Positions 1-64,000 of a stretch of 64,000 nucleotides of DNA are shown piece by piece. The notes under the pieces were generated by a model. That model was not told the origin of the DNA. It saw nothing but the letters and a program-made list of their open reading frames with translations, and did not search any database. The position numbers and the translations under genes were made by a program. Numbering within the stretch: position 1 is the first letter of the stretch; every line of letters begins with the position of its first letter. Source of the stretch: an uncultured Prevotellaceae bacterium (lineage in GTDB: Bacteria; Bacteroidota; Bacteroidia; Bacteroidales; Bacteroidaceae); the NCBI GenBank assembly GCA_947305005.1, contig CAMZCM010000005.1, positions 62,001 through 126,000 of the forward strand, in the 5' to 3' direction.

Positions 1-1
1 T

Positions 2-304
2 CGCCATCGTACCACTCATTATGATTTTGTTCCAACACTCATGCACGACTATCTTGGCGTACAGAATCCCATCAGCGACTATGCTTCCGGTCGTTTGCTC
101 AGTGACACCACTCCTCGTCTGTGGCACTTCGTCGGTAATGAGTTACGCTATGCCTTTATAGTTGAGGGTGATACCATTCTGACAAAGGAGGGAGCAGGGT
201 ATATTGAGGTGACCGACGCGCATCTCAATCCTGTTGACAACTATCACATCCAGCCGAAGGCTTTTGATGCCGCTGTCAAGGACCTCAACCGTTTCTTTAA
301 ATAA
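2..304 (+). CDS. C-terminal end of a YejM-like sulfatase-fold membrane protein (partial)
   Basis: The reading frame is open from the window edge, so the ATG at 41 of the ORF track is internal and the N-terminus lies outside. The visible 100 residues start with RHRTTHYDFVPTLM and continue with NPISDYASGR. This matches the end of the alkaline-phosphatase-superfamily domain in DUF3413/YejM-type inner-membrane proteins, where a 'T..D..PTLL' segment precedes a small C-terminal subdomain. Such proteins carry a periplasmic sulfatase-like domain on membrane helices; E. coli YejM (PbgA) regulates LPS synthesis. The metal and nucleophile residues lie outside the window, so activity cannot be judged. 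It ends 4 bases from the stop of a convergent gene of the same superfamily. Family call fairly sure; function inferred. Confidence 0.6.
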   Translation, partial: RHRTTHYDFVPTLMHDYLGVQNPISDYASGRLLSDTTPRLWHFVGNELRYAFIVEGDTILTKEGAGYIEVTDAHLNPVDNYHIQPKAFDAAVKDLNRFFK

Positions 305-308
305 GGAC

Positions 309-2108
309 TTACTTATTGATTAAATCATGTGACGTCAGTTGTAAGATGGCCCGTGCCATTTGCAACTGACGCTCTGTTTCAGGCCCCTCCGATGCCACCA
401 TTTGCTGGGCATTGAGGTCGTAGGCCATGAAACCTGTCGTGTCAAATACAGACACCCCATTATTATAGGTGTGCCAAGCTAAGTCAGCTTGGTAATGCGA
501 ACTTGCCACATCGCGACTGAACGTAAAAGCACTGTGATCTAAGCCCAGCTGTCCTAAGAGCGTCGCTGCCAGATCACTTTGATTACAGATACGCTGAATG
601 CGACATGGAGTTTTTACCGCACCTCCCACCCACAGCATCGGGATATGATTATACAGTCGGGTTCGCTCATCGATGCCCTGATAGCGATAGCCATGATCTG
701 GCAGGATGATGACCAACAGGTCTTCCCATGCGGGCGTCTGTTTCAGGCTGTCAATGAACTGTCCGATACAACGATCCAGATAATGGAATGAGTTGTACAC
801 CTCGTCCTCCAAATCCTTTGTCGGCACATCCCAAGGCTCATGACTCGAAAGCGTCAGCAGCGTTTTCATCCAATGTTCGCTTTCCTCCTCCTGAATATCC
901 TCTAACAATGAGGCAAACATCAGGTCATCACGAACACCCCACTGCGCTGACTTCTGTGCCTGACGAGGATAACCAGCCTTCCAGCGCAAATGCTCGTAGC
1001 CCGTCCCTAAGACATAGCTACGCATATTCGTGAAGTTGATATCCCCACCATAAAAGAACCCCGTTTCATAGCCAGCTTCCTGCAGCGATGCAGCGATGGA
1101 AGGCAACTTACGGCTCTTCTCCGGCACCTTCATGACAGATGTGATGGGAAAGGCGGGATAACCGCTCAGAATACTGACAACTGCCTTGTCCGTGCGCCAG
1201 GAATTGGCATAACATTCCGTAAAATAGATACCCTCGTGGGCCAATTGGTTCAGATGGGGCGTTATCTCCGGATGCCCTCCCAGCTCGGTGAACTGACCGC
1301 CACAACTCTCCATGAGAATCATGATAATGTTCGGGCGACGTGTACGCAAAAGGGTGTCGGTGTCCTCGCTATGTACAAAGAAAAGACTGTCGGTCAGCGC
1401 CTGACACTCTTCTTCTGTATAGTAATCATAGCTCACAAGGTAATCGCCCGACTTGCTCATGGAGGCAAAGAAACTGAACAACGGATTTACCGCAGCATGA
1501 TTCAGGAACTGGTTGTGCGAATAGTACACCTGTCCAATATTGGTGGTCGATTCTCCCAAGCCTCCTCGTGCACCAACGACGATAACGGCTGTCAATAGAA
1601 AGTTGAGGGGGATTTCCACCCAGCGCCCACCTCGAAAGAGCGGACGCTTGACTACGCGCTCATAAAGGACATACAGCAAAGTGGCCAAGAGCATCCAAAG
1701 CGCCAGACGAACCAACAGATAACCTGTCGTCACACTGGCCATAGCGTCAGCCGGTGTCTCCAGATACTGCAGGCAAGAAGCATCGAGCTTGAACTTCCAA
1801 AAAGCATATAGGCTGCTATCTGCTATAAACGCCAATGCAAAAGCGATAGCGACAAAGCCATTGTACACTTTAAAGATCCAAGACGGTACACGAACTACAG
1901 ACGAGATGATGGTCAGTACGAACGGAATGACCAGGAAGTAAAGCGCTGTAGATAAGTCCAGACTCAAACCATGATAGGGAACCAGTAGGAAGTCAGCAAA
2001 CGTCAGCGAATCCTCGTGACAGCATATCATAAACACCCATTTGGCGATGATGAAGACCAGCACCGTCAATAGGTAGAATCTCAAGAGATATCGTAATCGC
2101 TGTATCAT
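309..2108 (-). CDS. LTA-synthase-like sulfatase-fold membrane protein
   Basis: 599 residues. The first about 200 contain five hydrophobic segments, followed by an extracytoplasmic domain of the alkaline phosphatase/sulfatase superfamily. Visible features are NIIMILMESCGG near residue 260 (metal-binding Glu), NSWRTDKAVVSILSG (Thr in the nucleophile position of LtaS-type phosphoglycerol transferases) and LPDHGYRY (metal-binding Asp-His). The family transfers glycerol-phosphate or phosphoethanolamine from phospholipids to glycans, or hydrolyses such groups. Gram-negative Bacteroidota lack classical lipoteichoic acid, so the acceptor is unknown. Its ATG overlaps the stop of the upstream RNase H gene by 4 bases (ATGA), so it is the last gene of the leftward GH125-argS-rnh group. 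Substrate unassigned. Confidence 0.8.
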   Translation of the reverse strand: MIQRLRYLLRFYLLTVLVFIIAKWVFMICCHEDSLTFADFLLVPYHGLSLDLSTALYFLVIPFVLTIISSVVRVPSWIFKVYNGFVAIAFALAFIADSSLYAFWKFKLDASCLQYLETPADAMASVTTGYLLVRLALWMLLATLLYVLYERVVKRPLFRGGRWVEIPLNFLLTAVIVVGARGGLGESTTNIGQVYYSHNQFLNHAAVNPLFSFFASMSKSGDYLVSYDYYTEEECQALTDSLFFVHSEDTDTLLRTRRPNIIMILMESCGGQFTELGGHPEITPHLNQLAHEGIYFTECYANSWRTDKAVVSILSGYPAFPITSVMKVPEKSRKLPSIAASLQEAGYETGFFYGGDINFTNMRSYVLGTGYEHLRWKAGYPRQAQKSAQWGVRDDLMFASLLEDIQEEESEHWMKTLLTLSSHEPWDVPTKDLEDEVYNSFHYLDRCIGQFIDSLKQTPAWEDLLVIILPDHGYRYQGIDERTRLYNHIPMLWVGGAVKTPCRIQRICNQSDLAATLLGQLGLDHSAFTFSRDVASSHYQADLAWHTYNNGVSVFDTTGFMAYDLNAQQMVASEGPETERQLQMARAILQLTSHDLINK

Positions 2109-2575
2109 TTACGTCCGAAGTCCGCCGGAATCTCTCCCCACTGATCTGTGTCCCATTTGATGAGCGGATAGGGGATGCCGTTTTTTCGTAGCCAAGCTTC
2201 GGCCCGTGCCACGAGCTGCAAGAGCGGCTGGTTCTCTGGCGTTGGCGCCAGCGTTGTCTTGGCCTTGCGTTTCTGCACCCAGATGATGGCTGTCCGGCTG
2301 TCGCTATAGACAGGCATCGACAGCCCTTTCTGCTTCATCAGCGCCATTGCATGCACGATGGCCAGGAACTCACCGATGTTGTTCGTGCCGTGCACCGGGC
2401 CATAATGAAAAATCTCCTGTCCCGTCTTTAAATAGATGCCACGATATTCCATGGGGCCTGGATTTCCGCTACAGGCAGCATCCACGGCAATCGCGTCCGC
2501 TGCCACTTCTATGGGTAGTGGCAGCACCGTATCATGACGGTAGTCAGGAGGATTCTGAGGGAGAGAGTTGGCCAA
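2105..2575 (-). CDS. Ribonuclease H-like protein (RNase HI family)
   Basis: 156 residues with the RNase HI fold. VDAACSGNPGP supplies the first catalytic Asp and the usual SGNPG turn, NNIGEFLAI the Glu, YSDSRTAI the second Asp, and a late Asp lies in KWDTDQWG. RNase HI cuts the RNA strand of RNA:DNA hybrids using two metal ions, for primer and R-loop removal. A 30-residue N-terminal extension precedes the domain and does not look like the caulimovirus-type hybrid-binding domain found in some RNase HI proteins. It sits between argS and the LTA-synthase-like gene and overlaps the latter by 4 bases, which suggests translational coupling rather than a shared pathway. Confidence 0.85.
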   Translation of the reverse strand: MANSLPQNPPDYRHDTVLPLPIEVAADAIAVDAACSGNPGPMEYRGIYLKTGQEIFHYGPVHGTNNIGEFLAIVHAMALMKQKGLSMPVYSDSRTAIIWVQKRKAKTTLAPTPENQPLLQLVARAEAWLRKNGIPYPLIKWDTDQWGEIPADFGRK

Positions 2576-2611
2576 TTTGAAATTAGTAATTTGTCAAATA
2601 GTAAAATGATA

Positions 2612-4420
2612 TTACATTCTTTCCGGCACCTCAATACCTAACAGACCCATGCCCGTCTTGATGACTTTGGCGACAGCCTCGCAGAGGGCCAGACGCACAA
2701 GACGTTTCTGCTCGTCGGTCTCCTTCAGAATCTGGAAATCGTGGTAGAAACCGTTGAACTCCTTGGCTAGGTCGTAGCAATAGTTGGCAATGACACTGAC
2801 ATTATAGTCCGTACCGGCCTGTGCTACAGCTGTTCCGAAGGCAGCGAGCTGCTGGATGAGGGCTATTTCCTTCTCTGACAACTCAGCTTGATTGGCGGTC
2901 AATGACACAGCCTCTGCTTTTCTGAGGATGCTGCGGATGCGGGCATAAGTATATTGAATGAACGGACCTGTATTGCCGTTGAAATCGATACTTTCTTCTG
3001 GGTTGAAGAGCATGTTCTTGCGAGCATCCACCTTCAGTATGAAGTATTTCAGGGCACCCATACCTACGATACGGGCAATCTCCTGTGCCTCCTCCTCAGT
3101 GATATCATCGAGCTTATTCACCTTGTCCTGACTCATCTCACGAGCATCGCTGATCATCTTGGCGATGAGGTCGTCGGCATCGACCACCGTTCCCTCGCGT
3201 GACTTCATCTTACCATTGGGCAGTTCCACCATACCGTAGGAGAAATGTACGAGGTCCTTGCCCCATTTGAAGCCGAGCTTATCCAGCAGTATGGAAAGCA
3301 CCTGGAAGTGGTAGTTCTGTTCGTTGCCCACCACATAGATCATCTTATCGATGGGGAAATCCTGGAAGCGCAGCTTGGCGGTTCCGATGTCCTGCGTCAT
3401 GTAAACACTGGTACCATCGGCGCGCAGCAGTAACTTCTCGTCGAGTCCTTCGGCGTTGAGGTTCGCCCAAACGGAGCCGTCCTCACGACGATAGAAGAAG
3501 CCTTTTTCTAAGCCTTCCATCACCTTCTCTTTGCCTTCGAGATAGGTCTGGCTCTCGTAGTAGATTTTGTCGAAGCCAACGCCTAATGCCTTGTAGGTCT
3601 CGTCGAAACCTGCATACACCCAGTCGTTCATCTTCTTCCACAGGCCACGCACCTCGGGGTCGTTCTGCTCCCATTTCACGAGCATTTCACGAGCCTCCTG
3701 CATCAGCGGGCTTTCCTTCTCTGCACGTTCCTTGGCGGCTTCCTCATCCATACCTTCAGCCACGAACTTCTCTGTCAGCTCCTTCAACTCCGCACGGTAA
3801 TGCTTGTCGAAAGCCACGTAGTAGTCGCCAATCAAGTGATCACCCTTCTTGCCTGTGCTTTCGGGTGTTTCACCATTGCCCCACTTCTGCCAAGCCAGCA
3901 TCGACTTGCAGATGTGGATACCGCGATCGTTCACGATATTCGTCTTCACCACCTTATTACCATTGGCCTGCATCACCTGTGCCAGCGCCCAACCGAGGAG
4001 GTTGTTGCGGACATGTCCCAAGTGAAGCGGTTTGTTGGTGTTGGGCGAAGAGTATTCAATCATCACGAGGGGCGATGCCTCTGTGACGGGTTTCAGTCCG
4101 TAGTTCTTATCCTTTTGGATGTCTGCCAACAGGCTGCCCCAGCAGGCATCGGCAATCACCAGATTCAGGAAACCCTTGATGACATTGAAGCGAGCCACCA
4201 CCTGCGGCAGGTTCGTGACCAGATAGTCACCAATCTCCTGAGCTGTTGCCTCAGGTGCCTTTCGGCTCATCTTCAGGAAGGGGAAGACAACCAGTGTCAG
4301 ATGGCCCTCGAATTCCTTCTTGGTGGCGCTGAGCTGCACCATCTTCTCAGGAACCTCCTGACCATATAAAGATTGTATAGCTGCCTGTACCGCAGCTACA
4401 AGCGTAGATTCTATTTGCAT
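2612..4420 (-). CDS. argS: Arginyl-tRNA synthetase
   Basis: 602 residues, normal for bacterial ArgRS. This class I enzyme charges tRNA-Arg with arginine in the cytosol and needs the tRNA for activation. The HIGH motif reads HLGHVRNN near residue 135, preceded by the typical EYSSPNTNKP. The KMSKS-equivalent loop reads GKMKSREGTVV. The N-terminal Add-1 domain (residues 1-110) recognises the tRNA D-loop, and the C-terminal DALR anticodon-binding domain ends in ETGMGLLGIEVPERM-like sequence. It lies 14 bases downstream of the GH125 gene and is probably co-transcribed with it. No T-box or other leader is visible in the gap. Confidence 0.97.
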   Translation of the reverse strand: MQIESTLVAAVQAAIQSLYGQEVPEKMVQLSATKKEFEGHLTLVVFPFLKMSRKAPEATAQEIGDYLVTNLPQVVARFNVIKGFLNLVIADACWGSLLADIQKDKNYGLKPVTEASPLVMIEYSSPNTNKPLHLGHVRNNLLGWALAQVMQANGNKVVKTNIVNDRGIHICKSMLAWQKWGNGETPESTGKKGDHLIGDYYVAFDKHYRAELKELTEKFVAEGMDEEAAKERAEKESPLMQEAREMLVKWEQNDPEVRGLWKKMNDWVYAGFDETYKALGVGFDKIYYESQTYLEGKEKVMEGLEKGFFYRREDGSVWANLNAEGLDEKLLLRADGTSVYMTQDIGTAKLRFQDFPIDKMIYVVGNEQNYHFQVLSILLDKLGFKWGKDLVHFSYGMVELPNGKMKSREGTVVDADDLIAKMISDAREMSQDKVNKLDDITEEEAQEIARIVGMGALKYFILKVDARKNMLFNPEESIDFNGNTGPFIQYTYARIRSILRKAEAVSLTANQAELSEKEIALIQQLAAFGTAVAQAGTDYNVSVIANYCYDLAKEFNGFYHDFQILKETDEQKRLVRLALCEAVAKVIKTGMGLLGIEVPERM

Positions 4421-4434
4421 GTTATTCTGAAAAA

Positions 4435-5889
4435 TTATAGGCTATTGAGAAGGTCGAGCTTACCCTCATTCACGAGCTTGATGATGAGCTCACCGAACAA
4501 CGTGTTCTGCCAAGCAAACCACTCACGGGTGAAGTTGGTGGCATCGTCCTTGTTGAAACTTTCGTGCATGAAACCGGTGCCGGCATCGGTATCCATCAGC
4601 ATCTTGATGCAGGCCTTGATCTCAGCGTCATCGGTGCTGGTGAAAGCCTTCATCATGATGGACATCGGCCAAGGCATGTCGTGACCCACGTGAGGACCGC
4701 CGATGCCTTCACCTGCCTTACCCTTGAAGAAATAGGGGTTGTCCTCGCTCCACACAAAGCGACGGGTGTTCTGATAAACGGGGTCGTTGACGGGCACATC
4801 ACCCAGGTAAGCCATTGCGAGCAGTGAGGGCACGTTGGCATCGTCCATCAGTAACTGGTTGCCGAAGCCATCAACCTCAAAGGCATAGATCCAGCCGTAT
4901 TTAGGATGATAGTTGAGCGCATATTTGTTCAGTGCCTCGCGCACCTCATCAGCCAAGTCGGTGCACTGCTTGGCGAGGTCGGTGCGACCGTTCACCTTCG
5001 TCAGGATCTCAGCAGCATTGCGCAGCTGGGTAACAGCCATGAAGTTCGAGGGGATGAGGAACAGGAACGTGGTAGCATCGTCTGAGGGTCGGAAAGCGGA
5101 AGCGATGAGGCCTACAGGCTTCACGGGAGCACCCCAGCCGTTGTTGTTCATTGTGTCAAGCTGACGATTCGTCCTGCGCTCGAAGTGGTACTTACCCTTG
5201 TTGCCATTCTTGTGCTGCTGGTCGCGGAAGGTAGCGAGGATGTTCTGCACAGCCTGTACCCAGATGTCGCCAAAGATGGAGTCATCACCTGTGACGGTCC
5301 AGTATTCATAAGCCAGACGAATCACATAACACAGGGAGTCGATTTCCCACTTGCGCTCGTGCAGTTCCGGCTTCATGTCGGTCATATCGGACATCCAACC
5401 GCCCTTGGGATTGGGTTCCTTGTTGAAGGCGTTGGCATAGGGGTCGATGTTGATGCACTTGAGCTGACGCAGCACCACGCCGGCCAGCATACGCTGCAGC
5501 TTCTTGTCTTTGGGGGCCAGCTTCACATAGGGGAACACCTGTGCGCCTGAGTCGCGCAGCCACATAGCGTGGATGTCGCCCGTATATACAAAGGTGTCGG
5601 GGTTGCCCTGACCATCATCCTCTGTGTAATGCACAGTAGTGTCAATCGTATTGGGGAAGCAATTCACGAACATCCAAGCCAAGCGGACATTGGTGAGCTG
5701 TTTCACAATCTCCTTGATCTGCTTTTCTACAGCATCAGAACGGAACAGGCGTTCTGACTCAGCAGGACGGTTATTGACTTTCAGGACATCTGCCTTGACG
5801 GTGGGGATCACAGGACCTTGGAGCTGATTGGCCCAAGTGGTAGCTGACAGGGTCAGTGAAGCGAATAAACAAAGAAAAAATCTCTTCAT
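4435..5889 (-). CDS. Secreted GH125 exo-alpha-1,6-mannosidase (DUF1237)
   Basis: 484 residues. An N-terminal signal peptide (MKRFFLCLFASLTLSATTWA) targets it to the periplasm or beyond. The rest matches glycoside hydrolase family 125: FVYTGDIHAMWLRDSGAQ, the NIDPYANAFN segment, GGWMSDMTDMKPELHERKWEIDSL and GGPHVGHDMPWPMS are conserved in this (alpha/alpha)6-barrel family. Characterised GH125 members are inverting, metal-independent exo-alpha-1,6-mannosidases acting on N-glycan or yeast mannan cores. No SusC/D pair or mannan locus is nearby, so it probably works on small oligosaccharides already imported to the periplasm. It heads the leftward argS-containing group and has a -7 element (TACCTTTG on the minus strand) 28 bases upstream. 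Confidence 0.9.
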   Translation of the reverse strand: MKRFFLCLFASLTLSATTWANQLQGPVIPTVKADVLKVNNRPAESERLFRSDAVEKQIKEIVKQLTNVRLAWMFVNCFPNTIDTTVHYTEDDGQGNPDTFVYTGDIHAMWLRDSGAQVFPYVKLAPKDKKLQRMLAGVVLRQLKCINIDPYANAFNKEPNPKGGWMSDMTDMKPELHERKWEIDSLCYVIRLAYEYWTVTGDDSIFGDIWVQAVQNILATFRDQQHKNGNKGKYHFERRTNRQLDTMNNNGWGAPVKPVGLIASAFRPSDDATTFLFLIPSNFMAVTQLRNAAEILTKVNGRTDLAKQCTDLADEVREALNKYALNYHPKYGWIYAFEVDGFGNQLLMDDANVPSLLAMAYLGDVPVNDPVYQNTRRFVWSEDNPYFFKGKAGEGIGGPHVGHDMPWPMSIMMKAFTSTDDAEIKACIKMLMDTDAGTGFMHESFNKDDATNFTREWFAWQNTLFGELIIKLVNEGKLDLLNSL

Positions 5890-5916
5890 GGTGAGTGCGT
5901 TTTATGAATTATTGCG

Positions 5917-5924
5917 CAAAGGTA
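5917..5924 (-). promoter_or_regulatory. Bacteroidota -7 promoter element for the GH125 gene
   Basis: TACCTTTG on the minus strand matches the TAnnTTTG -7 consensus of Bacteroidota primary sigma factors and lies 28 bases before the ATG. No convincing -33 box was identified. Confidence 0.65.
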
Positions 5925-5988
5925 GGAAAAAAAGATGAGACCTACTCAACTTTCAACTTTAAACTTTCATCTTTAAACATTTTCTTTG

Positions 5989-5996
5989 TATCTTTG
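5989..5996 (+). promoter_or_regulatory. -7 promoter element for the aldo/keto reductase
   Basis: TATCTTTG fits TAnnTTTG and sits 32 bases before the ATG at 6028. The preceding 45 bases are low-complexity ACTTT/AACTTTCA repeats of the kind seen at several other junctions in the window. Confidence 0.65.
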
Positions 5997-6027
5997 TCGC
6001 AATCTTATACTTTAATGTCCTATTTTG

Positions 6028-6987
6028 ATGGAAACTAATCTCGCTTTTGTCGCCAATGAACATCGTTATGACGATGCGGATACCATCTATGCCCGTTGTG
6101 GACTCAGTGGTGTCTTGCTGCCTCGCCTGAGCCTCGGCTTCTGGCATAATTTCGGCGGCAACGATCCCTTCGAGCGCAGTCGCGCCATCACCCGCTATGC
6201 CTTCGATCATGGCATCACGCACTTCGACTTGGCCAACAACTACGGTCCTCCCTACGGCTCTGCTGAGGAGACGCTTGGACGGCTGATGGACGAGGACTTC
6301 CACCCCTATCGCGATGAGCTGTTCATTGCCACCAAGGCAGGTTATGACATGTGGCCTGGGCCTTATGGCAACTGGGGTTCCCGCAAGTACCTCATGGCGA
6401 GTCTCGACCAAAGCCTGAAACGGATGCATCTGGATTACGTGGACCTCTTCTATAGTCATCGCTACGATCCCAACACGCCTCTGGAGGAGACTTTGCAGGC
6501 ACTCGTGGATATCGTTCGTGCCGGTAAAGCATTATATATAGGTATCTCTCGCTGGCCGCTGCAGGCGCTCAAGCGAGCCGACGAATACCTTCGTGAGCGC
6601 GATGTGCCGCTGCTCATCTATCAGGGACGCCTCAACCTGCTTGATCGTGAACCGATGGACGAGGGCATTCTCGACTATTGCGACCGCCATGGCATCGGCT
6701 TCATCTCCTTCTCGCCCCTTGCCCAAGGACTCCTCACCGACCGCTACCTCAATGGCATCCCTGCCGACTCCCGCATGGCCCAAGGCCGTTTCCTGAAAGA
6801 GGACCGCCTCACGCCCGAGCTGATGCAATACCTCCTTCAATTGAAAACAGAAGCTGAAGTCTGCGGGCACTCAATGGCCGAACATGCCCTCCGCTGGATC
6901 CTCGACCAACCCGGCATCACCTCCGTCCTTGTCGGCGCCAGCTCCACCGAACAACTGGCCAAGAACCTGCAATGCCTTACGATATAG
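6028..6987 (+). CDS. Aldo/keto reductase, YghZ/GPR-like
   Basis: 319 residues. The ORF track starts at an in-frame TTG one codon earlier; the ATG at 6028 is preferred. The (beta/alpha)8 aldo/keto reductase fold is shown by FDLANNYGPPYGSAEE (catalytic Asp and Tyr), KAGYDMWPGPYGNWGSRKYL (catalytic Lys), LDYVDLFYSHRYDPN (His) and the NADPH-binding end ALRWILDQPGITSVLVGASS. The GPYG.WGSRKYL motif is typical of the E. coli YghZ (L-glyceraldehyde 3-phosphate reductase)/Kv-beta-like subfamily. The protein is cytosolic and uses NADPH to reduce small aldehydes; the physiological substrate cannot be read from sequence. It is a single gene with its own promoter, and its 3' side carries the first 22-bp hairpin array. 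Confidence 0.9.
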   Translation: METNLAFVANEHRYDDADTIYARCGLSGVLLPRLSLGFWHNFGGNDPFERSRAITRYAFDHGITHFDLANNYGPPYGSAEETLGRLMDEDFHPYRDELFIATKAGYDMWPGPYGNWGSRKYLMASLDQSLKRMHLDYVDLFYSHRYDPNTPLEETLQALVDIVRAGKALYIGISRWPLQALKRADEYLRERDVPLLIYQGRLNLLDREPMDEGILDYCDRHGIGFISFSPLAQGLLTDRYLNGIPADSRMAQGRFLKEDRLTPELMQYLLQLKTEAEVCGHSMAEHALRWILDQPGITSVLVGASSTEQLAKNLQCLTI

Positions 6988-7221
6988 GCTTTTTGCTTCA
7001 TCTTTGCTGTAGCTCGCGTGCAAACATAATGGCGTGATAGGTATCCACAAGGATGAAGGGCAGTCATTTGAGTCTTTAGGATTGAGTGAAGAGATAATAC
7101 CTTTTAGGGGAAACTGCAGTACTCTCTAGGGCGTACTCGAGTACTTCATAGGGAGTACTGCAGTACGTCTTAGGGAGTACTGGTTCTATAACTAATAGGT
7201 AAAATTTACAAGCAATAAGCA
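6988..7221. other. Convergent intergenic space holding hairpin array 1
   Basis: Lies between the stops of the aldo/keto reductase and the YccF gene. I see no coding pattern and no classical GC-rich hairpin followed by a T-run. Its only structure is the GTACT repeat array at 7116-7181. Confidence 0.6.
7116..7181. repeat. Hairpin repeat array 1: three tandem 22-bp units
   Basis: Three consecutive units (7116-7137, 7138-7159, 7160-7181) each consist of a 2-base spacer plus a 20-base near-palindrome. An example is AGTACTTCATAGGGAGTACT, an 8-bp stem counting one T-G pair, with a 4-base loop. A degenerate partial unit (TTTTAGGGGAAACT) precedes it. The tail GGTTCTATAA is nearly shared with the second array at 23511. 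The array sits between convergent genes, so it may act as a terminator or boundary; this is inference. Confidence 0.9.
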
Positions 7222-7590
7222 CTATCGCTCTATGACCCGACCGAAGGGAGTGAGGGCGATACCGGCAAGCTTAAAATGTTGTTTACCGAAGGGGATTCCA
7301 ATAATGGTAATACAGAAAAGAAGGGCGAAAACTAAATGATAGATGCAAGCATTCAACCCACCAGCCAAGAGCCATAAGACATTCATGCAGGTATTCAGAC
7401 AGCCGCTGGTCGGTGTCTTCCGGACTTTAGCACCAAACGGCCACAGCGCCAACAATCCAAGCTTCATCGTCTGCAAGCCAAATGGAATGCCGATGATTGT
7501 GATCATCAATACCAAGCTTGAAACGAAATACTGTAAGGCTATTTCGAAGCCACCGAACACAACCCAAATGATATTACCTAATATTTTCAT
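7222..7590 (-). CDS. yccF: YccF domain (DUF307) inner-membrane protein
   Basis: 122 residues with two homologous halves, each carrying hydrophobic helices and ending in the family hallmark: ITIIGIPFGLQTMKLGLLALWPFG and ITIIGIPFGKQHFKLAGIALTPFG. This duplicated YccF (DUF307) motif is found in small bacterial inner-membrane proteins of unknown function. The length is slightly short of the E. coli protein (148 residues). It converges on the aldo/keto reductase across the hairpin array. No TAnnTTTG element was found in the 160 bases upstream. Confidence 0.9.
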   Translation of the reverse strand: MKILGNIIWVVFGGFEIALQYFVSSLVLMITIIGIPFGLQTMKLGLLALWPFGAKVRKTPTSGCLNTCMNVLWLLAGGLNACIYHLVFALLFCITIIGIPFGKQHFKLAGIALTPFGRVIER

Positions 7591-7632
7591 AACGGAAGAC
7601 GATTATTGATCATCCTAATAATTCTCATTTCT

Positions 7633-7767
7633 TCAGCAGCCTAATGAGGCCATTCCATTGATTTGCACGAGGAGGGCGTTGTGATAGGGAGCGCAGTCCT
7701 CGAACTCGGCTGGCACAACAGTTTGGAAATCGTAGATGCCTTCTAGGGTATAAGCCTCAGTTCTTTA
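7633..7767 (-). pseudogene. Possible gene remnant (C-terminal fragment)
   Basis: Downstream of the BspA-like gene, the minus strand holds about 44 open codons with coding-like composition, reading EAYTLEGIYDFQTVVPAEFE and ending in INGMASLGC followed by TGA. The frame has a stop just upstream and no start codon, so it is not an intact gene. I do not recognise the family. It could be the tail of a decayed gene, or chance. Confidence 0.3.
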
Positions 7768-10700
7768 TTTTACGTATGGTTCCGTCGCTCATGCGAACGA
7801 TTGTTATTCCTTTCTTTTTGCCAGATGCGGCTTGTCCTGAAAGGTCATAGCGCGTAACAATCTTATTTCCATTGTCATCTCCAATATTGCCGACAGCATT
7901 GGTGCCACTGGTGGTAAACGACATTGTTTCACCATAGGTGGTGGCTCGTGCAGTAACCACATAAGCCCGAACATTATACGTCGTACCAGGCATCAATCCC
8001 GTAAGCGTAACGACCATAGGAGTTCCTTCACCTGCAACGCGTTGATGCATGTTGTCACCATTATCGCTTTCTGCAACAAAGTTTGCTGAAATGCGAAGAC
8101 GCAAAGCAGACACGTTGGTAGTCGGCCAGTACTCGAAGCCTTGCTGTATAATATCGTCACTACCCTCTACAACATAGGCCAGCAGAGTGCAGCTGTCATC
8201 ACCTATATCACCAATCTCAGCCGTATGTACGGATGGCTCAAAATAGGCATAAGCATCTGCTGTGCCAAAAGCCAGCCAGTCTCCATAGTACATCTCGCCA
8301 CTTTGTGATTTATAGTATGGACGGTATTTGTAATAAGTATTCGGGCTGAGATTGCTCAGTGTCCCCTCCAAGACGCCATTCCATGCTGTGGTCGGTGATA
8401 TATAGGAAGGCACTAAGTCAGGGGCATCATAACGGCGCCACTCATATCCGGTATTGGTCTCGTCGGGAGTGATGTTTGTTTGCGCCTGAAGGACAGCCTT
8501 GGTGTTACTGGTAGCTTTGGCCGGTAGAGTCTTCATTTGCAACTCTGGAAGTACTACGTATATGCTTTTGCTGATTAAGGTGTCGCGACCGCTGGGCATG
8601 AGTAACGTTACTTGGTATTCCATCAAGACGGTCTCACCTGGTGTCAGTCCAGTCACCACATTTGGCGTGTCCTTTTTGCTACCTACGAGTTGAGCGGAAA
8701 TCACCGACAGTTCCATGGGGTCAAAGTCATAAACAGCCTTCACACTGGTCGGCCCATAAGACAGCTCCTGCAAGGTGATATCGAAAGAGGCAGTCTGTTC
8801 CGTGTAGAGGCGATAATAGAACTTCTGACCGTCCATAACAAAGAACTGACGGAACCCTACAGATTGTCCTGGAGCAAGGGAACTGGCTGTTATTGAGAAT
8901 TTCCAATCTTGCTCTTTCAGCTGCTGGTAGGTGTAGGAAGATGATATAGTATCTTTTCCGCCGATAACATAGTATTCGGCACCCAATTGGCTGATACGTG
9001 TCATGTATCCTTCATAGCGGAAACCGTTCTTAAGTATGCAATTTGCAGTAATGGAGGTATAGCTCTTCTCAAAGTATTTTTTTCCATCAGATTGGTCATA
9101 ATCGAGAGGGAAACTATTGGGGCGGAAAGAAACTTCCTCAATCTTGCTCTCACCATTGATAGTATAGTAAATAGTGCCTTTCGTGGAAGAACTACTATAG
9201 AATCCTATGAGCGAGAAAGACTTGGATTTGCTGTCATAAGGATATGATTTGCCGTCAACGACACATTCCTGAAACTCCACCTCGCCGGCTTGACAGGGTT
9301 TGGGGGCGGCGTAGATGAGTACCATGCCGGCATAGTCGTTGGGGCGAGCCTGCACCACGATGCCTTCCTCTTCATAGGGATAGATATTGTAATAACTATA
9401 CAAACTCGAAAGCGTGCCTTTGGCCAAATCTACATAATCTTGAGGAAGAAAATAGAAGTAGGAACTGGTGTAGAGTAGTGTCTGAACGGCATTTTGATCG
9501 TTCATCCGGTTCAACTTATGGTCGAGAACAATTGTATGCAGTCGTTGCTGACGACCGATTTGCTGGAAGGCACCTATGCAAACGCTGTCAACTGTCTGGG
9601 GGATGATGAATGTATCGCCCTCATAGAGGTAGGGAAGTGCCAGCAACGTACGCTTGTCTTTGCTATAGAGCACACCATCCACCGAGCAGAAATGTTGGTT
9701 GGCAGCATCCACATTGTAGCTGAGAGCATAACCGAAGGAAATGGAATTGGCGGATGAAGATATGAATTCCTCCAGCGACGCCGGTAGGTTGATCACAGGA
9801 AGTTTATAATAATCATAGTTGTTGATAGCATAGATTGCATTATAGTTGAACAGAGCGCTTTCAGATATTTTCTTCACCCCCTGAGGAACGATAATATCGG
9901 GTTCCAAGCTGTTGGAGGAATTGTAAAGAATGGTGTGGTCACGATTGTATAGCAGACCATCGGAGAAATCATAATCCTGATTTCCCAAGAATGTCAAGGA
10001 AAAACCTGTGTTATTGGGAGAGACACAGCATGAGAATGCAAAGGAATTGAAATCTGTCACAGAAGCAGGGATGACAACGTTTGTCAAGCTGGAACAATCG
10101 TAGAAAGCCATTGAGCCGATTGATTGCAGTCCATTGGGCAGATTGATAGCAGCAAGGCTGGAACATTCTGAGAAAGCCATTGATTCGATTTTCTTCAACG
10201 TGGCGGGCAACACAATCTGCTCAAGGGACGTGCAATTCACGAACGTATTGTTACGCAGTGTTTCAATGGGTGCCTCAATAACCACCCGTTTCAGATTGGA
10301 ACAATTTGCAAAGGCAGATTGGCCAATCTCCGTCACTGTAGAAGGAATGGTAATTTCTTCTATCTTGCTACTGTTGAAAGCATTGTCACAGATTGTTTTG
10401 ACTGTAGAGGGGATTGTAATGCGCTTGGCAGTGCTGGACGTGAAGAAATTAGAGGGAATCTCCGTGGCACCATCTTCTAACTTAGGCTCATTGTTAGGAT
10501 TCGGCTGAATCGGATCTTCAATAGCCTTACGGTAGCTTGCCGTCATGTCACGACCATTGAGATATATGCTGCAACCCTCTGGTATGGTTAATTGGATGCT
10601 CTTCGTCACCAGCGCCTGATATGTTTCCTCACTTTCAATATCGATGCGCTTCAGTGGATTTTTCGTTGAGAGAAAGGCGTTGCTGTCAATGCTCTTGATG

Positions 10701-11410
10701 CTGGCAGGCAATTTTATATGAGTAATTTTAGTGTTGGCAAAAGCCCTATTGCCGATGCTCTCGACTGCAGCTCCCAGCTGTACAAAGGAAAGTGTGGAGG
10801 ACGAGGAGAATGAGCTCGAACCGATTGATGTAACGTTGTCTCCAATATAGAGAGCCTGCAGTTTAGTCATCCCAAAGACTTGGCTGTTGGCATTTGCTAA
10901 CATGCCCTGACTATTAATATGTGCTATAGATATTTCTGAACAACCTTGGAAAGCTCCGTAAGCCACCGTCGTCACGGTCGAGGGGATTGTAATGTTCTTT
11001 AGCGACATACAGCCTGAGAAAGCATATTCATCCAGTGTGCTCACCGTTGATGGTAATGTAAATCCCGTAATCTTGCTATAAGCCAATCCGTATTTTGCCA
11101 CACCCACAATGGTAACGGTAGCATAATTCTCGAGTCTCACCTCTGCGGGAATGTCGAGTTGCCCGGAAATCACACAATTTTTATTATATGAAGCCGATGA
11201 AATAAAGCGACTATCGGTCGGAGCAATCCAAGCCTTCTTGTTATCGGTGGGATCAAGAGCCACCCAAACCTGTTGGCCATCGGAGGTCTTGAAATAATGG
11301 GTGCCAACCATACTGTCAGCCTTGGCTACAAGCGCCATCATCCAGACGAAAGTCAGCAACAAGCTACGGCAAACAGACATGTTCTGTAGTTTAGTTCTCA
11401 ATGTTTTCAT
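7757..11410 (-). CDS. BspA-like leucine-rich-repeat surface protein with T9SS-type tail
   Basis: 1217 residues. A signal peptide ends near VWMMALVAKA. Residues about 90-650 are LRR_5/BspA (Treponema pallidum type) leucine-rich repeats, with recurring ITIPSTV.TIG..AF..CS units. Residues about 950-1170 resemble fibronectin type III modules (GYEWRRYDAP, YYKYRPYYKS, GTTYNVRAYVVTARATTYGE). The last 35 residues (RYDLSGQAASGKKKGITIVR) look like a type A T9SS C-terminal sorting domain. BspA proteins of oral Bacteroidota bind host matrix and other bacteria, so a cell-surface adhesin is likely; the ligand is unknown. It is a single gene with its own -7 element (11459-11466). Confidence 0.88.
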   Translation of the reverse strand: MKTLRTKLQNMSVCRSLLLTFVWMMALVAKADSMVGTHYFKTSDGQQVWVALDPTDNKKAWIAPTDSRFISSASYNKNCVISGQLDIPAEVRLENYATVTIVGVAKYGLAYSKITGFTLPSTVSTLDEYAFSGCMSLKNITIPSTVTTVAYGAFQGCSEISIAHINSQGMLANANSQVFGMTKLQALYIGDNVTSIGSSSFSSSSTLSFVQLGAAVESIGNRAFANTKITHIKLPASIKSIDSNAFLSTKNPLKRIDIESEETYQALVTKSIQLTIPEGCSIYLNGRDMTASYRKAIEDPIQPNPNNEPKLEDGATEIPSNFFTSSTAKRITIPSTVKTICDNAFNSSKIEEITIPSTVTEIGQSAFANCSNLKRVVIEAPIETLRNNTFVNCTSLEQIVLPATLKKIESMAFSECSSLAAINLPNGLQSIGSMAFYDCSSLTNVVIPASVTDFNSFAFSCCVSPNNTGFSLTFLGNQDYDFSDGLLYNRDHTILYNSSNSLEPDIIVPQGVKKISESALFNYNAIYAINNYDYYKLPVINLPASLEEFISSSANSISFGYALSYNVDAANQHFCSVDGVLYSKDKRTLLALPYLYEGDTFIIPQTVDSVCIGAFQQIGRQQRLHTIVLDHKLNRMNDQNAVQTLLYTSSYFYFLPQDYVDLAKGTLSSLYSYYNIYPYEEEGIVVQARPNDYAGMVLIYAAPKPCQAGEVEFQECVVDGKSYPYDSKSKSFSLIGFYSSSSTKGTIYYTINGESKIEEVSFRPNSFPLDYDQSDGKKYFEKSYTSITANCILKNGFRYEGYMTRISQLGAEYYVIGGKDTISSSYTYQQLKEQDWKFSITASSLAPGQSVGFRQFFVMDGQKFYYRLYTEQTASFDITLQELSYGPTSVKAVYDFDPMELSVISAQLVGSKKDTPNVVTGLTPGETVLMEYQVTLLMPSGRDTLISKSIYVVLPELQMKTLPAKATSNTKAVLQAQTNITPDETNTGYEWRRYDAPDLVPSYISPTTAWNGVLEGTLSNLSPNTYYKYRPYYKSQSGEMYYGDWLAFGTADAYAYFEPSVHTAEIGDIGDDSCTLLAYVVEGSDDIIQQGFEYWPTTNVSALRLRISANFVAESDNGDNMHQRVAGEGTPMVVTLTGLMPGTTYNVRAYVVTARATTYGETMSFTTSGTNAVGNIGDDNGNKIVTRYDLSGQAASGKKKGITIVRMSDGTIRKIKN

Positions 11411-11458
11411 ATTTGTTGTTTTTTTTAGTTCTTTATCCTAGGTGAATGATTTTCACGG

Positions 11459-11466
11459 CAAAGGTA
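11459..11466 (-). promoter_or_regulatory. -7 element for the BspA-like gene
   Basis: TACCTTTG on the minus strand, 48 bases upstream of the start, gives an A/T-rich leader of about 40 bases. The rest of the 280-base gap to the carbonic anhydrase is A/T-rich and shows no coding or folded structure that I can support. Confidence 0.6.
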
Positions 11467-11646
11467 TGAAAAATTCATTTCGTTTTTCGTTTTTCTTGAC
11501 ATTTTTTTCATCAAAGCTTCGACTTCCTTATCAAAAGATGTCATTTAAAATATCTATTGCCTGGCAATTGTAGATACCATATAATAATTTTCAAGAGTTT
11601 CAGCGATAAATATTCTTTTTTATTTGGGTAGATAGGGATTTGTGAA

Positions 11647-11654
11647 TACCTTTG
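11647..11654 (+). promoter_or_regulatory. -7 element for the gamma carbonic anhydrase
   Basis: TACCTTTG fits TAnnTTTG and lies 36 bases upstream of the ATG at 11691. Confidence 0.65.
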
Positions 11655-11690
11655 CAGGGTAAATAGCGGATAATAAGTTAACAACGAAAT

Positions 11691-12260
11691 ATGGCAATTG
11701 TAAAAGTAGTAAAGGGCCTGAAGCCTAAGTTCGGCAAGCATTGCTATCTGGCTGACGGCGCCGTGATCATCGGCGAGGTGACGTTAGGTGACGATGTCAC
11801 TATTTGGCCATGTGCTGTGTTACGCGGTGACGTACATTATATCAAGGTGGGGAACCGGAGCAATATTCAGGATAATTCCTGTGTGCATACATTGAATGGC
11901 ACAGCACCCGTGGAGATTGGAGAGGATGTGACGGTGGGGCATAGCGTGACACTGCACGGTTGCACCATCCTCGATGGCGCCCTGATAGGTATGGGGGCTA
12001 CTGTCTTGGATCATGCTGTGGTAGGAAAAGGTGCCATTGTGGCTGCTGGAGCTTTGGTGCTCTCTAATACCATCATCCCTGATGGTGAGCTGTGGGGAGG
12101 TGTACCTGCCAAGTTCATCAAACGTGTGGATCCAGCGCAGGCACAAGCCCTGAACAAGACTTTCGCTTCGCACTACATCGAGTATTCTGATTGGTATCGC
12201 GAGGCGGATAAAGACCCGAAGAGCACGCAGAACGTGCTCAACGGAGAGGATTACGAATAA
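11691..12260 (+). CDS. Gamma carbonic anhydrase family protein
   Basis: 189 residues of left-handed beta-helix built from hexapeptide repeats (AVIIGEVTLGDDVTIWPCAV, VEIGEDVTVGHSVTLHG). The three metal-binding His of the gamma class are visible in SCVHTLNG and in VGHSVTLHG. The family includes Cam-type carbonic anhydrases and YrdA/PaaY/CaiE-like proteins, which share the trimeric fold but not always the activity. With no pathway neighbours, CO2 hydration is plausible but not proven. The acidic loop bearing the proton-shuttle Glu of archaeal Cam is not evident, as in the YrdA/CamH branch. It has its own promoter and converges on the SpoU methylase with a 14-base gap. Confidence 0.85.
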   Translation: MAIVKVVKGLKPKFGKHCYLADGAVIIGEVTLGDDVTIWPCAVLRGDVHYIKVGNRSNIQDNSCVHTLNGTAPVEIGEDVTVGHSVTLHGCTILDGALIGMGATVLDHAVVGKGAIVAAGALVLSNTIIPDGELWGGVPAKFIKRVDPAQAQALNKTFASHYIEYSDWYREADKDPKSTQNVLNGEDYE

Positions 12261-12274
12261 GGTTGATTGAAAGG

Positions 12275-13066
12275 TTAACGCAATGTCTCAGCGCCTCGCT
12301 GACGTACAGCCTCGAACAGGAGGATGGCGGCAGAGACGCTGACATTGAGCGAATCCAGACGGCCGAGCATGGGGATGCGGATATGCGCATCGGCGGCGTC
12401 ACGCCACAAATCGGTGAGGCCCGTGGCTTCAGTGCCCATCACGATAGCAGTAGGACCTGTCATATCGGTATCGTAATAGAGCTTGGAGTCTTGTAGTTGA
12501 GCCGTCAGAATCTTCACGCCATTGGCTTTTAGGAATGTGATGCACTCTTCTGATGTGCAGGCAACCATAGGTACAGTGAAACAGGCACCAATGGACGCGC
12601 GGATGAGGTTGGGGTTGTAGAGATCGGTGAGTGGGTCGCAGACGATGACGGCCGTGGCGCCGGCAGCATCGGCAGAACGCAATACCGCACCTAAGTTCCC
12701 CGGCTTTTCCACGCTCTCGAGAATGATATACAAAGGAGAGGGGGAGGCGGGGAGTGTTGCCAGCGAATGGTTTTTGGCACGCACGACGGCGATAATGCCC
12801 TCTGTGCTTCCCCGATAGGCAATCCGCTCATAGACGTTGGGTGAGACGGTGTAGATGTCTGATGGAAGATGTTTGATGGAAGAAGTGAGCGCTTCTTCCA
12901 GTGCAAAGACACTACTGATCTCATAGCCAACGGCGATGCAGTGCTCCAGCTCGCGACGCCCTTCCACGACAAAGAGCCCACTCTTGCGGCGTTCCGACGA
13001 TTTCTGCTGGAGTGCCAACAGCTGTTTGATCTTAGGATTCTGTGTACTGGTGATACTCAGAGGCAT
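12275..13066 (-). CDS. TrmH/SpoU family RNA 2'-O-methyltransferase
   Basis: 263 residues. The N-terminal 100 residues form an RNA 2'-O-ribose methyltransferase substrate-binding domain (TSTQNPKIKQLLALQQKSSE, VVEGRRELEHCI). The C-terminal domain is a SPOUT knot with the three SpoU motifs: ESVEKPGNLGAVLRSADAAG (catalytic Arg in motif 1), IVMGTEATGL, and IPMLGRLDSLNVSVSAAILLFE. Such enzymes use S-adenosylmethionine to methylate a ribose in rRNA or tRNA. The exact nucleotide cannot be decided; RlmB and TrmH are alternatives, and the N-domain favours an rRNA target. Confidence 0.9.
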   Translation of the reverse strand: MPLSITSTQNPKIKQLLALQQKSSERRKSGLFVVEGRRELEHCIAVGYEISSVFALEEALTSSIKHLPSDIYTVSPNVYERIAYRGSTEGIIAVVRAKNHSLATLPASPSPLYIILESVEKPGNLGAVLRSADAAGATAVIVCDPLTDLYNPNLIRASIGACFTVPMVACTSEECITFLKANGVKILTAQLQDSKLYYDTDMTGPTAIVMGTEATGLTDLWRDAADAHIRIPMLGRLDSLNVSVSAAILLFEAVRQRGAETLR

Positions 13067-13091
13067 GACGATAGCATTGTTGATTTCGGTA

Positions 13092-13099
13092 CAAAGGTA
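13092..13099 (-). promoter_or_regulatory. -7 element for the SpoU methyltransferase
   Basis: TACCTTTG on the minus strand, 26 bases upstream of the start codon at 13066. Confidence 0.65.
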
Positions 13100-13196
13100 A
13101 TGAAAAATGTTTTTGTCCTTGTCCCAATTAGTTACTTTTTTGTTTCATTCATGATTTTGAAGGCAATTCATCGTATGTCTTCTATAATATAATGTG

Positions 13197-13204
13197 TATT
13201 TTTG
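13197..13204 (+). promoter_or_regulatory. -7 element for the GH43-esterase gene
   Basis: TATTTTTG fits TAnnTTTG and lies 32 bases before the ATG at 13237. Confidence 0.6.
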
Positions 13205-13236
13205 CTGCAGAAAATCAATCAAAACGATAAGAATCT

Positions 13237-15924
13237 ATGTTCAAACGGAGTTTACTCTTTCTTGTTTTTGTAGCTACTACCATTGTCTCATGGGCACAGA
13301 ATCCTGTTATCTGTGATCGTTATACACCAGATCCAGCACCCTATGTACATGGTGACACGCTCTACCTTTTTGTCGATCATGACGAGGATGAAACCCTTAA
13401 TGGTTACTTCACTATGAAGGACTGGCTGTTGTATAGTACCGTTGATATGGTGAACTGGACCTATCGCGGCACACCGTTAACTTCGGCGACCTTTTCGGCA
13501 TGGGCTAAACAGGATAATGACTGTTGGGCCAGTCAATGTATTGAACGTGATGGGAAGTGGTACTGGTATGTAACAGCTACCATTAAGGGACAAGCCTATC
13601 CTGGTATCGGTGTGGCAGTGGCCGATAACCCTGCAGGTCCTTATAAAGACCCCATTGGCAAACCGCTGGTGCAAGGCTGGTTCAAGATTGACCCCACCGT
13701 GATGATTGACGATGACGGACAAGCTTATCTCTTCTATGGAAATAATAATCTGTGGTACGCTAAGTTAACCAAGAAGATGACAGCCATCACAGGGGGCGAG
13801 AAAGAAGTGAAGACAAAGGATGAAACGGCTTTTGGCCCATACAAGGGTTATGATGACAATGGCAATCCAAAGACCAACTTTGAGGAAGCTTCGTGGATTT
13901 ATAAGCGCAACGGCAAGTATTATCTTGAATATGCTGCCGGAGGTGTGCCAGAGCATTGGGCCTACTCCACAGCAGACAAGATTACGGGACCTTGGACATA
14001 CCAGGGAAAAATCATGGGACAGGCTGACAATAGCTTCACAATCCATGGCGGTAGCGTAGAGTACAAAGGACATCATTATATGTTCTACCACAATGGGAAA
14101 CTGCCCGATGGAGGAGGCTACAAACGTGCAACATGTGTGGAGGAGTTCACGCCCAACGAAGATGGTACGATTCCTTTTATTCCGTTTACAGCGACAGGTG
14201 TTTCCCAACTTCAGACTGTTAATCCTTATGTTCGTCAGGAAGCTGAGACCATCAATCAGTCGCAGGGAGTGAAATGTGAAGGCGATTACAACGGTTGTTA
14301 TGTCACGGATATCAACGGTGGAGATTATATCGTGGTTCGTGGCGTAGATTTCGGAACAGAGGGAGCGAAATCCTTTAGGGCTACGGTACGTGCAACCCTT
14401 AAAGGCACGCTCTCCATCCGTACTGGCAGTAAGAGTGGAGCTATTAAAGGAAAGATAGCAATAGAACCGACAGACGGCGAATGGGTCGAAGTAGTTTGTG
14501 AGCTTTCAAGAACCCTGACTGGCACTCAGGATGTTTTCTTCACTTTCACGGGCAGCAGACAGCCGATGTTTGATTTCGATTGTTGGCAATTCAGTCAAGA
14601 GAAACTAACGGCCGATAAATCTATTGATATCACTGTCGGCAACGAGACACGCAGCTATTGGTTGTATGTGCCTTCGAGCTTGAACGGTACTTGTCCGCTC
14701 GTCATTTCGCTTCATGGTGCCAGCGGCCACAGCACTGACCGCAGCCCGTTCCGCACCGATATAGCCGACAAGGCGGGTTGCATCGTGGCTTATCCTCAGG
14801 GTAAACTACAGCATTTTCCCGTCTTTGGCAGCGATGTGACGGGTTGGGACGCTTCGGGTGAAGACAACAAAGACGTGGATTTCATTAAGGCTATTATTGA
14901 GGATATCGCTGCTAAGTATCCTGTCCATCGTCAACGAATCTATTGCTGTGGCTTCTCTAACGGTGGTATGATGACCTATGCGCTTACCAATACCTGTAGC
15001 GACATCTTTGCTGCTTATGCCTCCATTAGTGGTTTCCCGCTTAATGAGTTCCATCTTCGTCACACAGGCTTTCGTCCTGTTCCCTTCTTGCATATCCACG
15101 GCAAGCAGGACGGCTTTGTGAGATATGATCTCATGCCGGTGATTGTGGATGAGATGGTGGCACGCCTCGGCGCTAACCCGATACCGCAAAAGACATCGGT
15201 CAGTGGTAAGTATGACAAGAGCATCTACGAGGCTGGTGAAGGTAGCTTCCCCTATGTCTATTACGAGATAGACAACATGGGACACAACGATTTTACGTCA
15301 GACACGGAAGTAGGCAGCTCTGCACAGACGATGTGGGATTTCTTCGAGAAATATACATTGAAAACGCCTTGTGATACGACACTGAAATGGTTGCCACGCA
15401 TAGAGACTGAAGGCTATGCCCCGAAGAGTCACGGTTGGGCAGTCAACTCAGGTTTGACATTACTGCGCTTTGGCGGCGATCAGAACACGGATGGAAAGCA
15501 GAATGTCTATCGTTCCTTGCAGCTTACGACGGGAACGTACAAATTGGTCTTTCGTTCAGAAGGTGATGCCGACAAGACCATCAATGTAAGGTTGCAGAAG
15601 CTGACGGGTAAAAAGAATGAGGTGCTGAGGACTTCTGTGAAAGCAGGGACAGATGCAGATCTTCGTTTCAAGATAGAAGATGGATGGGGCGAGTATAAAC
15701 TGACATTGACACGTTCGACAAGTAGCGATCAGATAACGATTTCCAATATAGGCATTTATTCTCTCACCCCGGAGGAAATCACAGGTGTCAAGACTTCCTA
15801 TGAGCCTCAAATCAAAAAGGAGGGGATGATTTATAATCTATCCGGTCAGCTGTTGGGGCAGAACACGAGGCCGCCCCGAAGCGGAATCTTTGTAGTCGAT
15901 AATAAAAAGGTGCTGATGCCGTAG
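13237..15924 (+). CDS. Secreted GH43 glycosidase - CBM - CE1 esterase fusion with T9SS-type tail
   Basis: 895 residues. The signal peptide ends SWA with Gln at +1. Residues about 25-315 are a GH43 five-blade propeller: YTPDPAPY (base Asp), FKIDPTVMIDDDG (pKa-modulating Asp) and NFEEASWIY (acid Glu). Residues about 325-460 form a CBM6-like module. Residues about 470-710 are a CE1-type esterase: ISLHGASGHS oxyanion region, GFSNGG with nucleophile Ser574, GKQDGF and NMGHND for Asp and His. A further beta-sandwich (about 720-850) and a short T9SS-like tail (IYNLSGQLLGQ) follow. This suits arabinoxylan: removal of arabinose or xylose plus ester-linked ferulate or acetate. Substrate is inferred from domain pairing. 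Its stop codon lies in a terminator loop. Confidence 0.88.
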   Translation: MFKRSLLFLVFVATTIVSWAQNPVICDRYTPDPAPYVHGDTLYLFVDHDEDETLNGYFTMKDWLLYSTVDMVNWTYRGTPLTSATFSAWAKQDNDCWASQCIERDGKWYWYVTATIKGQAYPGIGVAVADNPAGPYKDPIGKPLVQGWFKIDPTVMIDDDGQAYLFYGNNNLWYAKLTKKMTAITGGEKEVKTKDETAFGPYKGYDDNGNPKTNFEEASWIYKRNGKYYLEYAAGGVPEHWAYSTADKITGPWTYQGKIMGQADNSFTIHGGSVEYKGHHYMFYHNGKLPDGGGYKRATCVEEFTPNEDGTIPFIPFTATGVSQLQTVNPYVRQEAETINQSQGVKCEGDYNGCYVTDINGGDYIVVRGVDFGTEGAKSFRATVRATLKGTLSIRTGSKSGAIKGKIAIEPTDGEWVEVVCELSRTLTGTQDVFFTFTGSRQPMFDFDCWQFSQEKLTADKSIDITVGNETRSYWLYVPSSLNGTCPLVISLHGASGHSTDRSPFRTDIADKAGCIVAYPQGKLQHFPVFGSDVTGWDASGEDNKDVDFIKAIIEDIAAKYPVHRQRIYCCGFSNGGMMTYALTNTCSDIFAAYASISGFPLNEFHLRHTGFRPVPFLHIHGKQDGFVRYDLMPVIVDEMVARLGANPIPQKTSVSGKYDKSIYEAGEGSFPYVYYEIDNMGHNDFTSDTEVGSSAQTMWDFFEKYTLKTPCDTTLKWLPRIETEGYAPKSHGWAVNSGLTLLRFGGDQNTDGKQNVYRSLQLTTGTYKLVFRSEGDADKTINVRLQKLTGKKNEVLRTSVKAGTDADLRFKIEDGWGEYKLTLTRSTSSDQITISNIGIYSLTPEEITGVKTSYEPQIKKEGMIYNLSGQLLGQNTRPPRSGIFVVDNKKVLMP

Positions 15925-15940
15925 CGGCATAGCACCTTTT
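15905..15940 (+). terminator. Terminator overlapping the end of the GH43-esterase gene
   Basis: A 16-bp stem with a single bulged G (AAAAGGTGCTGATGCCG against CGGCATAGCACCTTTT) closes on a TAG loop that is itself the gene's stop codon. The left arm is coding sequence. A/T runs on both flanks suggest it could work for korB from the other strand too. Confidence 0.85.
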
Positions 15941-15961
15941 CATTATTCACTTTTCATTATT

Positions 15962-16972
15962 TCATTCCTTGACCTCCCAGATGTCGTTGGTCTCGAGGAG
16001 CTCTGCGAAGTTGTGATACTTCTTGGCGGCCTTGACCTCGTCAATCTGTGCAGCGACAGCGTCGTTGTAGGTGGGGGCTTCAACATCGCGGATCACACCG
16101 AGAGCGATGGGGAAACCGTCGCCGTCGCCCATCAAGGCGAGCTTCAGCTGCAGGGTGTTGTCCTCGCTGTGAGCGTCGTGAACGAGGATATCGTCGATGG
16201 TGTAGCCATCCTTGCCAATCTCCACAACCTTCAGACCGAAGCCTTCCTGCACGAGGCCGAACTCATTGTTCTCGCCGAACACGAGCTTCTCGCCGTGACG
16301 CACATAGATGGCGTTCTTCTTGCGGCCTTCTTTGTCATAGACGCTGTCGTGGGTACCATTGTTGAAGATGACGCAGTTCTGTAGAATCTCGCAGACGCTG
16401 GCGCCCTTGTGGTCGTGAGCAGCCTTCAGCACCTCAATGGTGCCAGGAGCGTCGGTGGCAACGGCGCGGGCAAAGAAATGACCGCGTGCACCGAAGCACA
16501 ACTCTGCGGGACGGAACGGATCCTCAACAGTGCCGTAAGGGCTGGACTTGCTGACGAAACCGCGAGGGCTGGTGGGGGAGTACTGACCCTTTGTCAAACC
16601 ATAGATACGGTTGTTCAGAAGAATCATATTCAGGTCGATGTTACGACGGTTGGCGTGGATGAAGTGGTTACCACCGATGGCGAGACCATCACCGTCACCA
16701 CTCACCTGCCAGACGTCGAGGTCAGGGTTGGTCACCTTGGCACCAGTGGCGATGGCAGCTGCACGACCGTGGATCGTGTTCATACCGTAGGTGGCCATGT
16801 AGTGGGGCAGACGGCTGGAGCAGCCGATACCGCTGATGACTGCGACATTATGGGGTGCCACACCGATTTCTGCCAATGCCTTGTGCAGGCTGGCGAGGAA
16901 GAAGTGGTCGCCGCAACCGGGACACCAACGCGGCTGACCTTTCTTATAATCTTGTGCTGTATATGAACTCAT
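15962..16972 (-). CDS. korB: 2-oxoacid:ferredoxin oxidoreductase, beta subunit
   Basis: 336 residues. It is the thiamine-diphosphate subunit of 2-oxoglutarate (or related 2-oxoacid):ferredoxin oxidoreductase. The N-terminus has WCPGCGDHFFLASL (family Cys pair), SGIGCSSRLPHY, and the ThDP/Mg motif GDGDGLAIGGNHFIHANRRN with NNRIYGLTKGQYSPTS. With KorA it performs reversible, CoA-dependent oxidative decarboxylation, reducing ferredoxin; in Prevotella-type metabolism it links succinyl-CoA and 2-oxoglutarate for glutamate synthesis. It begins 4 bases after the korA stop, a clear operon. No KorC/KorD-type small subunits accompany it, as usual for the two-subunit form. Confidence 0.93.
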   Translation of the reverse strand: MSSYTAQDYKKGQPRWCPGCGDHFFLASLHKALAEIGVAPHNVAVISGIGCSSRLPHYMATYGMNTIHGRAAAIATGAKVTNPDLDVWQVSGDGDGLAIGGNHFIHANRRNIDLNMILLNNRIYGLTKGQYSPTSPRGFVSKSSPYGTVEDPFRPAELCFGARGHFFARAVATDAPGTIEVLKAAHDHKGASVCEILQNCVIFNNGTHDSVYDKEGRKKNAIYVRHGEKLVFGENNEFGLVQEGFGLKVVEIGKDGYTIDDILVHDAHSEDNTLQLKLALMGDGDGFPIALGVIRDVEAPTYNDAVAAQIDEVKAAKKYHNFAELLETNDIWEVKE

Positions 16973-16976
16973 AATT

Positions 16977-18824
16977 TTACTTCTTTAAGATTTCCTTGAA
17001 CGCGTTGACTAATTCTTCAACCACGAATGGCTGACCCTTGACCTGGTTGAACTGCTCGGGCACGAAGCCATCGACCTTCATGCGGAGGTAGGCGGCGAGC
17101 TGACCCATGTTCTGCTCGGCTACCACCACCTTTTTGTACTTCTTCAGTACATCAGCCGTGTTAGCGGGCAATGGGTTGAGGTAACGGAACTGAGCGAGAG
17201 CAACCTTCTGTCCTGCGGCGCGAAGCTCGCCCATGGCAGCGTGCAGGTGACCATAGGTGCTACCGAAGCCCACGATGAGCAGGTCGGCATTGTCCTTGTC
17301 GCCCTCGACCTCAAGGTCGGGCACTTGAATCTTAGCCACCTTCTCGGCACGCAGACGTGTCATCAGGTCGTGGTTCTCAGGATTGGTGCTGATGGCACCG
17401 GTCTTGTTGTCCTTCTCCAAACCGCCAAGGATGTGGGTGAAACCTTCGCGACCCGGAACAGCCCAGTAGCGGGTGCCGTTTTCGGCGCGCATATAAGGTG
17501 TCCACGTGCCCTTCAGTTCCTCAGGAACATAAGGCGGATTGATAGCGGGATATTCTTCCAACTTCGGAAGCTTGAATGCACCCGAACCGTTGGCGATGAA
17601 GGCATCCGTCAGGAGCACGACAGGAGTCATGTGCTCAAGTGCCATCTTAGAAGCATCATAAGCTGCATCGAAGCAGTCGGTGGGCGAGAGGGCAGCCATC
17701 ACGGGCATAGGGCTCTCACCATTACGGCCGAAGAGGACCTGCAGCAGGTCTGTCTGCTCAGATTTTGTGGGCAGACCTGTGGCGGGACCACCGCGCTGAA
17801 CGTCGAGCACCACAAGCGGCAACTCCATAATCACAGCCAGGTTCATAGCCTCGCTCTTCAGACAGATGCCAGGTCCAGAGGTGGAAGTGACAGCCAGCGC
17901 ACCTGCGAAGCTGGCGCCCACGGCAGAGGAACAGCCGGCAATCTCATCCTCGCACTGCACAGTCTTTACGCCCAAGCTCTTGTGCTTGGAGAGTTCGTGT
18001 AGCACGTCGGTGGCAGGCGTGATAGGATAGCTGCCCAAGTAAAGTTGCAGGCCAGCCTTCTCGGCAGCAGCGATGAAGCCGTAGGCCGTAGCCTTGTTAC
18101 CGGTGATGTCCATGTAGCGGCCAGGCACCTTTGTCTTCGACTCGATGCGATAGACATTCATCGCAGAGGAGTGGGTGTTGTGACCGTAGTCGTAACCCGC
18201 TTGAATGACCTTGATGTTAGCCTCAGCGATAGCGGGTTTTTTGGCGAATTTCTCGCGCAGGAAGTTGAAGGCCACGTCGAGGTCGCGGCTGAAGAGCCAG
18301 CAAACCAAACCCAGGGCGAACATGTTACGGCACTTGAGGACGCTCTTCACATCCATGCCGCTGTCAGCCAGCGCATCCTTCACCATGGTGGTCAGGGGGC
18401 AGGCGATGACGCGATCGGGATCTACGCCCATCTCGGCGATGTAGTCGGCGGTCTTGAACTCAGCCTTCTCCAAGTCCTTCTGCGTAAAGGAATCGGTGTC
18501 GATGATGATGGTGGCGTTGGGCTTCGCGTAGCGCAGCTGGGTCTTGAAAGCCGCAGCGTTCATGGCTACGAGCACGTCGCACTGGTCACCCGGCGTATAG
18601 ACCTTACCGGCACCGATGTGCACCTGGAAACCGCTCACACCCGTCAATGAGCCCTGCGGGGCGCGGATATCAGCGGGGTAGTCGGGGAACGTAGAGATAC
18701 TGTTACCCACGGTAGCAGAGACCGTGGAAAAGATGTTGCCGGCGAGTTGCATACCATCGCCGCTGTCGCCGGAGAAGCGGACTACCACCTGCTCCAGCTC
18801 TTGAATGTTCAAACTATCTGCCAT
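16977..18824 (-). CDS. korA: 2-oxoacid:ferredoxin oxidoreductase, fused gamma-alpha subunit
   Basis: 615 residues from ATG 18824. The track's 647-residue version starts at 18920, upstream of the -7 element, so it is rejected. Residues 1-180 form the gamma domain (VVVRFSGDSGDGMQLAGNIF, FPDYPADIRAPQGSLTGVSG). The alpha pyrimidine-binding domain follows (GSYPITPATDVLHELSK, QCEDEIAGCSSAVGASFAGA, TSTSGPGICLKSEAMNLAVI, VQRGGPATGLPTKSEQTDL). A transketolase C-terminal-like domain carries the end (VVVAEQNMGQLAAYLRMKV). Fusion of gamma and alpha is the standard KorA architecture. It acts with KorB in the cytosol; substrate is most likely 2-oxoglutarate, less likely a branched-chain 2-oxoacid. Confidence 0.93.
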   Translation of the reverse strand: MADSLNIQELEQVVVRFSGDSGDGMQLAGNIFSTVSATVGNSISTFPDYPADIRAPQGSLTGVSGFQVHIGAGKVYTPGDQCDVLVAMNAAAFKTQLRYAKPNATIIIDTDSFTQKDLEKAEFKTADYIAEMGVDPDRVIACPLTTMVKDALADSGMDVKSVLKCRNMFALGLVCWLFSRDLDVAFNFLREKFAKKPAIAEANIKVIQAGYDYGHNTHSSAMNVYRIESKTKVPGRYMDITGNKATAYGFIAAAEKAGLQLYLGSYPITPATDVLHELSKHKSLGVKTVQCEDEIAGCSSAVGASFAGALAVTSTSGPGICLKSEAMNLAVIMELPLVVLDVQRGGPATGLPTKSEQTDLLQVLFGRNGESPMPVMAALSPTDCFDAAYDASKMALEHMTPVVLLTDAFIANGSGAFKLPKLEEYPAINPPYVPEELKGTWTPYMRAENGTRYWAVPGREGFTHILGGLEKDNKTGAISTNPENHDLMTRLRAEKVAKIQVPDLEVEGDKDNADLLIVGFGSTYGHLHAAMGELRAAGQKVALAQFRYLNPLPANTADVLKKYKKVVVAEQNMGQLAAYLRMKVDGFVPEQFNQVKGQPFVVEELVNAFKEILKK

Positions 18825-18866
18825 ACTTTTTACCTTGTACGGATTATCATTTTTGCTTTGCGGGCG

Positions 18867-18874
18867 CAAAGGTA
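18867..18874 (-). promoter_or_regulatory. -7 element for korAB, decides the korA start
   Basis: TACCTTTG on the minus strand lies 43 bases upstream of ATG 18824 but downstream of the track's start at 18920. Transcripts from it cannot include the longer N-terminus. Confidence 0.7.
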
Positions 18875-18962
18875 CGTAAAAAATATGTTTTTTAGGACAG
18901 CTAATAGTAATTAATTTCATCCTGCGATGAAATCTTGTCCTATGATAATTCAGAACATTTCT

Positions 18963-19080
18963 TTATTTTATCGCTACTTTTAGTTTTTTACCGTTAGATA
19001 AACGAACAATGTTCAAACCACGCTGCAGAGTTGTCCGCCTCGTTCCATTATCCTGTTCATGCAAAGAAAAACGACGGAAA
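18963..19080 (-). pseudogene. Orphan T9SS C-terminal sorting tail (gene remnant)
   Basis: Immediately after the RNase R stop, the minus strand is open for about 38 codons in another frame. It reads FRRFSLHEQDNG, then LQRGLNIVRLSNGKKLKVAI, then K and TAA. The last 20 residues closely resemble the conserved end of type A T9SS sorting domains and the tail of the BspA-like protein in this window (GITIVRMSDGTIRKIKN). No start codon, signal peptide or passenger domain is present, so this looks like the surviving 3' end of a deleted secreted-protein gene. Tail resemblance is seen directly; deletion is inferred. Confidence 0.5.
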
Positions 19081-21321
19081 TTATTCTACTAGCTTGAAGT
19101 CCAGCTGTTTCTTGTCAAGGTTAGCACGGGCCACTTCTACACGAACGGGATCGCCGAGGGTGTAGCGACGGTGATGGCGACGGCCCACGAGGGCATAGTT
19201 GCGCTCGTCGAAGTCATAGTAGTCATCGTCGAGGTCGCGGAGAGGAACCATGCCTTCACACTTGGAATCAGTGAGCTCTACATATAGACCGAACTCGGTG
19301 ATGCCTGAGATGATGCCGTCGAACTCCTGTCCGAGCTTATCGGCCATGAACTCCACCTGTTTGTACTTGATGCTGGCGCGTTCGGCGAGGGCTGCTGTCT
19401 GTTCCATTTCGCTGCTCTGTTCGCATAACGCCTCATATTTCTCCTGATTGGCAGAACGGCCACCCTCAGCATATCGGGTGAGGAGACGGTGTACCATCAG
19501 GTCGGGGTAACGGCGGATGGGCGAAGTGAAATGGGTATAATAATCGAAGGCGAGGCCATAGTGACCGATGTTGACGGTGGAGTACTTCGCCTTCATCATG
19601 GCGCGCAGGGCGACCATCTCTACGAGATTCTCCTCGCGTTGGCCGTGTACTTCGTGAAGCAGGCGGTTGAGGTTCTTGCTGATGTCCTGCTTGGAGCCCG
19701 TAGTGCGGAGTTTGCGTCCGAACTTACTGACAAATTGCGACAGGTTCATGAGTTTGTCCTGATCAGGCTGCTCGTGGATACGATAGGGGAGCACCTTGGC
19801 TTTCTTACCCTTGGGTACACGTCCGATGCTCTCTGCCACCGTGCGGTTCGCTATCAACATAAACTCCTCAATGAGCTTATTGGCATCCTTCGCCACCTTA
19901 TAGTAGGTGCCTATCGGATGACCTTTCTCGTCAATGTCAAAGCGTACCTCAGGACGTTCGAAATCCACAGCACCGGCGGCAAAACGCTTCTGACGCAGGA
20001 TTTTGGCCAAGCGGTTCAGGGTGATGAGCTCATTGGCGAAATCGGCTGTAGGTCGCAGACCATGTGCTTTGTCGCCCTCAAACTCGGCACCAGGCTGTGG
20101 CGCATGGTCGCCAGGCGCCTTGTAATCCTCCTCGCTGGCTTCTCCGCGCTCTTCCAAGAGTGCTTGCACTTCCTCGTAGGTGAAGCGACGGTCGCTCTTG
20201 ATAATCGTATGTGCCAAGTGCCAGCGCTTTACTTCAGCCTTGTCGTTCATCTCGAAAATGACACTATAAGCTAACTTCTCCTCATCGGGTCGCAGGGAGC
20301 AGATGAAGTTGCAGAGGCGCTCGGGCAGCATGGGAATCGTACGATCCACGAGATAGACAGAAGTGGCGCGTTTGACAGCTTCCTTGTCGATGAGGCTGCC
20401 CTCAGTAACGTAGTGCGAGACATCGGCGATATGGACACCGATTTCATATAGGCCGTCTTTTATTTTTTTGAAGGAAAGGGCATCGTCGAAGTCCTTGGCA
20501 TCACGTGGGTCGATGGTGAAAGTCACACGGTCGCGGAAGTCCTCACGTTCAGCATAGTCGGCTGCCGTAATAGTGGCATCGATTTGCTTAGCGGCATCTT
20601 CAACAGCCTTTGGATAAGTATAGGGCAATCCGAACTCCGCCAGGATGGCGTGCATTTCGGTTTCGTTCTCTCCCGACTTGCCCAACACCTCTACAACCTT
20701 ACCAATGGGGTTCTTGGAACCTTCGGGCCACTCGATGATCTTGACGATGACCTTGTCGCCGTCCTTTCCGCCCTTGAGTTGGTTCTTGGGGATAAAGATA
20801 TCGTTGGAGAGCGTTCGGTCCTCCGTGAGCAGGAAGGCAAAGTCTTTGCGTACACTCAAGCGACCCACAAAACTCTTGTCAGCTCGTTGCAGGACAGCCG
20901 TCACCTGAGCTTCGCGGACATGTCCACGTCGGCGCGCCATCATCTGTATCTTGACACGGTCGCCGTCCATTGCGTGCAGCGAGTTGCGTTCTGCAACGAG
21001 AATGGGTTCGCCGCCATCATCGGGCAGGAAGGTGTTCTTGCCGTTATGCTTACGTTGGAAAGTTCCTTCCATGACCGTAGATTTCGTGGCCAGTGTATAG
21101 CGCATCTGTGCTTGCTCGATGATATAGTCGTCCATGAGCAGGTCGTCCAGCACATCCATGCACAGCAATTTGGCTGGATGGGTGTTGAGGTGAAGCTCAC
21201 GGAAAATGGTCTTGATATCAATCACTTCGCCGGCGCGAGATTGGAACAGGTTGACTACCTGCTCGGCCAACTGTGTCTTGTTCAGGCGGCGTCCGCCCTG
21301 TTTGTTTTTTCCCTTTGACAT
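19081..21321 (-). CDS. rnr: Ribonuclease R
   Basis: 746 residues. A processive 3'-5' exoribonuclease of the RNB family that degrades structured RNA and helps mRNA and rRNA turnover. An N-terminal helix-turn-helix region (residues 10-75) is followed by cold-shock OB domains (GTFQRKHNGKNTFLPDDGG). The catalytic RNB domain contains TFTIDPRDAKDFDDALS, whose clustered Asp bind Mg2+, then EIGVHIADVSHYV, IPMLPERLCNFICSL and FTSPIRRYPDLMVHR. A C-terminal S1 domain follows (GISEFGLYVEL-like, FDGIISGITEFGLYVELTDS). The basic Lys-rich tail of the E. coli enzyme is missing. It has its own -7 element. Confidence 0.95.
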   Translation of the reverse strand: MSKGKNKQGGRRLNKTQLAEQVVNLFQSRAGEVIDIKTIFRELHLNTHPAKLLCMDVLDDLLMDDYIIEQAQMRYTLATKSTVMEGTFQRKHNGKNTFLPDDGGEPILVAERNSLHAMDGDRVKIQMMARRRGHVREAQVTAVLQRADKSFVGRLSVRKDFAFLLTEDRTLSNDIFIPKNQLKGGKDGDKVIVKIIEWPEGSKNPIGKVVEVLGKSGENETEMHAILAEFGLPYTYPKAVEDAAKQIDATITAADYAEREDFRDRVTFTIDPRDAKDFDDALSFKKIKDGLYEIGVHIADVSHYVTEGSLIDKEAVKRATSVYLVDRTIPMLPERLCNFICSLRPDEEKLAYSVIFEMNDKAEVKRWHLAHTIIKSDRRFTYEEVQALLEERGEASEEDYKAPGDHAPQPGAEFEGDKAHGLRPTADFANELITLNRLAKILRQKRFAAGAVDFERPEVRFDIDEKGHPIGTYYKVAKDANKLIEEFMLIANRTVAESIGRVPKGKKAKVLPYRIHEQPDQDKLMNLSQFVSKFGRKLRTTGSKQDISKNLNRLLHEVHGQREENLVEMVALRAMMKAKYSTVNIGHYGLAFDYYTHFTSPIRRYPDLMVHRLLTRYAEGGRSANQEKYEALCEQSSEMEQTAALAERASIKYKQVEFMADKLGQEFDGIISGITEFGLYVELTDSKCEGMVPLRDLDDDYYDFDERNYALVGRRHHRRYTLGDPVRVEVARANLDKKQLDFKLVE

Positions 21322-21346
21322 GGTCTGAGTTGTTATTAGGTCTGCG

Positions 21347-21354
21347 CAAAATTA
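21347..21354 (-). promoter_or_regulatory. -7 element for rnr
   Basis: TAATTTTG on the minus strand, 26 bases before the start of rnr. Confidence 0.55.
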
Positions 21355-21429
21355 AGTATTATTCCCGAATTACGATACACTTCTGCCAAAAAAACGCACA
21401 CTGATGGCGAATAACTCTCAACTTTTATG

Positions 21430-21437
21430 TACCTTTG
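21430..21437 (+). promoter_or_regulatory. -7 element for the epimerase-PAP2 pair
   Basis: TACCTTTG, 21 bases before ATG 21458. It falls inside the longer ORF of the track (start 21404) and so excludes that start. Confidence 0.7.
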
Positions 21438-21457
21438 CGCACCAAAATTATCTGAAT

Positions 21458-22501
21458 ATGAAGATTCTCGTTACCGGAGCCTCTGGTTTCATCGGCAGTT
21501 TCATGGTCAGCGAAGGACTGAATCGCGGGCATGAGATGTGGGCAGGAATGCGCCATTCCAGCAGCAAACAGTATTTGACGGATAGGCGTATTCGCTTTGC
21601 GGAATTAGACCTCAGCAACCCAGAGCGCTTGTGCAAACAGCTCACCGCTTATAAAAAGGAGATGGGCGGAGCATGGGACTATGTGATACATGCCGCAGGA
21701 GCCACGAAATCGCTGAAGCGCGAGGGCTTCTTCCGCACGAATACCGATGGCACACGCAATTTGGTGAACGCGCTGCGTGACTGCGAAATGATGCCGCAGC
21801 GCTTTGTCTTTGTGAGCTCGCTCAGCATCTTTGGCGCGATTCGTGAGGAGAAGATAGGAACGGATGGTTCCACGCAGTTGTATATTCCCATTACGGATCA
21901 AGACACGCCTCGACCCAATACGGCTTACGGCGAGAGCAAGCTGGCGGCAGAGAACTTCTTGCGTTCACAGGCGGATGTGCCTTGGGTCATCCTGCGTCCG
22001 ACAGGTGTTTATGGCCCTCGTGAGCGTGATTACTTTCTGATGGCGCAGAGCATCAAGCAGCATGTGGATTTTGCCGTTGGCTATCAGCCGCAGGAGATTA
22101 CCTTCGTGTATATGATGGATGTGGTGCAGGCGGCGTTTCTGGCTTGCGAACGTCCGGAGAAAGACGTCTTGCACCACGCTTACTTCCTTTCCGATGGCCG
22201 GAGCTACAACAGCCGTGCGTTCAGCGACCTCTTGCAGAAAGAGATGGGCACTCGCTTTGTGCTCCACATCAAGGCTCCGCTGTGGTTCCTCCATGCCGTT
22301 TGTGCCGTGAATGGAACGATCAGTCGTTGGATGGGCAAGCTGACCACGCTGAACATGGACAAGTACCATATTCTGGCCCAGCGCAACTGGAACTGCGACA
22401 TTGAACCTGCTCGTCGAGAATTGGGCTATGAGCCCCAATGGGGTCTTGAAGCTGGTGTGAAAGAGAGTGTGAAGTGGTACAAAGAGGCTGGATGGCTGTA
22501 G
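21458..22501 (+). CDS. NAD-dependent epimerase/dehydratase (extended SDR)
   Basis: 347 residues from ATG 21458. The Rossmann nucleotide-binding motif is VTGASGFIG near the N-terminus. The SDR active site is VFVSSLSIFG (Ser) and TAYGESKLAAENFL (Tyr-x3-Lys), with RPTGVYGPRERDYF following. It belongs to the extended SDR group that epimerises, dehydrates or reduces nucleotide sugars or sterol-like alcohols. The substrate loop DYFLMAQSIKQHVDFAVGYQPQE is not diagnostic for me. It is followed after 34 bases by a PAP2 phosphatase on the same strand, suggesting a shared role in a lipid-linked or cell-envelope intermediate. That link is inference. Confidence 0.88.
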   Translation: MKILVTGASGFIGSFMVSEGLNRGHEMWAGMRHSSSKQYLTDRRIRFAELDLSNPERLCKQLTAYKKEMGGAWDYVIHAAGATKSLKREGFFRTNTDGTRNLVNALRDCEMMPQRFVFVSSLSIFGAIREEKIGTDGSTQLYIPITDQDTPRPNTAYGESKLAAENFLRSQADVPWVILRPTGVYGPRERDYFLMAQSIKQHVDFAVGYQPQEITFVYMMDVVQAAFLACERPEKDVLHHAYFLSDGRSYNSRAFSDLLQKEMGTRFVLHIKAPLWFLHAVCAVNGTISRWMGKLTTLNMDKYHILAQRNWNCDIEPARRELGYEPQWGLEAGVKESVKWYKEAGWL

Positions 22502-22535
22502 GCCCTATGAAAAGTGAAAAGTGAAAGAATGAAAA
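22502..22535. repeat. GTGAAAA-type simple repeat between epimerase and PAP2 genes
   Basis: The junction is made of repeated GAAAAGTGAAA words. The GTG start codon of the PAP2 gene is the last GTG of this repeat; the ATG at 22529 is followed by a stop after five codons and is not usable. Confidence 0.7.
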
Positions 22536-23531
22536 GTGAAAAATAAGAGTTTCTCATTATTACCCATAGAGAAAGCGGGGGCGGTGTATTGCGCATTGAC
22601 CTGCGTGCTGATGGTCATTATGATGCCACAGTTGGTGAATCCTGTGGGTATGCTGGTAATGCGAGTAGAGTGGCTGGCGATGACGCTGGCTGTCATCGCT
22701 CTGTCTTGCTATTTGAAAGGTCCGTCGTTTCAAGGTCTTGCAGCCAAATACAAGGTGAATCCTTTCAATCTTTCTACTTTCCTTCGTGTCTTGGCGCAAA
22801 TGGCGTGGTTGCCGCAATGGTATCCGGACACGTATGAGTTCAATCGCAGCCTGCCAAACTTGGACCATTGTTTTGCAGCAGCTGAGCAATCGCTCTTCGG
22901 TTGTCAGCCCTCCCTTGAGTTCTGTCAGGCATTGCCTGAAACATTCTGGAGTGAGGCTTTCAATCTGGGTTACTTCAGCTACTTTCCCATGATTGCCGCC
23001 TTGACGATTTTCGTATTCTTCATGGACAGAAAGAAAGGCGATTTTGTCCGATTCCATCGCGTTTCTACGCTCATCATGACGGCATTCTTCCTCTATTACG
23101 TCATTTATATCTTCCTGCCTGTCGCAGGTCCCCAGTTCTACTTCCAAGCTGTAGGCATTGATGAGATTCTGCAAGGCCATTTCCCTGCCTTGGGCACCTA
23201 TTTCAGTGACCATACGGAAATGTTGCCGGCACCAGGCAATAACAACGGTCTTTTCAACACCCTTGTCCATATGTCGCAATCAGCAGGTGAACGTCCCACT
23301 GCTGCTTTCCCCAGCAGCCATATCGGCATCTCCACCATCCTGCTTCTGCTGGCCTATCGCTATGCTCCCCGTATTTTGCCATATTTGTTGCCTTTTTGGA
23401 CATTGTTGTGCTGTGCGACCGTTTATATCCAGGCACACTATCTCATTGATGCTATCGCAGGGCTCATCAGCGCTCCCCTGATGCTGTGGCTCAGTAGTAT
23501 GGTAGCTCGGAGAATACTCCCTAGAGGATAG
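22536..23531 (+). CDS. PAP2-superfamily membrane phosphatase or phosphotransferase
   Basis: 331 residues with about six membrane helices. The PAP2 phosphatase signature is visible: ERPTAAFPSSHIG (motif 2, PSSH) and AHYLIDAIAG (motif 3, HxxxD with catalytic His). Motif 1 (KxxxxxxRP) is not obvious, as in the inositol-phosphoceramide-synthase-like branch of the superfamily. This raises the possibility of a phospho-headgroup transferase rather than a simple lipid phosphatase. The start is a GTG inside a repeat. The final eight codons are encoded by the first, degenerate unit of hairpin array 2, which supplies the TAG stop. It is paired with an upstream SDR epimerase. Confidence 0.85.
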   Translation: MKNKSFSLLPIEKAGAVYCALTCVLMVIMMPQLVNPVGMLVMRVEWLAMTLAVIALSCYLKGPSFQGLAAKYKVNPFNLSTFLRVLAQMAWLPQWYPDTYEFNRSLPNLDHCFAAAEQSLFGCQPSLEFCQALPETFWSEAFNLGYFSYFPMIAALTIFVFFMDRKKGDFVRFHRVSTLIMTAFFLYYVIYIFLPVAGPQFYFQAVGIDEILQGHFPALGTYFSDHTEMLPAPGNNNGLFNTLVHMSQSAGERPTAAFPSSHIGISTILLLLAYRYAPRILPYLLPFWTLLCCATVYIQAHYLIDAIAGLISAPLMLWLSSMVARRILPRG

Positions 23532-23598
23532 TCCAGTACTCCTTCGGGAGTACTAGAGTACTTCTTAAGGAGTACTGCAGTACTCTAGTAGGAGTACT
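23511..23598. repeat. Hairpin repeat array 2: four tandem 22-bp units
   Basis: Units at 23511-23532 (degenerate, coding), 23533-23554, 23555-23576 and 23577-23598. The second contains AGTACTCCTTCGGGAGTACT, a perfect 8-bp stem closed by a C(TTCG)G tetraloop. The others keep outer AGTACT arms and vary inside with T-G pairs. The tail GGCTCTAGAA resembles that of array 1. The array lies at the 3' end of a rightward gene facing a leftward one, as array 1 does. Confidence 0.92.
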
Positions 23599-23649
23599 GG
23601 CTCTAGAATTAGGGGGACTTTGAAATCTTCTTAGGCAAGTAGAAAAATG

Positions 23650-23680
23650 AAAAGAGGCAACCATTCGGCTGCCTCTTTTT
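23650..23680 (+). terminator. Rho-independent terminator after the PAP2 gene
   Basis: AAAAGAGGCA and TGCCTCTTTT form a perfect 10-bp stem around a 10-base loop, ending in a T-run. The A-run on the left flank would also serve the opposite strand, so it is probably bidirectional. It lies 50 bases beyond hairpin array 2. Confidence 0.85.
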
Positions 23681-23799
23681 CATCGTTAGTGTCCTCTATA
23701 TATTCGAGAAAAGGGGGTGAAGCTTCACAGCTTCTAAAATGCAGTTGCCTGCAAGATGTTAAAGCACTAACTGTTTTATAGAGAAAAAGCAAAAATGAA
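23681..23799. other. Intergenic stretch with a 12-bp palindrome
   Basis: No gene seen. It contains the perfect palindrome GTGAAGCTTCAC at 23717-23728, of unknown meaning, downstream of the anti-sigma-like gene. Confidence 0.4.
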
Positions 23800-24252
23800 T
23801 CAATTAATATGGATGGTGTCTGTCAATTCCGCAGAACGGATATCCAGAGGTGTTGTCTCGTCAGCGTCTAATTCGTCTTGCCCTTGCACGGCAATAGGAT
23901 TGGTAGCGGCTTCTTGGGGAGTGCCTGATGAGCGTTCTACGGCAGAGCCGATAACGATGGCGAAGGCGACAAACGCAGCAACACGAAACAATGGACGCAG
24001 GCGGACGCGAAGCGGGATACGCTGTGCTTTGACATGATATTCACCTGTCAGCGCCAGGAGCCGTTCGTCGAAGGATTTATCAAGATGTGCCGTTGCGAGG
24101 TCTCTTTCAGCCTGAAACAATGGCTTCCACTGAAGCAGATGCTCAGGCACTTCATTCTGTGCAAAGAACTCCCGCAGGATATGTTCCTCTTCAAGGGTGG
24201 TCTCACCCTCAAAATAGCGGTCGATGAGTTGCTCTATGTACTTATAATCCAT
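23800..24252 (-). CDS. Single-pass anti-sigma-like membrane protein
   Basis: 150 residues. The cytoplasmic N-terminal half begins MDYKYIEQLIDRYFEGETTL and contains an E-rich helical region resembling the small proteins usually encoded just after ECF sigma factors in Bacteroidota. One membrane segment (FRVAAFVAFAIVIGSAVE) follows a basic stretch, and a 45-residue acidic periplasmic tail ends the protein. No zinc-binding HxxxC-C motif is present. The odd point is that no sigma-factor gene is adjacent: the upstream neighbour is a divergent lipoprotein. No -7 element was found upstream. Role as a sigma regulator is inferred from size, topology and resemblance only. Confidence 0.55.
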   Translation of the reverse strand: MDYKYIEQLIDRYFEGETTLEEEHILREFFAQNEVPEHLLQWKPLFQAERDLATAHLDKSFDERLLALTGEYHVKAQRIPLRVRLRPLFRVAAFVAFAIVIGSAVERSSGTPQEAATNPIAVQGQDELDADETTPLDIRSAELTDTIHIN

Positions 24253-24358
24253 TGTGTGTAATGCACGTTTCTATAGAGAAGACGAATCAAGAATCCAAAA
24301 GTTACAGGTGTTAACGTCTTTTAACTTTCTAGATTGTTACAATCAAACTTCTATGAAT

Positions 24359-24366
24359 TACTTTTG
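24359..24366 (+). promoter_or_regulatory. -7 element for the lipoprotein-TonB receptor-DUF4249 operon
   Basis: TACTTTTG fits TAnnTTTG and lies 44 bases before ATG 24411. Confidence 0.6.
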
Positions 24367-24410
24367 TCCACAAATCGTAACAAAATCATTATCTTTAAAC
24401 TTTTGAACTT

Positions 24411-25901
24411 ATGAAAACTGTGAAATGGATTGCTTTGCCAATGATGGCAATCGCTTTAACGAGTATTTTTACTGCTTGTGGTGGTGAAGATGAGGTAACC
24501 CCGAATACTCAGACGACAGGAGGTGGTACCTCTGGCGAGACTGTTAAGGAGAAAGAGTCTGCTAGTTCTCTTACATCAGAGGAGCAGAAGGAACGTTTGA
24601 CAAAGATTGGTCAAGCTTTCTTTGAAGCTATTCCGGAGAGCGATTTCCGCGAACTGGCAGATTTGGGTACGTATATCAATAAAACCTATTGCAATAGATC
24701 TAGTAAAACGGAAGATATTGAGGATTGGGCAGATGCTTGTTTTAAAAGTCTAGCGAAAGAGGTCTTACCCGAACAGATAACAGATCAGTATTCATATTCT
24801 TATTATGATACTTGGAATGAAAGGTATTCATATTATGAATCTGTTAATATGGTTAATTATACGCGTCGAACTTATGAATTGAGTAACTTCCGCGCTCATC
24901 TGAGTTGGAATGGATCAAAATGGGTCGTTGCAGAAAGTAATACAAATGACTTTCAGGCCACCTGCATGGACAAAAATGGTAAAGTCGTAACAATTACACT
25001 GACTTCCAGCAATCAGACCAAGAAGGTGTATGTTGGCGAGTTCAAGAGAGGCAGTGATTATGATTATAATTACTATTATGATGTACAGGGCAATTATCAT
25101 TCGGTCTCTACTTATACGAAAGAAAAGGACAAGGCTTATCTGGAAGTGCCTGATTGGATAAATGTTACCCTTACACGTGGTGGCGAAACGCTTGTCATGG
25201 TGGAGGTAAAGACAGACCTCAGTTCCATGAGCAGTCCCAACTTCGATTTGAGTAAGGACGCTTTTTCTGCAACCGTAACAGCCGAGTTGGCAGGGTATAA
25301 GATTGAGACGGCACGTGTTGCAGTCCAAACTAATAAATCTAATGGTGTCACAGCCTATGTTAATATCCTAAAGAATGGCAATAAGCTCTTGTCTGTTGAA
25401 GTACAGGGTGATGCTAACATCAACGAATCCGACCTCGTTTGGAAAGAGGATGTTGATGAGGACGACTTCGAAGATGCTTTTGAGGATGCTGAAGGAAAAG
25501 TATCTCTTGCAAAAATTGATATTTTAGGGCAGATGCAGGTGACTGCAACTTGCTCTGACATTAGGAATATTGTCAATAATTTGGATGCTGCTGGTAAGTC
25601 TGCTAACAAATATGACGAATCCAAGATAAAATACTATGCCCAGGAAATCAATAAGACAGCGAACATTAAATTCTATTATGATGGCAATAATACGCTGCAA
25701 GGCTCTTTAGAAATGGAATGCGTGGCTCACACTGGTAGCAGCACAAAGTATAATGTTGAGCCTGTGGTAGTCTTTGGTGACGGTTCACGTTATAATCTTA
25801 TCAACGAAACATACTTCTCAGAAACGAACTTCAGGAGCCTCATTAATCTCTTCAAGAATTTGAAAGGACGTTATGAGGATATGATTGAGGAATATGATTA
25901 A
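24411..25901 (+). CDS. Unrecognised large lipoprotein
   Basis: 496 residues, not recognised. A lipoprotein signal peptide is clear: hydrophobic stretch then SIFTACGGEDE, with Cys near residue 23 and acidic +2 to +5 residues followed by a low-complexity linker (TQTTGGGTSGETVKEKE). The rest is soluble and rich in beta-strand patterns and tyrosines (SYYDTWNERYSYYESVNMVN), with two long central regions that could be tandem beta-sandwiches. Base composition is more A/T-rich than the neighbouring genes. It overlaps the start of the TonB receptor gene by about 17 bases, so the two are almost certainly co-translated. Surface or periplasmic partner of the receptor is a fair inference. Confidence 0.75.
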   Translation: MKTVKWIALPMMAIALTSIFTACGGEDEVTPNTQTTGGGTSGETVKEKESASSLTSEEQKERLTKIGQAFFEAIPESDFRELADLGTYINKTYCNRSSKTEDIEDWADACFKSLAKEVLPEQITDQYSYSYYDTWNERYSYYESVNMVNYTRRTYELSNFRAHLSWNGSKWVVAESNTNDFQATCMDKNGKVVTITLTSSNQTKKVYVGEFKRGSDYDYNYYYDVQGNYHSVSTYTKEKDKAYLEVPDWINVTLTRGGETLVMVEVKTDLSSMSSPNFDLSKDAFSATVTAELAGYKIETARVAVQTNKSNGVTAYVNILKNGNKLLSVEVQGDANINESDLVWKEDVDEDDFEDAFEDAEGKVSLAKIDILGQMQVTATCSDIRNIVNNLDAAGKSANKYDESKIKYYAQEINKTANIKFYYDGNNTLQGSLEMECVAHTGSSTKYNVEPVVVFGDGSRYNLINETYFSETNFRSLINLFKNLKGRYEDMIEEYD

Positions 25902-27939
25902 CAAGAAGCTGGCGTTATCCAGTTTCATATTAGGTATTTACCTTCTACCCTGCCGTGTGTATGCCGAGGCCTTGGTTGCCGATAGCGACAGCACACGGCA
26001 GTTGCATCATGTTGAGGTATCGGCACAGCGGTACACCTCTCCGTTGCGTGTGCGTGCCGACGGCACACGAAAGTGGCAATTGAGTTCTTTACATAGCCTT
26101 CCAAAAATCTTAGGCAACACGGACCCTCTGCACGTTGCAGAGCTATTGCCAGGCGTGCAGACGACCTCAGAATATGATGCAGGTCTGCATATTCAGGGAT
26201 GCGACAATGCGCACAATGAAGTTTCATTGGATGGAACACCTCTCTATGGTGTTCAGCATCTGATGGGCTTCTTCTCTGTCTTCAATGCTGCACATTTCCA
26301 GACCATGACTTATGCCCCTTCGGCATCATTAGAATCTTCTTCGAACCGCTTGGGAGGACTGCTGCGAATGGAGAGCATGGATAGTGTACCGAGCCGAGCA
26401 ACGGGTGAAATATCAGTGGGACCTATGTCGTCACAAGGGACTCTTCGTCTGCCTTTAGGGCCTCGCACGCTTTTAGTGGCTTCTGCACGAGAGGCTTATA
26501 TGAATCTTTTTTATAGCCGTTGGCTGAATTTTGACGACGAGCAACTGCGATATAGCTTTGGAGACTATAATCTGACGCTTTTGCATCAGGCAACTCCACG
26601 TGATGTCCTACGTCTGAACTTCTATGGTGGCCATGACTATGTGAGCTATGACATGGGGCTTTATCAGAGTGATGGTACTCTAAAGTGGGGGAATCAGCTG
26701 CTGAGCATGGACTACCGTCATACTTTCCATGAAGACGCTGACTTGTCCCAAACAGTTTCTTATGTACGTTATGGCAATAGCCTTCATCTTCAGGAACAAG
26801 AAATCGATTTTTCACTGCCTTCTCACATCACAGACATCGGCTATCGAGGATTACTTCGATGGGGGCCATGGCGGTTGGGAGTCAATATCTCCTCACAATT
26901 CATTCAGCCTCAAAGCCCTGACCTACAAATGGAGAATCGTCTGAATTATGAACCGGCTCAATTGCAACGGGTACAACAATATTCTATTCATGGTGAATAT
27001 TATTGGCAACCCACAGATCGCCTAACTGTTCGTCCGGCTTTGAAGACGACCTGTTATGTGGATGATCAATACGCAGTTCATTTTCTTCCGTCACCTTCTC
27101 TTACAATAGATTGGCAAACTCCACATATTGGGACATTCTGTTTTCACTATGCATGGCAACATCAGCCACTTTTCCAGACGGGCTTCACCACCATTGGCCT
27201 CCCCGTGGAGTTTTGGTTAGCAGCAGGGAAATATGGGAAACCACAGGAAGCACAACATGTGTCTTTGTCGCACGAAATCATCTTTGGACGGGGGAGATGG
27301 AGCTTTTCCTCTAGCTTATACTTTAAGTACCTTAGCCATCAGATAGAATATGGGGGCAATGTTCTTGATTTCCTTTATACGAACTATGAATTAAGTCAGG
27401 AACTCTTACATGGGCAAGGTTATAACTATGGCTTTAACGTGACCCTTACTCGTCGGACAGGTTCCATCACAGGTTGGCTGAGCTATTCTTATGGACGTTC
27501 TCTGCGTCGCTTCTCGGATGCCCGCTATACAGGTCTTTATCCCTCCAATCATGAACGCCCCCATGAATTCAATGCAGTTGGCAGCTGGCGTTTGAATCCT
27601 CATTGGAGCCTCGGCGCATCGTATGTCCGTTGTTCGGGAACTCCTTTTACGGCGCCGGAGTACATCTTTTTGCTGAATCATTCTTTCATTATCCAACAAG
27701 GGGAACGGAACGCTCACCGTCTCAGCCCATATCGGCGCTTGGATATATCCGTGAATTATGATATACATCGTACATCCCGCATGGAACATGGTATCAATTT
27801 CTCCATATATAATGCTACGGCAGCTAATAACCAACTTTATTACCACTTGAGGTTCTACGAAAATACTTTTGCCTATCGCAGTAAGGGCTTTCTCTTGGAT
27901 TGGTTACCTTCTGTCAACTATTACATCAAATGGAAATAA
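25885..27939 (+). CDS. TonB-dependent receptor
   Basis: 684 residues. Signal peptide ends near LLPCRVYA. A TonB-box-like segment (LHHVEVSAQRY) precedes a plug domain (LPKILGNTDPLHVAELLPGV, GLHIQGCDNAHNEVSLDGTP, NRLGGLLRMES). About 500 residues of barrel follow, with alternating aromatic strands, ending in a membrane-strand-like SVNYYIKWK. No N-terminal CarboxypepD_reg domain and no SusD partner, so it is not a SusC. The start could be ATG 25885 or 25894. It overlaps the lipoprotein gene at its 5' end and the DUF4249 gene by 10 bases at its 3' end. Its cargo is unknown. Confidence 0.85.
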   Translation: MRNMINKKLALSSFILGIYLLPCRVYAEALVADSDSTRQLHHVEVSAQRYTSPLRVRADGTRKWQLSSLHSLPKILGNTDPLHVAELLPGVQTTSEYDAGLHIQGCDNAHNEVSLDGTPLYGVQHLMGFFSVFNAAHFQTMTYAPSASLESSSNRLGGLLRMESMDSVPSRATGEISVGPMSSQGTLRLPLGPRTLLVASAREAYMNLFYSRWLNFDDEQLRYSFGDYNLTLLHQATPRDVLRLNFYGGHDYVSYDMGLYQSDGTLKWGNQLLSMDYRHTFHEDADLSQTVSYVRYGNSLHLQEQEIDFSLPSHITDIGYRGLLRWGPWRLGVNISSQFIQPQSPDLQMENRLNYEPAQLQRVQQYSIHGEYYWQPTDRLTVRPALKTTCYVDDQYAVHFLPSPSLTIDWQTPHIGTFCFHYAWQHQPLFQTGFTTIGLPVEFWLAAGKYGKPQEAQHVSLSHEIIFGRGRWSFSSSLYFKYLSHQIEYGGNVLDFLYTNYELSQELLHGQGYNYGFNVTLTRRTGSITGWLSYSYGRSLRRFSDARYTGLYPSNHERPHEFNAVGSWRLNPHWSLGASYVRCSGTPFTAPEYIFLLNHSFIIQQGERNAHRLSPYRRLDISVNYDIHRTSRMEHGINFSIYNATAANNQLYYHLRFYENTFAYRSKGFLLDWLPSVNYYIKWK

Positions 27940-28814
27940 GAAAATATCAACATTCATCGGCCATTGTTTCTACGCTCATGACCGTTCTCTCTTTCGTCAC
28001 GCCTCTCCTGATCATAGGTTGTGGCGAGGAAGTGATTGATATAAGGAAAGAAGAGCTGGTCGTGGAGGGTTATATTGCCGATGGGGAATTTCCTGTTGTA
28101 TTCGTGACAAGTACATTGCCGATAACAGAGGATAGTAAAGAATTTCAGTTCAAAGAATATGTCGCACAATGGGCACGTGTAGGCATTACTACCGAAGATG
28201 GTAAAATGATCTATCTGACCGCACGATATGATTCCCATTATTTCCCGCCGTATGTCTTTACAACGACCGCTATCCGTGGGCAGGCTGGAAAAAAATACCA
28301 TCTCACCGTGGATTGGCGAAAGATGCATGGAGAGGCTACGGCGACCATTCCGACATCTGTACCTATTGATGCCATTTGGTGTCATCCTTGTCAGGATAGC
28401 GATACACTACGGCAGGTGAGCGTGTGCTTTCAGGACAATTCGGAAAGCCATGATTATTATTTGCTCCAGTCACGCAGAAATGAAGAGCCTATGAATCCGC
28501 AATTATGCCTGTTTGGCATTATTGATGATGTCACACTCTCTAATTCCGAAGTAACGACGTCCATACGACGTGGAGGACTCATTACAGAAATTAAGGAATA
28601 TACCCCCTATTACGCCGTCGGAGACGATGTAGATGTTTGGCTCATGCATGTAGATAGCCTCACCTACCACTATTGGTACGGTGTTTCTAACTCCAAGCAA
28701 TTAGGCCGTTCCCTACTATTCAATGTGACCACCCCTTTAGATGGTAATATCCATGGAGGCCACGGCATTTGGTATGGCTGTGGCCTCGGACAAAAAAACA
28801 TTAAGGTGGATTAA
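27930..28814 (+). CDS. DUF4249 lipoprotein
   Basis: 294 residues from ATG 27930; the track's start at 27900 lies well inside the receptor gene. A hydrophobic segment ends in VTPLLIIGCGEE, a lipobox with Cys at the junction. After it, IDIRKEELVVEGYIADGEFP is the hallmark opening of DUF4249, followed by an immunoglobulin-like beta domain. DUF4249 proteins are commonly encoded directly after a TonB-dependent receptor in Bacteroidota and are presumed surface or periplasmic partners; no molecular function is established. Its stop is 13 bases from the convergent GH2 gene, leaving no room for a separate terminator. Confidence 0.85.
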   Translation: MEIRKYQHSSAIVSTLMTVLSFVTPLLIIGCGEEVIDIRKEELVVEGYIADGEFPVVFVTSTLPITEDSKEFQFKEYVAQWARVGITTEDGKMIYLTARYDSHYFPPYVFTTTAIRGQAGKKYHLTVDWRKMHGEATATIPTSVPIDAIWCHPCQDSDTLRQVSVCFQDNSESHDYYLLQSRRNEEPMNPQLCLFGIIDDVTLSNSEVTTSIRRGGLITEIKEYTPYYAVGDDVDVWLMHVDSLTYHYWYGVSNSKQLGRSLLFNVTTPLDGNIHGGHGIWYGCGLGQKNIKVD

Positions 28815-28827
28815 TAAGAACTGTCGC

Positions 28828-32970
<4,143 letters not shown>

Positions 32971-32974
32971 TTAG

Positions 32975-34738
32975 TTAGTTATTTGCTGGTGGTGTCAGAT
33001 AATCTGAAGGCATCTGTGTGTCAATGCCATCGCGACGTGCGAAGATATGCGGTGACATGATTTCCACACCTGCTTCGAAGAAGCGCTTGAGTAGGTTCTG
33101 GTGGAGATCGGAATAGATGCGAGTCATGTTCTTGGCATCGGCGGTAAAGGCATTGATTTCATACTCCACATAGAAATCATCAAGTGCCGTAGTCCGCATA
33201 AACGGTTTGGGATTCTTCTTAATCCCTGGAGTGTCTAAAGCAGCAGACTCCATGATTTTCTTGATGAGCTGCCAGGGGACATCATAACCGATGGTGACTT
33301 TTGTATGTACGATCAAGCCGTAAACCTTCGCTGCTTCCGTGTAATTGGAAGTCTGTGACCCTAAGAGATTCGAATTCTGTATGGTAATGATTTCGTTTTT
33401 AAGAGTCCTGATTCGTGTTACGAGGACAGTCTTCTCAATGACTTCACCCACAGTATCACCCACTTTGATGTAGTCTCCAATGTGGAAAGGGCGCATATAG
33501 GTCATAACCATTCCTGCGATGACGTTACCAATGATGGATGTTGAACCCAGTGAAACAATCAAGCCAATAAAGACTGAAACCCCCTGGAATATCTCAGAAT
33601 TGGAATTAGGCAGGAGCGGCCAAATCATGACCAACATGAGGGAGTAGCAAAGAACACGAAGGATGTAGAAAGTAGGTGCTGCCCAATCAGGATAGAAGCC
33701 ATTGAGCTTAAGGTTCCCATTTTCGATCTCGTTAGCCAGATAATGGATGCCGCGAACCAAATAGCGGAAGCAGAAGTAGATGACGATGATCTTAAAAAGG
33801 TTAGGCAGATAGTTGATGATAGAAAGAATAATATCCTTGAACGGATTCCATATATAACCTAAAACCGTAATAGTAATCGTCTTTGTTTCAGGAAAGAAAG
33901 AAAACAGTAAAGAGAGAGAGGCAAAAAGCTGGAGGATGATAACAGAGATACGCAGGATATTGAATAAGTTTAACAGGATAATACCTACTCGATGTGTATC
34001 CAGTAACTCATAATCCTTAATGCTAATTGGCTTGAGAACACCCATTGCCCAACGAATCAGTTTTTTACGCCAGTAGCGGAAAAGACGATTGGTGAGACGG
34101 ATGAGGATGTACTGTATGACTATAATAATCACAGCGAGCAATATGCCCCACAGTTTCTTTCGCAAGCCATATTCATCATGCAACTCCTCAATTTTTCCTT
34201 GAATGATAGTGGCGTATTCCTCTGCAAGTTGCTGTCTGGTTTTGTCTAGCCACAGTCCATCCATATCAGTAATTGTCAGGATGACTTCTTCCCCAGCCAT
34301 AATATCCGTGAAGAAATCGCTGTCAAAGACGTGGACGGAGTCCAAACGCAATGTCAGTTGCCGACCGATATCTTCTATCTTTTCCTTTGCAGCTTCCACA
34401 CGGTTCTCTGGCAGCATACCACCTTTCTGGGCATAGAGGATGAGTAGCGTATCGCCATCGACAATCAGAGGAGCACCACGTGTGATGAGGCGTAGAGAAT
34501 CCACACGATGCCGCCTCCTTGCCTGTGCAACGGAGTCGAGCTGTGCGCTGCGATCAGCACGGTCCAAAGCCTCTGCCATCAAGATACGTTGCAGCTTCAT
34601 CTCCTGAAGTTGCTGTTGCAAATCACGAATCAAAGAATCTTGAGAGGATGCGACCTGTTCCTGTTCCTCCTGCGCTGACAAAGGTAAGCAGAGCATGAGG
34701 ATGGCCGAGAAAAAGGTAATTAAAGATTTGTATTTCAT
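32975..34738 (-). CDS. MscS-family mechanosensitive channel with periplasmic N-domain
   Basis: 587 residues from ATG 34738. The track's start lies before the -7 element at 34762-34769 and is rejected. Signal peptide ends MLCLPLSA with Gln at +1. A predicted coiled coil (residues about 25-60, QDSLIRDLQQQLQEMKLQ) and a periplasmic domain up to about 190 precede five or six membrane helices. The MscS pore-lining helix is LGSTSIIGNVIAGMVMTYMR. The beta domain begins RPFHIGDYIKVGDTVGEV, and the alpha/beta cytoplasmic cage follows. Such channels release solutes on hypo-osmotic shock. The GH2 gene follows 16 bases downstream and may share its transcript. Confidence 0.9.
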   Translation of the reverse strand: MKYKSLITFFSAILMLCLPLSAQEEQEQVASSQDSLIRDLQQQLQEMKLQRILMAEALDRADRSAQLDSVAQARRRHRVDSLRLITRGAPLIVDGDTLLILYAQKGGMLPENRVEAAKEKIEDIGRQLTLRLDSVHVFDSDFFTDIMAGEEVILTITDMDGLWLDKTRQQLAEEYATIIQGKIEELHDEYGLRKKLWGILLAVIIIVIQYILIRLTNRLFRYWRKKLIRWAMGVLKPISIKDYELLDTHRVGIILLNLFNILRISVIILQLFASLSLLFSFFPETKTITITVLGYIWNPFKDIILSIINYLPNLFKIIVIYFCFRYLVRGIHYLANEIENGNLKLNGFYPDWAAPTFYILRVLCYSLMLVMIWPLLPNSNSEIFQGVSVFIGLIVSLGSTSIIGNVIAGMVMTYMRPFHIGDYIKVGDTVGEVIEKTVLVTRIRTLKNEIITIQNSNLLGSQTSNYTEAAKVYGLIVHTKVTIGYDVPWQLIKKIMESAALDTPGIKKNPKPFMRTTALDDFYVEYEINAFTADAKNMTRIYSDLHQNLLKRFFEAGVEIMSPHIFARRDGIDTQMPSDYLTPPANN

Positions 34739-34761
34739 AGAATAATTGTCTAATCGTGCTG

Positions 34762-34769
34762 CAAAGATA
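34762..34769 (-). promoter_or_regulatory. -7 element for the MscS-GH2 transcript
   Basis: TATCTTTG on the minus strand, 23 bases before ATG 34738; it fixes the MscS start. Confidence 0.65.
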
Positions 34770-34807
34770 GTAAAAAGAAATATAAACCCGCAAAAAGCGA
34801 GCAAAAA

Positions 34808-36037
34808 CTATTCTCCCAACAGATGACGGGCCATACGACGTACAGGTAACCATACTGCAAGGAAGCCGGTGACGAGGACGGTAAGGAAAGTGAGGAGAAG
34901 GTCGGAACCTAGTACACTGACGGGATATGCATCGACAATGAAAGAGCCTTCGCTCGTTCCGAGTTTAATCAGCCCGAATGATGTCTGAAGCCAACAGAGC
35001 GCAATCCCCACAAGTATTCCAATTGCGGCGCCGATACCGGAAATGAGCCAACCCTCCAATAAGAATATCTGTGAAATCTGATGATTGTTGGCACCAAGAG
35101 CGCGCAGTGTCTGTACATCGGCACGTTTGTCAATCATCAACATGGATAAGGAACCGATGATATTGAAACAGGCGACGAGAAGAATAAACGAAAGGAACAG
35201 ATAGGCGATGAATTTCTCCACTTGCATAATGCGGAAAGTGTCCTCCTGCTGTTCATAGCGATTCATGACACGAAACCGTTCTCCCACGATAGCTTGAATG
35301 TCAGATTCTGCACGACGGAGGCTGGTGTGAGGCTTGAGCTTTAATTCAACAGCGCTGATCATACCTTGACGATCGAAGAGACGACGGGCAAAGCCGATAG
35401 ATGTGAGAATGTATTTGTTATCATATTGACTTTGATTGACAGCAAAGACAACGCCCGGAGAATATAGTTCATCTCTGTTGAAACTCTGCATGGGATTGCT
35501 CAGATTCACTCGTTCTCCACGACGGGGGGCATAAATAGGAAGACCGCCGTCATAATATGTTCCGAGACCTAACTGCTGGGCCAGGCGAATGCCCATGATG
35601 CCGTATTCGAGGACATCTGCGTGTAAGATAAAATCCCCTTCACCATAAAGGATGCGATGTATGTTTGCCTGTTGGACAAAGTTGTCTTCAACGCCCTTGA
35701 TGGTCACGACCCACTGTCGCTCATTTCCAACAATCAAAGCTTGATCTTCAAGGACTTCAGTGTACGTTTCAATGTTTGGATAATCTTTTAAAAGCGTAAG
35801 TACAGAATCATCGGCCGCAACGCATTTCCCTTCAAGGGGTACCACCTTCAATTCAGGGTCAAAAGAAGTGAAGAAAGAGGCAACCATATCACGAAAGCCA
35901 TTGAACACAGAAAGCGTGACGACCATTGCTGCAGTCGCCAATGCCACCCCACATACAGAGATGATGGAGATGATATTGATGGTGTGACGACTCTTTCGCG
36001 AGAAGAAATAGCGGCGGGCGATGTAAAATGAGAACAT
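34808..36037 (-). CDS. LolC/LolE-like FtsX-family ABC transporter permease
   Basis: 409 residues from ATG 36037; the ORF extension to 36136 runs through simple repeats and is rejected. An N-terminal helix (INIISIISVCGVALATAAMV) is followed by a MacB-type periplasmic domain and three C-terminal helices of the FtsX domain (FIAYLFLSFILLVACFNIIG, DKRADVQTLRALGANNHQIS, LEGWLISGIGAAIGILVGIA). In LolCDE-type systems this permease extracts lipoproteins from the inner membrane for outer-membrane delivery. No ATPase gene is adjacent, so a distant LolD-like partner is assumed. It is separated from rbfA by a 110-base gap bounded by an 18-bp inverted repeat. Confidence 0.85.
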   Translation of the reverse strand: MFSFYIARRYFFSRKSRHTINIISIISVCGVALATAAMVVTLSVFNGFRDMVASFFTSFDPELKVVPLEGKCVAADDSVLTLLKDYPNIETYTEVLEDQALIVGNERQWVVTIKGVEDNFVQQANIHRILYGEGDFILHADVLEYGIMGIRLAQQLGLGTYYDGGLPIYAPRRGERVNLSNPMQSFNRDELYSPGVVFAVNQSQYDNKYILTSIGFARRLFDRQGMISAVELKLKPHTSLRRAESDIQAIVGERFRVMNRYEQQEDTFRIMQVEKFIAYLFLSFILLVACFNIIGSLSMLMIDKRADVQTLRALGANNHQISQIFLLEGWLISGIGAAIGILVGIALCWLQTSFGLIKLGTSEGSFIVDAYPVSVLGSDLLLTFLTVLVTGFLAVWLPVRRMARHLLGE

Positions 36038-36040
36038 TTT

Positions 36041-36145
36041 GAGTGAAAAGTGAAAAATGAAAGGGTGAAAAAATAGTTTTTTCCTTTGTAACTGAGAAGT
36101 AAAAATGCGGGTGCAAGTGAAATGATTATTTTTCACTTTTCACTC
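36041..36145. repeat. 18-bp perfect inverted repeat in the rbfA-permease gap
   Basis: GAGTGAAAAGTGAAAAAT (36041-36058) recurs as its exact reverse complement at 36128-36145. The arms border almost the whole intergenic space and consist of the GTGAAAA repeat words seen elsewhere. Confidence 0.85.
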
Positions 36146-36147
36146 TT

Positions 36148-36486
36148 TTATTTTTCACTTAAAAGCTTATCAATGTTCTCCGCGTAGTCAAGACTGTCGT
36201 CAACGAAGAACTTGAGTTCAGGGATAATGCGTAGCTGATGACGGGTGCGTTGACCGAGTTCGTAGCGGATTTGTTTAACATTTGCATTGATGTTGTCACA
36301 GATCTCCTGTGCACGTTCGCTGGGGAAGATGCTAAGATAGCCTCTGCAAACACTCATGTCAGGACTGATGCGGCACACGCTTACACTAACGAGTACGCCG
36401 TGTGTGGCCTGAGTCTGACGCTGGAAGATGTCGCTCAATTCTTTCTGAATGAGACGAGCGATTTTATTTTGACGGGTTGTTTCCAT
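36148..36486 (-). CDS. rbfA: Ribosome-binding factor A
   Basis: 112 residues, normal for RbfA. It is a cold-shock-linked factor that binds the 30S subunit and assists 16S rRNA 5'-end maturation. Family features are the opening TRQNKIARLIQKELSDIFQR, the middle VSVCRISPDMSVCRGYLSIF, and the KH-like region with IRYELGQRTRHQLRIIPELK and FFVDDSLDYAENID. Its start lies 23 bases inside the sufE gene, so the two are translated from the same message. Its 3' end reaches the GTGAAAA inverted repeat. Confidence 0.93.
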   Translation of the reverse strand: METTRQNKIARLIQKELSDIFQRQTQATHGVLVSVSVCRISPDMSVCRGYLSIFPSERAQEICDNINANVKQIRYELGQRTRHQLRIIPELKFFVDDSLDYAENIDKLLSEK

Positions 36487-36895
36487 ATACTAATGCGTAC
36501 ATTTTCATTTGTTTGAGCATAGCTAAAAGCCCGTTGCTACGGGTGGGGGAGAGGTGTTCACGCAGGCCGATGCGCTCAATGAAATAGAGATCGGCGTCGA
36601 GGATCTCTTGAGGCGTATGGTCGCTGAGGACACGAATGAGCAGCGTTACAATACCTTTTACGATAAGGGCGTCACTCTCGGCTTCGAAGTGGACAAGCCC
36701 TTCAGGTGTGAGGTCTGCCGTCAACCATACACGACTCTGGCAACCATCGATGAGGTTCTGTTCTGTCTTGGCGCTTTCTGGAAGTGGCTGTTGGCTACTT
36801 CCCAAATCTATCAGTAGCTGGTATTTGTCCATCCAGTCATCGAAGTCAGAGAACTCTTCAATGACTTCGTCTTGTATTTCGTTAATTGTCATCAT
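36464..36895 (-). CDS. sufE: SufE-family cysteine desulfuration protein
   Basis: 143 residues. The sulfur-acceptor cysteine lies in LIDGCQSRVWL, in the usual position after the E.NLI motif; LYFIERIGLREHLSPTRSNG is the conserved C-terminal part. SufE takes persulfide sulfur from the cysteine desulfurase SufS and passes it to the SufBCD scaffold for Fe-S cluster assembly. No suf operon is adjacent. The gene overlaps the M28 gene upstream by 4 bases (ATGA) and rbfA downstream by 23. Two adjacent ATG codons (36895 and 36892) are possible starts. Confidence 0.92.
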   Translation of the reverse strand: MMTINEIQDEVIEEFSDFDDWMDKYQLLIDLGSSQQPLPESAKTEQNLIDGCQSRVWLTADLTPEGLVHFEAESDALIVKGIVTLLIRVLSDHTPQEILDADLYFIERIGLREHLSPTRSNGLLAMLKQMKMYALVYGNNPSK

Positions 36896-37917
36896 TCGTT
36901 GTCGTTATAAATGAGTTGAATCAGTGTCTGCCCAACAGCACGGAGTACGTGTGGATCTATCTGCTCAGGAATGTCGTTAACGGTGTGCCAGGTAGGGCCA
37001 AAGCTTGACGTTACGCTGTCGTTGTGGGGGATGATATCAATGCAGGGTATCTTGGCGATTTGGTTGATAGGGAGATGGTCGTCAGTTACATAACCGCTTT
37101 TTTCAAACGGGAACTGTTCGCTGAAGCCTAATTGGGCTGCCAGATGCCAGATGAGGCTGACGAGGTTCTGAGCATATTGGCGCGAGAAACCTTCCATGGC
37201 AAAACGGGCGCCACGCCCTCCTACCATATCCAGATTAATGCCATAACGAGCTCGGTATCCGATAGCGAAGGCTTGCTCAGCCCAATGTTTGGAACCGAGA
37301 CACCAGAAATGATCTTCATCATCTCCTAATTCTTCAGCCCATTGCGGAGTCCCCTGGTCTTCTACGTCAAAGCAAATAAAATCAATGCCATAGTTGAGGC
37401 CTGTTTCCTGGATAATACGTGCCAATTCCAACATCACTGCCACTCCTGATGCTCCATCGTTAGCAGCAATGACGGGTGTGCGATGGTTCTTCTCGTCTGG
37501 GTCATTGTCTGCCCAAGCCCGGCTGTCCCAATGTGCAGAAATCAGAATTCGGTCAGCGGCATCAGGGTTGAGACGTGCTTGAAGATTGCGGCAAGGCAAT
37601 GGTTGTCTGTCATAACCTGTCAGTGTCGTGCGTAATTCACTTACTTCGCAGCCGAACTCTTGGAATTTCTTGACAATCCAATCTCCGCAGTCCTGATGCG
37701 CAGTACAGCCAGGCACGCGGGCTCCGAAGTTACATTGTGCTACTATATAGGCCATTGCAGAGTCGGCTACAAAGATTGGAGCTGGAGCCAATGCGATGGT
37801 GTCGGGAGCCTCTGTATTCTTCGTCTTCCCTGTACAGGAAGAAAAGAACGTAGTTGCGGTGAATCCACAACAAACGCAACCTATCAGCAGATTCTTATGT
37901 TGTTTCAAAAACTTCAT
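36892..37917 (-). CDS. M28-family lipoprotein, glutaminyl-peptide cyclotransferase-like
   Basis: 341 residues. A signal sequence ends FFSSCTGK, a likely lipobox. The M28 zinc-enzyme fold shows ISAHWDSRAWADND (His and Asp ligands), AANDGASGVAVMLELARI (Asp), FDVEDQGTPQWAEE (Glu region) and TDDHLPINQIAKIPCIDII (His). Size, motif spacing and single-metal layout suit bacterial type II glutaminyl cyclases known from Porphyromonas and Prevotella. Those convert N-terminal Gln to pyroglutamate in the periplasm. An aminopeptidase cannot be excluded from sequence alone. Six predicted signal-peptidase I substrates in this window start with Gln after cleavage, which would be its substrates. It lies in the lrp-to-rbfA operon. 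Confidence 0.78.
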   Translation of the reverse strand: MKFLKQHKNLLIGCVCCGFTATTFFSSCTGKTKNTEAPDTIALAPAPIFVADSAMAYIVAQCNFGARVPGCTAHQDCGDWIVKKFQEFGCEVSELRTTLTGYDRQPLPCRNLQARLNPDAADRILISAHWDSRAWADNDPDEKNHRTPVIAANDGASGVAVMLELARIIQETGLNYGIDFICFDVEDQGTPQWAEELGDDEDHFWCLGSKHWAEQAFAIGYRARYGINLDMVGGRGARFAMEGFSRQYAQNLVSLIWHLAAQLGFSEQFPFEKSGYVTDDHLPINQIAKIPCIDIIPHNDSVTSSFGPTWHTVNDIPEQIDPHVLRAVGQTLIQLIYNDNE

Positions 37918-37933
37918 GCTAACTGTTTTCTAT

Positions 37934-39685
37934 TCACTTTTTCACACCTTGGTTCTGTTCCATCACACGCAAGAAATTTCCGCCCCATATCAGTCGTAGG
38001 TCTTCTTCGCTGTAGCGTTCGCGGAGCAGACGACGGGTGAAGTTAATGAGTTCCGAGGCAGACGCAAGACCAGGTACGCCGCCGTCGCCATCGAAATCAG
38101 TACCAATGCCCACGTGTTCTACACCCATCACTTTTACCATGTGGTTAAGGTGTGCAACAGCATCTACGATAGAGGCTTGTTGGTCTGAACGCAGGAATCC
38201 ATTGTAAAAGGTAACCTGTGCCACGCCGCCTTTCTGTGCAAGCGCACGCATTTGGTCATCGGTGAGGTTGCGAGGATGGTCGCAAAGAGCGCGGGCAGAG
38301 GAATGGGAACATACAATAGGTTGCGAACTGATGTCTAAAGCGTCGTAGAAACTACGTTCGCTGGCATGGGATAGGTCCACCATTATACCCATACGGTTCA
38401 TCTTACGGATTATCTCGGCACCAAAGGTTGACACTCCTTCAAGAGGTTCACCTTCTCGCGGACGTGCCGAGCCGCAGATATCATTATTCCCATTATGGCA
38501 GAGTGTCATATAGACGATACCCATATCGGCAAAGTGCTGTAAGAGCGAGAGGTCTTTGCCGATGGCATAACCGTTCTCAATGCCCAGCATGATAGCTTTT
38601 CGCCCTTCTGCTTTGAGGCGGTAGAGTTCAGCTGGAGTGCGGGCAATCGCCATGTACTGCTTGTTCTCCGTTGCAATTTGATGCAGACGGGCAAAACGAC
38701 TTTCTGCCAACAGACGAGCTTGCTCGTAACCCTCGGGTGTTCGTTCCTTTTGGGGAATATATGCTACCATAATGCTGGCGTCCAATCCGCCCTCATTCAT
38801 CTTATGAAGGTCCACAAGGATATGCGGGTCACGTTGGTCGAAATGGATCTCTTGGTCGAAGAACATGGGAGTGTCGCAATGGCTATCGAGGGTGAGGATT
38901 CGGTTGTGGATGTGCCGAGCCTCATGGTAGTTGGCAGCTTCACCTTTTAACCAACGGAACAAAGGCATCATGCTTTCGTCACCTCGCAAGCAGAAACACT
39001 CGGGATGCCATTGTACACCAATGATACTTTTATGTTCTGTAGATTCGATTGCCTCAATCACACCATCGGGAGCTGTCGCTGAGACACGAAGACAAGGGCC
39101 TGTTTCACGGACGGCTTGGTGATGGAAACTATTGACATAGAGCGTCTCTTCGCCCATGATGTTCCGTAGCAAAGATTCATCCGCTGTCGTTACCGTATGA
39201 GAGGCATAGGCACGGTCCAAATCCTGACTATGCTTGATTGTTGGTGACGGAATGTCCTGCCAAACACTGCCTTCCAGTGCTACGGCCAGCATTTGGATTC
39301 CTCGGCAGATACCCAGCATGGGAATTTGTCTGTCGTAGGCTAGACGAATTAATAGGAGTTCGCACAGATCGCGCTTCGGATTAATTCCATGGAGATGAGG
39401 AATCGGCTCTTCGCCAGCAAACAGTGGATTCATGTCTCCGCCGCCCGAGAGGATGAGTCCATCGAGGTGCTCAAGCATCGTGACCAGTGCCTGTTCATCC
39501 GTTGTTGGCGGCAGCACCACGGGGGTGGCTCCGGCTCTCAGAACGCTCTCGTAATATCCTTCTGCTAACTCACATCCCTTTTCGCCAAAATTGCCCGTGA
39601 TACCAATCACGGGCTTGTATTCAGCACCTAATAAGGAGGTGTGGATGGTCTCGTAGTGCGATTTCCAGTTGAACATATTAATCAT
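37934..39685 (-). CDS. Fused class I glutamine amidotransferase (C26) and M19 membrane-dipeptidase-like protein
   Basis: 583 residues. Residues about 20-250 are a C26/PuuD-like glutamine amidotransferase: GLILSGGGDMNPL, nucleophile Cys in MLGICRGIQML, and His-x-Glu in GVQWHPECFCLRGDE. Residues about 262-583 are an M19 (renal dipeptidase) amidohydrolase: LTLDSHCDTP (HxD zinc ligands), IMLGIENGYAIG (bridging Glu), MTLCHNGNNDICG, VDLSHASERSF, IVCSHSSARALCDHPRN and GIGTDFDGDGG. Both active sites look intact. C26 enzymes hydrolyse gamma-glutamyl bonds and M19 enzymes cut dipeptides, so together they could process gamma-glutamyl peptides. No signal peptide is visible, so it is probably cytosolic. 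The start may instead be ATG 39676. Confidence 0.88.
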   Translation of the reverse strand: MINMFNWKSHYETIHTSLLGAEYKPVIGITGNFGEKGCELAEGYYESVLRAGATPVVLPPTTDEQALVTMLEHLDGLILSGGGDMNPLFAGEEPIPHLHGINPKRDLCELLLIRLAYDRQIPMLGICRGIQMLAVALEGSVWQDIPSPTIKHSQDLDRAYASHTVTTADESLLRNIMGEETLYVNSFHHQAVRETGPCLRVSATAPDGVIEAIESTEHKSIIGVQWHPECFCLRGDESMMPLFRWLKGEAANYHEARHIHNRILTLDSHCDTPMFFDQEIHFDQRDPHILVDLHKMNEGGLDASIMVAYIPQKERTPEGYEQARLLAESRFARLHQIATENKQYMAIARTPAELYRLKAEGRKAIMLGIENGYAIGKDLSLLQHFADMGIVYMTLCHNGNNDICGSARPREGEPLEGVSTFGAEIIRKMNRMGIMVDLSHASERSFYDALDISSQPIVCSHSSARALCDHPRNLTDDQMRALAQKGGVAQVTFYNGFLRSDQQASIVDAVAHLNHMVKVMGVEHVGIGTDFDGDGGVPGLASASELINFTRRLLRERYSEEDLRLIWGGNFLRVMEQNQGVKK

Positions 39686-40211
39686 CTGCTGTATCAGAAA
39701 GGAGTGCAGCCTTCTTTGCTGTCAACGCTTTGATGGCTGCTACGTCAGCATCAGAGAGTCCGATAGGTACTTCCGTCTTAATACTTTGCTTGAGGGAGAT
39801 GAGCGTCTCGGTTGCCATCACACCCGGTATCTCCTGCAAACGATTGTTTAACAGTTCCATCAGGTGCGCATTGTCACGAGCATAGAGTTTGATCAGCATG
39901 GTATAAGGACCTGTAGTGAAGTGGCACTCCACTATTTCTGGGATCTTTTCAAACTCGTTGACAACATGCTTGTACATCGAGCCGCGTTCAAGTGTGATAC
40001 CTACATAAGTGCAGGTGTTGTATCCTAACGTAGCGGGATTGACATGGTAACCAGAACCAACGATGACACCGATGTCAACCAGACGTTGAACACGCTGATG
40101 AATAGCAGCACGAGAAACACCGCATTCGGTCGCAACATCCTTAAAAGGAATGCGTGCATTACGAGTGATGATTTCAAGAATCTTCTTGTCTAGGCTATCA
40201 ATTTTTTCCAT
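39678..40211 (-). CDS. Lrp/AsnC-family transcriptional regulator
   Basis: 177 residues. N-terminal winged helix (SLDKKILEIITRNARIPFKD, GVSRAAIHQRVQRLVDIGVI) and a C-terminal RAM/ligand-binding domain (TYVGITLERGSMYKHVVNEF, IVECHFTTGPYTMLIKLYAR). Lrp/AsnC proteins form octamers that sense amino acids. The C-terminus is about 20 residues longer than usual. It overlaps the following amidotransferase-dipeptidase gene by 8 bases and is first in a leftward operon reaching rbfA. Control of its own operon in response to an amino acid is likely but unproven. Confidence 0.9.
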   Translation of the reverse strand: MEKIDSLDKKILEIITRNARIPFKDVATECGVSRAAIHQRVQRLVDIGVIVGSGYHVNPATLGYNTCTYVGITLERGSMYKHVVNEFEKIPEIVECHFTTGPYTMLIKLYARDNAHLMELLNNRLQEIPGVMATETLISLKQSIKTEVPIGLSDADVAAIKALTAKKAALLSDTADD

Positions 40212-40241
40212 TTACCTATTCTTTTTAATCAAAGTGTAACG

Positions 40242-40249
40242 CAAAGGTA
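40242..40249 (-). promoter_or_regulatory. -7 element for the lrp-led operon
   Basis: TACCTTTG on the minus strand, 31 bases before the start at 40211. Confidence 0.65.
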
Positions 40250-40279
40250 GGTATTTTAATTCATCCGACAAGGATTTTT

Positions 40280-40318
40280 AATAAAAAAATGACACCGAAG
40301 CATCACTTCGGTGTCATT
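40280..40318 (-). terminator. Rho-independent terminator of the FKBP operon
   Basis: AATGACACCGAAG (40288-40300) pairs perfectly with CTTCGGTGTCATT (40306-40318) around a 5-base loop. On the minus strand a run of seven T follows the stem. It separates the FKBP genes from lrp. Confidence 0.92.
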
Positions 40319-40338
40319 ATGTACAAAAATAGAGTATT

Positions 40339-41226
40339 TTATTTGACTATTTCCAGTAGCTCAACCTTGAATATAAGGGTGGAAAATGGAGGTATCTTAC
40401 CAGCTTCACGTGATCCGTAGCCAAGTTCTTGAGGAATATAGAGTTCCCACGTAGAACCTACAGGCATCATTGTGAGCGCTTCTGTCCATCCTTTGATCAC
40501 CTGATTGCAACCGAAGGTAGCCGGCTGTTTACGCTGATAAGAACTGTCAAAGACGGTACCGTCAATCAGCTTGCCTTCATAGTTCACCTTTACTTTATCA
40601 GTAGCGGTGGGTATTTCGCCTGTGCCTACGGTGAGTACTTTGTATTGCAAGCCGCTGGGTGTTGTCTTAACACTGTCTTTCTTAGCGTTTTCCTTCAAGA
40701 ATGCTTCTCCGTCAGTGCGATTTTTCCCATATTTGGCCTCCATCTTCACGTTGTTATAATATTCTAGTTGTTTGGAGGCCAATGACTGTGCGCTGTCGCC
40801 AGTGATGGTGGCGTTACCTGCGATGGCAGAGCGGAAACCTTCAATGAAGCGCTGCTTGTTCAACAAATCCACGCTGTCGTTGATTTGCTTGTTCGCCTGT
40901 GGGATGATCTGTGATTCAACCTGTTGGCGAATCTCCTTGCCGGCGGTGTAAGCTTTCATCTGTTTGGTGGATTCGTCCATAGAAGGGTCGTCAAAGCCAT
41001 TGAGAAAGTATGCGATGTAAGCGGTATCGACCCCCATACGCTGAACGAGATAACTCATCAGACCATTGGTCTGAGCGATTCCGTAAGCATAGCTGAAATC
41101 AGCCATGGGGACAGTATCCACTTTCGCCACTTCGGCGACCTTCTTTTTCTTGGGCTTCTTGGCTGCATTCGTGCTGACGCAAACCAACAGGCTGAGAACA
41201 ATGATGATGAATTTGAATGCTTTCAT
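40339..41226 (-). CDS. Secreted FKBP-type peptidyl-prolyl isomerase (third of three)
   Basis: 295 residues from ATG 41226; the track begins at a GTG three codons earlier. The signal peptide ends about VCVSTNA, giving a periplasmic protein with a Lys-rich mature start (AKKPKKKK). An FKBP N-terminal dimerisation domain (FSYAYGIAQTNGLMSYLVQR, then helices to about 185) precedes the FK506-binding catalytic domain (VKVNYEGKLIDGTVFDSSYQ, PATFGCNQVIKGWTEALTMM, WELYIPQELGYGSREAGKIP). This is a Mip/FkpA-type foldase for secreted proteins. It is the last gene of a three-FKBP operon and is followed by a strong terminator. It is most similar in layout to the neighbouring lipoprotein paralogue. Confidence 0.93.
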   Translation of the reverse strand: MKAFKFIIIVLSLLVCVSTNAAKKPKKKKVAEVAKVDTVPMADFSYAYGIAQTNGLMSYLVQRMGVDTAYIAYFLNGFDDPSMDESTKQMKAYTAGKEIRQQVESQIIPQANKQINDSVDLLNKQRFIEGFRSAIAGNATITGDSAQSLASKQLEYYNNVKMEAKYGKNRTDGEAFLKENAKKDSVKTTPSGLQYKVLTVGTGEIPTATDKVKVNYEGKLIDGTVFDSSYQRKQPATFGCNQVIKGWTEALTMMPVGSTWELYIPQELGYGSREAGKIPPFSTLIFKVELLEIVK

Positions 41227-41241
41227 CACTTTCACGAAATA

Positions 41242-42105
41242 TTATTCTTCAATACCTTCCAGTTGGATGGTGAATGTCAGAGCGCTAAATGGTTTGATGT
41301 TACCCATGTCCTGTGCGCCATAGGCTTGATCCTGAGGAATATAAACAATCCATTTGGAACCAACAGGCATGGCGGTCAGGGCTGCTTTGAAGCCAGGAAT
41401 CATCTGATTGGCACGGAAAGTAGTGGGCTCACTTTCCATGTTGCTATCGAATACGGTACCGTCGATGAGCTTACCTTCATAATGAACCTTCACGCGGCAG
41501 GTGTCAGCAGCAATAGCGCCAGTGCCTTCAGTGACGACTTCGTAAAAAATACCGTTGCCAAGTTCTTTCACACCTTCCTTCTTAGCAATCTCAGCGAGGT
41601 ATTCCTCACCTTTCTGCTTGTTGTCTGCATAAGCTTTGGCACGGGCAGATTCGCGGATAGCGTCCATGCGGGTCTGAACAAATACCTGAGCGGAATCAAC
41701 GCTCATTACTTTTTCTACACCTGCAACAGCAGCTATGAAACCAGCATATACGTTGTTTTCGTTGATGGTCTGGGTGCTGTCTTCGCCGAAGATCATGTGA
41801 TTGATGTTCTGAATCATGCCCTGGCTAACCTGCTGGCCAATTTGAATACCTGCATAGTAAGCAGCCTTCTTCGGGTCCTTACCAGCCTTGATGCCCTCGC
41901 TGAATCCCTTCAAGAACTCCTCAACTTGTGTGGTGTCAACACCCATACGCATTGCAAGATAGTCCTTCAGACCATTGGTCTGAGCCATACCGATAGCATA
42001 ACTAAGTGTGTCAACATCAGTCTTCAGGCTGGCTGTAGGAGCCTGATTGCAAGAAGCCATGACAAAAGCCATGACAACTGCGAAGATAACAGAAATCTTT
42101 TTCAT
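41242..42105 (-). CDS. FKBP-type peptidyl-prolyl isomerase, lipoprotein (second of three)
   Basis: 287 residues. Signal sequence with a lipobox-like end (FVMASCNQAP), so probably membrane-anchored. Same architecture as its neighbour: N-terminal dimerisation helices (LSYAIGMAQTNGLKDYLAMR) and a C-terminal FKBP domain (VKVHYEGKLIDGTVFDSNME, FRANQMIPGFKAALTAMPVG, WIVYIPQDQAYGAQDMGNIK). The Asp, Val-Ile and Tyr residues of the prolyl-isomerase pocket are present. The 15-base spacing to the next FKBP gene and 21 bases from the first show an operon made by duplication. Confidence 0.93.
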   Translation of the reverse strand: MKKISVIFAVVMAFVMASCNQAPTASLKTDVDTLSYAIGMAQTNGLKDYLAMRMGVDTTQVEEFLKGFSEGIKAGKDPKKAAYYAGIQIGQQVSQGMIQNINHMIFGEDSTQTINENNVYAGFIAAVAGVEKVMSVDSAQVFVQTRMDAIRESARAKAYADNKQKGEEYLAEIAKKEGVKELGNGIFYEVVTEGTGAIAADTCRVKVHYEGKLIDGTVFDSNMESEPTTFRANQMIPGFKAALTAMPVGSKWIVYIPQDQAYGAQDMGNIKPFSALTFTIQLEGIEE

Positions 42106-42126
42106 TTTGTTCTTTTCTTATAGAGT

Positions 42127-42711
42127 TTATAATACTTTAATGAGTTCCACGTCGAATATGAGTGTGGAGTAAGGAGGGATGCTACTGCCGGCACCACGTT
42201 CTCCATAACCGAGCAAATAGGGGATGAAGAAGCGGTACTTGGCACCCTCTTTCATGAGTTGTACACCTTCTGTCCATCCAGGAATCACACCGTCAAGAGG
42301 GAAGTCTGCAGGTTCACCGCGCTTGTAGCTACTGTCAAAGACAGTTCCGTTAATTAATGTGCCCTCATAGTGGCAACGAACTTTGTCTGTGGCCTTTGGA
42401 CTGCGGCCGGTCCCCTCTGTTAGTACTTGATATTGGAGACCGCTCTTGGTGGTGGTTACCCCTTCTTTCTTTGCGTTAGCTTCCAAGAAAGCCTTGCCCT
42501 CGGCAATGGCTCCTTGTGCTTGTTCACGGGCTTGTTTGTCAAAATATTCGTTCAGCAGCGTCTGTGCTTCGCGATGTGAGATTGCGGGCTCTGCGTCTGA
42601 CAGAACGTCGCAGATACTCTGAGTGAAATCTTGTACACTAAAATCCTTGATACCCATATTCTTCAGCTGTTGGCCGATACCGAGTCCCAAAGCATAACTA
42701 ATCTTATTCAT
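42127..42711 (-). CDS. Cytoplasmic FKBP-type peptidyl-prolyl isomerase (first of three)
   Basis: 194 residues from ATG 42711. The -7 element at 42742-42749 coincides with the longer start of the track, which is therefore unlikely. It has no signal peptide; the protein starts directly with the dimerisation domain (MNKISYALGLGIGQQL), like E. coli FklB. The FKBP domain includes VRCHYEGTLINGTVFDSSYK, PLDGVIPGWTEGVQLMKEGA and FFIPYLLGYGERGAGSSIPP. It is the promoter-proximal member of the FKBP trio. The three together cover cytosol, membrane anchor and periplasm. Confidence 0.9.
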   Translation of the reverse strand: MNKISYALGLGIGQQLKNMGIKDFSVQDFTQSICDVLSDAEPAISHREAQTLLNEYFDKQAREQAQGAIAEGKAFLEANAKKEGVTTTKSGLQYQVLTEGTGRSPKATDKVRCHYEGTLINGTVFDSSYKRGEPADFPLDGVIPGWTEGVQLMKEGAKYRFFIPYLLGYGERGAGSSIPPYSTLIFDVELIKVL

Positions 42712-42741
42712 ATTTTTCTTGCATGAGTTGAAAATCGGCTG

Positions 42742-42749
42742 CAAAGGTA
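42742..42749 (-). promoter_or_regulatory. -7 element for the FKBP operon
   Basis: TACCTTTG on the minus strand, 2 bases outside the left arm of the 42-bp inverted repeat and 30 bases before ATG 42711. Confidence 0.7.
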
Positions 42750-42751
42750 CA

Positions 42752-42903
42752 GATAATTTACGATTTGACCATTTACAATTTACAATTTATTTAAAAATAT
42801 GATTCATTTTAAGTTTTTTCCCGCTGTAGAATCAAATAAATCATAAATCAACAGAGAATCGTAAATAAATTGTAAATTGTAAATGGTCAAATCGTAAATT
42901 ATC
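42752..42903. repeat. Perfect 42-bp inverted repeat in a divergent promoter
   Basis: The arm 42752-42793 (starting GATAATTTACGATTTGACC) recurs as its exact reverse complement at 42862-42903, with 68 bases between. Each arm ends 2 bases from the -7 element of the gene it faces. Inside each arm the word TTTACAA is repeated. Confidence 0.95.
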
Positions 42904-42905
42904 AT

Positions 42906-42913
42906 TACTTTTG
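42906..42913 (+). promoter_or_regulatory. -7 element for the sirtuin operon
   Basis: TACTTTTG, 2 bases outside the right arm of the 42-bp inverted repeat and 21 bases before ATG 42935. Confidence 0.7.
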
Positions 42914-42934
42914 CCCTGTTAACTGAAGAAAACA

Positions 42935-43645
42935 ATGAAAAAAGTAGTTGTCTTGACAGGTGCAGGCATGTCCGCTGAAAGCGGCATCTCTACGTTTCGT
43001 GACTCTGGAGGCCTTTGGGAACAGCACCGTGTAGAGGATGTGGCAACCATTGAGGGCTATATCAGTAACCCTCGGCTTGTCATTGATTTCTACAATGAAC
43101 GCAGGCGCCAGTTGCCTACTGTGAAACCTTGTCGTGGTCATGAGCTTCTGGCTGCGTTGGAGACGGATTTCGACGTGACAGTCATCACGCAAAATGTGGA
43201 TGATTTGCATGAGCGGGCTGGCTCTTCAAAAGTTATTCACCTTCATGGAGAACTGATGAAGGCGACCTCCTCGTATGCGCCCAACGATCCTTCACAGATT
43301 ATCACCCTTTCACCCGACAACATGGATATTCATATAGGGGATAAAGCCGCAGATGGTAGCCAGTTGCGACCTTTCATCGTGTGGTTCGGTGAAGCCGTTC
43401 CTGAGATTGAGCGTGCAGCTGCTATCTCGTCTGAAGCTGACATCTATGTCGTTATCGGAACTAGTCTCAATGTCTATCCCGCAGCAGGTCTCGTACAGTA
43501 TGTGCCTGACAAAGCTCCCATCTATCTTATCGACCCGAAGGATGTGCCTTGGACGGCAGGACACCGCTATCGCCACATTAAGAAGGGAGCCTCCGAAGGG
43601 ATGGAAGAGTTGACAAAAATGCTTAAATTGATTGCTCATGACTAA
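42935..43645 (+). CDS. cobB: Class III sirtuin, NAD-dependent protein deacylase
   Basis: 236 residues. Sirtuin motifs: VLTGAGMSAESGISTFRDSG, ITQNVDDLHERAGS and the catalytic His in VIHLHGELM, plus VIGTSLNVYPAAGL. After the His the usual zinc-binding Cys-x-x-Cys pairs are missing and the small domain is short. DFYNERRRQL carries the Tyr-x-x-Arg pair that marks class III (SIRT5/CobB-like) enzymes able to remove succinyl and malonyl groups. It uses NAD+ and acts in the cytosol. It overlaps the nucleoside kinase gene by 8 bases and leads a rightward operon reaching trkH. Confidence 0.92.
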   Translation: MKKVVVLTGAGMSAESGISTFRDSGGLWEQHRVEDVATIEGYISNPRLVIDFYNERRRQLPTVKPCRGHELLAALETDFDVTVITQNVDDLHERAGSSKVIHLHGELMKATSSYAPNDPSQIITLSPDNMDIHIGDKAADGSQLRPFIVWFGEAVPEIERAAAISSEADIYVVIGTSLNVYPAAGLVQYVPDKAPIYLIDPKDVPWTAGHRYRHIKKGASEGMEELTKMLKLIAHD

Positions 43646-44621
43646 ATTAGATGCTGTGATGGCGGAACAACGTCATTGGCAGAAAATCGTGGGACTGAGT
43701 ACAGTCGCTGAACTGAATCACGTCGTTCGCGAAGGTCATGCTACCGAAGTCATCAATGTCTCCGAGGCGTTGCAGGAACGGAAGATTGCGGTTGTTGCAG
43801 ACCAGATTCAGAGTTCTGGCTGTCGCATCGTCCTGTTGGCAGGACCCAGTAGCAGTGGCAAGACTACCACTAGCAAACGCCTTGCTGTTCAACTGGGTGC
43901 GGTGGGTTTGCGTCCTCGAATGATTTCTATGGACAATTATTTCGTCAACCGCGAACAGACACCGCTTGACGAGAAGGGTGACTATGACTATGAGTGCTTG
44001 CAGGCGTTGGATGTAGCTCTCTTCAATGAACAGTTACAGACCTTGTTGAGTGGCGGTGCCGTATCATTGCCCAAATATAATTTCCAAACGGGACATCGTG
44101 AACAAAGCGGAACAAAGACGCAGTTGAGTGATAACGAGGTGCTTATTATTGAAGGTATTCATGCGCTGAATCCGGAGCTAACTCCAATGATTCCCCGTGA
44201 CCATAAATACCAGCTTTATGTTTCTGCTCTTACGACCATTCAGTTGGACGAACAGCGTCGCATCTCTACCTCCGACAACCGTTTGCTGCGTCGTATCATC
44301 CGCGATCATAAGTTTCGTGGCTACTCAGCGACCGAGACGATTCGCCGTTGGCCCAGTGTGCGAGCAGGCGAGGAGAAATGGATTTTCCCTTATCAGGAGA
44401 ACTGTGACCGCATGATCAATAGCGCCTTGCTCTATGAGCTGGCTGTGCTTCGCCGTTATGTCCTTCCTCTTTTGGAGGAAGTTCCTGAGAGCGAACCTGA
44501 ATATGAGGAAGCTTGGCGCCTGCGGCAGCTAGTCGGCTTCTTTGAGCCTATTCCTGACAAACAAATCCCCCCCGTTTCGCTCTTGCGCGAGTTCTTGGGC
44601 GGCTCCAGTTTCCATTATTAA
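43638..44621 (+). CDS. Uridine-kinase-like nucleoside kinase, short form
   Basis: 327 residues from ATG 43638, which overlaps the sirtuin stop. The P-loop kinase domain begins IVLLAGPSSSGKTTTSKRLA (Walker A), with DNYFVNREQTPLDEKGDYDYE and VLIIEGIHALNPEL typical of the phosphoribulokinase/uridine kinase family. The N-terminal 60 residues (VGLSTVAELNHVVREGHATE, INVSEALQERKIAVVADQI) match the linker region that, in the roughly 550-residue Bacteroidota nucleoside kinases, follows a TGS/threonyl-tRNA-synthetase-like half. That half is absent here. Kinase motifs are intact, so it is probably active on a nucleoside. Confidence 0.85.
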   Translation: MTKLDAVMAEQRHWQKIVGLSTVAELNHVVREGHATEVINVSEALQERKIAVVADQIQSSGCRIVLLAGPSSSGKTTTSKRLAVQLGAVGLRPRMISMDNYFVNREQTPLDEKGDYDYECLQALDVALFNEQLQTLLSGGAVSLPKYNFQTGHREQSGTKTQLSDNEVLIIEGIHALNPELTPMIPRDHKYQLYVSALTTIQLDEQRRISTSDNRLLRRIIRDHKFRGYSATETIRRWPSVRAGEEKWIFPYQENCDRMINSALLYELAVLRRYVLPLLEEVPESEPEYEEAWRLRQLVGFFEPIPDKQIPPVSLLREFLGGSSFHY

Positions 44622-44625
44622 ATTT

Positions 44626-45039
44626 ATGAAAGCAGAAGATTATGCAAATCGCTTGGAGAGCCGTGGTGTCAAACCCACTTCTACCCGTCTGCTCGTGTAT
44701 CGGGCATTGGCGGAGCATCACCACGCGCTTTCGCTTCGTGAGCTGGATGACCATTTAGATACGGTCGATCGTTCCACGATATTCCGCACGCTTACTCTCT
44801 TGCTGGCTCACCACCTCGTTCACGCAATAGAAGACGGCACGGGTGTGGCGAAGTATGAGGCTTGTGCCGGGCACGATGAGTGCTCAATCGATGACCAGCA
44901 TATCCATTTCTATTGCCGCAAGTGTCAGCGTACCTTCTGTTTTCATTCCATTCATATCCCGTCTATCCAATTGCCTGAGGGCTTCACAATGGAAGGCGTT
45001 AACTATTTAGTGAAAGGTATTTGTCCTTACTGCGCATGA
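44626..45039 (+). CDS. Fur-family metal-responsive regulator
   Basis: 137 residues from ATG 44626; the upstream extension lies in the kinase gene. Winged helix: SRGVKPTSTRLLVYRALAEH and VDRSTIFRTLTLLLAHHLVH. The dimerisation domain has ECSIDDQHIHFYCRKCQRTF and a C-terminal GICPYCA, giving two CxxC pairs for structural zinc and His-rich sensing residues. Subtype (Fur, Zur or PerR) cannot be fixed; the paired CxxC and HxHFYC region slightly favour Zur/Fur. It starts 4 bases after the kinase stop and overlaps trkH by 4 (ATGA), an unusual coupling of a metal regulator with potassium uptake. Confidence 0.9.
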   Translation: MKAEDYANRLESRGVKPTSTRLLVYRALAEHHHALSLRELDDHLDTVDRSTIFRTLTLLLAHHLVHAIEDGTGVAKYEACAGHDECSIDDQHIHFYCRKCQRTFCFHSIHIPSIQLPEGFTMEGVNYLVKGICPYCA

Positions 45040-46493
45040 TCAACTGGAAGATTATATGGAAAATCATCGGGCAACTGCTTTGTATGGAAGCGGCGCTGAT
45101 GGCCGTGTGTGCGCTCATGTCGCATGGCTACCAAGAGGATGATTTCTTAGCCTTTGTGATATCTATCCTGATTACGGTTTTTGCGGGCGTTACCTTAGAG
45201 TATATTGGCCATCATTCCACCAACTCTATGTCGCGCCGCGACTCATTCCTTGTTGTCACCTTTGCTTGGCTCATCTTCAGTCTCTTCGGTTCCCTGCCTT
45301 TCCTGTTGAGTGGCTATTTGACTAATCCTACCGACGCTTATTTTGAAACCATTTCCGGCTTTACAACAACGGGAGCCTCGCTGATCGACGATGTGGAAAG
45401 TCTTCCGCACGCCCTGCTCTTCTGGCGTAGTATGACACAGTGGGTCGGTGGCCTTGGTATCGTCTTCTTCACCATTGCTATCATACCTTCTTTAACGGGC
45501 GGTAGCATTAAGGTCTTCACGGTAGAGGCTACGGGGCCGATGCGTACGAAGATGCATCCGCGTTTGCGCACCACCGGTCATTGGATTTGGGGCATCTATT
45601 TCTTGCTGACGTTCGTCTGCTCTCTTTGTTTCTATCTAGAGGGCATGAGCGTTTTTGATTGTGTCAATTACGCGATGACGGTGACTGCCACTGGCGGCTT
45701 TGCCACGCACAACGCTAGCACTGGCTTCTTCCATAGCACAGCAATTGATTATACAGCGATTCTGTTCATGTTCTTGTGCGGCACCAGCTTCACCTTATTA
45801 TATATAGCGTTGTTTAAACGCAGGGTGAAGGAGTTCTTCCATAATTCTGAATTTCGCCTTTATTTTGGTGTCATTGTAGTCTGTACGATTCTCATCATGT
45901 TCATTCTCATGCGTTGCTGCCATTATCGTATCGAGGATGCATTGCGCTCCGGTCTCTTCCAGGTGGTCTCGTTCCTGACCACGACGGGTGTATTCAATGA
46001 TGATGCCGGCAAATGGCCTCATATCACATGGGCCATCCTTACGGTTTGTATGTTCATTGGCGGTTGTTCGGGCTCTACGAGTGGTGGCTTCAAATGTGCC
46101 CGAATGGTCATTCTGTGGACGGTCTTGCGCAATGAGATTCGTCGTATTCTGCACCCCAATGCCGTCTTGCCCGTCCGTGTCAATGGCATGACTGTATCCT
46201 ACGACCATCAGCTGAGCCTGTTTGCTTTCTTTGCAGCTTATGTGTTGCTGTGCCTCTTCGTTTATTTCGTCATGTTGATTTTTGGCGTTGACAGCACCAA
46301 CGCGATCACCATCGCCTTCAGTTGCGCCAGCAATGTTGGTCCTACGCTTGGTTTGGAGATTGGTCCGACGATGTCTTGGAGCATCCTGCCCGACGTCGTC
46401 AAATGGCTCCTCTCCCTACTGATGCTCATGGGCCGTCTTGAAATCCTCTCCGTCCTTGTTCTTTTCACTCGCAGTTTCTGGCGAGATAAGTAA
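45036..46493 (+). CDS. trkH: Potassium uptake protein TrkH
   Basis: 485 residues from ATG 45036, overlapping the Fur stop. About ten membrane helices in four M1-P-M2 repeats. Selectivity-filter loops with the key Gly are SGFTTTGASLI, TVTATGGFATHNAS, SFLTTTGVFNDD and SCASNVGPTLGLEI. It forms the membrane channel subunit of Trk-type K+ uptake and needs a cytosolic TrkA regulator, which is not encoded nearby. It ends exactly where the convergent glycosyltransferase ends: the two stop codons are adjacent with no base between. Confidence 0.95.
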   Translation: MINWKIIWKIIGQLLCMEAALMAVCALMSHGYQEDDFLAFVISILITVFAGVTLEYIGHHSTNSMSRRDSFLVVTFAWLIFSLFGSLPFLLSGYLTNPTDAYFETISGFTTTGASLIDDVESLPHALLFWRSMTQWVGGLGIVFFTIAIIPSLTGGSIKVFTVEATGPMRTKMHPRLRTTGHWIWGIYFLLTFVCSLCFYLEGMSVFDCVNYAMTVTATGGFATHNASTGFFHSTAIDYTAILFMFLCGTSFTLLYIALFKRRVKEFFHNSEFRLYFGVIVVCTILIMFILMRCCHYRIEDALRSGLFQVVSFLTTTGVFNDDAGKWPHITWAILTVCMFIGGCSGSTSGGFKCARMVILWTVLRNEIRRILHPNAVLPVRVNGMTVSYDHQLSLFAFFAAYVLLCLFVYFVMLIFGVDSTNAITIAFSCASNVGPTLGLEIGPTMSWSILPDVVKWLLSLLMLMGRLEILSVLVLFTRSFWRDK

Positions 46494-47450
46494 TTATTTT
46501 AAATTGTGATAGAGGCGACGAACGAGGCGGCCGAACCAGGTATAACGAATGCCCCAGTCGGTGAGGGCTTCCTTCAGAATTGTCTCAATAGCTGGATTGA
46601 CAGTTGGTTCCTGATAGGTAAGTAAGACGGTGCCAGCGTAAGGCTCACGATCGTATTCGTAACGCTGCAGTAGCGGTACCAACCATTTGGGTAGGAAGCC
46701 GTAATGGGTGCCGCTGTCGAGGCCGATATTGCGGACGAGCGTTCGAGTCGGGTAGAGGCAGAGCCCACCTGCTCGACGAATAGCGAGGCTCCAACACAGA
46801 TCCCAAGGAATCGGTTGGCGATTCAGATGGTTCAGACAAGGAAAGACTCCTCCATACTCGATGGCGTCAAGGATGGTCGGATCTAAGCCGTCAAGAGCCT
46901 CGGTACAAGACTGATAGTGACGGAAATGTTGTAGCCAGCGGTCGCGCCAAGTTCCCCAGCCCCATCCTGCCATGAAGGGAGTGAAGTATGAGGTAAGAGG
47001 GTGAAGCATAGAGGCTTGAGTTTCTTCAATTCTTGTAAAACCACTAACGTGCATAACGCGTGAATCGTTACGATACATGTCGAAAGCTTCATTCATGAAC
47101 TCGAGGAAATGAGGAGCAGTGATGATGTCGTCTTCAAGGACGATGATGGTATCGTGGTGCTGAAAGACTTCATTGATGCCTTCAATGACGTTGCGTTCCA
47201 GATAGTAGTTTGTAGGGCGCTCCACGATGGTCATGCTATTTAATGATTGTGTACGTGCAATCTCCGCTTTTATCTCATGTAGCACAGCTCTAACTTCCTT
47301 TACGGCTGCCCACGACACCTCATCCCGTCCGCCATCAGAGAAAACATAGAGGTCAGTCTTTGGGGCAAGGGTATTGGCCATCAAGGCACGAAGTGTCTTT
47401 CGCGTGTTGTCGGCACGATTATAGACAAAAAGGGCAATAGGAGCGGACAT
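46494..47450 (-). CDS. Glycosyltransferase, GT-A fold (GNT-I/GT2-like)
   Basis: 318 residues. The N-terminus (IALFVYNRADNTRKTLRALM) and FSDGGRDEVSW are typical of family 2-like enzymes. TIIVLEDDIITAPHFLEFMN carries the metal-binding acidic motif, in the form seen in GNT-I-like (GT13) relatives. TPFMAGWGWGTWRDRWLQHF is the acceptor-side motif. No membrane helix is present, so it works at the cytosolic face. Donor and acceptor unknown. It lies at the end of a leftward set with LicD and an acyltransferase, indicating a surface glycan role. Confidence 0.85.
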   Translation of the reverse strand: MSAPIALFVYNRADNTRKTLRALMANTLAPKTDLYVFSDGGRDEVSWAAVKEVRAVLHEIKAEIARTQSLNSMTIVERPTNYYLERNVIEGINEVFQHHDTIIVLEDDIITAPHFLEFMNEAFDMYRNDSRVMHVSGFTRIEETQASMLHPLTSYFTPFMAGWGWGTWRDRWLQHFRHYQSCTEALDGLDPTILDAIEYGGVFPCLNHLNRQPIPWDLCWSLAIRRAGGLCLYPTRTLVRNIGLDSGTHYGFLPKWLVPLLQRYEYDREPYAGTVLLTYQEPTVNPAIETILKEALTDWGIRYTWFGRLVRRLYHNLK

Positions 47451-47475
47451 GATAACAGATTAACAAATTAACAGA

Positions 47476-48534
47476 TTATTCGCGTCCAAAGAGCCATTTT
47501 TTGAAAAAGGGACTGATGCGGAGGACATGACTGGTGAGGATGGAAAAAGCAACGACAAGGAGGGCGAGGAGTAAGGCGGTAGTTCCCTCAAGCACGAAGT
47601 TCTGAGGATGAGCCTTGAACCACACGCCCACATCGGGCAGCTTGGGAATGAAGAAATAGTGGATGAGATAGATGTCGAGGGTACGTACACCGATGTACTG
47701 CAGGGCATTGCCGATGCATGTATCCTTCGTGAACCACGAAGCGTAGTTGCGGAAGAAGGCTACAATGATCAGTACCAGTGCGTACATAGACATCGTACGC
47801 GGCAAGTTGGCCCACTGTAGGCGCAGGTTATGCCATTTCAGGTAGTCGCCTGCACCGAGGAAGGCGATAGCAATGAGCAAGGGGAAGAACCACTTGCTGT
47901 CAAAAAGGTGCTGCACTTGACCCCAATAACGATGAACGAAGTTGCCAAGGAGGAAGAACTGAAAGTTGCGCGCCAGTTCCGTGATGCTCGAAATCTTCCA
48001 GAAAGGATCTTTATACCACGAGAACCACGACGGCATATATAGCGTGGCGTAGGCGAAGATGGCTATAAGCCACAAGACTATTAGGGCATAGTTGACCCAT
48101 TTGCCGCCCTTAATATGTTTGAAGACAAAGCAAACAGCATAATACGCCAAGAACATCTCTAAGAGCACCATCGTGAACCAGTAGCCGCCCTTTGTAGGAC
48201 TGCTCCACGCCTCTTCCATCTTGGGCCAGAAATGTTTGGCAGCGATGGCGATGTAGGCGGTCATGAAGACAACGGTAGGCACAATCTGTACGCGTAGTTT
48301 CTTGGCGATGAGCTGTCCCGTTTCACGCAGGTTCCATGAGAAAGAGGCTTTATATGCAAGAAAACCGCTGATGAAGAAGAATAAGGGCATGCGGAATAGC
48401 AAGCACAGCGACATGAACATTGAGTATTTGGTGTTCGTGTCGAAGCCGAAGCCGTAAGTGTGGTTCGTCACCACCATGAGCATCGTGAAGCCACGCAGGG
48501 CGTCAAGCCATTCGAGACGTTGTTTATTAATCAT
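47476..48534 (-). CDS. Acyltransferase family 3 membrane protein
   Basis: 352 residues from ATG 48534, overlapping the licD stop by 8 bases; the track's longer start lies within licD. About ten membrane helices. The family hallmark RLEWLDALRGFTMLMVVTNH has the putative catalytic His, followed by FRMPLFFFISGFLAY. Such proteins O-acetylate (or succinylate) cell-surface polysaccharide, LPS or peptidoglycan with acyl-CoA as donor. Co-transcription with licD and a glycosyltransferase suggests decoration of the same glycan. Confidence 0.9.
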   Translation of the reverse strand: MINKQRLEWLDALRGFTMLMVVTNHTYGFGFDTNTKYSMFMSLCLLFRMPLFFFISGFLAYKASFSWNLRETGQLIAKKLRVQIVPTVVFMTAYIAIAAKHFWPKMEEAWSSPTKGGYWFTMVLLEMFLAYYAVCFVFKHIKGGKWVNYALIVLWLIAIFAYATLYMPSWFSWYKDPFWKISSITELARNFQFFLLGNFVHRYWGQVQHLFDSKWFFPLLIAIAFLGAGDYLKWHNLRLQWANLPRTMSMYALVLIIVAFFRNYASWFTKDTCIGNALQYIGVRTLDIYLIHYFFIPKLPDVGVWFKAHPQNFVLEGTTALLLALLVVAFSILTSHVLRISPFFKKWLFGRE

Positions 48535-49333
48535 AGATTTCGAGCTTATTGACGTGCCCTTGGATTTGATTGAGATCAGGCAGTTGCATATAATCGCCGT
48601 ATTGTGTCTGGAGCATATGATGGCTATTCCCTGGAACGGAGAGCTGTACCCCTTCGAAGTTATGAGTCGTGAGTGGGAAAATGTCCCGTTCGTCATAGAC
48701 GATGTGGAAGGGTATGCCGTAGTCGTAGGTCAGTGTGTTTCCGTAGGTGCTGCGGCTGATGAAGCGAAGTACGGGGAAAGTGATATGCTTGTTTACCCAG
48801 GTGATGGCTCTAATGCGTTTCATCGCCCATGAACGGTTCTTGGCAGTACGGAAGATCTTGAAAGTGTGCCCTTGTAGCGGTTCACTCAGCAAGTGTGTCC
48901 AAAGATGCATTTTGTCAAAAGGAAAGATATCAATATAGACACCACGCTCTTTGAAAACCTGATCGTAGGGGCATTCTTCTTCCAAGAGCGAACGCTTGTC
49001 GCGTAGTTTGGCAAAGAAATAAAAATAGTTGGGGTCGGTATCGTTAGTTTGTAGGACGATGTGGGATGGCAATTCATCTGGCAGCACCTTCATCAGACGT
49101 AAATAATCTTTGCGCAAAAGGGCTACGTCAAGGTCGTCATCCCATGGGATGAAACCATTGTGACGGATAGCGCCCAAAAGTGTGCCCCCATAAAGGAAAT
49201 AGGGGATATTGTGTTTCTTGCAGATGCGATCCAATTCAACGACCATCTCCAGCATAATCATCTGCTGACGATGTAACAATGAGTTGTCAGGATTGAACCT
49301 CTCTTTAAGCTCTTTAGCATCAAAAGCGGTCAT
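48527..49333 (-). CDS. LicD-family phospho-alcohol transferase
   Basis: 268 residues from ATG 49333; the -7 element at 49363-49370 excludes the longer start. The nucleotidyltransferase-like LicD core is NIPYFLYGGTLLGAIRHNGF followed by IPWDDDLDVALLRKDY, with the DxD metal motif. LicD proteins move phosphocholine, glycerol-phosphate or ribitol-phosphate from CDP-linked donors onto surface glycans; eukaryotic fukutins are relatives. A divergent neighbour encodes a CDP-alcohol cytidylyltransferase, the expected donor-making enzyme. The transferred group is unknown. Confidence 0.9.
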   Translation of the reverse strand: MTAFDAKELKERFNPDNSLLHRQQMIMLEMVVELDRICKKHNIPYFLYGGTLLGAIRHNGFIPWDDDLDVALLRKDYLRLMKVLPDELPSHIVLQTNDTDPNYFYFFAKLRDKRSLLEEECPYDQVFKERGVYIDIFPFDKMHLWTHLLSEPLQGHTFKIFRTAKNRSWAMKRIRAITWVNKHITFPVLRFISRSTYGNTLTYDYGIPFHIVYDERDIFPLTTHNFEGVQLSVPGNSHHMLQTQYGDYMQLPDLNQIQGHVNKLEIYD

Positions 49334-49362
49334 GATTTGTCTTTGTTGTCCATTTAATGATG

Positions 49363-49370
49363 CAAAGTTA
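49363..49370 (-). promoter_or_regulatory. -7 element for the licD operon
   Basis: TAACTTTG on the minus strand, 29 bases before ATG 49333. Together with 49445-49452 it forms a compact divergent promoter. Confidence 0.65.
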
Positions 49371-49444
49371 AGCAAAAAGAAACAAAATCAAGCATTCTGA
49401 TGGAATAAGATGATAAATCCGTGCAAAATATCATAAGAAATAGC

Positions 49445-49452
49445 TACCTTTG
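49445..49452 (+). promoter_or_regulatory. -7 element for the cytidylyltransferase gene
   Basis: TACCTTTG, 24 bases before ATG 49477. The track's start at 49450 lies inside this element and is rejected. Confidence 0.65.
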
Positions 49453-49476
49453 CGGTCAGTAAAACACTTTATCATC

Positions 49477-49911
49477 ATGATTATCGGATATACAACAGGT
49501 GTCTATGACCTTTTTCATATCGGTCATCTGAATTTGCTAAAGAATGCTAAGGGGATGTGCGACAAGTTGATTGTTGGCGTCACCGTAGATGAGCTCGTAG
49601 CTTATAAAGGCAAGAAGTCGATGATTCCCTTCGAGGATCGCATAGAGATTGTGCGCAGCATCAAATATGTGGATGCCGCTGTCCCGCAGTATGATATGGA
49701 CAAGTTGGCTGCCTGTAAGAAACTGGGTGCGAAGTTACTCTTTGTAGGTGATGACTGGTATGGCACCGAGAAGTGGCAGGAATATGAGAAGCAGTTCAAT
49801 GCCGAGGGTATCAAGATTGTCTATTTCCCCTATACAAAAGGAATCTCTTCGACACAGATAACCAAGGCACTCGATGCTGTCAGGGGCGAGAGCTTAGAGG
49901 ATGTAAAGTGA
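49477..49911 (+). CDS. Glycerol-3-phosphate cytidylyltransferase-like enzyme (TagD family)
   Basis: 144 residues from ATG 49477. TTGVYDLFHIGHLNLLKNAK carries the HxGH nucleotide-binding motif, and YTKGISSTQITKAL is the RTxGISTT-type signature with Arg replaced by Tyr-Thr-Lys. TagD-type enzymes join CTP and an alcohol phosphate to give CDP-glycerol or similar. It diverges from licD, which would use such a donor. The substitution in the signature leaves the substrate open: glycerol-3-phosphate, ethanolamine phosphate or another small alcohol phosphate. Confidence 0.88.
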   Translation: MIIGYTTGVYDLFHIGHLNLLKNAKGMCDKLIVGVTVDELVAYKGKKSMIPFEDRIEIVRSIKYVDAAVPQYDMDKLAACKKLGAKLLFVGDDWYGTEKWQEYEKQFNAEGIKIVYFPYTKGISSTQITKALDAVRGESLEDVK

Positions 49912-49963
49912 AAGAGACTTGTAATAATGACATCAAGTTTTAACGACATAATACTCAAGAAAA

Positions 49964-51007
49964 ATGATAATTGACAAAGATTTTTGTTTAAGTTCTTATA
50001 TGGCTTTCCGCTATATTTGGAAGGATGGCGTGGACTTTGCCGAGGGCTTTCAACATAAGAACTATCGTCCCGCGGAGGACGGTGAACGGATTCCCGTTAG
50101 GACTTCGGAGGATATTGACCGCGAAATACAGAAACAATTCGATTCGCTCTATGCGAAGTATGATAATATAGGAATTCTCCTGTCTGGTGGTATGGATAGC
50201 GCCTGTCTGGCTTCCTATCTCAAGCCAGGTAGCCATGCATACACTTTTAACTCTGTCTCAGGCGTTTTCGACGCAGATATTGAACGGGCTAAGAAGTATT
50301 GCAACAAATGGCAGTTGAATCACCATTTAATAGACATCAACATGGAAGACTATGAGCGCTACACGCCCATAGTCATGCGTTATAAGTTCGCTCCCGTCCA
50401 TTCCATCGAACCGCAGATATACAAAGCTGCTGAGTTGGCGAAACGCGATGGAGTTCAGTTGATGATTGTCGGCGAAAGTGCCGACTTGATATTCGGCGGT
50501 ATGGACAAACTGATCAGCCCCCAATGGTCCTTCGATGCCTTTGTCAAACGTTACACTTTTTTAGATCCCGAGTTGGTACTGGAAAACCCTATCAGTCAGG
50601 CAGAGGCATATGAGCCGTATCGCAGAGGTACGGATGGTATCGATGTCTTCCGATTCATGGATGAGGTTTTTGCTGTTGAGAGTTCTGGCTCGTATCTCAA
50701 TGCTTTTGGAGCTGCGTGGATGCCATATTACGATCCATATGCATTGTTGGTTATGGCCGACCCTCTGGATATCAATCGTGTTCGTAGCGGTGAACCCAAA
50801 TATCTTGTTCGCGGACTTTATGCTATCAAATATCCTGAACTTGAGATTCCGTTCAAGATTCCTATGCCGCGACCAGTGGATGCCGTTTTCAAAAATTGGG
50901 TTGGTCCCACTCGTCCTGAGTTCCGTAAGGATATACCGATGCAGAACCTCACGGGCAACCAAAAATGGCAACTCTGGTGCGCAGAGCAGTTCTTAAACAG
51001 TTTATAA
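49964..51007 (+). CDS. Asparagine-synthase-like PP-loop enzyme without glutaminase domain
   Basis: 347 residues. The pyrophosphate-binding loop is GILLSGGMDSACLASYL near residue 70, and LMIVGESADLIFGGMDKLI corresponds to the GDGADE-like motif of asparagine synthetase C domains. The N-terminal Cys-nucleophile glutaminase domain of AsnB is missing, so ammonia or another amine would be the nucleophile. This kind of stand-alone domain is used for amidation or adenylate-forming steps in glycan and natural-product pathways. It follows the cytidylyltransferase by 52 bases on the same strand and ends at a terminator. Substrate unknown; a surface-glycan amidation is inferred from context. Confidence 0.75.
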   Translation: MIIDKDFCLSSYMAFRYIWKDGVDFAEGFQHKNYRPAEDGERIPVRTSEDIDREIQKQFDSLYAKYDNIGILLSGGMDSACLASYLKPGSHAYTFNSVSGVFDADIERAKKYCNKWQLNHHLIDINMEDYERYTPIVMRYKFAPVHSIEPQIYKAAELAKRDGVQLMIVGESADLIFGGMDKLISPQWSFDAFVKRYTFLDPELVLENPISQAEAYEPYRRGTDGIDVFRFMDEVFAVESSGSYLNAFGAAWMPYYDPYALLVMADPLDINRVRSGEPKYLVRGLYAIKYPELEIPFKIPMPRPVDAVFKNWVGPTRPEFRKDIPMQNLTGNQKWQLWCAEQFLNSL

Positions 51008-51017
51008 CTATACAAAT

Positions 51018-51053
51018 AATCGTCGGCAGTTTTACAAAGTGCCGACGATTTTT
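51018..51053 (+). terminator. Rho-independent terminator after the PP-loop gene
   Basis: AATCGTCGGCA (51018-51028) and TGCCGACGATT (51040-51050) form a perfect 11-bp stem with an 11-base loop, then TTTAT. It separates this gene from the convergent C1 peptidase gene. Confidence 0.9.
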
Positions 51054-51071
51054 ATATACGAATCAACTTCA

Positions 51072-52484
51072 TCAGAAATCTTCTTGGAAGAGGGGATCTT
51101 CGGGCATGACCATGACGGGTTTCTGCTGCGACTCTTTGAGGAGTTGGTCGGAGACGAAATCCTTATCCACCACAAGACGGAACATGTATTCGCGGAACCA
51201 ACGGGCGGACATGATGATGTAACCGTTGGCGCCTGAAGCGGTGCCCCATGAGTTCTCTACCTTCCATTTGATGGGTTTATCGTTCTGGTCGAGGTCAACG
51301 GCAGTGATGGTCATGGCGTGTGTGGAACCACTGTCGAAAGTAGCGATGCGGTCTGCTTTGTTCATAGGAAAAGTGGTGCCCATGAGCGAGGCGTAGTCGA
51401 AGTTTTCCGTATCGGCATAGCCACGCTTTCGGTCGAGGAATTTGCCTACGTCATAGCTGCTATAGAGCTTTCGGCCGGCCTTTAGCTGTGCGATAGCCAG
51501 TTGTTCGATGTCCTCCATCGGCAAGTTCAGGTAGCACCAGTTTGTGCCGTCGTAGGTGTGACGATCCCACTCCACTTCATAAGTCTTATGGTACTCGCGG
51601 CGCGGGTCGTTCATCACCATGATGAAGGAGCCTTGGAGCTTGCGGCCGCCCATGATTTCGGCATAGAATGATTGTGGCGTATATGTCTTGGGCGCTGTGC
51701 GTGTCTTTCCGCTCTTGTCATGGAAGGCATAGGTGAACTCACGGATGGGTTCACCGTAGGCCAGTGTAAGCATCCGATAGATGTCGCTGAGCATGGCTGT
51801 CTTGCGCTGTGCAACGGCATCAGCCTTTTTCTTATCAGCTACCATACGACGTAGTTCAAGGCCATACTCGCGAAGCTTGGAGGTGATGAGGGCGCGGAAC
51901 TTCGAGGTGTTCTCTGTAGAGAATGTCTCGGGTACGACCTCGGCGGGTACGAGGCCGTACTTGGGAGCTAAGTCAACAAGGCCGCAGAAGGTGCCGCCAT
52001 CCGCGATGGGATGTTGGAAGAAGAAGCGCACACGCTCGCTTTCCATCGGTTCCTTGGCCGTGTCGATGACACCTTGGAGCATCAGGTTGGCTTTCTCCAA
52101 CTGATCCCAGAAGAAGGTGTAACCCTGTGAGAACTCTATAGCGAGTGAGTCGGCATGTTGGTGGGCAAAATCGGAACGCAGGACGTTCATGCCGGAGAAC
52201 ATCCAGCAACGACCGCTTGATTTTTGGTCGGTGATACTTTGTTTGGACGTCTCCACACTAAACTGTGTATTGATGGCACCGGCATTGGCGCGGTTCTGGG
52301 CCAAATCATCGATTGCGTTGACGGCAATGGCATTGGACAGCGCACGTGTCGCTGCCGTTGCGGGCTGTGTCTTCTGGATAGATGTCAGCATAACGGGGGT
52401 GATGCCGCCGTTCGCTGTTTTCTGAGCCGAGGCAAAGCCTGCACTGAGAATAAGTCCTACAAAGAATAGTTTTCGGGTTTTCAT
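51072..52484 (-). CDS. Secreted C1B cysteine aminopeptidase (bleomycin hydrolase/PepC family)
   Basis: 470 residues. Unlike cytosolic PepC it has a signal peptide (FVGLILSAGFASA, Gln at +1), so it is periplasmic or secreted. Catalytic residues of the papain-like C1B family: Gln and Cys in ITDQKSSGRCWMFSGMNVLR, His in DSGSTHAMTITAVD, Asn in KVENSWGTASGANG. LacI-like hexameric homologues trim N-terminal residues using their own C-terminus in the active site; here the C-terminus is extended (LKESQQKPVMVMPEDPLFQ), so the aminopeptidase mode may differ. It is last in the gltX-led leftward gene run. Confidence 0.9.
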   Translation of the reverse strand: MKTRKLFFVGLILSAGFASAQKTANGGITPVMLTSIQKTQPATAATRALSNAIAVNAIDDLAQNRANAGAINTQFSVETSKQSITDQKSSGRCWMFSGMNVLRSDFAHQHADSLAIEFSQGYTFFWDQLEKANLMLQGVIDTAKEPMESERVRFFFQHPIADGGTFCGLVDLAPKYGLVPAEVVPETFSTENTSKFRALITSKLREYGLELRRMVADKKKADAVAQRKTAMLSDIYRMLTLAYGEPIREFTYAFHDKSGKTRTAPKTYTPQSFYAEIMGGRKLQGSFIMVMNDPRREYHKTYEVEWDRHTYDGTNWCYLNLPMEDIEQLAIAQLKAGRKLYSSYDVGKFLDRKRGYADTENFDYASLMGTTFPMNKADRIATFDSGSTHAMTITAVDLDQNDKPIKWKVENSWGTASGANGYIIMSARWFREYMFRLVVDKDFVSDQLLKESQQKPVMVMPEDPLFQEDF

Positions 52485-52496
52485 AAGGGTTTGTTT

Positions 52497-53357
52497 TTAA
52501 CTTTTAGTCTGACAAAGTAGATCGATACTACCTTTACCATCGCGTTGAAGGATAGTGATGGGGACATCGCCCAAACAAGCAGCAATTGGAGAGAACGTAG
52601 AGCCTGCAGATCCGTAGATGTGCTGTGTGTGACTCAGGGTCAGCATATCCACGAGCGCTTCTCTAATGCCTTTGGTGCTATCACGTGTGGCCACGGCTGG
52701 GGAAGTGAGGACACGGCCGCCGTATCGGGAAAAGAGTGCCGTTTTCGTAGCTTCATCGTCAGTGGCGAGATAAATGCAGAGATCGTCATACTGTTCAATC
52801 TCGCGGTCAATGGCAGTGATGAACAACTCCAATGGACTTTGGTCGATGGCTTGTTGGTGGTCGGCGCGACGGATGTGAACGCCGATGGAATGGGCAGAAA
52901 ATTTAGATGTACGGGCATTAACGATTTCGCAGACGCGTTCATTCGGTTGGAAGAGCAGGTGCAGATTGTCACTGGTCCACGGGCAGAAATCCCGATAGGC
53001 TGTCATCAATGTATTTCCTTGCTTGAACCACGCTTCGTAATCGAAGCCCTCCTTGTTCAGATCCCAAATTTGCGGCGCAAGGATGATATGTTGAAAAGAC
53101 AGTCGCTGGAGAAGTCTTGGCAAATGCAAGTTTTTCCATGTCGGCCTCGCGAAGAGTATCTTTTCAAAGCCTTGCGCATCACGAATAAAAACTTCATTCT
53201 CTTGAAATAATTCGTCAAACCGACAGCGCATCCCCCATTGCGATGTCCATATCACTTGCATCGGAATTCCTGTCCGTTGCGCCATGGCGAAAGCAGCCGC
53301 TGCGACACGCATTCGGTTGCCCAGACCACCTTCCAATATGATTGTATTCGTTTTCAT
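52497..53357 (-). CDS. Fucosyltransferase-like glycosyltransferase (GT11-type motif)
   Basis: 286 residues. The start TIILEGGLGNRMRVAAAAFA matches the GGLGNQ-type opening of GT11 alpha-1,2-fucosyltransferases and related GT-B enzymes. SIGVHIRRADHQQAI contains the HxRR motif that binds the GDP-fucose phosphate. DDLCIYLATDDEATKTALF and IYGSAGSTFSPIAACLGDVP are the other conserved blocks. It is soluble and would act at the cytosolic membrane face. GDP-fucose as donor is likely from the motif but not proven. It is encoded between a flippase and the C1 peptidase. Confidence 0.72.
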   Translation of the reverse strand: MKTNTIILEGGLGNRMRVAAAAFAMAQRTGIPMQVIWTSQWGMRCRFDELFQENEVFIRDAQGFEKILFARPTWKNLHLPRLLQRLSFQHIILAPQIWDLNKEGFDYEAWFKQGNTLMTAYRDFCPWTSDNLHLLFQPNERVCEIVNARTSKFSAHSIGVHIRRADHQQAIDQSPLELFITAIDREIEQYDDLCIYLATDDEATKTALFSRYGGRVLTSPAVATRDSTKGIREALVDMLTLSHTQHIYGSAGSTFSPIAACLGDVPITILQRDGKGSIDLLCQTKS

Positions 53358-53374
53358 GAACTTTCATTATAACG

Positions 53375-54859
53375 TTATGACGCTATGACATTGTGACGTT
53401 TAAAGATGTAATCAAAACTCTCCCGAAGGATTTTCGCTTTTGCTACCCAAAGGGAACCCATATAAAGGACGATGGTAAGGAGGATGCGGAGACCCATGCG
53501 GAGCCATGAAATAGGTAATGAAGCTGTTGCAAAATAAGCGATGGTCATTACGCCGAAAGCGAAGATGAAGAAAGGAACAGTGTCTTTCACAGCATGCCAC
53601 CAGCGAAGACCTATGAGGCTTCGGGCGCAGGCTTGCCAAACGATAAGCCAGACGATGTTCAAAATGACATAGAAGACAACCATCGAGGTGAGACCATAGC
53701 CCAAAGCATAAAGGGCGATGATGCCGCCCCAAACAAGAGCGCAGTTCAATAGACCGATAATCATATTGATAGTGGAACGTCCACGCGAGATGATGAGGTT
53801 CGAATAGAGCGTCACCACAGGTGAGAAGGCACCATAAACGCATAGCAGGGAAAGCAGATTGGCAGAAGCGTGCCACTTCTCACCCACGAGGAGAACGATG
53901 AAGTCTTCGGCAATGAGGGCGAGCCCCAAAAGACAGGGAAAACTGACGAAACAAGTGAAGCGAAGCATCTTGCGGAAGGTGTTCATGAGGCTAGTGGAGT
54001 TGGCGTCATGGGCACTTTCGCGTAATACAGGCTGCGCCACGCCCTGCACCATGCCGCCGATAGTGGAGATGGCTCTGTCATCCCATTTGCGGGCATTGTC
54101 ATAGATGCCGGCGATGTAACCGCCAGGGAAAAAGCGGTTGAGGAGGACACCGAAAGCGTTGTTGTTGAATTGGAAGGCAAGGCTGTTGATGAGGAGCTTC
54201 GATGAGAAACCGAACATCTGCCAAGCGGGACGCAGGTCAATGTGGAGTGTCGGGCGCCAAGGGGAGAAGTACCAGGCGAAGGCGGTGATAGAGCCTACAT
54301 AGACGAGACTCTGGGCAGCCAATCCCCAATAGGCAAAGCCAGCATAGGCGAAGCAGACAGCAGCAATACTGGAAATCGTAATGGAGGCCATCTGCATAAT
54401 GCTGGTCTGTTTGACCTTCAAATGTCCGAAGAGCCAGGCTCGCTGTGCAGTACCGAAACACGAGAAAACAAAGCTCAGGAAGGCGAAGCGCCCCAAGGGA
54501 CAGAGCACAGGCTCGTCGTAGAAGTCGGCAATGAATGGCGCGGAAAAGAAGAGGATGACGTAGAGCACAATTCCCACAATGACATTGAACCAAAAAACGG
54601 CATTGTATTCTTCATGTGTCGGTTCTTGCTTATTGGCTAGTGCCGCTGTGAAACCGCTTTCCTGCAACACGCTGGCAATGTTGGAGAAAATAACGAGTGC
54701 AGCCACCTTGCCAAAGTCTTCAGGGGTAAGGATGTTAAGAATCCATACGCCAAAAGCAGCCTGCAGCAACTGTATCACGCCGTTGCTGAATCCTCCCCAT
54801 ATAAGACCTTGGGCGGTCTTTTGTTTTAAAGATGAGTTATGGCCTGAATACCGATTCAT
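53375..54859 (-). CDS. Wzx/MOP-family polysaccharide flippase
   Basis: 494 residues from ATG 54859; the longer ORF runs into the kdtA gene. About 12-14 membrane helices. The N-terminus TAQGLIWGGFSNGVIQLLQA with ILTPEDFGKVAALVIFSNIA is typical of the polysaccharide-transporter/MOP family, WzxC branch. It flips undecaprenyl-linked oligosaccharide repeat units to the periplasm for O-antigen, capsule or exopolysaccharide assembly. It overlaps the 3' end of kdtA by 23 bases and precedes a fucosyltransferase-like gene, suggesting a small glycan module inserted after kdtA. No polymerase is seen here. Confidence 0.9.
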   Translation of the reverse strand: MNRYSGHNSSLKQKTAQGLIWGGFSNGVIQLLQAAFGVWILNILTPEDFGKVAALVIFSNIASVLQESGFTAALANKQEPTHEEYNAVFWFNVIVGIVLYVILFFSAPFIADFYDEPVLCPLGRFAFLSFVFSCFGTAQRAWLFGHLKVKQTSIMQMASITISSIAAVCFAYAGFAYWGLAAQSLVYVGSITAFAWYFSPWRPTLHIDLRPAWQMFGFSSKLLINSLAFQFNNNAFGVLLNRFFPGGYIAGIYDNARKWDDRAISTIGGMVQGVAQPVLRESAHDANSTSLMNTFRKMLRFTCFVSFPCLLGLALIAEDFIVLLVGEKWHASANLLSLLCVYGAFSPVVTLYSNLIISRGRSTINMIIGLLNCALVWGGIIALYALGYGLTSMVVFYVILNIVWLIVWQACARSLIGLRWWHAVKDTVPFFIFAFGVMTIAYFATASLPISWLRMGLRILLTIVLYMGSLWVAKAKILRESFDYIFKRHNVIAS

Positions 54860-56072
54860 AAATGATTCCTGTAGCACCGGCGTTATCGCAAATGTAATGA
54901 CGGGCAGCATCGGCCGCATGACGATAAGCTTCAGTATCCGTGAGCAGATGGTCTGCGGTATGACAGAACTCTTCTGCATTATGCACTTCAAAGCAAGCAC
55001 CTGCTTCTAATAGGTAACGAGCTTCACGGAAATTTCGGTTGTTGGGACCAATGAGTACAGGAATTCCATAAACTGCTGCTTCGGGAATATTATGAATGCC
55101 CGCGCCGAAACCACCACCTACCATTGCCATATGTCCGTAGCGGTAGATGCTGGAGAGCAGACCGAAACAGTCGATGATGAGAACGTCGGCATCGGCTGCA
55201 TTATCGTTGGTAGCTTGCGTATAACGTAATACACGACGCCCTTTCAAACACTCCTCAATATTTCGCAGATGGTCTTCGCCAATCATGTGTGGAGCAATGA
55301 TTAATTTCAGATTATTGCCTTTGGATAGATACCACGGAATAAATATGGATTCATCGGGTGCCCAGCTACTACCGGCAATGAACACAGGATAGACACCGGC
55401 AAAGCGTTCCACTAAAGGAAGGGGCTTAGCTGCATCGCGAATATCAAGAACACGGTCAAAACGAGTGTCACCGGTTATGGTCACGTTGTCTATATGGCCA
55501 AGGGACGCCAACAAGTCTTTTGATTGTTGGTTTTGAACATAGAAATGCGTGATGGTGTTCAGCACCTTGGTATAGCCCGTCAGGCTACCATACCAACGGA
55601 AGAACACCTGTGAGGGGCGGAAGATGCTACTGACACTATACACAGGGATATTGCGTTTGCGACAACCTTTCAGATAATTCTGCCAGAACTCATATTTAAT
55701 CAGGAAGAGCATTTCCGGCTTCACATAATGGAAGAATAGACGTACGTTCATTGGAGTGTCCAACGGAAGGTAGCAGATGACGTCGGCACCATCCCAGTTC
55801 TTGCGAACTTCATACCCGGAAGGGGAGAAAAAGGTGAGCAGAATCTTATATTCAGGATGTTCGCGGCGGATACGTTCCATTAAGGGACGTCCCTGTTCAA
55901 ACTCTCCGAGTGAAGCGGCATGGAACCAGATATATCGAGCGTCTTTCTCTACTTGCCGTTTCAACATGAGAAATGCCTTTTGATGACCAATAGCCAACTT
56001 GCGGGCTCGCTTATTGAATATGGCGGCGATGCCCACGGCACACATGTAAAGATAAATAGCGAGACTATACAC
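54837..56072 (-). CDS. waaA: 3-deoxy-D-manno-octulosonic acid (Kdo) transferase
   Basis: 411 residues; the start codon is GTG (56072) and the N-terminus is the family's membrane anchor MYSLAIYLYMCAVGIAAIF. IWFHAASLGEFEQGRPLMER contains the catalytic Glu, and IKYEFWQNYLKGCRKRNIPV and GSSWAPDESIFIPWYLSK are conserved GT30 blocks, as is MAMVGGGFGAGIHNIPEAAV, the CMP-Kdo binding region. It adds Kdo to lipid A precursors at the inner membrane, so this organism makes LPS or LOS. It lies 30 bases downstream of gltX across a short GTTTAA-repeat spacer. Confidence 0.95.
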   Translation of the reverse strand: MYSLAIYLYMCAVGIAAIFNKRARKLAIGHQKAFLMLKRQVEKDARYIWFHAASLGEFEQGRPLMERIRREHPEYKILLTFFSPSGYEVRKNWDGADVICYLPLDTPMNVRLFFHYVKPEMLFLIKYEFWQNYLKGCRKRNIPVYSVSSIFRPSQVFFRWYGSLTGYTKVLNTITHFYVQNQQSKDLLASLGHIDNVTITGDTRFDRVLDIRDAAKPLPLVERFAGVYPVFIAGSSWAPDESIFIPWYLSKGNNLKLIIAPHMIGEDHLRNIEECLKGRRVLRYTQATNDNAADADVLIIDCFGLLSSIYRYGHMAMVGGGFGAGIHNIPEAAVYGIPVLIGPNNRNFREARYLLEAGACFEVHNAEEFCHTADHLLTDTEAYRHAADAARHYICDNAGATGIIYESVFRP

Positions 56073-56101
56073 GGTTCGTTGAATGTTTAAGTGTTTAACG
56101 T

Positions 56102-57655
56102 TTAGAGATTTGAAATGGCAAAATCCATACGTCGCAGAACTTCTTCCTTACCGAGGAAAGCGGCGAGACCGTACATGTCAGGTCCTTGTCCCTCGCCAAC
56201 GAGGCATACGCGCCAGGCATTCCAAGGTTTGATGCCAGTTTGTTCGACCCACGGATCAATCACTGCTTTCTGACCTTCAACACTGAAATCATCGATAGTG
56301 GCAATGACATCACGTAGTTGCTGCATCTCTTGTGTGGTGCCTTCCTTCCAGTTCTTCTTGATGAACTTGTCTTCACGATCGAACGTAGTCGGAGCAATGA
56401 AGAAGAAACGGCAGAGCGGCCATAGATCGCGGATAAAGGAGACATTGCGTTTGCGGGGACCTTCTTTCGTGTCGTATTCGATGACCTTTGATTTCATCAT
56501 GCTTACAACTTCTGCTGCGCGCTCCTCAGTGGTTTCAATGCCCTGTTCTGCCAATAGCTTCACAAAGTCGGGAGCCCATTCGGCATCGCTCAACTGCATC
56601 AGATATTCGCGGTTGAACCAATAGCCTTTGACATAGTCGAAGCGTGCGCCGTTCTTGGAACATTTCTCCAGATTGAATTTTTCTACGAGTTCATCCAAAG
56701 AAAGAATCTCTTGTTCACCACCTGGGTTCCAGCCTAAGAGAGCAAGGAAATTGATGACAGCCTGAGGCAGGTAACCACTCTCACGATAGCCACTGCTGAC
56801 CTCGCCGCTCTTAGGATCGTGCCATTCAAGAGGGAATACGGGGAAACCGAGACGATCGCCATCGCGCTTAGAGAGTTTTCCCTTGCCGTCCGGTTTCAAC
56901 AAAAGCGGCAGGTGAGCGAATCGGGGCATCGTGTCTTCCCAACCGAAAGCTCGATAAAGGAGCACGTGCAAAGGTGCCGAGGGCAACCATTCTTCACCAC
57001 GGATGACATGAGTTACTTCCATCAGATGGTCATCGACAATATTGGCAAGGTGATAGGTGGGGAGTTGGTCGGCACTTTTCCAAAGAACCTTATCATCAAG
57101 AATGGAACTATTGATACATACATCGCCACGGATAATATCGTTGACGTGGACATCCTCGCCCGGTTCAATAAGGAAGCGGACGACGTAGGGATGGCCTTCG
57201 GCAATCAGTCGGTCTGTTTCCTCTTGTCCTAAAGTCAAAGAATTGCGCATCTGTCCACGTGTAGAAGCATCGTATTGGAAGTTCTCCACGGCTTCGCGCT
57301 TAGCTGTAAGTTCTTCTGGCGTGTCGAAAGCGATATAGGCACGTCCGGCATCTAAGAGCTGTTTCACATATTGCTTATAGATATCCTTACGTTCGCTTTG
57401 ACGATACGGACCGTGACTGCCGCCGAAACTAACGCCTTCATCAAACTCAATACCTAACCATTTGAAGGCTTCGATAATATATTCTTCTGCTCCAGGCACG
57501 AAACGTGTAGAGTCTGTATCTTCGATTCGAAAAATCAATTCGCCACCGTGCTGACGGGCAAAAAGATAGTTATATAATGCCGTGCGGACACCTCCGATAT
57601 GGAGGGGACCAGTGGGCGACGGAGCGAAACGAACGCGTACTTTTGTGGTGCTCAT
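56102..57655 (-). CDS. gltX: Glutamyl-tRNA synthetase
   Basis: 517 residues from ATG 57655. The class I synthetase HIGH motif is [20 protein letters not shown]; the KMSKS loop reads [35 protein letters not shown] is also diagnostic. The C-terminal anticodon-binding domain runs from about residue 360. It charges tRNA-Glu in the cytosol; whether it also charges tRNA-Gln cannot be seen. It heads a leftward run gltX-waaA-wzx-GT-C1 peptidase and diverges from the pgpH-like gene through a symmetric promoter. Confidence 0.96.
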
Positions 57656-57679
57656 AAGTGATATATTCATAATTTTTTG

Positions 57680-57687
57680 CAAAAATA
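57680..57687 (-). promoter_or_regulatory. -7 element for gltX
   Basis: TATTTTTG on the minus strand, 25 bases before ATG 57655, forming the outer end of a 13-bp inverted repeat. Confidence 0.6.
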
Positions 57688-57721
57688 CAACAAATTATTG
57701 ACGCGAGCGCAAATAATGTTG

Positions 57722-57729
57722 TATTTTTG
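57722..57729 (+). promoter_or_regulatory. -7 element for the pgpH-like gene
   Basis: TATTTTTG, 23 bases before ATG 57753, mirror image of the gltX element. Confidence 0.6.
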
Positions 57730-57752
57730 TCCGCAGATTATAGAAACATTTT

Positions 57753-59873
57753 ATGAGCAGATTCAACAAACCGCAGTCAAGGACCTGGAAAAACTACTTA
57801 TTGCAGGCTCTTTTCATCGTTGTTACGACGCTAATCATCGTATGGCTCTTGCCGCATGGCGACAATGTAGCCTTGCATTTGGAGAAGGGTAAACCATGGC
57901 CTCATGGCCGTCTGATAGCACCTTATGACTTTCCTATTCTGAAACCAGATACGGTGATACAGAGAGAACGTGATAGTATCCAACGTGCTTTTGAACCTTA
58001 TTTTGAGATGATGCCGGAGGTGGAAGCAAAGCAGTTGACGGCCTTACGGGAAGCTTTCCAATCCCCAACGGGTATTGATTTGCCTCATGCCTATTATTCT
58101 TTCTTGGAGGCTGGTTTGCATGAGATTTATAGCAAGGGCATTATTGATGTCAATGATTTACAAGTGCTACAACTGCAAAATACGGTGTCGGTAAATGTAT
58201 ATCAAGGAAATGAATCCATAACAATTCCTATTGCTCAACTCTATACGGAGAAATCTGCTTACGAACATCTATTTGCGAACCTTGATAGTCATCAGTTAAG
58301 CCGACAGAAACTACAGCGTCTGGACTTGAACCAATATCTGTGGCCCAATCTCTCATATGATGAGGGCAAGTCCAAAGAACGTTGGGAAGATATGGAACGT
58401 TCATTAATCCCAAGTTCTGGCGTAGTGGTAGAAGGGCAGAACATTATTGACAGGGGAGATATCATCACCGATCAAACTATTCAGATCCTTAATAGTTACA
58501 TCAAGGCGAAGAATGACCATAATGTTTCTAAAAAGGCTGGATACTTGATGCTGGTTGGACAACTGCTGTATGTATGTGTCATTTTGATTTGTCTGGTGGT
58601 GTATTTTAACCTGTTCCGTCAGGATTATCTTGTCAATGTCCGTAGTGTCTTATTGATTTGGATTGCATTGTTGATTTATCCGCTCGTGACGTCGATATTT
58701 GTACACCATAATTGGCTTTCGGTATATCTGATTCCTTATGCCATGTTGCCTCTTTTCATCCGTGTATTCATGGACTCACGTACGGCCTTTATCACTCACG
58801 TGGCAACAGTTTTGCTTTGTGCCTTGTCGCTCCGTTCGCCTTTTGAGTTTGTCGCCACGCAGATAACAGCAGGCTTAATTGCTATCTATTCCATGAGGGA
58901 GATGTCTGAACGTTCGCAGATTATCAGAATGGCCTCAATGGTGACGTTGTCGGCACTCCTTGTATATCTTAGTATGGATTTTACCCATGGACGTTCATTC
59001 CTGGGAGATGATGCGATGACACGTGTTGACTATAGTTACTACATATATATTACCCTTTCCGGTGTGCTTCTGCTTTTCGCATATCCGTTGATGGCTTTGT
59101 TGGAACGGTTGTTTGGTTTCACCAGCAATGTGACGTTGGTAGAACTCTCCAATATCAACCGTCCTCTGTTGCATACTCTTTCAGAGACGGCTCCTGGAAC
59201 ATTCCAGCATTCCATGCAGGTGGCCAATCTTGCGGCTGAAGTTGCTAATAAGATAGGAGCAAAAGCACAACTTGTCCGTACGGGTGCACTCTATCATGAT
59301 ATCGGCAAGATGAGTAATCCCGAATATTTCACAGAGAACCAGCTCGGTGGCGTGAATCCTCACAAAATGCTGAGTAATAAGGAAAGTGCCGCCATCATTC
59401 TGCGTCATATTGTTGACGGCGAAGAGATGGCAGATCGTAATCAGCTGCCCCGCGTCATTCGTGATTTCATCTCAACCCATCATGGTCGTGGTGTTGCCAA
59501 ATATTTCTACATCAGCGAGAAAAATGAACACCCGGATGAGGATGTCGATATAGCAGATTATACCTATAAGGGACCTAATCCGAGTACAACAGAACAGGCC
59601 ATATTGATGATGGTGGATGCGGTAGAAGCGACGGCCCGCTCATTGACGGAATATACTGAAGAGAGTATTGGTCAGTTAGTTGATCGTACGATTGACGGTC
59701 AGGTTGCAGACGGCTTCTTTACCGAATGTCCTATCACGTTCCGTGATATCTACACGGCCAAAGAAGTACTGAAAGAGAAGCTTAAGACCATCTATCACAC
59801 TCGTGTCTCTTATCCGACACTGAAGACTGAAAAACAACTTCCTGTTCAAGAGACAGGATCAACGTCGAAATAG
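57753..59873 (+). CDS. 7TMR-HD family phosphohydrolase (PgpH-like)
   Basis: 706 residues. One N-terminal helix (ALFIVVTTLIIVWLLP), a periplasmic 7TMR-HDED domain (residues about 50-260), seven membrane helices (about 270-470) and a cytosolic HD domain. The HD metal residues are PGTFQHSMQVANLAAEVANK, GALYHDIGKMSNPEYFTENQ and the DFISTHHGRGVAKYFY segment, with MMVDAVEATARSL near the end. Listeria PgpH of this architecture hydrolyses cyclic di-AMP. The same activity is the best guess here. The 3' end overlaps the convergent priA by 28 bases. Confidence 0.9.
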   Translation: MSRFNKPQSRTWKNYLLQALFIVVTTLIIVWLLPHGDNVALHLEKGKPWPHGRLIAPYDFPILKPDTVIQRERDSIQRAFEPYFEMMPEVEAKQLTALREAFQSPTGIDLPHAYYSFLEAGLHEIYSKGIIDVNDLQVLQLQNTVSVNVYQGNESITIPIAQLYTEKSAYEHLFANLDSHQLSRQKLQRLDLNQYLWPNLSYDEGKSKERWEDMERSLIPSSGVVVEGQNIIDRGDIITDQTIQILNSYIKAKNDHNVSKKAGYLMLVGQLLYVCVILICLVVYFNLFRQDYLVNVRSVLLIWIALLIYPLVTSIFVHHNWLSVYLIPYAMLPLFIRVFMDSRTAFITHVATVLLCALSLRSPFEFVATQITAGLIAIYSMREMSERSQIIRMASMVTLSALLVYLSMDFTHGRSFLGDDAMTRVDYSYYIYITLSGVLLLFAYPLMALLERLFGFTSNVTLVELSNINRPLLHTLSETAPGTFQHSMQVANLAAEVANKIGAKAQLVRTGALYHDIGKMSNPEYFTENQLGGVNPHKMLSNKESAAIILRHIVDGEEMADRNQLPRVIRDFISTHHGRGVAKYFYISEKNEHPDEDVDIADYTYKGPNPSTTEQAILMMVDAVEATARSLTEYTEESIGQLVDRTIDGQVADGFFTECPITFRDIYTAKEVLKEKLKTIYHTRVSYPTLKTEKQLPVQETGSTSK

Positions 59874-61846
59874 AGATGGGCAGCTCCATAAGCGTGTTCA
59901 GATAATAACTCTGTACGTGTCTGGTGAAGGATTTGCCGTACCTGAGCCAAAGGTATGGTGTGTTCCAATTTGAGGAGAACACGACGGATAAACAAGCTTT
60001 GAACACGAGGAATAGGTGGCTCGTCAGGGCCTAATACACGGCTGCCAAAATGTAGGCGGAGACGTTGAGCTGCATCGCGGGCCAGATCGTCAACGATTGA
60101 GGCATGACGATGTTTGATGTATAAGACAATCATTCGCGTAAAAGGAGGATAGGAGAATTCACGTCGTTCCAACATCTGCGACTGATACATCTCTTCGTAA
60201 TCATTCTCTACCACTTGACGGATGAGCGGCAAGTCCGCATTCATGGTCTGTAATAATACACGTCCGCGTTGTTGGCGGCGTCCAGACCGACCTGCGACCT
60301 GTGCCATCATTTGATAAGCTCGTTCGTAAGCGCGGAAGTCCGGTTGATTTAACATGGTGTCGGCGGACAGGACGCCTACGACACTGACATGTTCAAAATC
60401 GAGTCCTTTGGTGACCATTTGTGTGCCGACGAGAACATCGGTCTTTCCCTGCGCAAAATCATCAATAATCTGTTCATATTCCGTACGGGTACGGGTCGTG
60501 TCAAGGTCCATACGGGCTACACGTGCCTCGGGAAAGTACTGCTGTAGCTCATCTTCGATGCGTTCTGTACCGAAACCACGCCCACGAAGATCCGGGTTCT
60601 CACATGCAGGGCATTGCTGCGGTATATCACTGGTATAGCCACAGTAGTGGCAGGTCATGCGTCCGCTGCGTTTATGCAGTGTCAATGGAACATCGCAGTG
60701 AGGACAACGCGGAACCCACCCGCAGACGTGACATTGTACTTGTGGGGCATAACCTCGTCGGTTTTGGAATAGAATCACCTGTTCGCCAGTGGCAAATGCC
60801 GTCTGCATCGCCTCCAATAGCTGTGGCGAGAAAGGCCCTTGCATCATGCGTTTGCGGCGTAGCTCTTTGATATTGACAATCTCCACCTCAGGTAACTGCA
60901 CCTGCCCATAGCGTTCATAGAGACGTACAATGCCGTATTTGTTCCTTCGAACATTGTAATAACTCTCCAGGGAAGGGGTGGCGGTGCCAAGAAGCGTTCG
61001 GGCGTGAGCACGGGCGGCCATGAGAATGGCGACATTACGGGCATGATAACGAGGCGCTGGATCCTGTTGCTTGAAATTGACTTCATGTTCCTCGTCAACA
61101 ATGACAAGTCCTAGACGTTGAAATGGAAGGAAAATGCTGGAGCGGACACCCACGATGATGTCGTAAGGGTGATCAGACACCTGCCGCATCCATATCTCAG
61201 CCCGTTGGCTGTCGCTGAATTTGCTGTGATATACGCCTAAACGTTCTCCGAAAACAGCTCGGAGGCGGTCTGTCAATTGGCTCGTCAGAACGATTTCTGG
61301 AAGAAGATACAATACCTGTTCACCACGCGCTATAGCATCGGCAATCAAATGGGTGTATATCTCCGTCTTACCACTGGATGTGACACCATGAAGCAGACAT
61401 ACGGGGTGCTGTTGCCATTGCTGATGAATCTCATTCAGCGCAGTAGATTGTGCAGGGGAGAGGGAAGGAAGAAGCGGTAAGCTATCCCAACAGGATGTTT
61501 GTTCGGATAGCTGATGCTTCTTACTCCTTTTAAGTTTCGCTGGTAATGCAGCCTTGAATACTTCCCCGATACTGCAGAGGTAGTAATCAGCCATCCATTG
61601 CCAGAGCTTGAGTTGTTCTGGAACGATGACAGGCTGTTCATCGATGATGCTGATGACATCTTTGATCGTCATTCCCTCGGGATGTTGGTCGTGCAAACGC
61701 ACAATCAACCCTGTGACAAGTTTCTTCGTACCGAATGGCACTGAAACTCTGCACCCTACCTTTGCTTGCTCTTGGAGCTCAGAAGGTAGGGCGTATGTGA
61801 AGAATCCCGGAAGCGGGACGGGGAGAACGACGTCAACAAAAGTCAC
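59846..61846 (-). CDS. priA: Primosomal protein N' (PriA helicase)
   Basis: 666 residues, somewhat shorter than E. coli PriA (732). An N-terminal 3'-DNA-binding domain (VVLPVPLPGFFTYALPSELQ, VSVPFGTKKLVTGLIV) precedes the helicase: Walker A LLHGVTSSGKTEIYTHLI, Walker B VIVDEEHEVNFKQQDP, and motif VAGRSGRRQQRGRV. Eight Cys in CHVCGWVPRCPHCDVPLTLH and CHYCGYTSDIPQQCPACENP form the two zinc sites. PriA reloads the replisome at stalled forks. The last 28 bases lie antisense to the end of the pgpH-like gene. It follows the barrel-protein gene by 8 bases. Confidence 0.96.
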   Translation of the reverse strand: MTFVDVVLPVPLPGFFTYALPSELQEQAKVGCRVSVPFGTKKLVTGLIVRLHDQHPEGMTIKDVISIIDEQPVIVPEQLKLWQWMADYYLCSIGEVFKAALPAKLKRSKKHQLSEQTSCWDSLPLLPSLSPAQSTALNEIHQQWQQHPVCLLHGVTSSGKTEIYTHLIADAIARGEQVLYLLPEIVLTSQLTDRLRAVFGERLGVYHSKFSDSQRAEIWMRQVSDHPYDIIVGVRSSIFLPFQRLGLVIVDEEHEVNFKQQDPAPRYHARNVAILMAARAHARTLLGTATPSLESYYNVRRNKYGIVRLYERYGQVQLPEVEIVNIKELRRKRMMQGPFSPQLLEAMQTAFATGEQVILFQNRRGYAPQVQCHVCGWVPRCPHCDVPLTLHKRSGRMTCHYCGYTSDIPQQCPACENPDLRGRGFGTERIEDELQQYFPEARVARMDLDTTRTRTEYEQIIDDFAQGKTDVLVGTQMVTKGLDFEHVSVVGVLSADTMLNQPDFRAYERAYQMMAQVAGRSGRRQQRGRVLLQTMNADLPLIRQVVENDYEEMYQSQMLERREFSYPPFTRMIVLYIKHRHASIVDDLARDAAQRLRLHFGSRVLGPDEPPIPRVQSLFIRRVLLKLEHTIPLAQVRQILHQTRTELLSEHAYGAAHLYFDVDPVS

Positions 61847-61854
61847 GTGATGAC

Positions 61855-62520
61855 TTAGAAATAATAAGTGGCACGAGCCTGCCAGGTGTTATTCTTTGTG
61901 TCGCCTGTGATCTGATCCGTAATGACACTGGTGGCATTGTCTCTTACAGTCTCCAGAATGCTGCCGCTTTTCGTCAATGGGATGTTGTAGGTGATACCAA
62001 GTTGCAGGTGGCTGAACAACATCGCACCAACACCGATGTTCCAACTAAAGCTACTGCGTTCAAAGGTGGATTCTAAGTTGCCAACGGTGCTTAATGCCGT
62101 GTTGGCAATGTCGCCAAGACTCCAGCTTTTATCGCCGATATTCCAGTTCCATTGAGGACCGGTAGCAACATAGACAGCAGCAAGGCTTCCGAGACCAATC
62201 TGGTAGCGCAGGTTGATGGGAACGTTGATGTAGTGAAGGGACTTTGTTTCTGTAGTACCGTCCACATCAAAAGAGACACCCTTGTTGTTGTAGAGGATGG
62301 CACCATCAATGCCCACACCGACGATGGGGAGTGTGAACTTTGCCTTGGGACCGATGAAGAAACCGGAACGGTTGTTGGAACTCAGACCTGAAAAATCATC
62401 GGATAAGTCAAGCTTGTTGAGGTCGTAACCACCTTCAACACCCCAGCTGAGCTGAGCGTTGGCTGTCATTGTCAACGCCATGAGGGCGATGATAAATGAG
62501 TAAATTCTTTTCATACGCAT
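61855..62520 (-). CDS. Outer-membrane beta-barrel protein (PorT/OMP_b-brl_2-like)
   Basis: 221 residues. Signal peptide ends ALTMTANA with Gln at +1. The mature part LSWGVEGGYDLNKLDLSDDF is the typical start of the PF13568 outer-membrane barrel family; alternating strands follow (FFIGPKAKFTLPIVGVGIDG, HYINVPINLRYQIG) and the last residue is Phe (ARATYYF), as expected for BAM-inserted barrels. It lies between gldN and priA on the same strand. PorT, a T9SS protein, is of this fold, but general porin-family proteins look the same, so a T9SS role is only suggested by position. Confidence 0.85.
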   Translation of the reverse strand: MRMKRIYSFIIALMALTMTANAQLSWGVEGGYDLNKLDLSDDFSGLSSNNRSGFFIGPKAKFTLPIVGVGIDGAILYNNKGVSFDVDGTTETKSLHYINVPINLRYQIGLGSLAAVYVATGPQWNWNIGDKSWSLGDIANTALSTVGNLESTFERSSFSWNIGVGAMLFSHLQLGITYNIPLTKSGSILETVRDNATSVITDQITGDTKNNTWQARATYYF

Positions 62521-62547
62521 GAAAGATTAAAGGTAAATAAATATAAT

Positions 62548-62559
62548 AACTGATCAGTT
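62548..62559. promoter_or_regulatory. 12-bp perfect palindrome between gldN and the barrel gene
   Basis: AACTGATCAGTT lies in the 50-base gap. It may be an operator or a weak hairpin; there is no T-run for termination. Confidence 0.35.
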
Positions 62560-62570
62560 GTCTGTAGGGA

Positions 62571-63620
62571 TTATCTGCGCTGGCGTCTGGCGGATACGCG
62601 TGAGCCTGACGAACTTACCTTAGGCTTTTTGGAGGCGGCTGCCGCTGAAGCCTCGCTACGGCGTGATGTAGTCATCTCCTTTTTGGCCTTAGATTTTGAC
62701 TTGCTCGTATTGTTCAGGGCTGCGATGCTGTCCAGGCTGTCCTTCTGTTCTGGCTTATGCCAGATATGTTCTTCAAAGTCTTTCAATTGCTGCTCTATGC
62801 GTTCCTGTTCCTTTGTGAGAGTGCTGTCATTCTTCAGGATACGGCCTTGCAGATTATTGGTTTTGTAGATTTTACCGTTATAACGATTCATCGTAAAGTA
62901 ATCGTCAACGGACATATTCGTGACATTATTCAGGTTAGATGCCATGACGGGCATACGTGAAAGGTAAGCAGCTACGTCATCGTATTTCACCCAGAAGAGA
63001 GGCTTAGGTGTGGCAGAGCCTGCCTCGCTGTCAATTGTCTCAAACTCATCACCTTCCATCAATACAGGGCAGAGTGCAGTGACGCGTGCCTTATAAGTGG
63101 CAGAACGCTGGTCAAAGTAGCTGCTTTCCTTCATCAGGAAACGAGTGACCTGGGCTGAAGGGATGTCAGATTCAGGAACCGTAATCTTTCCGTCCGTTTC
63201 CTCGTAGTAGATACGGAATTTGTCAAGAAGCTCTTTCACGTTTGCTTTGTCTTTCTCTTCAAAAGACTCGTCTCCGCTAATCTTATATTCATACACATCG
63301 ATGCGTCCCGACACAAAAAGACGGAAAAGAAAAGTAAATAGATTCTGTTCCTTTCCATGAGGTTCCACAGGGTAGTAGAGAGGCGCATTAACGTCTTTCA
63401 GCAAGTCCAACTGACGATAGACATCGCGACGCCATACAACATCCTCGGGCATCTTGTCGGATGTGGGGAACATCAGGGTAGCACGGTCACTTGCGGGTTT
63501 GGGCGCTGCTTCTTTCTTTTGAGAAGCAGTATTCGCTGAGACCGTACGACTCTTTCGAGGTTGTGCGTAGCTGAAGATGCTAATATTGATCAATATAAGA
63601 ATGAAAAGTATTCGTTGCAT
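62571..63620 (-). CDS. gldN: Type IX secretion/gliding protein GldN (PorN)
   Basis: 349 residues. Signal peptide ends NISIFSYA with Gln at +1, so the protein is periplasmic. PEDVVWRRDVYRQLDLLKDV, NAPLYYPVEPHGKEQNLFTF and FLMKESSYFDQRSATYKARV are characteristic of GldN/PorN. The C-terminal 60 residues are a basic Ser/Lys/Arg-rich low-complexity tail. In Porphyromonas, PorN pairs with the lipoprotein PorK to form large rings under the outer membrane and contacts PorM of the motor. It follows gldM with a 58-base gap, the usual K-L-M-N order. GldK and GldL should lie beyond the right edge. Confidence 0.93.
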   Translation of the reverse strand: MQRILFILILINISIFSYAQPRKSRTVSANTASQKKEAAPKPASDRATLMFPTSDKMPEDVVWRRDVYRQLDLLKDVNAPLYYPVEPHGKEQNLFTFLFRLFVSGRIDVYEYKISGDESFEEKDKANVKELLDKFRIYYEETDGKITVPESDIPSAQVTRFLMKESSYFDQRSATYKARVTALCPVLMEGDEFETIDSEAGSATPKPLFWVKYDDVAAYLSRMPVMASNLNNVTNMSVDDYFTMNRYNGKIYKTNNLQGRILKNDSTLTKEQERIEQQLKDFEEHIWHKPEQKDSLDSIAALNNTSKSKSKAKKEMTTSRRSEASAAAASKKPKVSSSGSRVSARRQRR

Positions 63621-63678
63621 AGTGGTTGTTCTATTATAGGTAGATGAATAATTCTTTACTTCTTATAATTCTTGAATC

Positions 63679-64000
63679 TTAGTTAATGGTTACGTCCATA
63701 GCTCCGTCAAGCGTACGTTCTACGCCATCAGGACCGATGGCTTTGATGCGCGTGATGAAGAAGCGTTTGCCACGGCTGAGGCTGCGGAACATATTCTTTT
63801 GGCGCGCCGTAAACTCTGCCGAATTCGAGATTTCAGGAATGGCATTACCCATGTTGTCATAGAATACTGTCTCGAAGCCTGTGACGCGGAACGGGATATT
63901 CAGCAGTCCGTCATCAACGGCAGCACCAAGCATATCGGTACCCATGAGGATTTGCTTAGAGAGTTTACCGCCTTTGAAACGGTTTTCGCCACCTTGTCCA
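63679..64000 (-). CDS. gldM: Type IX secretion motor protein GldM (PorM), C-terminal part
   Basis: Open frame from the window edge; about 107 C-terminal residues are visible, beginning GQGGENRFKGGKLSKQILMG and including GLLNIPFRVTGFETVFYDNM, RQKNMFRSLSRGKRFFITRI and AIGPDGVERTLDGAMDVTIN. These are the last periplasmic D4 domain of GldM/PorM, which spans the periplasm from the GldL motor to the GldK-GldN ring. The ATG at 63945 in the ORF track is internal. Immediately upstream of gldN in the standard order. Confidence 0.9.
   Translation of the reverse strand, partial: GQGGENRFKGGKLSKQILMGTDMLGAAVDDGLLNIPFRVTGFETVFYDNMGNAIPEISNSAEFTARQKNMFRSLSRGKRFFITRIKAIGPDGVERTLDGAMDVTIN

Follow-up and report, generated by a model that had tools for sequence, protein, structure and literature searches.

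The gene for a PAP2 superfamily protein in the window (the whole stretch of DNA analysed, 64,000 nucleotides from an uncultured Prevotellaceae bacterium) ends inside a tandem array of 22-bp units, which raises the question of what this array is and how it came to supply the stop codon of the gene. The preliminary description counted four units after PAP2, placed the last codons and the TAG in the first of them and recognized a separate terminator farther on, and all of this was recovered (Table 1): the reading frame closes with ..ARRILPRG*, the TAG lies at 23529-23531 inside unit 1, and the terminator stands approximately 50 nt beyond the array end. Units 2-4 match the pattern AGTACT-N8-AGTACT exactly, comprising two AGTACT boxes around an 8-nt core, and unit 1 is degenerate. 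Among congeners whose PAP2 orthologues are readable to the stop (one genome per species, the nearest orthologue being 67% identical over the gene), the proteins have other C-terminal ends and the array is absent, consistent with the proposal that this C-terminus is lineage-specific. In addition, imperfect 7-bp tandem repeat runs (TGAAAAG, AATTTAC) occur in the window at 22508-22542, 36042-36071, 36130-36160, 42755-42789 and 42866-42900.

Table 1. Positions of the array units, their ends and the neighbouring features in the window.
Feature	Position	Strand	Basis and remarks
Array 1, left-end unit AATACCTTTTAGGGGAAACTGC	7096..7117	+	sequence, stacking of copies
Array 1, three units	7118..7183	+	flanked by aldo/keto reductase and YccF genes, which converge
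Gene of the PAP2 superfamily (331 aa), convergent with the gene that follows	22536..23531	+	ORF; Pfam PAP2_3, E 7e-17
Array 2, unit 1, degenerate, AATACTCCCTAGAGGATAGTCC	23513..23534	+	left-end unit of the element; codes the last PAP2 residues and TAG
Array 2, unit 2, AGTACTCCTTCGGGAGTACTAG = AGTACT CCTTCGGG AGTACT AG	23535..23556	+	sequence, exact pattern, folding
Array 2, unit 3, AGTACT TCTTAAGG AGTACT GC	23557..23578	+	sequence, exact pattern, folding
Array 2, unit 4, AGTACT CTAGTAGG AGTACT GG	23579..23600	+	sequence, exact pattern
Array 2, right end CTCTAGAATTAGGGGG	23601..23616	+	complement CCCCTAATTCTAGAG agrees at 14/15 with CCCCTAATCCTAGAG, at the left of another copy
Terminator-like inverted repeat, ordinary intrinsic type, bidirectional-looking, outside the array	23650..23679	.	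sequence
Convergent downstream ORF, 150 aa	23800..24252	-	no Pfam match

Further arrays had been anticipated in this genome, and about ten AGTACT-N8-AGTACT-N2 arrays with a period of 22 were found when mismatches were allowed; without mismatches, the unit pattern gave 20 forward hits in the 2.45-Mb, 40-contig assembly and none in the backward-read control. Once oriented and stacked, the better-preserved copies share one order, which runs from the end CCCCTAATYCTAGAG through a left-end unit (AGTACCTCTTAGGGGAAACTCC) and then two or three units to GGCTC, and the cores of their internal units are position-specific between copies. The window copy closes on the right with CTCTAGAATTAGGGG, an inverted form of that left end (14 of 15 positions), and several other copies have, beside their right end, a unit whose core is identical or nearly identical to that of unit 4. 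Eight of the nine classifiable arrays of this genome adjoin a gene 3' end. Each copy is a discrete element that carries end units of its own, most often at a gene 3' end. Some copies (L046, L047 and L051 on the left, L051 and L052 on the right) have approximately 100 bp more of hairpin-forming flank (GGCGTTTCGCTCAGAGC..) in common, which looks like the copying of larger composite elements.

These comparisons bear directly on unit 1, which agrees with the left-end unit of the other copies at 15 of 22 positions. The stop codon of PAP2 therefore falls within the normal end unit of such an element, and the growth of the array up to or into the gene, as suggested in the preliminary description, is neither required nor supported. 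From the stacked sequences, a discrete element landing on the PAP2 end looks like a better explanation of unit 1 than unit-by-unit growth; the landing itself is something we infer, the orthologues compared being at most 67% identical over the gene.

Arrays of this type are widespread but patchy in the order Bacteroidales. Matches with at most one mismatch were found in 51 of 399 genomes of the window's GTDB family, with a backward control near zero, and a related element is present in 27 of 139 genomes of the window genus, where the elements are frequently bounded by GCC and GGC and have core sequences particular to each species. A scan of species genomes of Bacteria and Archaea returned, among the matches listed, only Bacteroidales, the genera including Parabacteroides, Phocaeicola, Bacteroides, Mediterranea, Paraprevotella and Prevotella together with uncultured relatives; many of the compared genomes are metagenome-assembled. 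An extreme expansion was seen in genome G069 (3.5 Mb), which holds approximately 270 matches per strand to a three-box pattern, with GCGG-rich cores and without a Y1 transposase. The AGTACT pattern occurred in one of 2.9 million viral contigs and a plasmid search with the window stretch gave no match, on which grounds a phage or plasmid origin was rejected. Rumen and deer MAGs (loci L091, L094, L126, L147, L171, L183 and L189) carry arrays flanked by copies of GGCGAAAGTTCATAAATCGGTTGGC, which at several of these loci stand on both sides of the array in inverted orientation.

Among 142 non-redundant arrays, the number of units ranges from two to six with a mode of four. Most of them were found by patterns demanding exact or near-exact boxes, so box frequencies in this set are uninformative by themselves. 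The cores tend towards TCCNNGGA and show weak self-complementarity (on average 1.56 of 4 pairs, compared with 1.35 in column shuffles), and the 2-nt linker is variable, being mostly CC, GG, CG or GC. With gene context assigned by a simple ORF-calling script, 48 arrays lie between convergent, 57 between tandem and 14 between divergent genes, compared with 18, 98 and 49 for the remaining intergenic spaces at those loci. Ordinary terminators were present at 53 of 192 gene ends with arrays, compared with 33 of 146; the arrays neither replace nor lack them, and a terminator role was rejected.

Orthologous sites were located in sister species using the array-free flanks of ten arrays. Array-bearing comparisons found in this way numbered ten, from seven reference arrays, and belong to the Phocaeicola plebeius / Bacteroides mediterraneensis group, a clade other than that of the window species; they overlap partly in loci and are not all independent. 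Identity was 475/480 (99.0%) in boxes, 268/320 (83.8%) in cores, 51/60 in linkers and 2201/2501 (88%) in flanks, with p 7e-17 for boxes versus cores. The reference arrays had been picked for good boxes; even with the target branch alone considered, at half of the core divergence, approximately 39 box changes would be expected, and five were observed. No indel was present in 860 bp of arrays, compared with 64 in 4383 bp of flanks (p 2e-5). The same order was obtained for 17 pattern-found pairs (.989 for boxes,.879 for cores,.845 for linkers and.921 for flanks), and variant boxes (AGTACC) were also mostly retained between species. Hence, between species, conservation in place holds for the boxes and for the 22-bp phase, while the cores drift at approximately the flank rate. 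Since fixed letters and spacing are protected and the rest drifts, something in the cell probably reads the array.

This in-place conservation also disfavours an ordinary minisatellite grown by slippage into PAP2, a reading close to that of the preliminary description and now highly improbable. Slippage would account for the few whole-unit gains or losses at orthologous sites (five units versus four, four versus three), which indicate that unit number can move while the 22-bp phase is kept, and for five near-identical units in Prevotella disiens; however, cores differ within one array while boxes are kept, unit order is position-specific between copies, and a second box family described below has a tightly held unit number. 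The P. disiens case (L168:6573-6680) represents a recent unit duplication beside an ordinary terminator.

A non-autonomous mobile element of MITE or REPIN type, with no host function and with the boxes as transposase recognition sites, would fit the discrete and inverted ends, the lineage-specific amplification, the longer flanks common to some copies of the window genome and the patchy distribution, which persists even inside genera, resembles a mobile element more than a host need and counts against a cellular role. Array presence also varies at orthologous sites: at one locus (L162), four units in one species correspond to a single-unit remnant in another and to none in two, and at a second (L105), an array in one species is matched by an ordinary terminator in three sister species. 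However, dead copies should decay evenly, whereas here boxes and phase are conserved in place. Visual inspection of the ends and of the variable sites showed no target-site duplication, and no known mobilizing gene emerged from a search for Y1 alone: Y1_Tnp (RAYT, PF01797) is absent in the array-richest genomes G069, G387, G363, G237 and G224, and gave a weak 24.6-bit match in the window genome (G000). Taken together, we consider a purely mobile element rather unlikely, though still the strongest of the rivals.

The preliminary description placed weight on RNA hairpins, and arrays acting in 3' untranslated regions, by stabilizing mRNA or aiding two-sided termination, would agree with the strong predicted folds and with the 3'-end and convergent bias. 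Folded singly, units 2, 3 and 4 form 8-bp hairpins (-11.4, -7.6 and -8.8 kcal/mol; unit 1, -1.5), and unit 2 indeed presents the described C(UUCG)G loop. In the whole array, one long hairpin (-44.0 kcal/mol) is favoured over individual hairpins of the units (-30.6), and the minimum-energy structure therefore does not contain the UUCG loop; array 1 likewise folds as one long hairpin (-47 kcal/mol). The suggested folding of the transcript end gave a structure 5.3 sd below shuffles, more than expected by chance. UUCG cores number 16 of 649 units and the complementary CGAA 10 of 649, a weak and not strand-specific excess, and selection for UUCG was rejected.

On the transcribed strand of tandem-context arrays, box changes are of wobble type in 25 cases versus mismatch type in 34, and core G.U pairs number 109 versus 101 A.C. 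Differences between units at paired positions, pointed out at the start, are real but mostly uncompensated (within the unit in 20 of 340 box changes, at the mirror position in 26 of 340). Lacking a G.U bias and with compensation rare, RNA stems are not an obvious target of selection, and recognition of double-stranded DNA is preferred. Mirror-compensated boxes do reach 18 of 102 in three-unit arrays, a set that includes copies from one lineage, so hairpin formation may also matter; this signal is strong against a cross-genome null (z 7) but gone against a within-genome null, and stem selection by compensation was rejected. Compared with other arrays of the same genome, no array-specific complementarity or covariation was detected. 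Moreover, conservation extends to the box letters and not only to their pairing, a loop would not need a fixed core length, ordinary terminators are not lacking at array gene ends, and Rfam gave nothing for the window and tRNAs alone for ten loci. An RNA function is accordingly judged unlikely, slightly more so than the mobile element.

On this evidence, these sequences are a Bacteroidales family of discrete intergenic elements, usually of three to five palindromic 22-bp units in phase, whose AGTACT boxes are nearly invariant. We give about an even chance to the reading that they serve as protein-bound DNA arrays at gene ends. The arrays would be double-stranded DNA platforms on which a sequence-specific dimeric chromosomal protein may bind side by side, along one helix face, 22 bp being approximately two turns. 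The effect of such platforms at gene ends could be bidirectional, whether as a roadblock to transcription, as an insulator or as an anchor of the nucleoid. Copies would spread within lineages as elements, and the window copy may have landed on the end of PAP2, where it now supplies the stop codon.

Comparison with known systems points to BrickBuilt, a MITE of Porphyromonas gingivalis with approximately 19 intergenic elements of 23-nt tandem units (PMC4596501), as the nearest published relative in design. It has a leader and a tail of up to ~300 nt, small inverted ends and a strain-variable unit number (PMC4596501), and it shares with the AGTACT arrays the order Bacteroidales and the form of intergenic tandem arrays with defined ends. 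However, its unit AGAYCATARTATCCTCTCRTRTG, reported in P. gingivalis, is 23 nt long and non-palindromic, whereas the AGTACT unit is 22 bp. As regards the terminal inverted repeats of a MITE, CCCCTAATYCTAGAG ends were seen in the window genome and GCC..GGC ends in congeners, though not in every copy. REP, BIME and REPIN sequences are likewise short extragenic palindromes, clustered in many intergenic copies, but the foot of a REP is GTAG or CGTC, and REPs of the GTAG type accompany a RAYT gene (PMC3733652, PMC3116915); the AGTACT palindrome has neither foot, and neither the 22-bp phase nor the AGTACT box is characteristic of REPs. With Y1_Tnp missing from the array-richest genomes, a RAYT/REP origin was rejected. 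PINSR, a 188-bp intergenic repeat of the Prevotella intermedia group with ~180 copies and without terminal inverted repeats (PMC4755523), was detected by PCR in P. disiens (PMC4755523), which also carries AGTACT arrays (L123, L168); it differs in being described as a 188-bp unit, and its consensus is given in a figure of PMC4755523. CRISPR spacers are unique and at least 20 nt long, whereas the variable cores here are 8 nt and change by point changes in place. A search of part of the literature returned no description of AGTACT arrays, and the family is apparently undescribed so far.

If the DNA-platform reading is true, dominant gut bacteria make use, at their gene ends, of tens to hundreds of phased DNA sites to which, as far as we found, no protein has been assigned. 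Such sites are readily recognized from sequence, their carriers include the culturable Phocaeicola plebeius and Bacteroides mediterraneensis, and in-place conservation makes host function versus selfish spread of extragenic palindromes, an old question, a testable one.

A second box type extends the picture. At locus L152, an AGTACT array in one species is replaced at the same place in three others by an ACGTTT-N10-AAACGT array, also with a period of 22. Of 80 genomes tested, exactly four hold this type in quantity, each of them AGTACT-rich, and its arrays (L337-L339, L345-L363, L382-L421) are those of the Phocaeicola plebeius / Bacteroides mediterraneensis group. Four units are present in 47 of 50 arrays, boxes are better kept than cores (836/959 versus 559/763), and the context is convergent in 9, tandem in 20 and divergent in 17, without a strong convergent bias. 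Tentatively, and with less confidence than for the DNA-platform reading, we suggest a class of Bacteroidales cis-elements set by architecture rather than sequence, in which approximately four palindromic boxes in exact 22-bp phase, of box types interchangeable at a site (AGTACT, ACGTTT/AAACGT and perhaps GAACATATGTTC), would be read by a chromosomal protein whose specificity differs among lineages. A general excess of 22-bp periodic palindromes beyond the known boxes was rejected, with one extra case only. The possible third box type, GAACATATGTTC with N10 and a period of 22, lies near an AGTACT array at L079:1284-1400.
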